Shown piece after piece: positions 1 to 64,000 of a stretch of 64,000 nucleotides of DNA. The translations under genes and the position numbers were made by a program. Source of the DNA: Watersipora subatra. Its lineage: Eukaryota > Bryozoa > Gymnolaemata > Cheilostomatida > Watersiporidae. The notes beneath the pieces were generated by a model. The model was not told the origin of the DNA and made no database searches. It saw only the letters and a program-made list of their open reading frames with translations. The stretch's first letter is position 1, and the number at the start of each line of letters is the position of its first letter. The stretch covers positions 1,736,001-1,800,000 of the forward strand of contig NC_088711.1 in the NCBI RefSeq assembly GCF_963576615.1, written 5' to 3'.

Positions 1-55
1 ATTGGTATGCCACGAGCCATCCAAAACAAGCAAACTGATTTTTGCTATCTTTCAG

Positions 56-136
56 CGATTCCACAATCCTTTCCTCGGCTTTGTTCACAATGTGTTGAGT
101 GGGATACTGAAGATGACTGGCCTCCAGGATGATGTG
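56..136 (+). CDS. Penultimate coding exon of an unidentified gene
   Basis: A pyrimidine-rich acceptor ending TTTCAG at 55 precedes an 81-base open segment that ends at a GTATGT donor starting at 137. It reads 27 codons in phase 0, beginning RFHNPFLGFVHNVLSG, and joins in phase 0 to the exon at 797. The peptide looks like an amphipathic helical C-terminal region. I do not recognise the family, and exons further upstream lie outside the window. Part of this exon with its donor is duplicated at about 1455-1510. Confidence 0.45.
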
Positions 137-796
137 GTATGTTGCACTGGTTTGGTAGAATATGACTCCTGCACTTTGCGCTCAGTTGTTCAGCGCTTTC
201 TTACTATTTTCATTGCATCGTCTTCCTATGTGTTTTAATGGCACCCTATAAGCGGGTTAAAAACATACAAAGAGTGCTTTATACGCAGGCCCATCTTCCT
301 TTTCCTTATACTCATTTTCAGGATGCTTTTTATATTGTGAACTCATTAAGTTTTTGGCTATGATTAAATAACTCATGGTTTTGCCACTAAACTTGCCACG
401 GTTTTATATCCATGCAGTTTTCTTGAAATTAGTTACTGTTGAGTCAGATCTGCAACTGTAACGTGTTATCATTGCACATATTGGAGGATGTAACTGATTG
501 AGCGGTGAACATGCTACATAAACAGTCTACATGACGGCTATTTGTTTGTGCAATAGGTGGTAGTACCAAAGTACTCGTGTATCATTCTTGAGCAGTTCAT
601 TGCGAAATGTTTATGTCCATCTTAATAACATTTAGTTTTGCTACAATCAGGTTGGCGCACACTATTATAGTTTCTGTTATATTCAATTACCTTAGCCTTC
701 ACCTCTTTATTTGCATGAGTCTATGTAGATGATATGAACAGGCTTAGATGTTGCATGTTCTATTGCCATTACTCTTGTGTCCTCCACTCAATCTAG

Positions 797-1039
797 GACA
801 CAGGTAACGCCCCAGCAGGTGCTCGCTCACAGCTCTATATCGAACAGCGGCGAATGCATGAGAGCATGGTGACACCAGAAGGCCATCTTCTCATTCGCAT
901 GGCTCGCATGACCCTTGCTAATGTGCAGAGGCTCGATTCCAAGTTCGGGGCATCTCATGTGGATGTTGTCTCTATTCTCAAAAACCTTGACCGGGATGTT
1001 CTCCAGCTTATAGCCGATACTCCTATGCTCAAGCAATAA
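797..1039 (+). CDS. Terminal coding exon of the same unidentified gene
   Basis: The acceptor CAATCTAG ends at 796, and an open frame of 80 codons plus TAA ends at 1039, in phase 0 with the exon at 56-136. The translation begins DTGNAPAGARSQLYIEQRR and continues as a charged, helix-rich stretch ending in ADTPMLKQ. GC content is clearly higher than in the surrounding AT-rich sequence, which favours real coding over a chance ORF. An AATAAA overlaps the stop codon region. The two exons give about 107 residues of C-terminus. No catalytic motif, signal peptide or membrane segment is visible, and I cannot name the protein. Confidence 0.5.
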   Translation, partial: DTGNAPAGARSQLYIEQRRMHESMVTPEGHLLIRMARMTLANVQRLDSKFGASHVDVVSILKNLDRDVLQLIADTPMLKQ

Positions 1040-4000
1040 ACGGTCTTAACAGTAGATAAAGTTAATTCCACTTTTGATGCCAGTAAATGAAAGCATACCT
1101 GACCAATCCTAAACACGGGACAGTCAGCGTTACACCGTTAGACCGGGTGGTGTCTTCCATCTCTCACAATTGACAAAGAGTAATGCTGGACAACTGTAAT
1201 CAGCTATTCATATGATATCACATTAACAGAGCTTGATTAAGAGCCTGCAATGACTCCTTATACACATGAGGGTGCTGAAAAGACATTAAATCAACAGCGT
1301 AATGCTAGAACACTAAGAACTAGATTAGTAGAACTGAATATTAGAATACTGAACACTTCACTGCACTCAACTGCTCACGTCAGTTCTAGACAACACCATT
1401 CTATCTATAATGCAGCAGCTCAACAATTTGTTTCCACATAGCCTAATTCCAACAGGGAAGATGACTGATCTTCATGATGATGTGGTATGTTGCACCGTCT
1501 TGGTATAGTTATCCATCTTCATCCTTTTGACCAAAGCTATGTAATCAACCCTTATTCGTTTCATGATATTTTTGAATATTTTGATTTAGCCTGCTCAAAT
1601 TTGTTTCGTAGGGCTTTAATGGTTAGCATTGCAAGTTTTTGGCAGGTGTAAACATGTTTATTTTAAACTTACATTTAAAATTTACCATGTACATGTAGAT
1701 AAAGTTGTCTGTCATCTCAAGTTTATATTTAGTAGTTAAATTGTACATGATGTTCAACTCGGTTATAATATCCAGAATAAAATGTTTCAATCCAACTATG
1801 ACTGCATTGTTACGTTTCTGGAACTTCCTTTGCACCGGTGTCATACATTCCTTACGTCACTAGCTATGCACATGAACTGCAGTATCGAAAGCTTTTGCCA
1901 AGGTTATGATGGTCTTATATTGTATGCATGTGATATTGTATTAAATATAGTATATTCTATATCTGCTGCTGTCTTGTCAATGTGAGGATCTTTTTTTGTG
2001 TGCAATATTTACACCAGCTCTTTTACCTCGCAGATTAAGATGGCTATTTGTACGTATATGTAAGGTAAGTACCTCATTGTCAACATTTTAAGGACTGCAT
2101 TTAACCTACTCTCAATTTGAATATCTTCATTTTAGTTGGTCTTGAGACCCTACTGTTTAACTCCTCTTCTAGTAGTGATGCTCATCAAGAGCTCCATAGT
2201 ATTTTCATAGCTCATGGGATTGCATGATTACGCCTTGTAAAATCTATCGCTTTGGCTCTGTACATATTTCAGGTCATAATGAATATCATTTTAATTTATT
2301 ATCCTTATAGCCATTGAGTAATGCTTGTATCTCAAGTTAGCAACCATGCATTCATTTGTTTTTAATGTGGTTAACGATATAACGTTTTATATGGTTGATT
2401 GCTAGACTGGTACAAAAAATATCAAGTTCTATTTTGTACATTGGAAGTAGAAGTTTAGTTGAGGGTCAATTGTATGGTATAGAATAGTCATTTTGTTATA
2501 AAAGGACTATTGAAACCAGTTTTGTTGGCAAATAATTTAAAAATTAATTTTTGCAATACAAGTATTCACCATAACTAATGTAGAAAGTAGGTCACTCGGA
2601 AGCTGTATAGAGTTGTTAATATGCTCAAGGCTGTCAAGTAAAAAATGTATTGAAAACTGTATTTTAACTGCTTTAGATAGCATTGAAATTTTTCACCTTG
2701 AGATTATAGTACCTTTTTAAATATCAACTATAATAAAAAGATATATCATGTTTTCTCATGTGCACATTCGGAGTTCTAACATACTATGAGTATCGATTTC
2801 TTTTATGCATTGAAATCATTAGTTCGCATATCTTCATGTAAATCCTTATATTTTTTATTAATAGCATAAATTGTAATTTTAGACTGGCTGTGACAACGTG
2901 CCTTTCTTCATAATCATCAATATGATATCTGCTAGCTAGCGCCATCTGCAGGATCTGGGCATAATAGCGCGGCCAGACGATGGTGACTCTGTCACACAAA
3001 CAGTGATAAGCTTATTGTTACGTCATCAACTACTATCATTTCTCCATTTCAGCTTTCATATTTTCTTGGAAACCCTCACACTTCTATTCGCGGCAAGGTT
3101 CCGTTATGCCTTTCAGTAAAGCACTGCGCTATGGAGTGTTGTTAGATTACCCTTAGAAACTAGTCCAGAGTATGTCCTAGTATTTTTAGTTTGCTTGCTT
3201 CTCTGTTGCCTTATTGTTGTTAAGACTGACCTCTTCGAAGATGTTGGTAGCATCATTGTCAGTGGCTAGGAACAATTCTCATGGTGGGTGTCATAAGATT
3301 GTTGCCGGTGTTTCATGTTTCACAGCAACGTATGGCAGTTGATGGGGCTGCTTATCGGTATGCCTTCATTGTTGTAACTCTATTGATGCCCCTACTGTTC
3401 ATATGCTAGTAGCAGAATTTTCAGTATTTAATCCTTTTGTCTGAAGCGATCAGACAACTCTTGCATTCACATATGTGTCTTGGCAATGGCCAAGTTGCTG
3501 ATCAAAAAGTTTATAAATTATCAACATTCCTTTGCTTGGTTCAGCAGATGTGATTGGCATCTTTAAGGCGTGGTAGCAGATTTCTAAGAAATCTGTATTT
3601 TGTTTGATAATACCTTCATATATATTCATAGTACCTCCATGGCCGAAAATTTTAATATCTGGTTGCTTTTATGTTTCTAAATCAACTAAATATGAAAGTT
3701 GTTTAATATTTTAAACATTAAAAATATGATAAAACTAATATTTTGAACCTGATTTTGTTTCATTTGCATGAAATGGAATTTGTAAAAATAAACAGGAAAT
3801 TAATATACGGTAAGTCCATTTGCGTAAAATGTTTTGGCTATTTTTTAACAATGTTTCTATATAAATACAAACGAGTGAGTTGTGTTTTTGTACATACATC
3901 CAGAAAGTTCCTTACATTTATTGAGTATATATTGACAGTACCAGCAATGGTCAATGATGGTGACATAATGAATAGTAAGCAAGTGGAATGTTAAAACATT

Positions 4001-6089
4001 TGTTGTTCCCTCTTGTACAAAATGATTTGGTGTATGGCCAAATGATTGGTTTGTGTATTGGAACTGTATATCATCGTAAAATTCTTCACGTAGGCGTAAG
4101 GATTATACAAACAGCCTGTGTGACACCCAAAATGTAAGATGGTCATAATTTGGCGCAATAAGTTAGAATTATGTTGCAGCACAACTTAAAAACCTGGCCC
4201 GGCTGCGATGATCACATACAGATGCAAACATTAGCTCATAAAACTGCAATTGTCCCTGTAGTCATACCCTGTAGTCATACCCTGTGGTTATACGTTGAAT
4301 GATTCAAAGCTACATCATGAGTTCACATGTATTACTCCGAATCCTGACTAAGTACATGTATTCCATTTTCGCTAATGTTCGGTCAGGGTCACGCACCTTT
4401 ATATAGGATTTGCCCTGGTGTTTTATGTCTCATTTGATAAAGGGTTCTGGTAAAAACATCTTGGCGTAGTCTTCTTTTTTAAAGAATTATTATAAATCTC
4501 TCTTGGTAAAAATATTTTTGAATAGTAGTTCTTTTATAAAATTCTTCACATCTTCTCTAAATAGGAGATTCGTCGAACAAAGATTTCTAGAATATTCTTT
4601 AGACAACAGACAAGATTGTGCAGGTATGGTCACCCATTCAATGTCGAATTATCCCAGCTTCCAATCAGTAAAAAAAATTTCCAAACCTTTGGCAGTTTTT
4701 ATTTTTATGTCAATAGTTCTGCCAAGAAATGCATAAATGTTTTGATTGTGCTCGGTATCACATCACTCACTTTATTTCTCCACTCACACAAAACAAGTTT
4801 GCGTTAACATAAACTTTGTGTATCAAGTTGGTACCAGTACTACAAAGCTTTTTGTCATCCAATGTAAATTATAAATTAACCTTTTAATGTTGGTTTGTCT
4901 TTTTAAGTTTGTCAAAAACTTGCAGTTATGGCGAAGTTGTTTTCTATTATGCAGCTCAGATTAGACTTGCTCAATGTGAATGTTGTAATCATTGGCGGAA
5001 TAAAGGGCCCATTTACTATATGGTTGGCCTTACTGTGATGCCTGTGAACACTTTTTTTGTAAGTTTTGATATTGTTAAAATAGTTTGCCAAATTTGTTCA
5101 TATTTTAATACAAATGTAGATCAATTAGTTGAACTTTCTTTGTATTGTCATTGTTGTTCAAGGTCGAGCATGTATGTGATCAGGTATGTATTCGATAGGC
5201 TTACAATTGGATTCTTAGTAGTAGATGTAGACCAAATGGCGGTAGTGTATATCAAAGTTCTTACTAGTCTTAGTGTTACACAACCTCTTTCTTTTTTATT
5301 TCTTACACGTGTATTCCAGTATAGTGACAATAATTATGTGATGTACTTTGTTTTATTCAAATTCTACTCTTCAATGACGACTGCCTTATGCCTCATAGCT
5401 GCGATTAAGTTTGCTTAATATGCATTGGTTGTCATGAAATCTCAACCTCATCAGTACACATGCACACATGCTATTAGACAACATGAGTACAGCCTCTAGC
5501 AGGTCTAGTGCAACTAATGTGGCTACATTGTGCAAATGCTATTTCATGTGAGAGTAATGCCTGTAAACCAAGGGTTGCCCGTTTGCAGAGTTGATAAGGA
5601 AAAGTGGTGACTATGATGGTTTAAGCAAACTCATTGCTGCTATTGTGTTTCATACAGTTTTAATATTTCAACTGAAGTTCCTGTACAAAACTGCATAAGA
5701 AAATAATAAAAAATAATACTGCTCTACAAATGCATAGTAATTTGTGAAATAACGAAACAACAAACCAGTAAATTATAGATTATATACACGGGCATCATAA
5801 TAACAATGAGTGGTAGGAGTGAGTATTAAAAAAAAGAAATAAAACAGTATTTATAAGTACAATGAAACTCCTGCATCTAAATGAAAATAAAAACAGTCAA
5901 TGAGGATAAATTGTTGAGCTGGTATATAGAGGTTCGTAAAGTGGTTTTCGATCATCACATATCAGTGCTTGTTAATGAGGTATGACATTTAAGGAATGTC
6001 GATTTTTCTTCGACCAACCACAATGTTAGCATCTATGCGAGAGATTCTCTAAACTTCTGAATATATCAGCCCTGGCAACACAGATGGAC
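1040..6089. other. AT-rich spacer between the 5' gene end and the tetraspanin
   Basis: No gene is supported here. The stretch holds a partial copy of the exon at 56-136 near 1455-1510, a short direct repeat of CCTGTAGTCATAC-type units near 4252-4290, and a 507-base open stretch at 4909-5415 that has no early ATG and no recognisable domain. Short minus-strand open stretches near 2880-2999 have an acceptor-like start but no convincing donor. Confidence 0.6.
1455..1510 (+). repeat. Partial duplicate of the exon 56-136 and its donor
   Basis: The sequence here matches about 104-155 of the first exon region: GAAGATGACTG, then GATGATGTG immediately followed by the donor GTATGTTGCAC. It lacks the 5' half of the exon and lies downstream of the terminal exon stop, so it is probably a relic of a local tandem duplication. 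Confidence 0.55.
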
Positions 6090-6173
6090 TCAATATCGAG
6101 ATCTTCGCCGCTTAAACCTTTTACTTCGCTTAACCTGTCTGATGAAGGCGCATGAGAACACAATCCCAAATAT
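6090..6173 (-). CDS. Tetraspanin exon 6 (end of TM4, basic tail)
   Basis: The acceptor GGCTTTTGTAG ends at 6174. The frame reads IFGIVFSCAFIRQVKR and then a Lys/Arg-rich tail ending RRRSRY before the TGA at 6092-6090. An internal Cys and a polar tail right after TM4 are usual for tetraspanins. Confidence 0.82.
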   Translation of the reverse strand: MFGIVFSCAFIRQVKRSKRFKRRRSRY

Positions 6174-9100
6174 CTACAAAAGCCAGAAATGCATTCGCAT
6201 GTTTTCATAGCCAGAACTAATCATTAAAATGTGGGTTGTGAATACAATTGTGGAATTGCAGAGTAGCTCATATGGAGAGGTAATTACCGTAAATCCTCTA
6301 TTTGAACGCCACTTCCAATTGATCGCCACCCTGAGAGAAGGGTTAAAAAATAGAGCGCCACTACCCAATTGAACCCCGCCTCTATTCCACCGCCACTGAC
6401 AATACTTGATCTTTGCGAGCCCATAATACCAAGTGACCAGTAAAAGTGTTCACAAAATCGCATTAATAGTTAATCGTTTATATCAACAACAATTAATTCT
6501 TTCATCTAATTCCAAAGCTTTTAAGTTTTCTCGTTAAAACTTTAAAAGCAACACCATAGCAATAATCCATAACGGTCCCAGGCTAGTACTAGTTCTCTGT
6601 TTACCGCGGTCTTTCTACTTTGAAGTAGCCTACATATATAAAAAACTGCTTAAATTCACGATGGTAGATGAGCATTCAAATCAACGCTATATAAATAATT
6701 AATTACTGTCTCAGGCTAATAGCGGTTCTTTGTTTAATGCCGTCCTGATACTTCAAAGTACATGTACATATATAAAAACCGGCTAAATTTACGATGGTAG
6801 ATGGAACTTTGAAAGCAACACCATAGAAATAACTACTAACTGTCTGAGGCTAATGGTAGTTCCTTGTTTGACATGGTCCTAACAATCCGAAGGACATGCA
6901 TATAAAAACCGGTTCGCAAGCATTGGGCCAAAGATTACGTTTACCGAGCACACTTTTATTGTGCTAAATGCAATGTGTAAAAGTTTCGCTCTGTCAAACA
7001 TTGTTTGCACACTAATATCGACTAGTTCAGCAGTGCAGAAGAAGAGTTAAGGTCAGAAAATATTGTGGAAGGTATTGATTGGATAACTAGATGTTCGTTC
7101 CATCGAAAGCAACAATCAGAACGCAGCTATCCGAGCAAAGGATGGAAATATTTGTTTTAAAAACGTTAATTTTTATTTCTGCATGTAATATAAGTATGAT
7201 TCGTTTATGTCACTTGTTCATGGATATATTTGTATCATTTCATAGATTACCATTAAATAGCTTATAAATATGCAGATTTATAGTATGTTATTTAATAGCA
7301 TCCATGGGGCTATCTTTACACCTCACAATGGATCGATGCTCATAACTCCCCTTTTATTGCACATAAAAAGCTAGTTTTGACTGTAAACTGTAGCAAACAT
7401 ATCAGTGAGTGCAATGAGCCTTTATTCAACCATATTGAATATTGATATAAATCCCTTCAAATGTAGAATCAACTAAAAATTGAAAATGCCAACAAATTGC
7501 AAAGGACACAGGCTATATCATCGCAGGTCAATTGCAAGCAAAATATATCATCAACTAGTAGAGGTTTTTCTCGGTTTCTCAATGCACATTATTAAGAGAT
7601 CTTTGACAAGTTAAAGATAAGTTAGCAGATTTATTGCATACAAAAGGTTTAAAATTGCTCCACCAAAAAAAGAGCAAAATAGAGGCGACATTCGCTTCGC
7701 CTATAATAGAGATAGATCTTCCAAAAATTCTGACGAGCCATTTGAAAAATAAACCGCCAGCCTCTATTTGAACGCCGCCTCCAATTGACTGCCACTACAG
7801 CGGAAAGGTTGAGAAATAGAGCGCCATGGCGTTCAATTAGAGGTTTTACGGTATCTGTAGAAGTGCTTTATTTTTAAACCAACTAAGGTAAACTAGCCCT
7901 GCAAATACTTTTCTAGACACCTTCACAATACATGTTAATCCTGGTATGCTGATGGTACAGCACCGTATAGCATGAGCTTTAGAGGTGACGGCCCACCCAC
8001 CTGTATAATGCTGAATCCAATATTCATGGCAGGAATTAAAGCTATGCTCAATTGAATGTCTTCCTGAATATATGCTGAGCAGCCCTAGAAGAGAAGAAAG
8101 GCATGCTCATGCAACAGCAATCGTGTTCTCGGAATGAGTATCATGCAGTTTCACAGTAATACAACAGCGCATGCATGAATTCAGAGCACAGCATCAGTCA
8201 CCTCTCACCACAAAAAAAGTTTATTTGCAGCCTTCCCACGAATGTTGCTAGAGGCCATGATCACTCTAGGGCAGGGGTCGGCAACCCCCCTCGCTGCGGT
8301 TCCCTCTGACTTTGGATGTTTTTCTCTTACCATATACGCCAAGTAATTCATAAAGATATAGATGTTTTATCACTAGGTTTTGTAATATAATTTAAAAAAT
8401 TTCAATTTTGGTGATAGATCAAACACTGTCGCTTGTTATGCGCCTATATTTATGCGCCAATAAAACGGCAAAAATTACACCAGCTGGCACGGCACTCCTC
8501 GATTTTTTACCCCAGGTAGGCAAACTATAGTGAATATTATGAAAAGAAAGTGACAGAGAAAAATAGAACATTTAATCTTATGTGGGCCGATTCGTTTGCT
8601 TTCACTGCTGATGAGACTGGCTCACCAATTTGCTTAACATGTAATGAGAAATTTGCAAACAACAAAAAGTCAAATGTCACAAGACACTTTCAAAATGAAC
8701 ACGCAGCCTTTGCTCAAAAATATCCAGAGGGAGATGAGAGAAAAAAGGCTGTTTCGGAACTGATGCATAAGGTTGACAGCTTACTCACCAAACGTGTTAA
8801 ATGACAGCACGCAGAAGAAACGTAGCACATTCGCTGCAGTTAGAATTTAAGTTTGGTGTTTCGTTAAAAAAGACTGAATTAAGCATGAAGTTGCAATTTT
8901 TCTTGAAAGTAACCTTGAAAACAACGTAATATTTTAACATTTCGTTCAAGTTATTATTAGGTATTTTATTGTTCATTGCAAAAGTGTAATTTTGTTTTCT
9001 CAGCAGTTAAATCATTATACATGCCGCACATTTTCGTTTTATGGTAATCATGGTATGAAAGCATTAAAAGCTAAACAAAAACATTATAGTTAGCATTTAT

Positions 9101-12100
9101 TTTTTTCATTATTTAAACTATCAAAATGGGGTTTGTGGTTCCCAGTGCGTTCTTTTCTACGGAAAACGAGTTGATATGGCTCTTTGAGTGAAAAAGGTTG
9201 CGGAGCCCTGTTCTAGTGTAACTGCTAGTCACAATGTTTAATTGGAGCACCTTGGCTCTTGGTATTACATACCTCGCGATTTAGGTTGGAGGGATGATCG
9301 ACCCTACCACAATTTGGTACTGGGGTTATACAGCAGCTGTCAGGAGTGCTTGTATTTAATGCTTGTATGAACTTGTTCATCTTCCAGTCTGTATAGTAGT
9401 TAGCTCCACAGCATTTATACTAAACGTAAGGTTTCAGAGAGATAAGCCATGCTATACACAATAATACCCAATTTAGCACAGTTATACTTGGACTTACAAT
9501 TAGGTACCTCAACATACAGGTTGTTGACATACGATGCAAAGTTTGAACAGAGTTTCCATGCAGTTTTATGACGCAGCATGTAAATACACATTTTGTTCGC
9601 AGTCTATAGTTCGCTCTATAGTGTTCAAGTAATATCAAACAGTTCTTCCTGCCTCAATTTTTAGTTATAGACTCATGGATCTCAAAAAGATCAGCATAAG
9701 TGGTAGCGAAAATCTGGAAAAAATCATGCTTTTCTTAGAAATAGAGAAACAATACAAAACGTGTTTGGATCATTCTTAGTATATCATAGATTTTTGGTAG
9801 TCAGCACACGCAGAGAAGGGAAAGTGATTAAAGTAAAGTGGATGGTTGCAGTAACTAAAGACAAAATTGAAAAGCGCTAAATAACAAAACAAAATCCGTG
9901 CGCGATTGCTTTTATCCATCATGTTACCAAAAAAACCTCCCTGCCTCACACTACGTATTATATATATATAAATATATATATATTATATATTTTTAAAAAA
10001 TATTTATGTAGTGGCGCACTCCGTAAGCTTTCATTTAGCCCAACAAGTATCTATAAACATGGAGTTATCCTCTACATCCAATAATATGTGGCTGACACAG
10101 TAATCCCCTATTGATAACCAGCGAACGAGCCCAATAAAACGCTTTTAGCATACGCCAAATGTGATTGTTATAAAGCTGGCATTCAGTTATCAAAGCAAAA
10201 AACTTAAAAGTATTTATAAAGATCCCGGGCTATGGCTTTTGTTGATGCTTATTCACTGTCAACGAACTCTATCCAGCTCAGTGTCTGCGTACCCTCATAT
10301 ACCCTCATGTACCCTCATGTTCCCTCAGGTACCCTCATGTACCTTGAGCAAAGAAAAAACTACCGTAATTCTCCTGAAACTGAGAGGTACAAGATTGGAA
10401 CCTGGTATGCTTCATAACTACCCAATTGCATATCTGTACACATCGTGAATCTAAAAATGTTCATAGTTAAAATAATGCCTTTGAATGGGTGCATAAGCAT
10501 TTTTATGTTACCAGAAAAACCTTCCTGCCTCGCAATACGCATCTTATACTATACGAGCAGTGCCTGTCTCTCCAAAGCCGAGCGCATTAGGAACACAACT
10601 GGCACATGCGAGAATTGAACTCAAGTACTCGACTTTACAATCCGACACTCCAGCCGCATGGGCTTTTCGAAAATGGCTGAAAAAGTGTTCGTTCTCATTC
10701 CACAACGCATTTGTAGTATTTTTCATGGCATCAGCTGATGTAAAAAAATTTTGTTGATTAATTTGGCATCAAAATATTTTTAATAGACCATGTGGTTCAA
10801 AAGTTATGACAATTTATACGCGCCCTGACAAATATTAGGTTTTATTAAATCAGGGAAGAGCAATAAAAAAACAGGGGCAGCCGATTAAAAACGCAAGCAC
10901 ATTACCACTACACCACTTATGAGCATATAATGATTACTCATGACGATCTCTCACAGTGGCAAGTGTACAGTGGCAAGTGTACGAGTATTATCAACAAGTA
11001 GCTACTTACTCTTGTCTGTATTTTATCAATGGCTGATGAAACCTTATTCTTTCCATCCCAGTTAACTATTGCCTGCTCTGTCATCTGCACTCTATAGGCT
11101 GACATACTCATAGAGTTATACAATAGGAAAGAGACGACTCCCACTCCGACTTGGCAGACGAATATTAGTATTATCATTGTCGCGGACTGTTCAAAGAAAA
11201 AAGGCATCAAACTATAGACAGAGTAGTTGACCAGGATAGCATTCATCGAGAGTCAATTGTAGGGTTACTTACAGCAATGATGCTAGAGGGCTTCTCCTGC
11301 GCTGCTCCAAAACAGCCAACAACGCAAGTAATGAGTATCAGACATCCAGTGATGGTTGTGGTATACACAGACACAGCGAAGATGGGAGAAAGTAAGGGAG
11401 ACAAGTGCCACTTCTCTAGTAGGATCCATATACCCAGAGCTAACATAGCCAGACCTGTCAGCTATGGCATAAACAATAGTATATATGATACTAGGTTAAT
11501 GCCCCGGTAATAAAAGTATTTGCACAGAAAATTTATTCTATGACACAGCTAATATATGATATTAGCTGTGAGTATGCAAAGAGTTATATAATAACAGCTT
11601 GAGAATATTCTATGATGGCATACAGATGTTGACACAAGTTTACACCAGATAGTTAAAAATTCAACTCAGCTTAGAAGAATAGAAACAAGGTGGTTCACGA
11701 GTATGAAAAGTAATTCAACTCCATCGATGCCAGGCGCCTTCCCAAAAGCTAATTATGCAAGGCAAGACAACTTCAGAGTTGACTGACAACAACAGTCGTT
11801 AGATGATTCACTACTGAACTGTAAAAAGACCAGCTAGTGTTTCCCGTACTCATTTTCTCCATCATTAAATAAACTTCTTTGTAAAGTTGTCATATTACCA
11901 TGCTAAGCATTGCCATCTACATGTATATCACTTCAAAGGAGCATGTGTGCCAGTCATCTTTGAATATCACAGTTTAACAATAGCTCTTTCATTCTTATAA
12001 TGGAGGTTACAGTATCTTTTCAAATGCTGTAACTACCTAATTGTCTGCCATATGTACTCAATTAAACCAATTATTGTAAATAAAGATGGATGTAGTATTA

Positions 12101-15100
12101 TAGTTGTGGATGTACATGTATAGTTGTGGATGTACATGTATAGTTGTGGATGTACATGTATAGTTGTGGCCAATAGATTTATTCATGATTATTTATTTTC
12201 GCGTCCATATCTATGCTCCATATCTGAGTTCCAATGCTGAGTTCTCAAGCTAATTATAGTTGTAAGCATTACTCAAAAAATTCTCCTTACTGTTTAAAAC
12301 AAGCTCCATAGAGATAATGATTAACACGTACGGCACAAAAAATATAAGAATGGCTGCGTTCAGTTGAGCCTGGGACATACCGGGTACACAGATTATGTGG
12401 CTGTCTATGCCATCAAGAAATTATGTTCCCATGGAAGGGCGCCGGGCTTTTCTTTCGATCGTTTAGCCTTAGCACAAATCTAGACACCCCTATGACAACG
12501 GACTATGTGCAACATTAACTTAGGTGAAGGTCATCACAATGATTATTTTTGATTTAATAATTGTAGTTTGCAGCCGGAAGTTACATGTATACGCTACATG
12601 TATATGCATATATATACGTGTTATATGCATATCCTCCTCTTAGAGTAAAATCAACAGCTTCACACTCAGAATCATTTATGAATTGGATAACAGAGAGACT
12701 TCTTCATGTACTTTTGTGACAAGAACAAGAATTTGTCAAATACACTCATTTACTGATATTATTTTGCCTTGAAACTGTTTGCATAATCAGTTGGAAGTTA
12801 GTTGGTAGATCATGGAAGCTAAGAAAAATTGTTATTAATATATTAGTAATTGTTCACAAATATATTTTAAAATGTTTGGAATGTTTGAGGATCATTTTAA
12901 ATCGATAAACACGACGTAACAGCTCCAGAAATGTTGCCTGACACTGTCATGGTTCGCAGCGGTCCAGCGAGGTAGAAAGTGTGACCGTGTAAAACATTTC
13001 CATTTGGATAGTACAACAGTGGCATATGTCTGCTCGTTGCTCACATACACAGTCCTTCAGTTCCTCACCTATTCTGTGCGTGACAACATATTGTGTGAAT
13101 CAGACTTTAATCTGTGAGCATATTGTAATAGTGTAATATCAAATGTTTTTTGTGATTAAACAAGTGTAACTGACCTAAAAATATGCGCAAACTCTTTGAA
13201 ATCAGTTTGTGACCGTGAAAAGGGCTTTTGATGTCAATTGCTGGTATTAGTAATTTGATGGCCCTTCCTACTCTCTATGCCTTGACATGCTATTGACCAA
13301 CATCGCAGGCCCATGAGGTGTGACCACTCGGTACCAAGCCTTCATGACTTCTTTAATAGGGGTGAATTTAAAGGCTCGTAGGTTTTTGGCAAACAGACCC
13401 TTGATCAGGTGCCAAAAATGTTGTACCACATTTTCTTTGCATCCCTTGCCTATTCAGTCATATTTATATACATCACTGTGAGGTACTGTCAGTATTTCAC
13501 CGCCTTTCACACTTGACTCCAGCCTACACCACTAGAAGGAAAGTCCCAACACAGATCATTGCCCTCAAATAGTGTTTTACTGTTGGAAGTAGGCATACAC
13601 ACTGTAAGTTTGTAAACCTTTATAACAGACTTCCTCTTATACTGAATGATGCAGCAGAGCAATGGGACAGATCACTTGATATAATGTGACTACCGCGCTT
13701 GACCTTAAGTTCTGCACCTCCTACCATTGGCGATTTCTGTAGACCCTGGTAAGTATTCAGTACACTAAAGTGTACTGAATGGGTAAATGTCTCTGCGATG
13801 AAGCTATTTTGCTGTAAAATTATTTGTATTGCAAATTTTTATGTTGTTTGGATTGGTTTACTCTGAAAATTTGGGCTAGATCTGTCCTTCCTATAAAGTG
13901 GGCTTGACAGCTCTACCACACACAGATATCTCATATAGTAGCATGTGATATCCGTAACTAGCAGTAACATGTCCGTGTTCCATCCTAATTGTTTATCATT
14001 ATGATGCGCCTAGCGGGTGCCAACCAAAGTTTCTAATGTGCGCAAATCTTAGGCCGAGCAACCATTTTGTAACAAACCCCCACTCAGAACATTAAACTGC
14101 ACTCTGAAAATTAATATTTTTAGCTATTTCCCGTGTACCATCCAATGATTCGACTTATATCGTGCTTGTAGGATCTATATATTACCAGCTTGTAAGCACT
14201 CAGATCATGGTCGGTGATATGCTAATCGTGTCATTTTCTCGTTTAACATTGATACCTTCTTCCTGATGATAACTACTAATGGTTTTACTGATTCTTTAAA
14301 CTTTAAAGAATTGGTTTAAAATACTTGCTCATTTGTTGTTATAACTCCATGTTTCAATTCTAAAGAAAGCATCTTTTCAACAACAAATACCACTCGCACT
14401 AGTCTTCTTTACAAACCATCATTCTATAACTATTATAGAAAGGTATGAAGCACTTATTAGTATAACTCTAATAACTCAGAAGCAAACTATGTGAAGGAGA
14501 ACTGTGTACATTGGTTCTTCTTTATGAAACTGTTTCGAGCAACTTTGATAGTTTTATGTTGGAAATTATGGATGGTCACATATTTCTTAAAATTTTAAAA
14601 CATTGGTCGGAAAATGTATATGGTAAAATGAAGGTAAGTCGAGGTTTCACTGTTTTTTATTAAATATTGACTCGCAACAAAATTCACATTACAGTTATTT
14701 GGTATCAAAATGCTCACTATGTTTTACTCTGTTGTGTTGTAGGTGCAAAATATGTGGAAATGTGATTACAAGCTCTTAAAAGATCAAAAACGAACAGTTA
14801 ATGGCAGCCATCACGAAAACGGCCGTAGGTTGGAATCCCTCTCAAAATTGTTCAAATGTGATGTAATTGAAAATGATGTGCTTCTGTTTACACTTTCATG
14901 CAACCTCATCTGTCGAAATATTTTCACAAATATAAAACCATGTCTATTGTCCTAACGCGTCTATTTCATTATTATTGTAATACTAGCACTTTGAGCACTG
15001 ATATCTCAAAACCTAGCCTAAAAATCAGTATAATTTTTTAGCTCGAGGTTTGCATATCATCCTCTGACAAACATAAGGTGCATGTTGGTCACCTGTGATG

Positions 15101-15841
15101 GTCGGACAGTGCTGCAGAAACTGTTCAGCGCTAAATGGCCGGAGGGGGGGGGGAGGGGGGAAATATGGGTTACATGATCAGATAATGACTAAATGATTAG
15201 ACCAAGCTGAAACGAAACTGTAAAGGAGAGAGTATCTATATTTGATAAGAATCCAAAGTGGTTTGTAGAACCCGAAGTGGTTTTTAGAGCCTGAAGTGTT
15301 TGCCATAAACTAGTGCTACGAGACATATTATATTGAGCCTTTTATTGGCTTTTCATTTCACATGATAATATCATGTGTTAAAAAAATAACTACGCCGAGT
15401 TGAATGCGTCATCACAATAAGGGATTCCAACCTACATCGATTTTTTAATTGTTCGTTTTTGAGCTTTCAAGAGCTTGTAATCACATTTACACATATTTTG
15501 AACCTACGACACAGCAGAGTAAGACATGGTGAATATTTTGATACCAAATAATTGTAATGTGAATTTTGTTGCAAGTCAACCTTTAATGAAAATCCAGAGT
15601 TTAAGACTGGCTATATAAAGAAGATTAGTGTACTTATAATTATTAGTAATCTAATGGGGCAGCAGAAACCCTTGATCCCTTGCCCTGGTGCCTTGGTCAC
15701 ACGGCAAGGATGTGAGATATTTTGCAAACTTACTAGCAATATAGAGTTGAAGCTGAAGATGGCATATCTGAGAAAGACAACTGTACAGAGCTCACTCGGT
15801 CTCTTAGCAGGAGGGTAGCTGAGAATCTGCTGGTGAGGCAT
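6090..15841 (-). CDS. Tetraspanin (six coding exons, 262 aa)
   Basis: Tetraspanins are four-pass membrane proteins that organise partner receptors and integrins into membrane microdomains. I joined exons 15841-15734, 11461-11273, 11186-11010, 9419-9273, 8084-8001 and 6173-6090. Every junction is phase 0 with GT-AG borders, giving 789 bases including the TGA at 6092-6090. TM1 spans about residues 20-47, TM2 about 62-88 and TM3 about 100-124. The large extracellular loop has the hallmark CCG (residues 161-163), PDSCC (184-188), Cys195 and the GC at 208-209, six cysteines in all. TM4 spans about 219-246, followed by a very basic cytoplasmic tail. The length is normal for the family. Introns hold three transposon-like elements. 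The family assignment is firm, but the orthologue among animal tetraspanins is not decided. Confidence 0.88.
6287..7851. mobile_element. Inverted-repeat DNA element with TA target duplication
   Basis: The left end CCGTAAATCCTCTATTTGAA is mirrored at the right end, whose reverse complement reads CCGTAAAACCTCTAATTGAA, and both are flanked by TA. The motif TCTATTTGAACGCC recurs just inside both ends. The centre has three diverged copies of a roughly 130-bp block (about 6550-6910) ending in ATATAAAAACCGG. No transposase frame is visible, so it is non-autonomous. The TA duplication suggests a Tc1/mariner-like or related cut-and-paste family. It sits in tetraspanin intron 5. Confidence 0.65.
8001..8084 (-). 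CDS. Tetraspanin exon 5 (GC motif, start of TM4)
   Basis: The acceptor CTCTTCTAG ends at 8085 and the donor GTGGGT starts at 8000. The 28 codons begin GCSAYIQEDIQ, the final paired cysteine of the loop, and run into the first half of TM4. Confidence 0.85.
8272..9210 (+). mobile_element. hAT-type element carrying only a BED finger ORF
   Basis: The ends CAGGGGTCGGCAACC and, reverse-complemented, CAGGGCTCCGCAACC are typical hAT terminal repeats. The flanking 8-mers CTCTAGGG and TTCTAGTG agree at six of eight positions, as for an old 8-bp target duplication. The element lies in tetraspanin intron 4. The only coding segment is the BED ORF at 8550-8804; the catalytic and dimerisation regions of a hAT transposase are absent. 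Confidence 0.75.
8550..8804 (+). CDS. BED-type zinc finger protein from a hAT element (84 aa)
   Basis: BED fingers are the DNA-binding N-terminal domains of hAT transposases and of genes domesticated from them. The frame has an aromatic W at residue 11, CLTC at 28-31, and the RHFQNEH segment (C-x2-C then H-x4-H), followed by F-x3-YP-x-G-x2-RK, a signature I associate with ZBED/SCAND3-like hAT proteins. The ORF ends in TGA right after a Lys/Arg-rich stretch. There is no DDE catalytic region downstream, so this is either an internally deleted element or a truncated protein that could still bind DNA. Confidence 0.7.
   Translation: MTEKNRTFNLMWADSFAFTADETGSPICLTCNEKFANNKKSNVTRHFQNEHAAFAQKYPEGDERKKAVSELMHKVDSLLTKRVK
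9273..9419 (-). CDS. Tetraspanin exon 4 (CCG and PxSCC loop)
   Basis: The acceptor CGTTTAG ends at 9420 and the donor GTATGT starts at 9272. The 49 codons start YKCCGANYYTDW, contain PDSCC and one further Cys, and end in NLNRE. The CCG motif is the diagnostic tetraspanin signature. Confidence 0.88.
11010..11186 (-). CDS. Tetraspanin exon 3 (TM3 and start of the large loop)
   Basis: The acceptor TTTGAACAG ends at 11187 and the donor GTAAGT starts at 11009. The 59 codons hold TM3 and the first amphipathic helix of the large extracellular loop, ending in IDKIQTR. Confidence 0.86.
11273..11461 (-). CDS. Tetraspanin exon 2 (rest of TM1, small loop, TM2)
   Basis: The acceptor GCCATAG ends at 11462 and the donor GTAAGT starts at 11272. 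A second AG eight bases further in would break the frame, so the first was chosen. The exon encodes GLAMLALGIW, the small extracellular loop, and TM2 ending in the conserved GCFGA followed by QEK. Confidence 0.87.
12103..12168. repeat. 20-bp tandem repeat, about 3 copies
   Basis: The unit TAGTTGTGGATGTACATGTA repeats head to tail in tetraspanin intron 1. Confidence 0.9.
13755..13780. other. Perfect 12-bp palindrome with 2-base loop
   Basis: ATTCAGTACACT is followed by AA and then its exact reverse complement. It lies in tetraspanin intron 1, and no function is evident. Confidence 0.8.
14655..15595. mobile_element. Long-arm inverted repeat element (foldback/MITE-like)
   Basis: An arm of about 190 bases at 14660-14848 is repeated in reverse complement at about 15415-15592, with scattered mismatches. 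Shared blocks include GCAACAAAATTCACATTAC and ATGTGATTACAAGCTCTT. The roughly 570-base spacer has a poly-G run near 15144-15160 and no long ORF. It lies in tetraspanin intron 1. I could not define a clean target duplication, so the class is open. Confidence 0.6.
15734..15841 (-). CDS. Tetraspanin exon 1 (N-terminus, start of TM1)
   Basis: The ATG is at 15841-15839 and the donor GTAAGT follows at 15733. The 36 codons give a short cytoplasmic N-terminus and then the TM1 start CTVVFLRYAIFSFNSILL, which matches the usual C-x-LRY-x-x-F-x-FN pattern of tetraspanins. Confidence 0.85.
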
Positions 15842-18045
15842 GCTGGCCTAGGAGCCGGCTGGCCAGCAATGAGTCTATCCTGCAAGTCAGTCCCTCAGAT
15901 TAGCAGCTGGCAATAGGTCTATCCTGCAAGTCAGTCCCTCAGATTAGCAGCCAGCAATGGGTCTATCCTGCAAGTCAGTCCCTCAGATTAGCAGCCTGCA
16001 AATGTCGATCTTGTAAGCCAATGTTCTGATCACATTATCTGGATACATTTCAGCAGAATCAGACACATGAAGCCATGCGCCTGCCAGCTAATCACCTTCT
16101 ACAGCCTCACTTATTTGTAAGCGTCTAATTGCGCTAAGGCATTACTCCTGAGCCAGGAAGTACAGTTCATTGAGCATACTGAGAGCATTCCTTCTATAAT
16201 CTCATTACATCAACTCCTTGGTCACACTCAGACCCAAATTCCTCAAGCTCTGCTATCACTATGTCGGCTTCTCTATTTTGTCAATTCACCTTCTCTCCCC
16301 CAACAGCTAATCTCAACAAGGTCAGTTAGCAAAGTATATTTCAATCAATGGTCAGAACTAATCTTTTACCAAAGCATCTCATTGATATATGTTATGCCTG
16401 TTGCAGCCAAGCCACATTTAAACGAATGCTAGGCCTGAAGGAATGTCAGGGCATGTCAACAGTCTAATTTTAAGCAATTTGATAATGGAAATATGAGAAG
16501 TAGGAGAGAAAGTTTCATTGGCAGAGCATAGCCTACGGATGGTATAAGCATTACTAAACACAGCTATGTGCATGCCAGTAGCGCAAGACCCCACCAGTTG
16601 GTATCCTTATTCCTCTGCAAACATAATTAAAAGTAGATCACAGACTCGCTCATCTATTTTAGTCAGGTATATTTCTAGGAGTTCCTTAGCATCTCTTTAG
16701 CGCTGCAGGCCTCGGCAAGGTCGAGTCTAGTTGCCTTTTGCAACGATACCTACATTTGCAGCCTGCTTACCTACAGTGACTTGCAATGCTACCTCCTATG
16801 ATAAATATGAACGTTAAACCAAACAGTTACAGAGGAGCTCACTCTAAACTGCCAGCGTTTACTGCAGAGTAATAGGAAGATATTTATCACGGAGGTTTTG
16901 TACCTGGATTGCCTCCGCATCAGAATGTTTCATGTTATGAGGACGCAAAGCTAACCAGACGGATGAAGAGACAGTTGGGCAACGAAAGCAAGGAGAAAGC
17001 TAACAATCTAATTGCACCTCCATAGGTTATGAGCATGAACAACTGTTTTTGTGTTTATGAAGCAAACACGTAAGGCGATACACGCACACCCCAGCCATTC
17101 AATTGATCGGTGAACTTGCAACATAGCTACCGTTGTCTCTTGTTATTACAAAGGTTAATTAATATGATGGTGTTAGTTTAACACAAAAACACAAAGTTTT
17201 CAAAGAGAGGCTTGGCAGTACAGAGCTAAAAGCGCCGTTCAAAGACTCTGTAGCGGCGCATAGCTGAAAGTCTAGAAGTCAATGAGCGTGTTTACAGAGT
17301 GTCTTTATCACTTTTCAAGCCAGGAGCTCTGCACAACAGCTAATGATGTTTTGACTTGTAAGCAGAGCTGAACATAAACATGATCAGACATGAGTACTCG
17401 TTACAGTGTGTGAATTATTCACCCGCTCTGCAAACAAGAGCCTCCGGTCAATATAATGCGTCGCTGATGAGACTCAGATAGCATTGTCCGGTAGTAAACT
17501 TGTATCACTCCCATCGGCAGGAGCAAACGACCCGTGCATGCACTACCATCAATCATCACTAAGTTTTACAGGCTGATCATACGTAGATAGAGGAGATAGT
17601 GAATGGGGCTCAACCAACATAGACACTCCCGCTATCGGCCTTGATCAGTGGACAATGAGCCTTTGTATGATGCGTAGTATGAAACTTCCGGAAGATGTTT
17701 TCCAGCAACTCATCCCTGAACCTCTCGGCCATTGCCGAGTGCATGCTAGAGAGCAGAGAGTGCAACATGCCTTTAATCTTAGAACACTTTCAGTACGAAC
17801 CTATCAAATAAGTAAGAACACGACTAGGACTACTAGTCCTATCGCTATAAGCATCTACCTTATAGTACATATTTACCTGTTTATCCACCTTTTACATCAG
17901 CGTACTAATCAAAGTTAAACACCAGTTCACATCTGCTTGTACTCAAATTTTATAGAGTAGCAGCTAGAGGAAACAAAACGGGCACTTAAGGAAGAAACGA
18001 TAGAAGGCGATAGATAAGTTATGGAGCAAGGCAGTTGAGGCGTTC
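15842..18045. other. Upstream region of the tetraspanin, mostly non-coding
   Basis: Immediately 5' of the tetraspanin ATG are three copies of a 44-bp unit (about 15868-16003) containing GTCTATCCTGCAAGTCAGTC. The rest shows no supported exon, and I do not see a clear TATA box for the tetraspanin. Confidence 0.55.
15868..16003. repeat. 44-bp tandem repeat, 3 copies, next to tetraspanin start
   Basis: The core GTCTATCCTGCAAGTCAGTC, followed by CCTCAGATTAGCAGC, recurs three times. The array ends about 25 bases upstream (minus-strand sense) of the tetraspanin ATG, so it falls in the presumed 5' UTR or promoter. Confidence 0.85.
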
Positions 18046-18268
18046 TTTATTGCTCATATCATCGGCCATAACAAGCTATTGGTGGTCTTGTTTATGCCTC
18101 TTGGGGCATTCCTCAGTCCTTGGATACGTGGTCTTAGCTAGTAATTCACCAATGGACAGAATCAAGTCTCTTCCGGGCATGTACAATGAACCTGCTAGCA
18201 GTTTCTCTGACCTTGCTACCGCCTCGCTAATAATACTTAATATGCACAGTTGGTGAGCCTTAGGAAAC
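18046..18268 (-). CDS. Possible last exon of an unidentified minus-strand gene
   Basis: On the minus strand a pyrimidine-rich acceptor CTTCCTTATAG ends at 18269. From 18268 the frame reads FPKAHQLCILSIISEAVAR (upstream phase 2) and stays open for 63 codons to a TAG at 18078-18076. AATAAA on the minus strand at 18051-18046 follows the stop by about 25 bases, the right place for a poly(A) signal. The peptide is helix-like with a charged, His/Lys-rich end. I do not recognise it, and no upstream exon was found, so this could still be chance. Confidence 0.35.
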
Positions 18269-18307
18269 CTATAAGGAAGGTGACAGAGCATTAACTTAAA
18301 AATTATT

Positions 18308-18410
18308 TTATGTAGAACTACAGGCTGACAGAGATGTATAATAGATGAGTTCCTTCATGTAGGACCACAGGCTGACAGAGACGTATAATGGGTGTGCTAT
18401 GTGGAGAGCA
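18308..18410. repeat. Short direct repeat, 2 copies
   Basis: ACAGGCTGACAGAGA-x-GTATAAT, preceded by TGTAG, occurs twice about 50 bases apart. Confidence 0.6.
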
Positions 18411-21400
18411 TGTGGATAACAGTGAGAAGTTAAACTGGAAGTGTATAACAATAAAACTGGATGAATGTGAGTCGCTACCTTGTCTACCATTACAGAAGTT
18501 GCTTGCTCTTTAGATTGTTGCATAAAGCAGCTTATGCTTGTTATAAATTAACGTGTTGAAGGAGGTGCGACATGAGATCTTGATAAATTTATACAGAAAC
18601 AATCTCTTTTTCATATTTTGGTTTTTATCAAAACCAAAAGTAAACTTTCCTCACTTTTTGCAATGGCGTGTCCAAATGTTGCCAACTATACATTTTTTGT
18701 TAGGGATATGCACCGCTTCATATAGCAATTTAAAGGAAAAAATTAAAAAAATAGGTAAGTTTCACATTTCTAGTCTGGTTGAAAATGAGTTTGTATATAC
18801 ATGTACTGATTTTATTAATACTTACACACGTTTGCTAAAAAAAAATTTCAAGAACTATTAAGATTTGATTTCGTCGACTTTTTAAATTGATGCAATAGAT
18901 ATTGATAGACAGCATTGAACTCTTTAACAATAGCAATGTGCATCCAAAAATATAGAAGTAATAACAACATGCTCATAGTTGTATTAGCGACAAGATGCTT
19001 TCCTGATGAATATTTGGTTGTTTAAACAAAGTTCTATGAACACCTCAGACAAAAGAAAATCATGCGATAATAAAGCATTAGCAATATTATTGATATTCTT
19101 ACTTTAGTACTGAATTTATTTGTCTCATAATCATGCGTGCAAAATGTGTAAACTTTGCTGTTGTCACACTTCTTTTGAAACCCAAAAAAGTAGCTAGACA
19201 TTCATGCTAGTTTGGTTAATGTTTGTTTTACAGTGACCACCAATCTAACTCCGTTCAAATTGCACTGTTGTCTACGATATTGGCAACGTTCGTTCGCCTA
19301 TATATATATGCAGATGATAGCATAGTGAACTCATTTCACAACTGCTCAGTTTTAACTCTAATCTAGAGATCATCTACAAAAATTTTTTTTAAATATTCTG
19401 TAAAGCCAAGGGCATCTCAGTAACTAATTCTTGGTATAAAATGTATCTGCTGGTAACCAAAACTTACATACACACTGAATTGAGGTTGGGTAAGGCTTTA
19501 GCCGCAAACCAGAAAGTTGCTTGAGCAGTGGTATTTAAAACCCACCAACACGGCATTAAAATAGTACAAATGAGGCTATATGAGACAATATACTCTTATA
19601 AATTATTGAATAGTATGAGCAGTATAAATTTAACATCACTTGTACATCAACAGAAATGTGCTAATTCAATTATAAATAAGTTCAAATCGCAGGTTGGCAC
19701 AATTTATAATATTGTGTTTCTTGATAGACACACTGTGTTGGCAAGAATTTGTCACTTAAATGAAACGAAAGTAACCAAATCACTTTTCTACAACCACTAA
19801 CAACATTCCTATCACATAATGATGACTTCTTATTTTTAAAAATGACAACTTGTGTGAAGTACATTTTCGAGGAACAGGTGATCCATGCATGTTTGCAATT
19901 CTGGCGAAACTAGAATCAACACATAATAAGACATGAGATTTCGATCACACTCCATGCTTTTTTATAATTGTGACTAACCGATATAGGTATTCTTATATAG
20001 TGATATTACATAAAAATAATTAAGAAATATGGGTACCTACAAAAATAAATGACACTAAACTGTTATCTACGCTTAAATGGTAAACAAACATAACACAAAA
20101 AAATAATTATTGTATACAGACTTTGCTGTATTCTTTTATACAGAATTTAGAAAAAAACTTTTGTGGTGAAGTTCGTTTTCTGAAGCAAAACTAATTATGC
20201 TTTACTTAATAAATAATTATGACGTGTCCAGATATTTTTGATGTGCTTTACTCACCCTGCATATTAGATACCCAGTCGGCCTAGCATTATTTTATAAATA
20301 CAAGTACTAGCGTTGAACAAAACTAAAAACTTGCAGTTCTCAATTCTGCCACAAAAATTTCACGTTTGTTCACATCAGCAAGCAAGCTCAACCACAACTG
20401 TAATCACTAAGTGCTAATAGCCTTGCTAATGAGAATACTCTCTGATAAAAATAGACATTACACCCTCTCCTTAGCTTATGATGAACTGCTTAAAAACAGA
20501 AACATGACAACCCGTTCAGCTACAAGCGGTGAATCAACTTCCATATACATGTATATGCATTCAACCACGCACACTATTCCAGCTTTGGGATTGGGTTAAC
20601 AAATAATCAAGAATAACCTCAGGTAGCATGTTGTATTGCTGTCTCACACTCTCTCTCTCTCAAATCATATACTATTTGAGGCACTTTCCCCTATACACTG
20701 TCGGTGTTATCAGAGCGCTCTATGCTCCATGAGGTACGAAGTACATGTTCAATGTTATCATGTCTGGTTAATACTTTGACTTCTTTTTATAACCAGTATA
20801 TTCAGTCTCAAACAATTTCACTAATGTATTACTAGTCTAAAACAAATTATCTTATATTTGACCATTTGTGGCCCCAAGTTCTAAGACAAGCTCTCTGCAA
20901 GTAATACGTTACAAATTAGAGAAATTTAGCGAAACAAAAAAAAAACTAAACAAAATTATGTGATTGTTTTAAGTATAAAGTAATTTGATATAACTAAAAC
21001 CTAAATTAAGTACCTGGAGTCACTCGTTTGCAGTGAGAAATTGTTGAGAGACCGATAATACAGTCTATTATAGATTTCGATGGTCCGTGCAGTCTGATGA
21101 CAGCAAAACGTGTGAATGGGAAAAGCTAAAAGCCTAGGAGTCTAAATGTGTTGCGTACTTTTGTTTTTGGGCCGCTGCATTTTTCTAAACATATACCCGT
21201 AGATCTCATTCCACGTTGTTATTCGTAGATTTGGCGTTACCTTGACCGCCATATGATAACTCCGATTACACCGAACTGCTACATTCGCTGTTTGTTAGTA
21301 GCCGAGAAGATAAGGTGAAAGCCTGAACAATTGTTTTAATAGTTTATGACTACGTGTTTTATGTGCATTTTTTTCACAATCAAGTTCACTAACTTCTGTA

Positions 21401-22700
21401 CGTCAAGCTTTGTAATTGTATTGCTTGGATTAGTTTTTTGGGTGTCATTATTTTGGAAATGGTATTAGTATCTTTTTTCACGAATGCACAATTTTGGATA
21501 GTTTCAGCATTCAAATCAGTATCAAATCTGATTAGTGGTTTACCGTTCATTACTCAGAACACTCTAAAACAATCTGTCTTGCGGTGTTAACTTTATTAAA
21601 AGATGGTAGACTATTCAGTTAAGGTCTCAGCTCGGAAAAGTAGCTGATAGCAAATACATAAGTTTAAGAGAGAATGTATTCACAAATGTAAAGGTAAGTT
21701 AATGCCTAAACTCGAGGATTGGCCAGGTCACAAAACTTGAAAGTGAGGTGATGCACACACTCGATAGTAAGCCCATAAACAAGACTCAGGGATAGACCCA
21801 TTCATACACAAAACTCGAAGATGAATAGATAGGCTACACAAACTCAATTGTGACGTACTGGCATACATTGTGACATTGTGGCATACTAAAAGAATTTTAG
21901 ACAAAAAGCTTACGGATGCTTTAATAAACAGTCTGTAGATGAACTCATGCTCATACTGCAAAGTGAGCAGAAAATCAAAACGGAGTGGTGAGTCTATAAA
22001 CAGACTCAAAAGCCATTCTGTCCATACTTATAACATACTCTAAACAGTTTTTGGTGTGGGACCAATAGCATTAAGGTAAATGCAGCTGCGATACATTGAT
22101 TTTGCGATGCTAAAGTCCGAGGCAGTGACAAGGATTAATGCTCCTGCATTAATACATGATAAGTTTTAGGTTTTCAGCCAATAGAACTGTGAGTGAATGC
22201 AGCTATGTTATGCTGGCTGAAATAACAATATAGAGCAAAAATCGCACCAGCTCCATCTGTACTATGACCAACAATGCAAGCAGTAATACAAAAAATGACA
22301 GAACTTATTGGTTATATGGTTAATGAGAAGATTCACAGCTAATTGTCTGTACAAATAATTAGTTCAACTAATTATATTTCGTTAAATTAAATATTACAAT
22401 AATCTCTTTTGAGTTTCAAGGAGATAGAATCATAACTAACTAATCGCAACATATAAAAGTTACTGAACGCATGTGTGAATATATATTTCGATGTTAAACA
22501 GCATCGAAATATAACAATATCTAAAAACAAGTTTATAAAACCTGCTCAAGTGTTCTACCAGCAAGTCTTTGATGAGCACTTCATAAATTCAGCCATATTT
22601 AGCCAAACTGAAATGAATCAAGATGATTGTAATGTAATGAAAATATAACGAAAATTGTACATAGCAATTCAATGCACTTGAATTATTGATTTGCTAGAGA
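18411..22700. other. AT-rich non-coding stretch
   Basis: I find no exon supported by both splice sites and protein-like composition. Short open stretches (for example 18553-18858, 19528-19797, 20411-20596) are Lys/Asn/Tyr/Ile-rich, as expected by chance in AT-rich DNA. Confidence 0.6.
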
Positions 22701-23215
22701 ATGCCCGGCATCGCACGGGTAGTGAAAAGGTTTTTGCATAAAAAAATTCTTTTATTAACATACATGTATACAACATATACCATTTTAACATTTAAATGTA
22801 GGTATTTGTTTATTTCTGTGTGTGTGTGTCCAGCCAATGCATAATTCAAATATTTGAAAGCTTGATTCAGAGTAAAAACAGATTGTTAAAAAATTTTTGT
22901 ATTTTTGCTACACAATCGTTTACGATTTAAAACAGCTTATAAACAGTAGCAGGTAATGTAGTTGCCATTAGTTAAGTTTCTTTGCCCAATGAGTTGGAGT
23001 AGTTTAAGCTAGTCTAAATCTTTACTATAATAAGAGCCGTGCCCATCCTTCTATCAAGGGATTAAGAAAAAAGATTGCACCTCACAGAAATCAAACCCAT
23101 ACATTTGGCAGATGCACAGATGTGAAACCAAGCGCACTACCTTGCCATGGCTTGGAATCATAGCTCTTATGATTGCTATGCGTCATGATATCTCACGCAA
23201 TCAGGATCTTCAAGC
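22700..23215. repeat. Dispersed repeat, copy A
   Basis: The segment opening with ATGCCCGGCATCGCACGGGT and including ATCTTTACTATAATAAGAGC matches, in reverse orientation, the copy at about 35195-35540. The class is undecided. Confidence 0.65.
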
Positions 23216-23324
23216 GTGTTAGTATTGTACAGACCAATAATATTTTCGCGAGTGCGGCATGTGTGCATCATTAAAGATTGGCAGCTGTAATATGTATGTC
23301 AACAATTGTTCCATAGTATTGCAA

Positions 23325-23400
23325 GTAGGCCGTGTGACGTAGTGGATAGCACGTCTGTGTGCAAAAATGGTGATTGTCAGTCCACTTCCAGTGCGAAACA
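23325..23400 (+). repeat. tRNA-like SINE head fragment
   Basis: GACGTAGTGGATAGCACGTC resembles the 5' half of a tRNA with its A box, but no intact B box or cloverleaf follows. I take it as a SINE-type remnant. Confidence 0.35.
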
Positions 23401-23464
23401 GTTTTCTCGTCTCTAAAACTTTATCGCTATAGCTGGACAATACAACAAACACTTAGATTTATAT

Positions 23465-23913
23465 CAGGGTTAGCCAATTAAAATCAAATAGTTTAAATCA
23501 TTGATTCAAATCATCCTAAAAAATCATGTTTGATAATTTTTGCCATGTCAAAGGCTGTGATTTAAATCATCCTAAAATATCATGTTTGTTTTATTTTCTT
23601 CAGAACTTTTCCATCTCAAAGGCTGACCCCCAAAAAATGGGACTTATAAAGGGTTTCACTGTGAATATGAACTGCACAACTTGGTCAAAATTAAAATAAA
23701 AACAACTTTTAACAAATTTAAGTGATGCAAAGTTGTTTTGTTATGCTGCTAATGTTTTCATGTGGCACACTTGAACAAAATAAAATAATATGTTAGCGGT
23801 TATGAAAAAAGCTGGTAATTGATGTTTTCAAAAAATCCCGATTTAAATCCAAAAAATCTGATTAAAATCAAAAAATCTCAATTTTTTTTAAATCATGATT
23901 TTTTCTAACCTTG
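23465..23913. mobile_element. hAT-type MITE with perfect 8-bp target duplication
   Basis: The 449-bp element starts CAGGGTTAG and ends CTAACCTTG, and is flanked on both sides by ATTTATAT (23457-23464 and 23914-23921). Inside both ends are runs of AAATCATGATTTAAATC-type sequence. There is no coding capacity. The right duplication merges with the TA microsatellite. Confidence 0.82.
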
Positions 23914-23915
23914 AT

Positions 23916-23936
23916 TTATATATATATATTTATATA

Positions 23937-24010
<74 letters not shown>
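23916..24010. repeat. TA microsatellite
   Basis: About 95 bases of nearly pure TA dinucleotides directly follow the MITE. Confidence 0.95.
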
Positions 24011-24012
<2 letters not shown>

Positions 24013-25689
24013 TAGATTGGCCAGATGAATCATCTATACTGTTGCATTTATTGATTGCATTTATTGGTTGCTTATTGATGCATGGGCTCTCTCTCTTTTG
24101 GTGGATTAATCTGGGAGTGCCAATGTCTTCACTTAGACTTCTCTGTCTCTAAGGACAAAGCTAACATTGGTTTGCTAAGGTGCTTAAACATGACTGATGC
24201 ATTGTGTTCTGTGGAAGTTGAATGCAAATTCAGTCACAATAGACCTTTTTCCTCACATAAATTTCCCCCATTGCTATATTGGAGTTGTCTTCTTCAAAAG
24301 GGTATATTCTGTTAGCAATGAATTGAAGAATATGATATAACAGCTTGTAACCATCGGTCTAGTATTCAGATGCTCTTAATGCTGCAACAGACCGTATAGC
24401 TTTTGGTTGTGAAAATATGCACAAATAATATTGAACGCTAGATTTTGCATTGTTAGAATATTCAGCAAAATATTTGCAAAAATGCCCTGTCTAGCCGCAT
24501 ATATCAACTGAAAGAAAAATCAACAACTTAGTCATCAAAAAAAACAAATCAGGCTCACAAGTTCTTCTAGTATTGATAGTGCATCAATGGGTGCGCTGCA
24601 CTGGGTAACCAACTAAGAGATAACCACTACGTGGTATCTGGTACTATCGTTCAGACATCCAACATTGTTAGCGCTTGCTAATTCAGCCTGTTATGTGATT
24701 ATTGTCTCTTGATGTACCACATACCAATTGAAAGAAAAGTCGAAAAATTAACTTCTGGCCGAAATGCACCAGTTCAGTTCAGCACCAGTCAGACTTTGCC
24801 TAAGGTGGTTATTTCAGATCAAATGTTATGCGGATTCAGTACCAGTTAGTCTGGATTGGAAGATGTTCTGCTTTTTATTCATTGATATAGCCTAATTCTT
24901 CCTTCATGTTGTGCAATTATTTTTCATTTTTTGTCCTTGATGCAGCTACTCTTTTGCGATTTAGTACGAACCAACATATTTTGATTTGAGCTTTATTAAT
25001 TTGCCGCTCGTCTTAGAATATTATTTCAGTCATACAGAATCACTCTCAGCAAATTTTATTTTCACTTTCCATCATTTTATGCAGGTATTATTGCTTTCAT
25101 CATAGTTTTATTATTTTCATATGATTAGTCCATAATTTTTATGTTCTTCTGTAGTCATTTTGTATACTCATCGCCTGTACAGTGCACACCGGGTGTACAG
25201 ATGGCTAACTAGTTCCATGAAAGTCTTACGTTTCATCCTCGCATCAGAAAGCTCATCATTTTTATAATTTTTTTAATATTGCGCTGCCTGCACAATGTAG
25301 TTCATTGTGCGTAATTTTAAAAATGCACCTTAATGTAAAATATAACAGGGAAGAAACTGCTTGTCCTGTACATCAAACACAGGAAGAAAAATGACGTCAT
25401 CTATAAAACTGTTTTTGATGGCATCAATCCAACTGCCAGCATGCACTGCTCACGAGATGATTGTACAAGCGATCAGCTTTACTCTCAACATGAACTTGAT
25501 TTGCTGAGATAATAAATATGACTTTCCCTGGTGCCTCACTAATGTGAGGAAAACACAGCTGAGCTGCAGCTTTATTACAGCTGCAAATACCCCACGTAAC
25601 GGAACAACATTGCGCGGCACATAGATGGGCTTAGGCATTGTTGATGCCTAAAAAGATGTGTTCTTGATGCGAGCTGTGAAAACACAGAA
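24011..25689. other. Non-coding stretch before the hAT relic
   Basis: No supported exon. The open stretch at 24082-24312 has an ATG but no domain I can recognise and no splice context. Confidence 0.5.
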
Positions 25690-26640
25690 CTTTTTATTCC
25701 ACTTTATTTTGTTCCATTGTAAAAAGGGCAAACTGGAGGATCTAGCCAAGATTTTTATTGTCATTCAGGCCTCTGAATGAAATGCAATGGCTGTTGCTGT
25801 ACCAAGCCGTAAATTCTGCTCTAAGGAACTACATTTTGGTTGAAGAACACTGCGAGAGAACCTCATTAGAAAACAGAGATCCAGTAGCAAATTACTGCTA
25901 TAAAAAGCTGACTTGTTCAAGGTTGTTCTCACTGCTCTAAGAAATATTTTGGAGGAGCTGGCGCAACTCAGTCTTCTTTCAAAGATGCAACCAACTGTGA
26001 TGGAAGGGCACTGCTTTGCAAGAGCAAAGATTAAAATGTAGCATCATCATTACTTGTAGAAAAAGGAAGATGTTTGATAGGGTGACCGTGTCAAAGAGGT
26101 GATGAGGACCTCATCAACTAATGGCAGAAATACTGATGAGATTATTCGTAAGCTCTGATCGCTTTGATGCTCCTTTCTCAGATGATGAATTAAAGGAGTG
26201 CTCTGCATTCACATCTAAACATTCAGCTCAGACATTGGTTTTGAATATGGATCAGTAGACACTGATACGCTGGCAGAGGTATGAGGCCATTCTTCACTGC
26301 CCACGTTCTGTGGAGGCCATTAAAAACGAATATGATGACTTAAAATATATATTCAACCAGAAACTCAAACAACGGTCCATCAGGACATTTTCAAATGTGG
26401 TAGCTGTAGCTGCTATGATGTGAAGAGCTAAAAAAGATCTTACCGCTTGTGGGTGTTTGTGCTACACTTCAAACATCCAGTGCAATTTGGGAAAGAGGTT
26501 TCAGTTTGATTAATCAAAACAGAGTCAAGAAATCATCTTGAAGCGGCCCATCACTTTTGGATGAGTTGATACGCATAAATTCCAAGCTAGAAGCAGAAGG
26601 GGTCATTAACCTGAATAAAGTCTACAACTGCTGAAGAAAT
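25690..26640 (+). pseudogene. Decayed hAT-family transposase (C-terminal half)
   Basis: Translated in shifting plus-strand frames, this region shows pieces of a hAT transposase of the zf862/KIAA1586-like group: LNEMQWLLLYQAVNSALRNY and DPVANYCYKKL near 25758-25935, ILEELAQLSLLSKM near 25950, RYEAILHCPRSVEAI near 26280, and the dimerisation-domain hallmark IWERGFSLINQNRVKK near 26490. Several frame changes and an in-frame TGA (about 26538) just after the last motif show that it is dead. The N-terminal half and the terminal repeats were not found. It is not related to the BED ORF at 8550 in any way I can show. Confidence 0.7.
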
Positions 26641-27227
26641 TAAGACAGATAATAAAAATTATATAAAATTCAAGTACCTGGTCAGATTTGTGTTTAGTCT
26701 AGTTTCATTCATTCAGAATTTTAATAATGCACCAATGCATAAATCACTAATGCATAAATCTAGTAATATTGCTAGATTATTATGAGTTGTAGAAATTCAA
26801 ATAAAAACTGTAAAATACATTTTGCAGACAGAGTTAAAGAAATGTGTACTGTATTACATGCTTATGTTACGACACACATTTCATTGTGCAAAGTGTGGAT
26901 TTTACAGTATCAAGAAAATTTGATCTTTGAAAGGTATAAATGTATTAAAGCATAACTTCTGATCAGACCAGAGCATGACTCCGGCATACAACATGCATAC
27001 TACAGTACATAACTACATAGTACCACAGTACTAGCTCTAAAAAACAAGATTTTAATATTTTTCATTGTAGGCAGGCTAAATCATGAGGCTGATATTAAAA
27101 CTAATCTAATGGAAATAACTGTTGTAATCCGATTTTTTTAACGATGTAAATTGTCATAATCTCAGATTTTAGGTTTGTGTGTATGCTCAAACACATGGCA
27201 AACTAGGTAGAATGTTGGTTGAGGCTG

Positions 27228-27392
27228 AATCTATGTCGAGGCTGACTCTATGTTCAGGGTGACTCCATGTTCAGGATGACTCTATGTTCAGGGTAACTTT
27301 ATGTTCAGGGTGACTCTATGTTAAGGTAACTCTATGTTCAGAGTGACTCTATGTTCAGGGTGATTCTATGTTCAGGGTGACTCTATGTTCAG
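27228..27392. repeat. 19-bp tandem repeat, about 8 copies
   Basis: The unit TGTTCAGGGTGACTCTATG repeats with small deletions. Confidence 0.9.
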
Positions 27393-27891
27393 GGTATACA
27401 TTGTTCAATTAAAACATTGTCACACTAATGCTCTGAAAGTAGGGAATATGATTCCGGAGCGGTTTGTCACTGAAATAAATTTTCACAACCACAAGTCTAC
27501 GCACTTGGCCTAAACTATTGCGGAACCGACAGCCAACTTTTATGTTGATTAATATACTTGCAAAATTGTTTGCAATTCAGCGCATAGAAACCAACAATCA
27601 CACTGTTGCTCATATTTATACGTTGTAATGTTTTAGAACATGGTATGTGAATGTTAACACTGATAAATTGCTTTTACTGATCGGAATTCTCCAGTTTTGC
27701 TATTAAATACCGTAATTCAAGTCTATTATGCTATGTTGCTTTTGTTGCAAGTTTGGCATATATATGATATATGCCTAAGGTCGATCTGGTAATTTCTCTA
27801 AACATTTCAAAAGTTTGCAAAATATTTATTTTTAATAGAATGTGTTTAAATAATATCACACAAGAATTTTCCTTTTATTCCTTCTCTAGAA

Positions 27892-28043
27892 ATAAGGAAA
27901 CAGCCCTATCAGTCGTATCTTCACTCTATAAATGTTCACGTATATGTACTGTTGTTGAGGATGCTGAAGAGGGCAAAGTGACGTTTAAGGTCGCTGCTGT
28001 ACACAGAGGCACTCATGAAAATCAACTTCAGATTTTATTGTAG
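27892..28043 (+). CDS. Possible last exon of an unidentified plus-strand gene
   Basis: The acceptor TATTCCTTCTCTAG ends at 27891. The frame NKETALSVVSSLYKCSRICT continues through EDAEEGKVTFKVAAVHRG to a TAG at 28041-28043. AATAAA follows immediately (28045-28050), with a second copy near 28058. The composition is richer in Ala, Val, Glu and Gly than in neighbouring chance ORFs. I do not recognise the family and found no upstream exon. The exon ends about 80 bases before the 32-bp array. Confidence 0.4.
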
Positions 28044-28126
28044 AATAAATTAGGAAATAAAATGGCTGTTGCTTGTTGAAGGCTGTGAAAGTCTCTTGTC
28101 TCACACCTAAAACAATTTCGTCTTTG

Positions 28127-31100
28127 TTTATTCTGATGTTTTAGATTATGGATATTCGTTTATTCTGGTGTTTTAGATTATGGATATTCGTTTATCCTGG
28201 TGTTTTAGATTATGGATATTCTTTTATTATGGTGTTTTAGATTATGGATATTTGTTTATTCTGGTGTTTTAGATTATGGATATTCATTTATTATGGTGTT
28301 TTAGATTATGGATATTCATTTATTCTGGTGTTTTAGATTATGGATATTCGTTTATCCTGGTGTTTTAGATTATGGATATTCTTTTATTATGGTGTTTAAG
28401 ATTATGGATATTCGTTTATTCTGGTGTTTTAGATTATGGATATTCATTTATTATGGTGTTTTAGATTATGGATATTCGTTTATTCTGGTGTTTTAGATTA
28501 TGGATATTCTTTTATTACGGTGTTTTAGTTGATGTATATTCTTTTATTATGGTGTTTTAGATTATGGATATTCATTTATTATGGTGTTTTAGATTATGGA
28601 TATTCATTTATTCTGGTGTTTTAGATTATGGATATTCTTTTATTATGGTGTTTTAGATTATGGATATTCGTTTATTCTGGTGTTTTAGATTATGGATATT
28701 CGTTTATTCTGGTGTTTTAGATTATGGATATTCATTTATTATGGTGTTTTAGATTATGGATATTCATTTATTCTGGTGTTTTAGATTATGGATATTCTTT
28801 TATTACGGTGTTTTAGTTTATGTATATTCTTTTATTATGGTGTTTTAGATTATGGATATTCTTTTATTATGGTGTTTTAGATTATGGATATTCATTTATT
28901 ATGGTGTTTTAGATTATGGATATTCTTTTATTATGGTGCTTTGGATTATGGATATTCTTTTATTATGGTGTTTTAGATTATGGATATTCATTTATTCTGG
29001 TGTTTTAGATTATGGATATTCATTTATTCTGGTGTTTTAGATTATGGATATTCATTTATTATGGTGTTTTAGATTATGGATATTCTTTTATTATGGTGCT
29101 TTGGATTATGGATATTCTTTTATTATGGTGTTTTAGATTATGGATATTCATTTATTATGGTGTTTTAGATTATGGATATTCTTTTATTATGGTGTTTTAG
29201 ATTATGGATATTCTTTTATTATGGTGTTTTAGATTATGGATATTCGTTTATCCTGGTGTTTTAGATTATGGATATTCTTTTATTACGGTGTTTTAGTTTA
29301 TGTATATTCTTTTATTATGGTGTTTTAGATTATGGATATTCTTTTATTATGGTGTTTTAGATTATGGATATTCATTTATTCTGGTGTTTTAGATTATGGA
29401 TATTCTTTTATTATGGTGTTTTAGATTATGGATATTCTTTTATTATGGTGCTTTGGATTATGGATATTCTTTTATTATGGTGTTTTAGATTATGGATATT
29501 CATTTATTCTGGTGTTTTAGATTATGGATATTCATTTATTCTGGTGTTTTAGATTATGGATATTCTTTTATTATGGTGTTTTAGATTATGGATATTCTTT
29601 TATTATGGTACTTTGGATTATGGATATTCTTTTATTATGGTGTTTTAGATTATGGATATTCATTTATTATGGTGTTTTAGATTATGGATATTCTTTTATT
29701 ATGGTGTTTTAGATTATTGATATTCTTTTATTATGGTGCTTTGGATTATGGATATTCTTTTATTATGGTGCTTTGGATTATGGATATTATTTTATTATGG
29801 TGTTTTAGATTATGGATATTCGTTTATTCAGGTGTTTTAGATTATGGATATTCATTTATTATGGTGTTTTAGATTATGGATATTCATTTATTCTGGTGTT
29901 TTAGATTATGGATATTCTTTTATTATGGTGTTTTAGATTATGGATATTCGTTTATTCTGGTGTTTTAGATTATGGATATTCATTTATTATGGTGTTTTAG
30001 ATTATGGATATTCTTTTATTATGGTGTTTTAGATTATGGATATTCTTTTATTATGGTGCTTTGGATTATGGATATTCTTTTATTATGGTGTTTTAGATTA
30101 TGGATATTCATTTATTCTGGTGTTTTAGATTATGGATATTCATTTATTCTGGTGTTTTAGATTATGGATATTCATTTATTATGGTGTTTTAGATTATGGA
30201 TATTCTTTTATTATGGTGCTTTGGATTATGGATATTCTTTTATTATGGTGTTTTAGATTATGGATATTCATTTATTATGGTGTTTTAGATTATGGATATT
30301 CTTTTATTATGGTGTTTTAGATTATGGATATTCTTTTATTATGGTGTTTTAGATTATGGATATTCGTTTATCCTGGTGTTTTAGATTATGGATATTCTTT
30401 TATTACGGTGTTTTAGTTTATGTATATTCTTTTATTATGGTGTTTTAGATTATGGATATTCTTTTATTATGGTGTTTTAGATTATGGATATTCATTTATT
30501 CTAGTGTTTTAGATTATGGATATTCTTTTATTATGGTGTTTTAGATTATGGATATTCTTTTATTATGGTGCTTTGGATTATGGATATTCTTTTATTATGG
30601 TGTTTTAGATTATGGATATTCATTTATTCTGGTGTTTTAGATTATGGATATTCATTTATTCTGGTGTTTTAGATTATGGATATTCATTTATTATGGTGTT
30701 TTAGATTATGGATATTCTTTTATTATGGTACTTTGGATTATGGATATTCTTTTATTATGGTGTTTTAGATTATGGATATTCATTTATTATGGTGTTTTAG
30801 ATTATGGATATTCTTTTATTATGGTGTTTTAGATTATTGATATTCTTTTATTATGGTGCTTTGGATTATGGATATTCTTTTATTATGGTGCTTTGGATTA
30901 TGGATATTCTTTTATTATGGTGTTTTAGATTATGGATATTCTTTTATTATGGTGCTTTGGTTTATGGATATTCTTTTATTATGGTGTTTTAGATTATGGA
31001 TATTCATTTATTATGGTGTTTTAGATTATGGATATTCTTTTATTATGGTGTTTTAGATTATGGATATTCATTTATTCTGGTGTTTTAGATTATGGATATT

Positions 31101-33600
31101 CATTTATTCTGGTGTTTTAGATTATGGATATTCATTTATTATGGTGTTTTAGATTATGGATATTCTTTTATTATGGTGCTTTGGATTATGGATATTCATT
31201 TATTATGGTGTTTTAGATTATGGATATTCATTTATTCTGGTGTTTTAGATTATGGATATTCTTTTATTACGGTGTTTTAGTTTATGTATATTCTTTTATT
31301 ATGGTGTTTTAGATTATGGATATTCTTTTATTATGGTGTTTTAGATTATGGATATTCATTTATTATGGTGTTTTAGATTATGGATATTCTTTTATTATGG
31401 TGCTTTGGATTATGGATATTCTTTTATTATGGTGTTTTAGATTATGGATATTCATTTATTCTGGTGTTTTAGATTATGGATATTCATTTATTCTGGTGTT
31501 TTAGATTATGGATATTCATTTATTATGGTGTTTTAGATTATGGATATTCTTTTATTATGGTGCTTTGGATTATGGATATTCTTTTATTATGGTGTTTTAG
31601 ATTATGGATATTCATTTATTATGGTGTTTTAGATTATGGATATTCTTTTATTATGGTGTTTTAGATTATGGATATTCTTTTATTATGGTGTTTTAGATTA
31701 TGGATATTCGTTTATCCTGGTGTTTTAGATTATGGATATTCTTTTATTACGGTGTTTTAGTTTATGTATATTCTTTTATTATGGTGTTTTAGATTATGGA
31801 TATTCTTTTATTATGGTGTTTTAGATTATGGATATTCATTTATTCTGGTGTTTTAGATTATGGATATTCTTTTATTATGGTGTTTTAGATTATGGATATT
31901 CTTTTATTATGGTGCTTTGGATTATGGATATTCTTTTATTATGGTGTTTTAGATTATGGATATTCATTTATTCTGGTGTTTTAGATTATGGATATTCATT
32001 TATTCTGGTGTTTTAGATTATGGATATTCATTTATTATGGTGTTTTAGATTATGGATATTCTTTTATTATGGTACTTTGGATTATGGATATTCTTTTATT
32101 ATGGTGTTTTAGATTATGGATATTCATTTATTATGGTGTTTTAGATTATGGATATTCTTTTATTATGGTGTTTTAGATTATTGATATTCTTTTATTATGG
32201 TGCTTTGGATTATGGATATTCTTTTATTATGGTGCTTTGGATTATGGATATTCTTTTATTATGGTGTTTTAGATTATGGATATTCGTTTATTCTGGTGTT
32301 TTAGATTATGGATATTCATTTATTATGGTGTTTTAGATTATGGATATTCATTTATTCTGGTGTTTTAGATTATGGATATTCTTTTATTATGGTGTTTTAG
32401 ATTATGGATATTCGTTTATTCTGGTGTTTTAGATTATGGATATTCTTTTATTATGGTGTTTTAGATTATGGATATTCTTTTATTATGGTGCTTTGGATTA
32501 TGGATATTCTTTTATTATGGTGTTTTAGATTATGGATATTCATTTATTCTGGTGTTTTAGATTATGGATATTCATTTATTCTGGTGTTTTAGATTATGGA
32601 TATTCATTTATTATGGTGTTTTAGATTATGGATATTCTTTTATTATGGTACTTTGGATTATGGATATTCTTTTATTATGGTGTTTTAGATTATGGATATT
32701 CATTTATTATGGTGTTTTAGATTATGGATATTCTTTTATTATGGTGTTTTAGATTATTGATATTCTTTTATTATGGTGCTTTGGATTATGGATATTCTTT
32801 TATTATGGTGCTTTGGATTATGGATATTCTTTTATTATGGTGTTTTAGATTATGGATATTCTTTTATTATGGTGCTTTGGTTTATGGATATTCTTTTATT
32901 ATGGTGTTTTAGATTATGGATATTCATTTATTATGGTGTTTTAGATTATGGATATTCTTTTATTATGGTGTTTTAGATTATGGATATTCATTTATTCTGG
33001 TGTTTTAGATTATGGATATTCATTTATTCTGGTGTTTTAGATTATGGATATTCATTTATTATGGTGTTTTAGATTATGGATATTCTTTTATTATGGTGCT
33101 TTGGATTATGGATATTCTTTTATTATGGTGTTTTAGATTATGGATATTCATTTATTATGGTGTTTTAGATTATGGATATTCTTTTATTATGGTGTTTTAG
33201 ATTATGGATATTCTTTTATTATGGTGCTTTGGATTATGGATATTCTTTTATTATGGTGCTTTGGATTATGGATATTCTGTTATTATGGTGTTGTAGATTA
33301 TGGATATTCTTTTATTATGGTGCTTTGGATTATGGATATTCTTTTATTATGGTGTTTTAGATTATGGATATTCATTTATTATGGTGTTTTAGATTATGGA
33401 TATTCTTTTATTATGGTGTTTTAGATTATGGATATTCTTTTATTATGGTGTTTTAGATTATGGATATTCTTTTATTATGGTGCTTTGGATTATGGATATT
33501 CTTTTATTATGGTGTTTTAGATTATGTATATTCTTTTATTATGGTGCTTTGGATTATGGATATTCTTTTATTCTGGTGTTTTAGATTATGGATATTCTTT
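28127..33600 (+). repeat. 32-bp minisatellite, about 171 copies, with acceptor and ATG in each unit
   Basis: The unit is TTTATTMTGGTGTTTTAG followed by ATTATGGATATTCN. It runs for about 5.47 kb without interruption and enters the first coding exon of the sphingosine kinase gene. Unit variants include TTTTAGATT (most), CTTTGGATT (AG lost), TTTTAGTTTATG and TTTTAGATTATTG (ATG lost), and CATTTATT, CTTTTATT or CGTTTATT in the spacer. The order of variants repeats over long distances: about 30504-31197 is identical to 32424-33117, an offset of 1,920 bp (60 units), and another shift is 1,120 bp (35 units). This means whole blocks were duplicated. The 62-94 aa open stretches inside are by-products of the repeat. 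Confidence 0.95.
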
Positions 33601-33957
33601 CGGAACTACATAAACTCACATTCACAAATTTACAAACTAAGACTGTTTGCAAACTGCAGCTGAGAGATAGCCAACTCTGTATCATTGGAGACGATGACAA
33701 TGAACAGAAGGCTAAGTTTGTCAGTTATGAAGATATCGTCGGTGTAAAGGTTAATAAGCGGGCAGAAATGGGAGACTTTCAGTATTTCATAGACATGTAT
33801 GCTTATCCTTCTTTTAAAACTCTTCTCAGCTCTAAATTCACTCGAAAAAGGCTTCACCTTAGCTTAACACTAAATGAGCAAGATGGTTTCACATCCCACC
33901 AGGTTCTGTTACTTCTTCGAGAGGCGATTCTGGGCAAGATGTCTCCGCAGTGTGATG
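33585..33957 (+). CDS. SPHK: SPHK exon 1 (N-terminal domain)
   Basis: The acceptor GGTGTTTTAG ends at 33584 and belongs to the last 32-bp repeat unit. The first Met codon is at 33588 and an in-frame TAG lies just upstream, inside the intron. The donor GTAAGG starts at 33958, leaving phase 1. An upstream non-coding or coding exon is implied by the acceptor but was not found. Confidence 0.88.
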
Positions 33958-36900
33958 GTAAGGGTCCCATAGATTTATTTGCTATAGGATTGCTAGAGTG
34001 TTACTTGTGATAGTACTGCTTGCTATAGAGTTATATGTTGTAGAGTTGCTTTCTATAAAACTACTTGTCATAGAGCTATTTGGTGACGATATTTTGTTAT
34101 AGAACTGCAATATAAATTTGCTATAGGGTTACATGCTTTAGAAGTGCTGTTATAAGGTTGTTATAAAGTTGTTAGCTAATAATAGTATTGCTACCCGCAA
34201 AACTCTTGGCTATAGTGTTATTTGCTATGGAGTTAGTCGCTATAGAGTTATTCGCTATAGAGTTATTCGCTATAGAGTTATTCGCTATAGATTTATTCGT
34301 TATAGAGTTATTCGCTATAGATTTATTCGCTACATAGTTATTCGCTATAGAGTTATTCGCTATAGAGTTATTCGCTATGGAAATGCTCATTACAGCATTA
34401 TGTTTCACATATAAAGTTATTTACTATATACCCGCTTGCTATCAAGTTACTTGCAATAAAACAACTCACTACAGAGTTAGTCGCTATAAAGCTCGCCGTA
34501 TAGAGTTATTGTCTATGGAACTGCTGGCTCTAGAGTTATTGGCTATAGGTCTATTTGTCATAGAGTTCCTAGCTTTAAGTTATAACAAGTAATCAATAGC
34601 TAGCCTATAACTGTTAGTTGTCATAGTTATTCAAGAGTGCTGTATGGTACATACTAATATATATCAGGGGATTCTTTTAAACACCGATTTGACTCAACAC
34701 TCAACACTAATGATTTATTTTGTATACAGATATGGTCTTCCGCTCTAATAAACCAATCCTTGTGCTTCTCAACCCAGTCGCTGGAAAAGGTTTTGCAAAA
34801 AAGCTATTTGATGAAAAAATTCTTCCTATGTTGAAAGAAGCAGAAATGGTCTACCAGTTAATAGTTACTGGTGAGTATTGACTTGTTCAGGACAGGCAGG
34901 CTTTTGCACTTTTGATTATCTTTTTTTTGTTAAAAGTCGGTAACACACTTGTAAAAAAGTAAGCATGGAGCAAGAGGAGGTCATTTTCCTAGTTGTAATG
35001 GGGGAACAACTCTTTGTTTGTCGTGTTGATTGAGTAACTGAGAGATTCAAACGCAATGTCACGCATCGTTTGATGATTTAATATCTGCGTGCCAGAGACC
35101 AGAAACCATATGGATAAAAACAATATTGTACTCTACAGTATATTTTGGAAAGTAGTTTCCAATTATAAGAATGAGAATAAATAATAATAATCTATATACA
35201 TGTATATCCAAGCGTCTGTCTGTCGTCATTCGTATGTCCAGTTAATACAATAAAGTTTTAGGGATGAAAATTCCACTTCGCACTGGTTTTGAACTCGGAA
35301 GCCGGAATTACACCAGTTAAAACACAAGCGCTAAAAGTGCCTGCGACAATACTGTTGATTCCTACATGCTTGAGAGATCATGATGCTTGATGTACCGATT
35401 ATAATCACACTTATAAGCACAAGCCGGCTTCAGGCATGGCTCTTATTATAGTAAAGATTCAGACTAGCTTAAGTTACTCAAATTCATTGGGTGATTATTT
35501 TATTACCTGTGCAACGCCGGGCATTCACCTAGCACAAGAATAAATACTATTTGGTGACTACATACAATAACCACAGATCAATAACACAAAATTAAATTAT
35601 TGATTATCTGAATTTTTTTTACTATTCACTTCATAGTGTGGCTGCCAACGTGTTGGACCACTTATTTCTTATGGCATACGTTGTTCAACAAGCGTGGTCA
35701 TCCCTTTACAGCTTTGCTTGTCAATGGTTACAGAACGTAACGGACACGGCATGGAGATAGCCCGCACCATAGATTTGACAGAGTTGTGCGGCCTTGTTAT
35801 TGTGTCCGGCGATGGCCTGCTGCATGAGGTATTACTAGGGGTTTGGTTTACATTAGTACTAATCTGCTGAACCTCTTGTCATAAAAGCAGCGTCTATATT
35901 GGCAGCTGGTATGGGAAAGGAAGAGACATTTTTTCATGTATGCCTCAACTTGTTTTCACATTGAAAAGCCATTTACTGCGTATCTGCCATTTAGACAATG
36001 CTCCATAGCATGCTAGCTAAATAGGTGTAGTAGCATGGTAGCTAGGTGTATGTGTGGGTAGTGCAGCATGCTAGCTCTATATATATATAGATATATATAA
36101 GAATTCTATAATCCGAGTTATGGTATGAAAATACATCGAACTGAACAAAAATTGGCTAGTTTCCAATTTCTTTACTCGCGTATGTATACATATATATATA
36201 CTAGCTGCATACCCGTCAACGGGGTCAGATTCTTGTACAGCAAGAGGTTTATTGAGAGTTGTCTTTCATACTGTAAAACAACGCCAACTATGCAGTTACA
36301 TCTCCCTCTCTCCGTCTCTCCCCTCTCTCTCCCTCTTTCTCTCTCTCTCTCCCCCCTCTCCTCTTCACTCTCCCTCTCTCTCTCTCCTTCTCTCCCTCTT
36401 TCCCCTCTCTCCCTCTCTCCGTCTCTCCCCTCTCTCTCCCTCCCTCTTCCCCCTCTCTCTCTCCCCCCCCCCCTCTTCTCCTCGCTCTTCCTCTCTCTCT
36501 CCCCTTCTCTCTCTCTCCCTCTCTCCCCCCCCCCCTCTCCTCCTCGCTCTCTCTTTCTCTCTCCCTCTCTCTCTCTCCCTTAGTTCAACGCAACACATGC
36601 GGATAGACAACATTTTTGGTTTTTCTGTCGGGCATATGAAGAAACAGTTTTCGGCGTGTGCCTACTTTTGAGCAGGCGACGTATAGCTGGTCATGGCTGA
36701 TGCAGGGTAACAGTAAGTCGATAGCAGCTGCTCTCTTTCTTCTCACAATAGCGTATCGCAACCCTCGGAGTACTCGTGAAAGTTCTGTAATAGTAAGTTA
36801 CAGTAGGCCTACTCAGAGCTGGAAAAAAATTAGTAACTCGGCTGCTAAAGGAAATGAACATGACCCACTATCACGAACAGCGGCAAATCCAACGTTATTA

Positions 36901-39900
36901 AGTAGTGGAGATGTGGCAATTCATAGACAATACAACATCGTATAAGAAACACTTACCTTTTTGATGTGGAAATTTAGTAGGTGAGAAATGCGTTTTTCTA
37001 GTGGCTCCAAGAAACAAACGTTTACGTGACCTTCTCGGTACACGTTGGCAGTAAATATTAATTGCATGTAAATAACTACTCATTAATTTATTTTATTTAA
37101 TGAATAGTACATTTGTATAGCTGTATAGACACCTTTGTATAGGCCGCAGAACTCAGGAAAGGTGCTTTTTAACACGGCAGAAAATTTGCCGTTTAAAAAG
37201 CGTGCTAACAGGGGATTTCGGTTAATGCGCTCGAGCGGTGAAAGAAAAACAACAGAATCGCCACACCTTTATATAAGCCGCTTGGCTCAAATCGTCAGAG
37301 AAAAGTAGCGGCTAATAGTCCATATTACGAAATTACGATATTACGAAATTACGATAATTAGTACTCATATTAATTCGGTTGGCTTTGTTCGACCGAATGG
37401 AAAAAGAAAGACCGCTCTATAATTTATTTACCGTTACTACACATATTAATTCAGTTCGCTTCGTACGACCGAAATTCGTACGACGATAAAAGAAAAGACC
37501 GCTCTATAAGGCGGACAGACAGATAGACAGATAGATAGACAGATAGACAGATAGACAGACAGACAACGATTGCCGTTTATATAGTAGATATATCTACGGG
37601 AGTAAAAAAATTGGAAACTAGCCAATTTAGGTTTAGCCATTTTTTGTTCAGTTGGTTCCTCACAAAGATGTCAGGCCATACTTTTACAATGCGATGTAGA
37701 ATCATATGCAGTCATATGGTCAATGAGGGCGCCACTTTTAAATTCTCTTCCACCATCATGCACTTTAATCATCGCAAAAGTAAAAGAACGATCTAATAGT
37801 GGGAGGGGCGTGTGATTGGCATCCAGACACCATGCACATACCCCCTACATATATTTCGTGCGCTTAGTCCCTGCACATAGGAAATCGGAAAGCACCTAGA
37901 ACATGCTTACATACTCATAAAAAACCTGTATGTCGTCGCCTTATTGTAAGAAGGTAGCCGGTGGCAAGTAACCTTTGTCATGCAGGTGCTGCAGGGACTC
38001 ATGAGCAGACCCGATGCCGAGCAAGCTATCCAGACACCTATAGGAATTCTCCCTGCAGGATCGGGCAATGCTCTGTGCTGCACTCTCAACTATGCTGCAG
38101 GGTATGTTGGTTCTATTTTGTGGTTGCTCGCGAGTGCCATCGTTGGTTCTCTCCTTAGCAGTCGGAGACTATTACTTCTATGTGTCCTTTCATAATCATC
38201 TTCTTGTCAGTCTTTCATAGTCAGCTATTAAGGGGTGTATGCTTATATTGTTTTCAATTACTATATTCATCTAGTTTCCTGTTTCATTCTTTTTATTTTA
38301 CCCTCTTTTCCTTTTTCCTCAATTATCATAGTCTATACATACTATGATCATGTCTGAGATTACCTATCAAAGTTATGACATTTTTTTTCTTCTTCTATTG
38401 CCGCAGGGAACCATTTGCGTATGACATCCTCGTGCACTCCACTTACCTACTGCTCAAGCGTACACTAAAGCCTATGGATCTTGTTCTTCTCAATACCACT
38501 GCTGGTCCCATCTACAGCTTCCTTTCCGTCACGTGGGGGCTTGTCGCTGACATTGACATTGAGAGTGAGCGTTTCAGGCGTCTCGGCATTCTTCGGTTTA
38601 AACTCGAAGCACTCTACCGAATAGCAAGTAAGTTACTCTGTTTTAAAACAATACAGCTAGCCTTACGAGTGTGAAGGCTTATGGTTATGGTGTCACATGA
38701 CTTACAAGTGTGAAGGCTTCTGGTTATGGTGTCACATGACTTACGAGTGTGAGGGCTTATGGTTATGGTGTCACATGACTTATTAGCGTGAGGGCTTATG
38801 GTTATGGTGTCACATGACTTACGAGTGTGAGGGCTTATGGTTATGGTGTCACATGACTTACGAGTGTGAGGGCTTATGGTTATGGTGTCACATGACTTAC
38901 TAGCGTGAGGGCTTATGGTTATGGTGTCACATGACTTACGAGTGTGAAGGCTTATGGTTATGATGCCACATGACTTACTAATGTGAGGGCTTATGGTTAT
39001 GGTGTAGTGTTGGGCCGGTATTGGGTTATCCGTTCTTACCGATACTGAGGGATTCTCGGTATCTGAGGAAACCAATCATTTTTGGTGTCAGCCAGGTATC
39101 TCTGGCCGGTTTGATATGATTGGTATTTATCCGTAAAAGCCTATCGGTATATGGTTATACGGATATCCGGAGAGATTTTTAAAACGCTTCATGACGAACG
39201 TGCCAATCTCAGCATGCATTAGCGAACAAATTCAACAAAAATTTCCACGCTTACTGTATCTACTACCGTATTATATTACGTTACATTGATAATGCCACCA
39301 GCCTCGAAGGTTTGGGAGTTCTACACAGATGAGAGGACGTATAAAGACTCTAACGGGACTGGACTCTAATTGGACTGCGTATAATTATGTGATTACATTA
39401 CCTGATTACAATATGTGATAGTAAGATTTTTTTTAACTGTTTCAGTATATTTAACAAAGAGAGCCCATTGCCATTATCTATCTGTTCTTTATTATACATA
39501 ACGTTTGTATCAATAACGATATTTTTTAATAGAATAAACAATAAAAACATCTATCATGAAAATTATATTTCCATCTTTCTTTGTTGGCTTTCTAAAACAA
39601 GGAGTCTCTTTGCCGTAACAATATACTGCTGACTAAAGAATGTTTTTTTGCACAGGCTACTTTTTGCACAACGATAAGAATTGATCGAGACAGTTATGAT
39701 TTAAAGTTTAAACAATTTAAAGACACACTGATAACCACATACCAAACAATAGTACCGACAATACCGAACTTTCTTAGTTGGCAAAGGATACCGAAGATGG
39801 TAAATACCGTGGATACCGATACCGGAAAAACCGATAAAAATGAGCAAGGATATCCGATCCGGCACTAAATTAGATACCGGCCCAACACTATTATGGTGTC

Positions 39901-41751
39901 ACATGACTTACGAGTGTGAAGGCTTATGGTTATGGTGCCACATGACTTATGAGGCCTTATGGCTATGGTGTCACATGACTTATGAGTGTGAGGGCTTATT
40001 TTTATGGTATCGCATGACTTACTAATGTGAAGACTTATGGTTATGGTGTCACATGACTTACGAGTGTGAGGTCTTATGGCTATGGTGTCACATGATTCAC
40101 GAGTGTGAGGTCTTATGGCTATGGTGTCACATGACTTATGAGTGTGAAGGCTTATGGTTATGGTGCCACATGACTTATGAGGCCTTATGGTTTTGGTGTC
40201 ACATGACTTCCGAGGCCTTATTATTATGGTGTTACATAACTTGTGAGTGTGAGACCTTAAGACAAACTTTTTACATAGATGATTCAGCCAAAGTTTGTAT
40301 TTTATATATTTGCTGCTTTAGATGATCATTTTTATTTAAGTTATCTATAAATTTGACGGGTTTCAAGTGTATTTTTATTAAAATAAAAGCAATTCTAACT
40401 ACATGTAGGTTGGTTGTAGCATGCAGCTTTATTGGGTTTATCTTGTTGGTTATTGTTAGACAGTTTCAATCTTAGTTGACATTGCTTCTATGTGGGGACA
40501 CTAAACACCAGGGCTTCTGGTGTTTATTAGTGATAGTGCATATGCAACCACCCTTAGCTAGATCCATCTGCATGATCACAAGTGTCAATGTAAGTTTTGA
40601 GCACCCCTTTCTTAATTAGAAAGAAGTGTATGAACATGGTATATGTTCCTCCCACTCAACTCCATTGACTCTAGTAGTTTATTTGATTAGCTGCCTGAAC
40701 GGTCGCTTTGTTTTATTACCCTTGTCGAAAGTTTAATGAGATTGCTTTCAAGATGCTAGTTTTATTGAAATTTTAAATATTTTAATAATACAAGAAAAAT
40801 AACATTTCTTAATAGACAGAATTTCACAACATTTTGTGGTCAGCAAATGTTAGAATATCTGTCAAATTTATACAAGCACATTTTGAATCAGCAACTATTT
40901 GTGAATATTACGGGCAGCTCAAAATAACTGGTAAGTAGATGGCAGCTCAATGTTAATTCAAACTACCAATCGATTGAATTTTAGAGCCAAGGTCATACAA
41001 AGGTCGACTATCATTTTTGCCAGTTCAGCCATACGTAACCAAAGGTCGAAGTAAAACTGAGATAGTTGTGACAGCGCAAGAGCCTGAAAGTGAGGTTGTC
41101 GACACTTCCTCTCGAGTTCGCTCAGTCAGTATGCCGCATTCCCCGTCTAAGGCTATGTCTGTACCAGAGTTCAGTCATGACACTACTTCTGATAAGTCCC
41201 CTATTAATGTTGTACCAGAGGAAATTATCTCCACCCACAATGGCTCTGTGCCTTCCAATAGCCCGCTATCTTCTGAAAATGAAACCTTGTCACGCAGTAC
41301 AGAGTCTCATTCAGAGAAAGCTTCACCTATATTGACCAGTAGTAAAGAAATGAGAACTCCTGTGGTGGACCTAAATATGCCTTCCCTCGGAGAGCCAGTG
41401 CCTGGAGATTGGGTGACAATCGATGACAACTTTGTGACAGTTATAGCGGCTTACCAAACACACCTTGGTCCTGATCAAATGGTCACTCCTTTTGCAAGCC
41501 TCTCTGATGGCCTCATCCACCTCTTATTTATCCGGCCCCCTGTCACACGCATGGTCATGCTCGGCCTGCTCGGTGACTTTGAGACCGGCGCTCACCTCAG
41601 GAGGGACGTAGTCGAATATGTTCGTGTTCATGCCTTTCGCCTAGAGCCACATGCATCTGACGGGAATTTAGTTGTAGACGGAGAGAAAATAAAGTTTGGG
41701 GCTATTCAAGGGCGAGTGCTGCCCAACCGAGCACGTATTCTAACTAAGTAG
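33585..41751 (+). CDS. SPHK: Sphingosine kinase (six coding exons, 569 aa)
   Basis: The enzyme phosphorylates sphingosine to sphingosine-1-phosphate with ATP, and so shifts the ceramide/S1P balance. I joined exons 33585-33957 (ATG at 33588), 34730-34870, 35734-35828, 37986-38101, 38407-38627 and 40985-41751. Phases match and the CDS is 1,710 bases. Residues 1-123 form an N-terminal domain. The nucleotide-binding LLNPVAGKG is at about 136-144, the catalytic SGDGLLHE at 195-202 and PAGSGNAL at 225-232. The lipid-site segment WGLVADIDIESERFRRLG is at about 284-301, and the C-terminal VDGE at 545-548. A Ser/Thr/Pro-rich insert of roughly 100 residues (about 330-435) sits before the last conserved block, as in SPHK2-type enzymes. 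Key Asp and Gly residues are intact. A possible poly(A) signal lies at 42254-42259. The ATG lies in the last unit of the 32-bp array. Confidence 0.93.
34190..34380. repeat. 15-bp tandem repeat in SPHK intron 1
   Basis: The unit GCTATAGAGTTATTC repeats about 12 times. Degenerate copies extend across about 34010-34580, so nearly all of intron 1 appears to derive from this repeat. Confidence 0.9.
34730..34870 (+). CDS. SPHK: SPHK exon 2 (ATP-binding NPVAGKG)
   Basis: The acceptor TTTGTATACAG ends at 34729 and the donor GTGAGT starts at 34871. The exon encodes KPILVLLNPVAGKGFAKKLF, the first conserved diacylglycerol-kinase-type catalytic block. Confidence 0.93.
35195..35540. repeat. Dispersed repeat, copy B (inverted to copy A)
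   Basis: GCTCTTATTATAGTAAAGAT and GCAACGCCGGGCAT are reverse-complement matches to the copy at 22700-23215. The segment lies in SPHK intron 2. Confidence 0.65.
35734..35828 (+). CDS. SPHK: SPHK exon 3 (catalytic SGDG)
   Basis: The acceptor ATGGTTACAG ends at 35733 and the donor GTATTA starts at 35829. The exon encodes TERNGHGMEIAR and VIVSGDGLLHE, and includes the predicted general-base Asp (about residue 197). Confidence 0.92.
36299..36580. repeat. CT-rich polypyrimidine tract
   Basis: About 280 bases on the plus strand are almost only C and T, built from CTCTCTCC-type units with C runs. Long mirror-like pyrimidine tracts can form triplex DNA. It also mimics a giant polypyrimidine tract inside intron 3 of SPHK. 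Confidence 0.95.
37516..37566. repeat. GACA/GATA microsatellite
   Basis: AGACAGATAGACAGATAG units repeat over about 50 bases. Confidence 0.9.
37986..38101 (+). CDS. SPHK: SPHK exon 4 (PAGSGNAL)
   Basis: The acceptor TTGTCATGCAG ends at 37985 and the donor GTATGT starts at 38102, leaving phase 2. The exon encodes the GILPAGSGNAL glycine-rich block. Confidence 0.92.
38407..38627 (+). CDS. SPHK: SPHK exon 5 (substrate-side block)
   Basis: The acceptor ATTGCCGCAG ends at 38406 and the donor GTAAGT starts at 38628, leaving phase 1. The exon encodes MDLVLLN and WGLVADIDIESERFRRLG, which align with the sphingosine-binding block of animal sphingosine kinases. Confidence 0.93.
38652..40252. repeat. 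39-bp minisatellite in SPHK intron 5, split by a MITE
   Basis: The unit (ACATGACTTACGAGTGTGAG followed by GGCTTATGGTTATGGTGTC) runs at 38652-39004 and resumes at 39891-40252, with about 9 copies on each side. The interruption is the hAT-type element at 39005-39890. Confidence 0.9.
39005..39890. mobile_element. hAT-type non-autonomous element inside the 39-bp minisatellite
   Basis: The ends TAGTGTTGGGCCGGTAT and ATACCGGCCCAACACTA are perfect 17-bp inverted repeats. The flanking 8-mer TTATGGTG occurs at 38997-39004 and 39891-39898 and is part of the minisatellite unit, so the insertion came after the array formed. Inside are many GGTATC/GATACC subterminal motifs and no transposase frame. The TAG start and 8-bp duplication fit hAT. 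Confidence 0.88.
40985..41751 (+). CDS. SPHK: SPHK exon 6 (Ser-rich insert and C-terminal block)
   Basis: The acceptor TTGAATTTTAG ends at 40984 and the stop TAG is at 41749-41751. The exon opens with RSYKGRLSFLPVQPY, then a roughly 100-residue Ser/Thr/Glu/Pro-rich low-complexity segment, then GDWVTIDDNFV, HAFRLEP, VDGE and QGRVLPN, the conserved C-terminus. Confidence 0.93.
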
Positions 41752-42253
41752 CATCACTGGGTGTCAGCTCATATTTTATACTTATTATTATTTAGTATTT
41801 AACTTTGGGCTTTGCAATCTTTTAGTATCGTATTTGCGGTAATTTTGTCAAAGAATTATTGTAAAAGGCTGAATAGGCATTCTATATAATAGCTTCCGCG
41901 CACTGTTGTCTTTTTTGTTATAACTTTCCGAGTGCAGTCCAATCATGTTGCTTGAAGACATTCCTGCTCTAATCTTTTTACTTACTTCTATTTGCAAGTT
42001 TTAAATGTTAAACATTTCTCATCATACATGTACAAGACAGAAATCATTGATTGACTTTTATTTGATCTCATGATTCTCACACTTTCCACGCCTCACTAGA
42101 GTGTGTTCTTTGGAATGTTGTGTTCAACTTTCTATTCTAGCGTAGTTCAAAGGACAGGCACATCTAAGAAACCTGCACTTAACGATTGTTGTCTCTAGCT
42201 TTCTGATTCTGATGCTCCAATATTAATAGATTTTTAGGTGTATTTTTTCTAAC

Positions 42254-42259
42254 AATAAA
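42254..42259 (+). terminator. Candidate SPHK poly(A) signal
   Basis: This AATAAA lies about 500 bases after the SPHK stop codon. I did not search all variant signals. Confidence 0.4.
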
Positions 42260-42287
42260 TAATTGCTGTCTATTTGAGTACCAATTC

Positions 42288-42433
42288 TTGCTCTGGATGT
42301 GTGCTATATAGTAGACTAAGTTTCTTGCTCTGGATGTGTGCTATATAGTAGACTAAGTTTCTTGCTCTGGATGTGCGCTATATAGTAGACTAAGTTTCTT
42401 GCTCTGGATGTGCGCTATATAGTAGACTAAGTT
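42288..42433. repeat. 37-bp tandem repeat, 4 copies
   Basis: The unit begins TTGCTCTGGATGTGTGCTAT and ends AGACTAAGTTTC. The four copies differ by one or two bases. Confidence 0.9.
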
Positions 42434-43004
42434 AAACGAAGAACAAAGAATGGAGGTGTGTTTATCATCATTGCTTCACATTTGCTTAGCCAAAGTGTGG
42501 CTCAGCTGCATCTACTCAACAAATGCTGACTTTACTGAAATTCCCACATTTCACTTTTTTCGATTTATATGTACATAAACAGTAATCTCTTTCAATAATA
42601 GACTAAATAGGCACTTGATATCAAGAAACAGAGGTTAATCTAGTATTCTACACACTCACGTTGACAATAATATTATGCCTGAACAGCTCTGGTGGAGGCG
42701 GTACCTCTACACTTGAGAATCTGTATTTGCTGACACTGACTAAATGCATGTCCTTAGCTCTTTGAACATGTTTAGCGCAGTAATAATATCAGAATTACTA
42801 TTAGAAAGTTATAGTAATTGGTGGTTCTTGAAGGAGTGGTCAATGACTAGTAGTAACTTTTTCAAAGCATCTGCCTTCAGGATACAAGAAATATATGAAG
42901 AATAGATGCAGTAGTTGTCATACTCCTGAACCGAGAGACATCGCAGATGTGCAACATCTTGAGAGTCATCAGAAAAAGCTTTCATTTAAATCGCCATTCT
43001 TTCA

Positions 43005-43291
43005 ATGGTGTTCAGACTTTCAATGGTGTTCAGACTTTCAATGGTGTTCAGACTTTCAATGGTGTTCAGACTTTCAATGGTGTTCAGACTTTCAATGGTG
43101 TTCAGACTTTCAATGGTGTTCAGACTTTCAATGGTGTTCAGACTTTCAATGGTGTTCAGACTTTCAATGGTGTTCAGACTTTCAATGGTGTTCAGACTTT
43201 CAATGGTGTTCAGACTTTCAATGGTGTTCAGACTTTCAATGGTGTTCAGACTTTCAATGTTGTTCAGACTTTCAATGTTGTTCAGACTTTC
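43005..43291. repeat. 18-bp tandem repeat, 16 copies
   Basis: The unit CTTTCAATGGTGTTCAGA repeats almost perfectly; the last two copies carry TGTTG in place of TGGTG. As 18 is a multiple of 3 and the unit has no stop in several frames, long hexapeptide-repeat ORFs arise on both strands (for example FQWCSD on plus). None has gene context. Confidence 0.95.
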
Positions 43292-43569
43292 GTCACCATA
43301 AGAGAACAGCATCAGTACTGTGTATTCGTACCATAATCACTATAGCTAACAAATCTCATTTGCCCGAGTCATTTTAAGTCCATTTTTCAAAATCACAACA
43401 ATGATTTTATCGAACTAGGACACATTTTTTGCTTGGCTCAGTACTAATAATCAGTACACATGTAAAACAAAATGTTAAACTTGAAATTATTGATAATAAA
43501 AGCAGTTTGTGAGATAAATAACACAACAGTTGAAGTGAAAGAAACTAAGTGTCCACCAAGACAGCAAAG

Positions 43570-43706
43570 CTATGGCACTAGCTTGTAGAAAGAAACCTTT
43601 CTTTTTGGATAATCCGGAATCAGAAGCTTGTCTCTGATGATGTGTAAATCGTATGCGGAGCCAGACTCACTGCCATCGGGGTTCTCTAATTCGGAGATAA
43701 GCTTAC
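43570..43706 (-). CDS. B-box gene exon 6 (last blade)
   Basis: The acceptor TTGTTATTTAG ends at 43707. The exon encodes KLISELENPDGSESGSAYDL and ends KVSFYKLVP before the TAG, closing the propeller. Confidence 0.83.
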
Positions 43707-46700
43707 CTAAATAACAACCATTTAGTTAAATCAATAATCACAAATTAATCACCTTCATACAACTATGTATACTATGGTCAGTTTAGCCAATGATATACAG
43801 CCCTCCAGTAATGGGGGCTGTATATCATTGGTATAGCATAGAAGTCTAATGTGTATGTAATTATTTTCTTGTGCAGATAAATTCAACTGTGGCAGTTCTG
43901 ATTGAAGCCAAATCGGATTAGCTGAGTAACATTTTATTTGGTTATTTTTCATCGCAAAACTTTTCAATAAGAGTACAGTAGTTTTACCAACCGGTGGAGA
44001 AATCAAGAATTTTGATAGTCTGGCTATCGTCTGCTGCCACGAGGACATATCTCTGGCCATAAGACACAACACCTTCTGGCTTCTTCAAATCCGAGCAAGT
44101 CCATACAACATGGCCACTCGTAATCTCTACCATAAAAACACATCCTGAGCTATAATTTGACACAAGGACCTTGTCAGATCCTGTGCCACTCAACAGAACC
44201 CAGTAGTCTCCAATTTCAGGGCAGCTTATCTCTTTTATTTTGTTTCCATCCAAGGAATAAACCACCAGGCACTTCTCTTCTCTGTTAGGTACAACAAGTT
44301 GCTCTGAAACAACAGCCAGACCAGAAACGTGTGCTTCTGTATCTTGGTAATCCCAAGATGACAGATTCTGACCTTCCATGTCATGAACATTTATACCCCA
44401 AATGTGGTCGAACACTGCTGTATATTGCTTATCCCCATCAACTTCAATAGCAACCGGCGGTCGGCGAGATCGACGAAGATCGGTGAGCTTGTAGTCTTGG
44501 TCAATACTTGAGATTTGGTGACTATCCATAGCAATGATAATCTGGTCATTCCATTGGGTAATTGACATGGGGGATGAGGGCAACTTTACAGACTGGATGA
44601 GCTGGAGAGAGCGTGGAAGAGGCTTGGTAGAAACAAGTTCTAACATATCAGTTATTATGAGACCGTCTGTAGGAGCAACAACCAGCTCAGTCTGTCGGTG
44701 TTCATCTGTAGAATACACCAGATTAGACACAGATTACTACGGATGTTTGTGTAGAATTTTACACATTCTCAATTTGCTGCAATGACATAAATTGCCTGCA
44801 TAGGGACCAATTCAAATCTTTTTAAAATCGCCTAAAGTTTCCTGTTCCATAAAAACTTTCCATTTGTCAAGTCAAGTGTATAATGAAGTCAGTTGTTGGA
44901 GTTGTTAGCTCCTTCCTAACAAAAATTCATTTACTCAATATCTGATGAAAAATAAAACCTAATTAATTTAAGCAATTAGTTTTAAAATATCAAAACAATG
45001 TTAGTATGCAGACTAAAGTGGTTATTCACCCAATGGGTGTGTGTAAGAATTAGGGCTATCAGCTTACATGTTAAATGAGGTTGTTCAGTAGAACTCAAGC
45101 AAACAAGTAGAAAATTATGTAGGTAACCAGTTGAAGCAAACCGGACGAAATGTAAGTCGGATTTTTGCCTTTGTTGTCAGCGCTCGGCAGCGATTGAAAA
45201 TTTAGCTACGGCTAGCTTCGGAGTGGAATGACTGAGTGGAAGATTTCTTTCTCCAACTAGCTTTAGTGCAGGAAGGCAACTCCTTTGGTATGACTGAAGG
45301 TTGAGTGAAAAGGCATTTGTTTACTACGAATAGTTGCTGAATAAAAAGGGGAAAATTAAGTGAAAAACAGCTCCTGGATATGACTAGTTGCCAAACAGGT
45401 AAGAAACTTCTTAGTGTAGTGGCAAGCCAGCCAGGCACTGGTACCAAGTGTTCAGACTGAAAGGTCATTAATTAGTGGCATGCACTATAAGCCGAGAGAT
45501 TGCATAGCAGCCAGCTAGGCTAACAGGACCAAGTCGGCATAGTCAGGGCCTTCCCAGCTGCTCGGTACAAAGAAGTTTACTCGGCTACCGCGGCTATACT
45601 CAGCTCGGCTGAACTGGCCACATTATGGCTTATATACTGAAGTGAGTCGGGTCATGTAGTCAAGGCCAACTCCCCAACTGAGTGCAAAAGGAGCGGAGCC
45701 AAGCAAGAGAAGAAGCATATATAAGGAGGCTAGATGAACAAAAAAGTCAGAGATCACTGGCAGTCTCCTGTATGCTGTTCTTTGTAATGCGCACGCAATG
45801 AAAACATGTATTTATATACACTTATGCAAAATATATATCTATTCTATCGTTTTTCCACTTGGTGTCTTTTGTAGAAAGTAAAGGAAACCGGCAGTTTCCT
45901 TTACATTAGTACGACTTGCGGCGAGCAGAGAAACAATTCAGAATTTTAAGCAATTACTGAAAAGTGCAAGTACTATAATTATGTACTTATGCAGTCTTAG
46001 TTATGTTGAATTAACCTGAATTTTAGGTATTGTTTCATAGTTTGGGGTGCTGACTAGAAGAGGGGTGTTTGATTTTATAAGGAACGAAAGTAGTTAGAGC
46101 TCCAACTCTGCTTGATAGACTAAATAATGATTTTACTCACTGTTAGCGGCCAACCGATTAATAATAGGAACTTCTAGTGATGGCAGAACTTGATTGGCCA
46201 GTTCTTGCATTTCAGACTTGACGACTTCATATTCCTCAACCAAAGTGCACTGACACAAATAACATACAAATTGCAATCTGTTATCTAATAGGAGCTTAGC
46301 ATGGCATTGTGTTAACATCAGTTAAGAGGAAACTTATTACACATGGGTATCTTTTCTGGGAGAGAGGAGAGGGTGGTGAAAAAGAAGATAGCCAAAAAAG
46401 GTAAAGAATCAGAAGCAATATGCAAAAAACTGACAAAGGCAAGGTCGACGTAAGGTCATTGTAAACAAACAAGAGACTTTCTTCTTCTCTCTTATTTTTT
46501 ACCTGATCATCAGCAGCAGGTTTCGCTTCCTCTCGACTTTTAAACTCTTGTAAATTGACTAACTTTTTTTGCAGTTCTTCCTGCATGAAGGCTTCAAACT
46601 GAGCTTTGGTCGTAAGTCTTGTATCTTTCAATTCTTCCTCCAACTTCATATAATTGAGTGCAAGGGCTTCCATCTGCGAGTCGTTATATACAATGATGAT

Positions 46701-47578
46701 TAGAACATTTATGTGTAAAGTTGATTCACATACACATGTAAAATTTATGACAGGCACACAATGCTTCATAGTATGCCAATGTATCACCATCTCACACATG
46801 TGATATGTCAACTAACCATGATAGTGAGCATATCTGTTAGTTGATTTTACACAAGGAGCTATCAACTGACTCCCACGCAAGCAATTACTCAGTCAAACGC
46901 AACTGAAAGGCTTTTTGATAATATAACTCACATTATGCATTCAATTTCTACAAATGGTCCTCTTCATTAGTGCACTTCTTTCAGAACACCTTCAGTACTT
47001 TCTTTCTTTTAGACAAACATAAAGAATTTCAGGCATATGTAAGTACATTTGTTTTCATTTTTATGTCTATGTAACATCCTGTTCAAAAGGCCTCACAAAT
47101 CCTAATTCTGATCAGAATATGCACAATTCCTGAGTGTTCTATTGTCAGTCACGTACGTGTTGTTCTCTCTTGTCGTGGATGATCTTAACCAGCTCTATTG
47201 TTTCATTATCATAGTCTGCCATCGTGTTCGCAGTGAACTCCTGCATGCTCTCAAATCTCCGCCTATTTTCCTCAATTTTTTCATTGAAGTCGCTGATCTC
47301 CAATTTGACTTCAACAGCAAGCTCGTCGAGAGACATGAGATGATGGGAGGGATCTAGTAATCAATAACCTTGTGTTTGAATATATATATATATTATATAT
47401 AATATATGTAAAATATATACATCTATACCTACATATACATATGTATATATCATTTGAAAGCAATTAAGTTAAATATGAGAACCCCAAACTCTACGAGTTG
47501 AGTATATTAAAACTAGACGACTTTTGTGACTACAATTTTCTGTCACAGCTACAAGGCTCGTCAGGCTGATTTGTATAC

Positions 47579-47644
<66 letters not shown>

Positions 47645-48481
47645 TAAATGACCGCGCTAAGATCCTATGGGACTTCTACATCCGAACTGACAAGCATGTC
47701 CTAGCAAACCAACCAGATATAGTGGTGGTAGACAAGGAGAACAAGAGGGCTACTATAATATATATAGCAGTACCCAATGACTACAATATAGCCAGCAAAA
47801 AAAGAAAAGGTAGAGAAATATCTCTATCTTGGAGAAGTTTAGTAAACTGAAGACTGTAGTAAGGTGGTGACTGTAGCAAGCTGATGACTGTAATAAAGTG
47901 GTGACTGTAGCAAGCTGATAACTGTAGTAAGGCGGTGACTGTAACAAGCTGAAGACTGTAGTGAGGTCATAACTGTAGTAATGGGGTGACTGAAGCAAGC
48001 TGATGACTGTAGTGAGGTCATAACTGTAGTAATGGAGTGACTGTAGCAAACTGATGACTGTAATAAAGTGGTGACTGTAGCAAACTGAAGACTGTAGTAA
48101 GGTGGTGACTGTCACAAGCTGATGATTGTAGTAAGGCGGTGACTGTAGCAAACTGAAGACTGTAGTAAGGTGGTGACTGTAGCAAACTGAAGACTGTAGT
48201 AAGGCGGTGACTGTAGCAAACTGAAGACTGTAGTAAGGTGGTGACTGTAGCAATCTAATAACTGAAGCAAGGTGATGATTGGATGATATCAAAATGTCAC
48301 CAGATGTCAAAATGGTAAGCATACAAATTGAAAATATGGGTGTGTTATGCTCACCATTTTGACAAGTTCCTAGTCCGGAGAGACACCGAACACATATGAG
48401 TCTCAGGCACTTCTTACATCCAGCATTTATTGGCTGACCTTCATGCTCTTTACAGAATCTTGCTGGTTCCTCACTCGCCAT
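43570..48481 (-). CDS. B-box / coiled-coil / beta-propeller protein (TRIM-like without RING, 484 aa)
   Basis: Exons 48481-48355, 47353-47157, 46673-46503, 46249-46141, 44705-43992 and 43706-43570 join with matching phases (1,455 bases with the TAG at 43572-43570). Residues 10-47 form a B-box type zinc-binding domain (CKEH, then C22, C25, C30 and C33, ending NDPSHHLMSLDE). Residues 50-200 are a charged coiled coil. Residues 202-484 carry repeated blade-like segments (PTDGLIITD, GLAVVSEQLVVPNR, KILDFSTGKLI), like the NHL/WD-type propellers of TRIM-NHL and TRIM56-like proteins. Such proteins oligomerise through the coiled coil. With RING the family acts as E3 ligases; here no RING precedes the B-box, because the ATG lies only nine codons before its first Cys. 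Molecular targets cannot be read from the sequence. Confidence 0.87.
43787..43831. other. Perfect 17-bp hairpin in intron 5 of the B-box gene
   Basis: CCAATGATATACAGCCC is followed by an 11-base loop and its exact reverse complement. Partial pairing of the flanking ACTATG and CATAG extends the stem. It could be a small MITE remnant or a microRNA-type precursor; I cannot decide. Confidence 0.75.
43992..44705 (-). CDS. B-box gene exon 5 (most of the propeller)
   Basis: The acceptor ATTCTACAG ends at 44706. The 714-base exon encodes about five blade-like repeats. The donor is GTTGGT at 43991, chosen because it alone keeps the frame into exon 6; the stronger-looking GTAAAA four bases on leads to an immediate stop. 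Confidence 0.85.
45151..45904. mobile_element. Possible solo LTR in B-box gene intron 4
   Basis: The segment starts TGTAAGTCG and ends CTTTACA. It contains CATATATAAGG near 45716-45727 followed by an R-like segment, and a 10-bp hairpin (TAAAGGAAAC, five bases, GTTTCCTTTA) at its end. GC is higher than its surroundings. No clear target duplication or priming site was found, so this is tentative. Confidence 0.3.
46141..46249 (-). CDS. B-box gene exon 4 (coiled coil end)
   Basis: The acceptor TTTGTGTCAG ends at 46250 and the donor GTGAGT starts at 46140, leaving phase 1. The exon encodes CTLVEEYEVVKSEMQELANQ and then PSLEVPIINRLAAN. Confidence 0.83.
46503..46673 (-). CDS. B-box gene exon 3 (coiled coil)
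   Basis: The acceptor GACTCGCAG ends at 46674 and the donor GTAAAA starts at 46502. The 57 codons in phase 0 are rich in Glu, Lys and Leu with heptad character. Confidence 0.84.
47157..47353 (-). CDS. B-box gene exon 2
   Basis: The acceptor GATTACTAG ends at 47354 and the donor GTACGT starts at 47156. A second GT four bases on is possible, but the chosen one keeps phase 0 to exon 3. The exon completes the B-box (DPSHHLMSLDE) and begins the coiled coil. Confidence 0.84.
47581..47641. repeat. TA microsatellite
   Basis: About 60 bases of TA dinucleotides in B-box gene intron 1, next to a retroelement fragment. Confidence 0.95.
47648..47818 (+). mobile_element. Fragment of a non-LTR retrotransposon endonuclease-type region
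   Basis: The plus-strand frame reads DRAKILWDFYIRTDKHVLAN, then QPDIVVVDKENKRATII and VPNDYNIASKK. The PD...D-K arrangement with AVPND resembles the C-terminal restriction-like endonuclease region of R2/CRE-type LINE proteins. Only about 57 codons survive, bounded by the TA tract and the 34-bp minisatellite. Confidence 0.5.
47850..48268. repeat. 34-bp minisatellite in B-box gene intron 1
   Basis: The unit CTGTAGCAAACTGAAGACTG plus TAGTAAGGTGGTGA repeats about 12 times with variants. It makes a long apparent minus-strand extension of exon 1, which is not real coding. Confidence 0.9.
48355..48481 (-). CDS. B-box gene exon 1
   Basis: The ATG is at 48481 and the donor GTGAGC starts at 48354, leaving phase 1. 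The exon encodes MASEEPARFCKEHEGQPINA and the core C-x2-C, C-x2-C zinc ligands of the B-box. Confidence 0.87.
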
Positions 48482-49011
48482 GATGGTCAGATCACAAGCT
48501 CTACGGTCACTCGATTATAGAAATCTTGTATGAAGACACAGGGCTGCCATGAAATGAGACTGTTGATTAGTTTGTTATATTTATTGAACTCGGTGGAAGA
48601 AATAATGAGGTTGTGATGGTGAGCTTGTAGACATTTACAGACAGGTGAAGTCCGCGAGACAAATGGGTTTGTATGTGAACAACAGTTAGGGGAGGCAAGG
48701 GTTATCTAATGCCTTCAGCTCATCCTTCGTATATCCTACAATATGTGGACCAACACAATATCTTGCTAGTTTGTGCAACATCGTCAAGGGTTCAATTAAA
48801 ATAGTGAGAAGACTTACCTTCCAGTAAAGCAAGCACTTGCTAGCATATGCCACAGAGTGAGCCGCCGTACTGCCTGCGTAATAACTTTGCTAGTCTGGTC
48901 TTCAGAATGTAGCTTCAAGTGCAATTTATTACGTAAGACATATTATGCCTGTAGGAGTGTTTCACGTTGCTAGTCAATATAAGCATTGAAATGTTATACC
49001 GGCTGTTCAGT

Positions 49012-49222
49012 GACCTGTCCACGTCTCCACGCAGAGATTAAGGCTATCCCTGTGAACTGAGCTGCTCCTCTCCACGCAGAGACTAAGGCTATCCCTGTAA
49101 ACTGAGCTGCTCCTCTTCGGAAGAGGCTAAGGCTATCCCTGTGAACTGAGCTGCTCTTCTCCACGCAGAGATTAAGGCTATCCCTGTGAACTATAAGGCT
49201 ATCCTTGCGAACTGAGCTGCTC
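49012..49222. repeat. 45-bp tandem repeat, about 5 copies
   Basis: The unit contains CTGTGAACTGAGCTGCTCCT and CCACGCAGAGATTAAGGCTA. The last copy is truncated. Confidence 0.88.
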
Positions 49223-49921
49223 AAGGAAGCAAGTATACTGGAGACTGCCAACAATCTTCCCTTTTTCTTATAAGGAGAGACTCTGATAGTTTCTTTTGAG
49301 TAAATGGGTTTATGCCAGCTAAAAAGTTCTCAGTTAATAAATTTAGTTTTAAATACCTACCTACATGTCAAATTTTCTAAACTAATTTCACATCTTTTTG
49401 AAGGGATTCTATGCAGTTTTCAATTTTTCACCAACATAGACTATATTTTTATTCATATTGTATTCCTGAATGCTATAAACTTGATATTATGGTTCAAAGT
49501 TCATATATGTACTAGTAATCACTGTTTGAATATCTTTGAACATCTCCCAGCGAACTGCCTATAACTTTCCGCAGCTATTTTTATTAAAGCTTCAGGCAAG
49601 TGAAGGTGGAGCTGATGAATTTAGTCTAACCATCTTTGCCTCTTGTTGATTTATTATTGATTATAAACAACATTTTACATAAATGTGTATATTTATTTGT
49701 TGGTTTGAGTTTACACGCAACAAATGCAATCAACTAACCAAATAGAATATTCTAGAATAAAACTGAGCATAGGAGATTCGGATAAGAATCTTTGCAAACA
49801 ACAGATTTGGAGTATTCTTCTCTTTGTTAAATACATACGGCAAGTTGAGCTCATTCACTGGTGGAACTAGTTAATCATATCATTGTACATACAGATTAAT
49901 TATTGTTGACGAATTATTGTA

Positions 49922-50134
49922 AACACACAGCACATGGGCATACGCACACACACAGCGCACACACACAGGGTAGACACTGACACAGCACACACACACAGCG
50001 CACACACACTCAGCACGCACACACACAGCCTACACACGCACAGCAAACACACACAGCACACGCGTGCACACCCACATACAGCACACACGCGCACACAGCG
50101 TACACGCTTACACACGTGCGCGCACGCACACACA
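49922..50134. repeat. CA-rich microsatellite with GCACAC interruptions
   Basis: About 210 bases are CACACA interrupted by GCGCAC, GTACAC and GAC. Alternating purine-pyrimidine sequence of this kind favours Z-DNA. The Cys/Val-rich and His/Thr-rich ORFs here are artefacts. Confidence 0.93.
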
Positions 50135-50154
50135 CAGTTCTTTTATTTTGGCAG

Positions 50155-50363
50155 GATTCCAATCATTGCATCCGAGTTCATTAAGTGGTACAGGGTGAGT
50201 CATGAACATGCTACAGTTTGAAGTATACTTATTAGGGCTGCCGTCTGGTTAAAAAGAAAGCGATATTGTGACTGGTTTGGGATATAATTTAATGGTGTTG
50301 TATTGTGAGACTCTGTTCATCTCTGCAGTGCTAAATCCTTAAACAAACCAGGCGTCAAAAAAG
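50155..50363 (+). CDS. Two candidate mini-exons (50155-50194, 50329-50363), unidentified
   Basis: The first has the acceptor TTTATTTTGGCAG and donor GTGAGT and is 40 bases long. The second has the acceptor TCATCTCTGCAG and donor GTGAGT and is 35 bases long. They can be joined in one frame (LSGTG then AKSLNKPGVKK). Both have textbook splice sites, but no partner exons or recognisable domain were found. Confidence 0.2.
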
Positions 50364-51118
50364 GTGAGTAGTTCATTTCCAGTTCATCTTCAAGCAGCGG
50401 TTACACTATTCACTATGTTTTTATGGTGCGCAGTATTGCGAAGGAGTCCCCTCCGAAGTCGAGGGGATTGTACGTTTCCATGCTGCGCAGTGGTTTTCAG
50501 CAAATTAGACAAAGAAGAGAAATTGTATAAATCGAATCGCCTTATGGAGAAATTGAATCGATCATGGATACCGAACATCAGAAACGGTCTTTTTATGCTT
50601 CTGTCATCATTATACTTTTATTTACAATACACATTCACAAGGTTTTACAAACCTTAACACAATTTTTACAAATTAATATATTTTTAATAAGTATTTTTTT
50701 AAGTAATATATTATTTAAACATTAATTTAGGACTTGCCACCTATTTTTCGAAAAGTGTTGGCATCGATAACAAAGTCTAGGAAAGTAATCACCTCATCAT
50801 CCTTTTGGGTGCAGACCATAATTAAATTTAGGTGAAAGAAGATCGGAAGAATAGAACAAAACAAGATTAGCGGGATAACATTTGTACTAGTTTATGGCTC
50901 TCGAGGAATCCGTCTCCACGGCATGAAAGCTATGTGCAGTCACTGCGCAATTGCTGTTTCCTTGCTGCAATTTTGCACTGGCTTCGCACTGATCAGTGCG
51001 CAGTGATTTCAGTGCGAAGACGCCGTTTCCATGATTCGGAGAGGGTGCAACTCTGAAGCACTGCGCATCATTGAAGCATAGTGATTGTGCTACATCTTGC
51101 ATGCTTGTCTTGAATTCA

Positions 51119-51335
51119 GTGTGCAAGCACAACATAGACATGCAAAGTGAAAGCACAACATAGACATGCAAAGTGCAAGTACAACATAGGCATGCAAAGT
51201 GAAAGTACAACATAGGCATGCAAAGTGAAAGCACAACATAGGCATGCAAAGTGAAAGTACAACATAGGCATGCAAAGTGAAAGCACAACATAGGCATGCA
51301 AAGTAAAAGTACAATATAAGCATACAGAGTGAAAG
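51119..51335. repeat. 26-bp tandem repeat, about 8 copies
   Basis: The unit GCATGCAAAGTGAAAGTACA plus ACATAG repeats downstream of the GPCR. Cys/Phe/Leu-rich minus-strand ORFs across it are artefacts. Confidence 0.92.
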
Positions 51336-51626
51336 TGGCAAAGGAAACATGCAAGATTAAATCTTTGGATAGTAACTACTTCAAGCACTTTTCATATCAA
51401 AATATAACAACATCTTCAGCTTTTGGTAGACAAGGTTTAGTATTTACAATTTCATCACAAAACCAGCCGTACTGGCTTCAAGCTGAATATCATTAAATAA
51501 ACATTTTATCAATCAAGCCAGATTTACAAATATTTTTGCTTTATCGCAATTTTTATAGTCTCAACAAACCAATACACACACTTCTGAAATATCCCTGCCT
51601 GGAGTTGTCTGTTTTAGCGACATGTT

Positions 51627-52875
51627 CTAAACTCTGTTGTTTACTTCTATCGTAGCAATGTTATTGACTGAGACTGTGCTGTGGCTTGACAGTTCAACAG
51701 AGCTGTCTATAGTTCTCCTGTCTCGGTCATTTCGGGTGATGAATGAATATTGTATGCAAAAGTGCTCGCGCAACCAATCAGGAACAAGACCAGGAAAGTT
51801 TCCAAAAAACGTGCGTCGAAACTGAACATTTGTAAGCAAATATATGAATAAATTAATTCCAAAATTGAGCTGATAAAAGAAGAAGCACAGACATCTAATA
51901 CTCTTCAATAATAAAGCTTGTTTAGCATATCTAATATACGCTTGCTGCTTTTCCGCGACAGCAGATGGCCGGAGACTATCTGATCTAATCAAAAGCTCTG
52001 CCATCTGAACAACCCCTAGTGGCACCAGCAGAACCAGGAATGTTATCGAGGTAGCTATTAACATCCGAGTTATGCGCATCTGTTGCTTTTCGCCAGTTCT
52101 TCTGCTCTTCAGGGCATTCAGTGATATTTTCCTTCTAACTCTTGCTGATTTGTGGATTCGGTAGATAATCAAGGAGTTAAGTACCCCCATAGTAATTGCT
52201 GGGAACCAGGTTTTGATAGTCACATACACGTATATAATCTCTCGGAACTTCCTCCGGTTTGTGTGGCAAGCTTTGTAGCCAAACGCCGAGTCGCCCTCAA
52301 ATCCAGATATGAAAACTTTGTGCATAGAGATGAAAAGGATTGCAATGCTGACTGATACGATAGTCGCTCTGGTTCTTTTTACCGAGCACAGTCGGTGGAC
52401 CTTCAGAGGAAACTCGACAGCGATCAACCTTTCTACTGTAAAACACACAATCATCCAGACGCTCAACAGGTTGAGCAGCTCAACTAACACCGAATGGCAG
52501 AGACACAACCATTCTTTCTCTTGAAACTCCCTGTCGATCGTATCTGGATTCTGAGCTCGTAAAACACCAACCGTGAAGTTGAAAATAAGGACGGATGAGT
52601 CATAAATGGCGAGAGCAAGCAAGTACATGTAGCTGGTGTTCTGTCTCACAGTCTTTCTTGACAGTGTGATGATGATGAGGAGGTTAGAAAGCAGACCAGA
52701 ACAGACTATAGTTATGGTGCCATAATGAAGTAGAAAGCGATCAAGTTTAAGGAGTGGTGACAACTGAGCTTCGTACTCTTGCAGCTGACACGGCCAGGCT
52801 AAGGCTAACTCAGCCGTGATGTTGTGGTTCTCCATGGAAACTTCTGAATAGTCGGAGACACATGTCTTTGGTGAC
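51627..52875 (-). CDS. GPCR exon 2 (seven transmembrane segments)
   Basis: The acceptor CTTGTTGCAG ends at 52876. The frame runs from SPKTCVSDYSEVSMENHNIT to the stop at 51627. The open frame continues upstream into the intron (to 52901), but the splice site and exon 1 make that extension unlikely. Confidence 0.92.
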
Positions 52876-55800
52876 CTGCAACAAGTATATTGGGCAGACA
52901 ATTACTTAGTGACCAAAATGGTTCAACCAACACTTCCTGCACTAGCGTTCTCATGCACTTCTGCTAGTCTGTGAGTCTTTCTAGGAAATCGTGAGTGGAC
53001 TTCACCCACAAGTGGACCTCCAATTGTATACTCCTCAGATTGTAATTATATATAATTGTAATTATATATTCCTCAGAATATAAATTAATTATTTAATTAC
53101 TAGTGCAAATATTTTGCTAGCCGTCTGTGATGGCCTTCAAGATACACCATTATTAAATGCATCATACAGAAAGTTAGCCATACTAACTTTGCTGAGTTTA
53201 TTTGAGTTATTCTGTTACAATCTAATTGAGTGGCAGGTATGACTTATTAACTATAGTAATATAACCAACACTCTAGATGTTGAGTGGCAGATATGACTTA
53301 ATAACTACAGTTATATAACCAGCACTCTAGATGTTGAGTGGCAGATATGACTTATTAATTACAGTTATATAACCAACACTCTAGATGTTGAGTGGCAGAT
53401 ATGACCTATTAACTACAGTTATATAACCAACACTCTAGATGTTGAGTGGCAGATATGACCTATTAACTACAGTTATATAACTAACACTCTAGATGTTGAG
53501 TGGCAGGTATGACTTATTAACTATAGTTATATAACCAACACTTTAGATGTTGAGTGGCAGATATGACTTATTAACTACAGTTATATAACCAACACTCTAG
53601 ATGTTGAGTGGCAGATATGACTTATTAATTATAGTTATATAACCAACACTCTAGATGTTGAGTGGCAGGTATGACTTATTAACTATAGTTATATAACCAA
53701 CACTCTAGATGTTGAGTGGCAGATATGACTTATTAACTACAGTTATATAACCAACACTCTAGACAGACATGTAAAATAAACGCTGAATATAACTTAAATA
53801 AATTTAGCTTACTAAGCACATACTTGTAGGATGTTTTAGTATACATTTTAGTAAGTTTCAAACTTTGAACTAAAATTTTATCACTTATCTGTTTGCAAAT
53901 TCGTTTTTACCATAACAGATGGGCCACAGATAATGCCGAGATTGCGGCAAAATGGCATACCGAAATTTTTGTTGTTTTGTCGTAATCAGTACAACAATCG
54001 CAAAATTTTGATTACAAGATCAATTATTGTTGATATCGTATGGGGAAGACAAATTCGCCCTAGTATGGCAAGAACGGAAAAGCATTGTGTTTCATAAAGT
54101 TGGGCGAAAAATATTTTATAACAAGGGCATCGTAAACCCGTGGACGCAATGTATTAATTAATACATCATTTAGCATGAGCAATCGAGAAGAGGGTATCCG
54201 GAATATGATAGGAGCAATAGAACTCTAAGAACTTTGTAGCTCAGTGGGTAACTGTGTAGTTTGAAACTTATGGTTGCAATATCTGTGAGTTCAAATCCAG
54301 CAAAAAGTGAGCTTTACATTCCAAGATTTTAATCGCGATGATTGGACAGACAAATATCCAAACAGACAGACAACTGACAGCGACAAACTTTAAAATTTAT
54401 ATATATAACACATCTCAATACTGGAGAAAAAAAACAAATATTGAACTGTCTTTGTCTGGTACTTTGTCTGACCAAACGGAGAAAGAATGTAGATGCTATT
54501 CCTACTCGGGATAATGCAATTTTCCGCATGAAAGTCCTTAGCCTTTACCTAAAAGCCTTTACTGGAAATAAAAGTGTAACGGCACATTTGAAATTGGAAT
54601 GGCACATTTAGAAATTACAAATTAAAAACAGGTAATGGTAGCAAAAAAATTAGTTTTTAAACAATTTAAAAAACAACCAATGCAAAAGGTATTATTAGTT
54701 AATAATCAAAAGTGCACATTTAGCGTGTGCATATGGTATACAGTGTGTGATAAGAGCGATAGAATCACAAGAACAGCTTTGATTAGTGCCAAGTGCACGA
54801 TTCGAAAGTTGCTGTTTCAACCTTTGTGAGTTCAAAGCCAGCATAATGTGAGCTTTTAATTCTAAGATTTTAATAGCTATAGCCAGACATACCGAAGGAC
54901 AGACAGACAAACTTTAAAATTTATATATATGGATTATTATATGATATGTAAGCGCTTTATATTATTTTAGCATTATATTATTTTAGCTTTATATTATTTT
55001 AGCTTCATATTATTCTAGATTTATATTATTTTAGCTTTATATTGTTTTAGCTTTATATTATTTTAGCTTTATATTATTTTAGCTTTATATTATTTTAGTA
55101 TTATATTATTTTAGCATTATATTATTTTAGCTCTATATTGTTCTAGCTTTATATTATTTTAGCTTTATATTATTTTAGCTTTATATTATTCTAGCTTTAT
55201 ACTATTTTAGCATTATATTATTTTAGCTTTATATTATTTTAGTATTATATTAGCATTATATTATTTTCGCTTTATATTATTTTAGTATTATATTAACATT
55301 ATATTATTTTAGCATAATGCATATTACACTGAACTTAAATATGTTATGCTATATTATATTAAATTGTAATAAATTATAATATTGTAAAGAATATTATATT
55401 ATAGTATATTAGAGTATACTGTACGGTATTACAACATTTTCTTTTATGTATTATTATTACAATCAATATATTACATTTTATAATATTATCATAATATAAA
55501 ATTTATTCTACTCTTTACAGACATAACATTATAATACTTATATTAATAACACTGGCTGATGTTATAACTGAAAGTAATCTGAATAGATCAATAAATAGTG
55601 AAGACTAAAATAGTTGAGCAGAGTTTATATGATTTAATAGTTATATTATGTCGCACTATAGTAGAGAGTGACACTTATATAAGGTTTAATTATAATATGA
55701 AGAATATGGCCGTGGTATAAAGGCAAAAAAGCTGTGATATGACTGCAAAGTGGCTGCAAAATGGCTGCGATATTGTGATAACTTGACTGTGATATGATTG

Positions 55801-55997
55801 TGATATACATGCAGATACTGTATGGTTGTAAAATGGCTATGATCTGGAAGCGATATGGCTGCCATATGCCATGCGCCATATTAATACATAGTGAGAATGT
55901 TTATCGTTTAAGTTTATTGGAATTCACCTTACCCTGACATGTTTTCTGTTGTCCAAGAAATATTGTCATTCCCATAATCTTGCCAAGTAGAGGCCAT
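51627..55997 (-). CDS. Rhodopsin-class (class A) GPCR, peptide-receptor-like (two coding exons, 437 aa)
   Basis: Exon 1 (55997-55933) and exon 2 (52875-51627) join in phase 2 and give 1,314 bases. The extracellular N-terminus has three N-glycosylation sequons (NIS, NMS, NIT). TM1 carries G-x3-N (Asn about 86) and TM2 LALAIYD (Asp about 114). TM3 has a Cys near 146-148, with its likely disulfide partner Cys225. The DRY position reads ERL (Glu170-Arg171), TM6 has VPLG (Pro307), and TM7 has NLFIY (363-367) in place of NPxxY, followed by FRRTFF and a helix 8 region. The tail is Ser/Thr-rich. The layout fits invertebrate FMRFamide/neuropeptide-type orphan receptors. The ligand is unknown. Confidence 0.92.
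53228..53765. repeat. 54-bp minisatellite in the GPCR intron, about 10 copies
   Basis: The unit contains TTGAGTGGCAGATATGACTT and ATATAACCAACACTCTAGATG. Copies differ by one to three bases. Confidence 0.93.
54225..54420 (+). repeat. tRNA-derived SINE, copy 1
   Basis: TAGCTCAGTGGGTAACTG (A-box-like) and, about 45 bases on, GAGTTCAAATCC (B-box-like) form a tRNA-like head. A shared body (TGAGCTTTACATTCCAAGAT, then AAACTTTAAAATTTATATAT) follows. Confidence 0.6.
54750..54935 (+). repeat. tRNA-derived SINE, copy 2
   Basis: This copy shares TGAGTTCAAAGCCAGC, TTCTAAGATTTTAATAGC and AAACTTTAAAATTTATATAT with the copy at 54225-54420. The A box is more decayed. Similar GAGTTCAAAGCCAG fragments occur near 57420. 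Confidence 0.55.
54948..55312. repeat. 16-bp AT-rich minisatellite, about 23 copies
   Basis: The unit TTATATTATTTTAGCT repeats with AGCAT and AGTAT variants in the GPCR intron. Confidence 0.95.
55933..55997 (-). CDS. GPCR exon 1 (extracellular N-terminus)
   Basis: The ATG at 55997-55995 opens MASTWQDYGNDNISWTTENM, and the donor GTAAGG starts at 55932, leaving phase 2, exactly what exon 2 needs. It lies about 70 bases after a TATA box. Confidence 0.8.
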
Positions 55998-56067
55998 GGC
56001 TGTTATAATTTGACCCAAGCTGATGAAGAGTATAACCAGCGATACAGAAAGTAAAGACAAGTATCGG

Positions 56068-56075
56068 TTTATATA
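56068..56075 (-). promoter_or_regulatory. TATA box of the GPCR gene
   Basis: The minus strand reads GGGGTATATAAACC. The TATATAAA core is about 70 bases upstream of the GPCR ATG, which would put transcription start near 56040 and leave a 5' UTR of about 45 bases. Confidence 0.65.
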
Positions 56076-56269
56076 CCCCAGCTCATTAGTTAGCCATTTT
56101 GTGTTCTATATTCCACGATTGGCTAGATACGTCATTAGCAGTCCCAAGTGATGCCGACAGCGTGTAACCACCGTTCAGAAGGCATTGAAATAGCCTGTAT
56201 ACGTCAGAGTGAAATGTTTATAACTGCCAGCTTAACCGCATAGCCTCTGTTCTACCATTTCAGTAGACA

Positions 56270-56450
56270 GAGCCCTCCAAGAATACTTTTACCATCCTTA
56301 AATGTGAGACTCTCCTACCACATAGCTTCATATCCTTAACACGCTACTCTATCATACTTCACCAGCATTAAATGTGAGACTCTCCCACCACATAGCCTCA
56401 TATCCTTAACACGCTACTCTATCATACTTCACCAGCATTAAACGCTACGT
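56270..56450. repeat. Direct repeat of about 70 bp, 2 copies, upstream of the GPCR
   Basis: Blocks containing CACATAGCTTCATATCCTTA (second copy with one change), ACGCTACTCTATCATACTTC and AATGTGAGACTCTCC are duplicated about 200-350 bases upstream of the GPCR TATA box. Confidence 0.75.
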
Positions 56451-57939
56451 CGGCCTCGCAGCCAAAATCTCATTCAAAAATCATGCTTACACAAGCTCTG
56501 TAAACATGTAGCAGCGGTAGATGTTAACTACTATATGATGAGTGAGTTCTATAAATAGATGAATTTATATTTCACTAAAGTGAGATGTACTACGACAAGG
56601 GTAACAACAATTAGTTGACCAATTAGTCGATCCATAACAAGTTACAAATAAGTAGAAGAGATTATTTGTAAATATATATACATCCTAGCAGCTATAACAA
56701 CAAATATATGTATGTCTTTCGCATAGTTAGCGAAGGAAGACAACGAATAGTTGATGTTTTATATATGTGTTGTAGAACATTCAAGGTTATGGAACGGCTG
56801 TTGCAAGAGTACTGAGGTTAGTGTCTGTATATTTCTGTGGGTCGTACTGTCGTACACCCTCGATACAGTGATCGCACAAGTTTAGTGGTAATAAATCTCT
56901 AGCTCTAATTTATCTGTCACAATGGAGAGTTCGAATAAATGAACACGCTTGCAATATTTAATAATATTCGATTAATATAGTATAGGTACAACAGGAATAA
57001 TGATATATATTACGATATAATATAATGCAAATCTGAAGCTATGAGTAGAAAATGTAGGTAATGTCAACAAGCACGAATAGATCAATGACATGCTCCGGAA
57101 AATGTCTATGCAGTATGATTCACTTCTGTCTGCCTCACACTGGTTTCATCCTGCAGATGGTTGCAGACTGTTTCTACTCTGGGATCACTGTCTTCGTTTG
57201 CCCAAACGGCCCAGAGGGTTTGTCTCACAAATGGTTTGCACACTATAACAGTCCTACAGCATGTATAACAGTTTTACTGCGAGCTATTACTTTTAATCTT
57301 GCTAATCCTTATTTAGATTTTCTCCCCCATGAAGACCTTGACAACCTGCACTACCGAGTATTTAGGCTCTATTGATCTAAGAATACCACTTCTTTGGGTG
57401 AGCAACGAAAATCCAGCTGAGTTCAAAGCCAGTAAGGAATTCTGCTATAGCCATAGTATGTAATTTGGTAAACTTCAAACCCTCCCCATAAATGTTAGGC
57501 CTTGTATAGTATTCAAGCCAAAATGAATTCCGCTAGATGGTAGATGAAACTAGCCGATGGCAATTAGGTTCCTCTGGATGACAGTTAAGTGCAACTGGCT
57601 ACACCACAATGGTAAGGTACATTTGATTACGCAAAGACACCTAAGTTGTATCTGGCTTCATTGCCGCACTGAAATACACTTGGTTAGCTCACTGCATCAA
57701 AGTATAGTTTCTTATGGTTGACTATATAATTGATTGTGGTTTATTACAGTACACATAGACATGCTAATGTAGCTGTATTGCTCTAAAGAATGATCTGTAG
57801 TACTATAATAGTTGCTTTAACCTCACAACGCACCACCCTTGCAGCATCACCCTCACCCATAGTTATAGTTTGGTGGCACCACCACCAACTAGCTATAGTG
57901 TCTGGTGAGAGTGTAGCTCCTCCACATTCATCCAGCATC
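56451..57939. other. Non-coding spacer with one exon-like segment
   Basis: At about 57158-57219 (+) a segment after the acceptor GGTTTCATCCTGCAG reads MVADCFYSGITVFVCPNGPE and could be an exon (donor-like GTTTGT), but it has no partner. Otherwise only short ORFs and a SINE-like fragment near 57418-57470. Confidence 0.4.
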
Positions 57940-59149
57940 ACCTTCACCGGACACTAAAGTCCCTCCACCCTCACCAGGCACTATAGCTCCTCCACCCTCA
58001 CCAGGCACTATAGCTCCTTCACCCTCACCAGGCACTATAGCTCCTCCACCCTCACCAGGCACTATAGCTCATCCACCTTCGCTGGACACTATAGCTCCTC
58101 CACCCTCACCAGGAACTATAGCTCCTCCACCCTCACCAGGCACTATAGCTCCTCCACCCTCACCAGGCACTATAGCTCCTCCACCCTCACCGGGCACTAT
58201 AGCTCCTTCACCCTCACCAGGCACTATAGCTCCTCCACCCTCACCAGGCACTATAGCTCATCCACCTTCGCTGGACACTATAGCTCCTCCACCCTCACCA
58301 GGCACTATAGCTCCTCCATCCTCACCAGGCACTATAGCTCCTCCACCCTCACCAGGCACTATAGCTCCTCCACCATCACCAGGCACTATAGCTCCTCCAC
58401 CCTCACCAGGCACTATAGCTCCTCCACCCTCACCAGGCACTATAGCCCCTTTACCCTCACCGGGCACTATAGCTCCTCCCCTCACCAGGCACTATAGCTC
58501 CTCCACCCTCACCAGGCACTATAGCTCCTCCACCCTCACCAGGCACTATAGCTCCTTCACCCTCACCAGGCACTATAGCTCCTTCACCCTCACCAGGCAC
58601 TATAGCTCCTCCACCCTCACCAGACACTATAGCTCCTCCACCCTCACCAGGCACTATAGCTCCTCCACCCTCACCGGGCACTATAGCTCCTTCACCCTCA
58701 CCAGGCACTATAGCTCCTCCACCCTCACCAGGCACTATAGCTCCTCCACCCTCACCAGGCACTGTAGCTCCTCCACCCTCACCAGGCACTATAGCCCCTC
58801 CACCCTACTAGGCACTATAGCCCCTCCACCCTCACCAGGCACTATAGCTCCTCCACCCTCACCAGGCACTATAGCTCCTCCACCCTCACCAGGCACTATA
58901 GCTCCTCCACCCTCACCAGGCACTATAGCTCATCCACCATCACCAGGCACTATAGCTCCTCCACCCTCACCAGGCACTATAGCCCCTCCACCCTCACCAG
59001 GCACTATAGCCCCTCCACCCTCACCAGGCACTATAGCCCCTCCACCCTCACCAGGCACTATAGCCCCTCCACCCTCACCAGGCACTATAGCCCCTCCACC
59101 TTCACCAGGCACTATAGCCCCTCCACCCTCACCAGGCACTATAGCCCAT
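57940..59149. repeat. 27-bp minisatellite, about 45 copies, coding-capable
   Basis: The unit CTCCTCCACCCTCACCAGGC plus ACTATAG repeats over 1.2 kb. Because 27 is a multiple of 3, it stays open on both strands: APPPSPGTI on plus and PGEGGGAIV on minus, the latter in ORFs of up to 110 residues. Small deletions (about 58476, 58808) shift frame. No flanking exon or splice signal ties it to a gene. Confidence 0.95.
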
Positions 59150-59548
59150 CAGGGACTAGTCTATTTATGAGTCTTTTTAAATGTACACAATTTTGCATAT
59201 TATTACTTGAGTGTTTACTGTTAATAGTGTCAGTCTGTTTTACCTTGGTTATGTCTACTCTCCAGCTAATTCTAGCGTGTTAATAATAATTTTACTTTTC
59301 TGACAACAAAGCTATTATTTCATATCTAATATTTGTGCTTCTATGAAAAGCCCGATTTTAAACTCTATGCGCTCATTCAAGTTTTGTCAACAACTCAAAC
59401 CTGACACTGCGTCAAGATAAGATATTTATAAACTAAATCACCTGGGAGTTTTTGTGATGAAACAAGCTTGCAATAGATCTTGCGTCTCTGGATAGTTAGA
59501 AAGATACATTATGTAACAAATATTTCAAATGTACGTTCTATCGGTATA
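59150..59548. other. Non-coding spacer
   Basis: AT-rich with no ORF or repeat of note, between the 27-bp array and the TA-flanked element. Confidence 0.6.
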
Positions 59549-61071
59549 CCCTAGGACACTTAAGTATTCGCGGCATCTAACTTTCGCGTTTTCGCGGAGT
59601 CATCATCACGCGAAAAATTCATGCGCGAAACTAAACTATCATAACAAACTAGCGAAAATTCGAAATTAAATAGCTATGTTCTACGCAGGCCTGTATTCAC
59701 TGGTTGCAAGTTGGGTGGCTAATGTTAGACGACTAGTTATGAACATCTGGGGTGTGGAGAAGGAGGGGGGGTGCTGTAAGCTCCCAACAGGTTTCTCTTA
59801 TGTAGGGCCTCAGCCGGGCCTCTCACGTGAAGTTTTAAAAAATTTTATTGGCAAGTATCAACATTTTTCTATTTTTTTGAGATTTGCTTTGTTTTAGCTG
59901 ATGTGACTGACAAAACGTTTTAAAATTAAAACAGGCAAAACTTGTATGCAGTTAAAAAGCTCAGAAAGAAGACATCTTTTTCTTTAAAGCGTTTTAACAA
60001 AGATCATTTTTGCCGATTTTATTTCAAGTTCATTAAGTAGGATATGGGCAAGCAGATGTTTGCTACAACTTGATATTTTGCAAACCTTTATAGAAGTCGT
60101 TTACAAGAATATTTTGCCGCTGATGAAGATAATAATGACGCCTAAGAACTACTAAAAGTTGATGTTTGTATCGATGGCTTCGAATAAAGTGATATTCTAC
60201 AGCGATAAAAACCTTTCTATAGCCGTTGGACTATGAAATTCCTAAAAAGTTGGGGCGTCTTAGCCGGCCAACTGTCCAAGGGAATACGGCCCTGTAGTTC
60301 ATTGATATCCACAACAAAATCGTTATATTAGAAATGCAGATAATTTTGTGTGTGATTGAGCTCATTGGGAAATTTCTAGTAAATTCGTTAATACACCGAA
60401 TGAGCAGCATGGCGAAGCAAATTAAGATAACAAGTTTTTTTGGAAAAGCCAAGACAAACGAAGAAGATGATGATATCAGTTTAGTCACCGAATTTGTAAC
60501 TGATGAGGATGAAAGTCTGGTAGGTGAAGTCATACAATTAAATAATACTTATTGTAGTGATGAATTTTACTGCCAACCAAAAACGATAACAACCCTCACC
60601 AGGTCCAACCATGTTATACAGTTCTGGCTGTGATGTTGGTTGTTATCTATTTTCTTTTTTATGAGACATGTACTGTATTTGATTTTTTTTAAATTTGAAA
60701 TATTGTGAACTCAAAACGTGCCATGGCCATCGCTTGCTATAAATACTTGAGATCTAATATTGGTACCATATCGGTCACGACGGAAAGGACCGAGACGTCA
60801 TTGATAGTCCAAGAAACAAATGGCAGCAAGCGATCACGTTGAATTATCGATTTCTGCCATACATTTATACCTGCGGGTTACAAATACAAACTAGTCGCAA
60901 ATATAACAACTTTTTTTTACCTGAGGAATCTAATTTGTTTGTTCCACTGTATTTATTTTCACATCACTATATTTTCGCACTCATCAGAGCTGCGAAATTA
61001 AGTTGCAGCGAAATTTTACTCTGTGTGCTACTCACGAAACTAAATACTAGCGAAATATTAGTGTCCTAGGG
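59549..61071. mobile_element. TA-flanked inverted-repeat transposon with a small ORF
   Basis: The left end CCCTAGGACACTTAAGTATT and right end (reverse complement CCCTAGGACACTAATATTTC) are inverted repeats flanked by TA. Subterminal TTCGCG/CGCGAA motifs recur at both sides. A 99-codon ORF lies at 60334-60633. The TA duplication suggests the Tc1/mariner/pogo superfamily, but no DDE transposase is present. Confidence 0.7.
60334..60633 (+). CDS. Small ORF inside the TA-flanked element (99 aa)
   Basis: An internal Met begins MAKQIKITSFFGKAKTNEED. QIKITSFF fits the PCNA-interacting PIP-box pattern Q-x-x-[ILM]-x-x-F-F and is followed by a Glu/Asp-rich stretch. PIP boxes are known in pogo-like transposases. 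There is no DNA-binding or DDE domain here, so this is probably a leftover of a transposase gene. Whether it is translated is unknown. Confidence 0.35.
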   Translation: MQIILCVIELIGKFLVNSLIHRMSSMAKQIKITSFFGKAKTNEEDDDISLVTEFVTDEDESLVGEVIQLNNTYCSDEFYCQPKTITTLTRSNHVIQFWL

Positions 61072-61710
61072 TAGGCCATCTCAAAGGCTGTCTATATGCA
61101 TTCATTATTTCTCACTACATGTAATGTGACCAATAGACAGTAGAGCTACTATGTGCCACTTTTGCTTACTTGTAGTGGTAAGTTTTGGTAAGCATTACGT
61201 TTATGTCAGTTGTTTCAAACAACAAGAGAGACTTCTTCTCAAAGATATTCAAAATACACAACTATTTTCTTTACATCTGCAAATCCGACAGCAAATAGTG
61301 TTTGTCCAGAACATCACTGGCTCTTGAAGGGTAGCTGAACTTCTATTTGTGTGTATAGATCCCTGTTTTCACAAAAATTAGAGAATCTTCTCGAATCTTA
61401 GTTTTATATTTGTGTTGAGTTTTTACAAGGCCTGTCATCTCTATTACTGGGTTACTCAGAGAACTATTAGACACATGACCTTGTGCTGAACAAACTTGAC
61501 TGGTGGTGATAATTCAACCACTAGCCAGACCTTGCTCTGTTAGAACTTTTGTCTTATAAATGAGCCATAATTACAGCCAAGTCTGAGGAATGACTGGCAG
61601 GTAAGAACATGTAAGATTGTGATAACAAACTAGGCTTTACATGTTTCAGTTCTGCTCTGCTAGCCATTTTACCAGAATGTCTACTTTTATTTTTGACAGA
61701 AAGGAAAACT

Positions 61711-63121
61711 TTTGCTAGTATACTTATGTATACATAGACTGTACAGTGAGACTTCTGCTAATTGCTAGTGTACTTATGTATACATAGACTGTACAGTGAG
61801 ACTTCTGCTAATTGCTAGTATACTTATGTATACATAGACTGTACAGTGAGACTTCTGCTAATTGCTAGTGTACTTATGTATACATAGACTGTACAGTGAG
61901 ACTTCTGCTAATTGCTAGTGTACTTATGTATACATAGACTGTACAGTGGGACTTCTGCTAATTGCTAGTGTACTTATGTATACATAGACTACACAGTGAG
62001 ACTTCTGCTAATTGATTGTGTACTTATGTATACATAGACTGTACAGTGAGACTTCTGCTAATTGCTAGTGTACTTATGTATACATAGACTGTACAGCGAG
62101 ACTTCTGCTAATTTCTAGTGTACTTATGTATACATAGACTGTACAGTGAGACTTCTGCTAATTGCTAGTGTACTTATGTATACATAGACTACACAGTGAG
62201 ACTTCTGCTAATTGATTGTGTACTTATGTATACATAGACTGTGCAGTGAGACTTCTGCTAATTGCTAGTGTACTTATGTATACATAGACTGTACAGTGAG
62301 ACTTCTGCTAATTGCTAGTGTACTTATGTATACATAGACTGTACAGTGAGACTTCTGCTAATTGCTAGTGTACTTATGTATACATAGACTATACAGTGAG
62401 ACTTCTGCTAATTGCTAGTGTACTTATGTATACATAGACTATACAGCGAGACTTCTGCTAATTTCTAGTGTACTTATGTATACATAGACTATACAGTGAG
62501 ACTTCTGCTAATTGCTAGTGAACTTATGTATACATAGACTATACAGCGAGACTTCTGCTAATTTCTAGTGTACTTATGTATACATAGACTATACAGTGAG
62601 ACTTCTGCTAATTGCTAGTGAACTTATGTATACATAGACTACACAGTGAGACTTCTGCTAACTGCTTGTGTACTTATGTATACATAGACTGTACAGTGAG
62701 ACTTCTGCTAATTGCTAGTGTACTTATGTATACATAGACTATACAGCGAGACTTCTGCTAATTTCTAGTGTACTTATGTATACATAGACTATACAGTGAG
62801 ACTTCTGCTAATTGCTAGTGAACTTATGTATACATAGACTACACAGTGAGACTTCTGCTAACTGCTTGTGTACTTATGTATACATAGACTATACAGTGAG
62901 ACTTCTGCTAATTGCTAGTGTACTTATGTATACATAGACTACACAGTGAGACTTCTGCTAACTGCTTGTGTACTTATGTATACATAGACTACACAGTGAG
63001 ACTTCTGCTAACTGCTTGTGTACTTATGTATACATAGACTATACAGTGAGACTTCTGCTAATTGCTAGTGAACTTATGTATACATAGACTACACAGTGAG
63101 ACTTCTGCTAATTGCTAGTGT
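61711..63121. repeat. 50-bp minisatellite, about 28 copies
   Basis: The unit is ATTGCTAGTGTACTTATGTA, then TACATAGACT, then GTACAGTGAGACTTCTGCTA. It contains the palindrome TATGTATACATA. Variants (ACACAG, ATACAG, GTGCAG; TTTCTAG, TTGATTG, CTGCTTG) recur in ordered blocks. Confidence 0.95.
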
Positions 63122-63527
63122 ACACTCATAGCTGTGATTTCATTACTTTCAATTTCGGTAGTCTTTATTCACGGGTGTTACCTTCAGGAAACACGAACAT
63201 GCCACCTGTTTGGGCTTTGGTGAGCCAAGATTATTGCATTTTACGGTCCACAGCAAAAACTGACTAAGCTCCGAGCTAGTAAGGATTTTTGCTATAGCTA
63301 CACGTCATGATTTTGCAAACATTGAATTCCCCTTGCGGATGGTCAAGTTAATTCCCCTAAGTGCAGTAAATGGTAGTTGAAACTAGCCAATGGGGATCTA
63401 ATATTCCTGAAACTGACTTAGAATACCACATCAGTCAAGAAGAAGACGAAAAAGAAGCCTTTCTGTTTTACATCGGATGACTCTCGTCAGTACCATTCAC
63501 TTTATCAATGATTTGTCCGGTTGCGTT

Positions 63528-63668
63528 ATTAAACAATCCCTCTTACTTTAGCATATACATTGTATGAACAATCTCTTTTACTTTAGCATATACATTGTAT
63601 GAACAATCTCTTTTACTTTAGCATATACATTGTATGAACAATCTCTTTTACTTTAGCATATACATTGT
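63528..63668. repeat. 36-bp tandem repeat, about 4 copies
   Basis: The unit contains ACAATCTCTTTTACTTTAGC and ATATACATTGTATGA. Confidence 0.9.
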
Positions 63669-63718
63669 TGAAATCACAAACTTGAAGAGTTAGATGGGGA
63701 AAATGAGTAATACAGGAA

Positions 63719-64000
63719 ACATTCTGACCCCTAGTGATCTTTGGCTGTCTAATTCTGACCCCCTAGTCGTCTATGGCTGTCTAATTCTGACCCCTAGTGA
63801 TCTATGGCTGTCTAATTCTGACCCCTGGTGATCTATGGCTGCCTAATTCTGACCCCTAGTGGCCTATGGCTGTCTAATTCTGACCCCTAGTGGTCTATAG
63901 CTGTCTAATTCTGAGCCCTAGTGATCTATAGCTGTCTAATTCTGACCCCTAGTGGTCTATGGCTGTCTAATTCTGACCCCTAGTGGTCTATGGCTGTCTA
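63719..64000. repeat. 31-bp minisatellite running off the window end
   Basis: The unit TTCTGACCCCTAGTGGTCTA plus TGGCTGTCTAA repeats about 9 times and is still in progress at 64000. Confidence 0.93.

Follow-up and report, generated by a model that had tools for sequence, protein, structure and literature searches.

Does a sphingosine kinase gene begin at the last of 171 tandem copies of an acceptor-like sequence and start codon, and what would the other copies do to its transcript? The question is raised by a 5.5 kb array that leads directly into the gene in the 64-kb window, as the whole stretch of DNA analysed (64,000 nucleotides) is called here. With moderate confidence, we propose that the array is a tolerated minisatellite that began with a duplication of 32 bp spanning a 5' intron edge, and that its last copy would still provide the acceptor and the start codon.

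The array and the gene at its end

Tandem Repeats Finder assigned the array (Table 1) a period of 32, 171.1 copies, 93% matches and 0% indels. Cut in register, it consisted of 171 full 32-bp units of 22 types without interruption, and such head-to-tail units, lying within 10-100 bp, make it a minisatellite. The commonest unit type, TTTATTATGGTGTTTTAGATTATGGATATTCT, was present in 41 copies. A search with the core TTTTAGATTATGGATATTC, allowing at most 3 mismatches, gave 171 matches, all within the array, as compared with a mean of 0.03 in 100 shuffles. The array had sharp edges, as the flanking 32 bases on either side each matched the consensus at 9 of 32 positions. By the repeat search, the register split and the comparison of the core with shuffles, an array of about 32-bp units carrying an acceptor-like sequence and a start codon, as described in an earlier sequence-only reading of this DNA, was borne out.

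Of the 171 units, 140 had an AG at unit positions 17-18, 167 had the core ATG, and 136 had both together. The sequence-only reading was right that most units carry an ATG and that some have lost the AG (CTTTGG) or the ATG, but its figure of about 170 alternative acceptors has to be replaced by 139 AG-bearing units upstream of the last. It did not mention a second ATG at unit positions 7-9, which was found in 121/171 units. The density of AGs was 26 per kb in the array and 62 in the rest of the window, while that of ATGs was 53 and 22, respectively. Most AG spacings in the array (111 of 142) were 32 bases, and 26 were 64 or 96 bases. All 31 units without the AG carried the two changes T13C and A17G, and no intermediate form was seen, so that the loss of the AG is most simply explained as one variant that spread. 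This variant was missing from units 1-25 and was first seen in unit 26. A C at unit position 7 was present in units 1 to 3, in 7 of the first 10 units and in the last unit, while the nine units before the last carried an A. There are hints that the unit form with the second ATG (A at position 7) is derived.

The array grew by block duplication. Runs of units recurred identically over a length of 25 at an offset of 77 units, 20 at 60, 15 at both 42 and 35, and 13 at 18, whereas the longest identical run in 200 shuffles was 6 units. At the offset of 77 units the identity was 97% over 2400 bases. The copy number was taken from one assembly. Folding of 221 bases of RNA around the last units gave a result no better than shuffles (z 0.03). 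No match was found for 574 bases of the array among phage records, or for a 30-base array pattern among prokaryotic genome contigs, from which little was to be expected.

The six downstream exons joined without a frameshift into an open reading frame of 569 amino acids and a stop codon, which constitutes a complete sphingosine kinase gene. The product contained a diacylglycerol-kinase-type catalytic domain (Pfam DAGK_cat, 4.6e-25) and a C-terminal beta-sandwich domain (YegS_C, 8.7e-11), and its best PDB match was sphingosine kinase 1 (5.8e-79); the earlier identification of the gene was thereby confirmed. Exon 1 alone had no Pfam or PDB match, and the PDB matches of the full product began at residues 131-133. 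The predicted start at 33588 therefore rests on the reading frame. An in-frame TAG lies two codons before this ATG, and the next in-frame methionine is residue 61. The array extends into codons 4-5 of the intact kinase frame. Residues 1-241 of the kinase had no match among viral contigs. The window also encodes a rhodopsin-type GPCR, and with this gene and the intron-containing kinase its gene content resembles that of animal DNA; in the whole window no tRNA was found by ARAGORN, and Rfam at gathering scores gave no match.

Table 1. Coordinates of the array, the kinase exons and the neighbouring features in the window
Feature	Position	Strand	Basis
Possible last exon of an upstream gene	27890..28061	+	acceptor-like AG 27888-27889, 50-codon ORF, stop, AATAAA at 28044 and 28056
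Minisatellite, 171 full units	28127..33600	+	unit is acceptor-like TTTTAG (or CTTTGG), then ATTATGGATATTC
Last unit, joined to the kinase ORF	33567..33598	+	TTTTAG and ATG at 33588; single-copy coding sequence directly after
AG of the last unit, presumed 3' splice site	33583..33584	+	score 2.61, best of 142 array AGs (general weights)
Kinase exon 1 (first coding), predicted ATG at 33588	33588..33957	+	frame and donor
Kinase exon 2	34730..34870	+	in-frame joined ORF, Pfam
Kinase exon 3	35734..35828	+	in-frame joined ORF, Pfam
Kinase exon 4	37986..38101	+	in-frame joined ORF, Pfam
Kinase exon 5	38407..38627	+	in-frame joined ORF, Pfam
Kinase exon 6 with stop codon	40985..41751	+	in-frame joined ORF, Pfam

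Splice signals and the predicted leader

Donors and acceptors were scored with weights taken from general frequencies and not from this genome. The weights are rough, and some true kinase sites were misjudged (donor 35829, -0.57; acceptor 40983, -4.89). On these weights the last AG scored within the span set by the five other acceptors of the gene (-4.89 to 7.72), and 4.3% of the 3614 AGs outside the array scored at least as high. Its pyrimidine tract (13/17) was also acceptor-like, the corresponding counts for the five other acceptors being 9-14. The top rank of the last AG within the array was not robust. Of five pyrimidine counts, two placed it alone at the top, and the windows of these two overlap almost wholly; in the other three counts 45, 2 and 7 of the 142 array AGs stood at or above it, the 2 representing a tie with one other AG. 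What is peculiar to the last unit is a C at unit position 7 following a unit that ends in T, a pairing found once in 170 neighbours. The preceding AG is 64 bases upstream because the intervening unit lost its AG, and with 26 spacings of 64 or 96 bases such a gap is not unusual. The array contained no good donor on the same general weights: the best of its 342 GTs scored 1.71 bits, below the level of 3 bits that is reached 1.49 times per kb in the rest of the window.

The leader up to 33588 was read for all 140 AG-bearing units, each taken in turn as a hypothetical acceptor. Only with the last unit did the leader contain no upstream ATG. The 139 AGs before it would add between 3 and 287 upstream ATGs, the highest number arising from the first unit, which agrees with the claim of the sequence-only reading that splicing to an upstream AG would load the leader with short open reading frames. 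Even the nearest alternative AG, two units upstream, would add 3, each of which opens a frame that overlaps the kinase start. Most upstream ATGs had a purine at -3 and a G at +4 (e.g. 278 of the 287 from the first unit, among the 17 of 140 hypothetical acceptors listed). None of the 140 hypothetical acceptors gave an in-frame extension of the kinase, because that frame is stopped by the TAG in the last unit. If splicing slipped to an acceptor further upstream, the mRNA would contain upstream ATGs, so that mis-splicing would cut the protein output and leave the protein unchanged.

The explanation that we favour brings these features together. A stretch of 32 bp, comprising about 18 bases from the end of a 5' intron and 14 bases from the start of the first coding exon, would have been duplicated in tandem. 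Expansion would then have proceeded on the non-coding side by block duplication until the 5.5 kb minisatellite was reached, while the coding sequence would pin the 3' edge and the last copy would go on serving as acceptor and start codon. The 139 other AG-bearing copies would be decoys within the intron. They may be tolerated because good 5' splice sites are lacking in the array and because the last acceptor is nearest to the donor of the exon. That the last unit carries an AG and an ATG and joins the kinase frame, as the sequence-only reading had it, holds; that this AG acts as the acceptor is presumed, and the DNA would be equally consistent with transcription that starts within the array or with trans-splicing. 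One consideration speaks against its use, as fast splicing should favour the acceptors that are transcribed first. Introns with a distant branch point use the first AG downstream of it, according to the part of the source consulted (PMC1431707).

Other readings of the locus

The region just before the array bears on how the kinase transcript begins. On the same strand as the kinase lies a possible last exon of an upstream gene, in which an AG about 240 bases upstream of the array (acceptor score 6.73, general weights) precedes a 50-codon frame with its stop at 28041-28043. No Pfam family was found for the underlying open reading frame 27768-28040 at E up to 1, and its last 50 residues had two PDB matches at chance level (E 0.32 and 0.66). 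Among 2360 open stretches of 50 codons, 19% equalled its codon score, which is a middling codon usage. The possible exon ends 66 bases before the array and would leave little room there for a conventional leader exon. If it is real, the array makes up nearly all of the intergenic space, and an internal start site or trans-splicing would gain in likelihood. The best donors in 26500-28126 scored 4.1 bits at 27326, inside another minisatellite, and 3.11 at 27643; none was strong just before the array. A cis-spliced leader from either of these donor-like sites is possible.

The array may instead be, or contain, the promoter, a reading that is less likely but to which we give a substantial share. 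Transcription would begin inside the array near its end, no splicing would take place before 33588, and the acceptor look of the unit would be incidental. In favour of this reading, the array reaches the ATG with no single-copy sequence in between, and the upstream side offers a possible gene end and no strong donor. Start sites within a minisatellite are described for DDX3Y in the part of the report consulted (PMC3039753). However, the last ATG before the kinase start is at 33556, so that an unspliced transcript born in the array would have to begin within 33557-33587 in order to carry no upstream ATG. Neither TATAAA nor TATATAA was found in 27928-33700, and the last AG is acceptor-like.

The sequence-only reading had also suggested that array length and unit sequence might tune translation of the kinase. 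In a regulatory form of this idea, which we regard as unlikely, the length of the array and its unit types would set the use of upstream acceptors and hence the amount of kinase. All 139 upstream AGs would add upstream ATGs and never alter the protein, and the last acceptor differs from the others in the T-C pairing that precedes it; both speak for such a device. However, the positions of the motif were not better preserved than others. Variable sites were found at 6 of the 10 acceptor and ATG positions and at 11 of the 22 positions elsewhere in the unit (Fisher p 0.71), and at 9 of 19 positions in the 19-base core and 8 of 13 outside it (p 0.49). Nothing in these counts suggests that copies were kept for the motif, although 32 positions give little power. 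The loss of the AG was moreover a single variant spread by block duplication. Tuning of the kinase is thus left without positive support by the motif counts, the single AG-loss variant and the block duplication, and on the same evidence the neutral array that the sequence-only reading offered as its alternative is the better supported of its two readings. A length-dependent brake, in which added units act as competing acceptors and natural length variation sets kinase output with the protein unaltered, would agree with the anatomy of the locus. It has no support from selection, and we consider it improbable.

A further point against a regulatory device is that the window is full of arrays. Tandem Repeats Finder arrays with periods of at least 10 were merged, and the resulting 34 arrays covered 21% of the 64-kb window; without the focal array, 13% of the remainder was covered. 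Twenty arrays were at least 100 bp long, and 19 of these were tested on both strands, the array at 49943-50134 being omitted. An AG was counted as paired at a loose cut, i.e. an acceptor score of at least -1.3 and an ATG within 18 bases. In the focal array 135 of 142 AGs were paired in this way. At the same loose cut, four other arrays had roughly one such pair for every one or two copies, with 8 hits in 10.0 copies (53226), 5 in 9.0 (63721), 3 in 4.1 (63532) and 4 in 3.2 (15862). The idea that AG-ATG pairing is peculiar to the focal array was rejected on this ground; the array is set apart by its size and by its join to the start of a gene. The 34-bp array at 47840-48278 contained 36 AGs on the minus strand with a median acceptor score of 2.7, compared with 0.5 for the focal array. 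It is probably intronic, as it follows an apparent first coding exon of a minus-strand gene, as judged by eye.

Trans-splicing is quite unlikely. The kinase would then be the second gene of a close pair, a spliced leader would be joined at the AG of the last unit, and the array would fill the intergenic space. The possible same-strand terminal exon with two AATAAA signals ending 66 bases before the array would fit this, as would the distance of 3 bases between the AG and the ATG, but no protein family was found for that exon and its codon score is as common as given above, and Rfam showed no spliced-leader RNA in the window, a negative that carries little weight for the genome as a whole. It is very unlikely that the array or its length is an assembly artefact, since error could alter the copy number of repeats of this kind, which are prone to it according to the part of the source consulted (PMC6868369) and here contain long near-identical blocks, but could hardly create a repeat with 22 unit types in distinct orders, no indels and both flanks present.

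Comparison with known systems

If the last AG is used, the locus would be a natural test of how the spliceosome chooses one of 140 near-identical acceptors, mostly 32 bases apart, with a simple readout in the presence or absence of upstream ATGs. It would also mean that a gene can stay functional while its start boundary is amplified more than 100-fold. Without use of the last AG, the array would be an ordinary minisatellite in or beside a promoter. A word search of titles and abstract openings in the literature found no description of an amplified acceptor with a start codon.

Short repeats close to a gene start are known from other systems. Like the focal array, MSY2 of human DDX3Y is a minisatellite close upstream of a gene and part of its 5' leader. 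As described in the part of the report consulted (PMC3039753), it differs in having three or four copies of about 100 bases, located 885 bases from the ATG and with a start site inside; in the focal array, unlike MSY2, the unit itself carries the acceptor-like site and the ATG. The TYMS enhancer repeats (TSER) are likewise a short tandem repeat just before a start codon. They consist of a few copies of about 28 bp with an E-box, and the portion of the source consulted (PMC7712088) does not mention an amplified acceptor or start codon.

A rule known from the AG exclusion zone, which picks one AG among many past a distant branch point, would be applicable here too. In the part of the source consulted (PMC1431707) it covers ordinary introns, whereas in the focal array most AGs follow each other at the fixed distance of one unit. 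The closest parallel to the proposed origin comes from the potato RdRp gene, where an intron was gained through tandem duplication across an intron-exon boundary (PMC4974935, consulted in part). As proposed for the kinase, that duplication spanned the acceptor boundary and copied the branch site, the pyrimidine tract and the AG. In potato, as far as the consulted part of the report describes it (PMC4974935), one duplication gave rise to a new intron, whose donor came from the copied part of the exon. A donor within the duplicated stretch, as in intron gain by tandem duplication, was not found among the GTs of the focal array at 3 bits, and in place of one duplication the kinase locus has 171 units.

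Upstream of the kinase

The putative start codon of the sphingosine kinase gene lies in the last unit of the focal array, a 32-bp minisatellite. The possible last exon of another gene lies upstream of this array, from which it is separated by 66 bases. This candidate bears on the decision between a promoter, trans-splicing and cis-splicing as the origin of the 5' end of the kinase mRNA. Further upstream, a stretch was read by eye as a decayed transposase-like sequence, which we take, also by eye, to be of the hAT/ZMYM kind. A Pfam search of one minus-strand ORF in this stretch gave no match.

Features in the window
Feature	Positions	Strand	Details
Transposase-like stretch (by eye)	25700-26620
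Possible last exon	27890-28061	+	two AATAAA signals
Kinase intron 1	33958-34729
Intron 5 insert (by eye)	39005-39890
34-bp minisatellite	47840-48278	-	36 AGs
Rhodopsin-like GPCR, single long ORF	51627-52901	-	7tm_1, 1.4e-19
27-bp array	57939-59145		44.8 copies

Repeats in the kinase introns

Intact and decayed copies of the 15-bp repeat GCTATAGAGTTATTC make up most of intron 1. An insert in intron 5, recognized by eye, carries TAGTGTTGGGCCGGTA and the complement of this sequence as its inverted ends; it resembles a DNA transposon and seems to interrupt a 39-bp minisatellite.

Other arrays and gene starts

The 27-bp array reads as an open frame of 417 residues, possibly coding and rich in PPPSPGTIA. 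The acceptor-like TTGTTGCAG is located 40 bases upstream of the first in-frame ATG of the GPCR gene, and this position hints at 5' introns near start codons in this genome. The AGs of the 34-bp minisatellite had a median acceptor score of 2.7 (general splice weights), which was above that of the focal array. By eye, a minus-strand gene, presumably of the B-box type, seems to have its first coding exon before this minisatellite.
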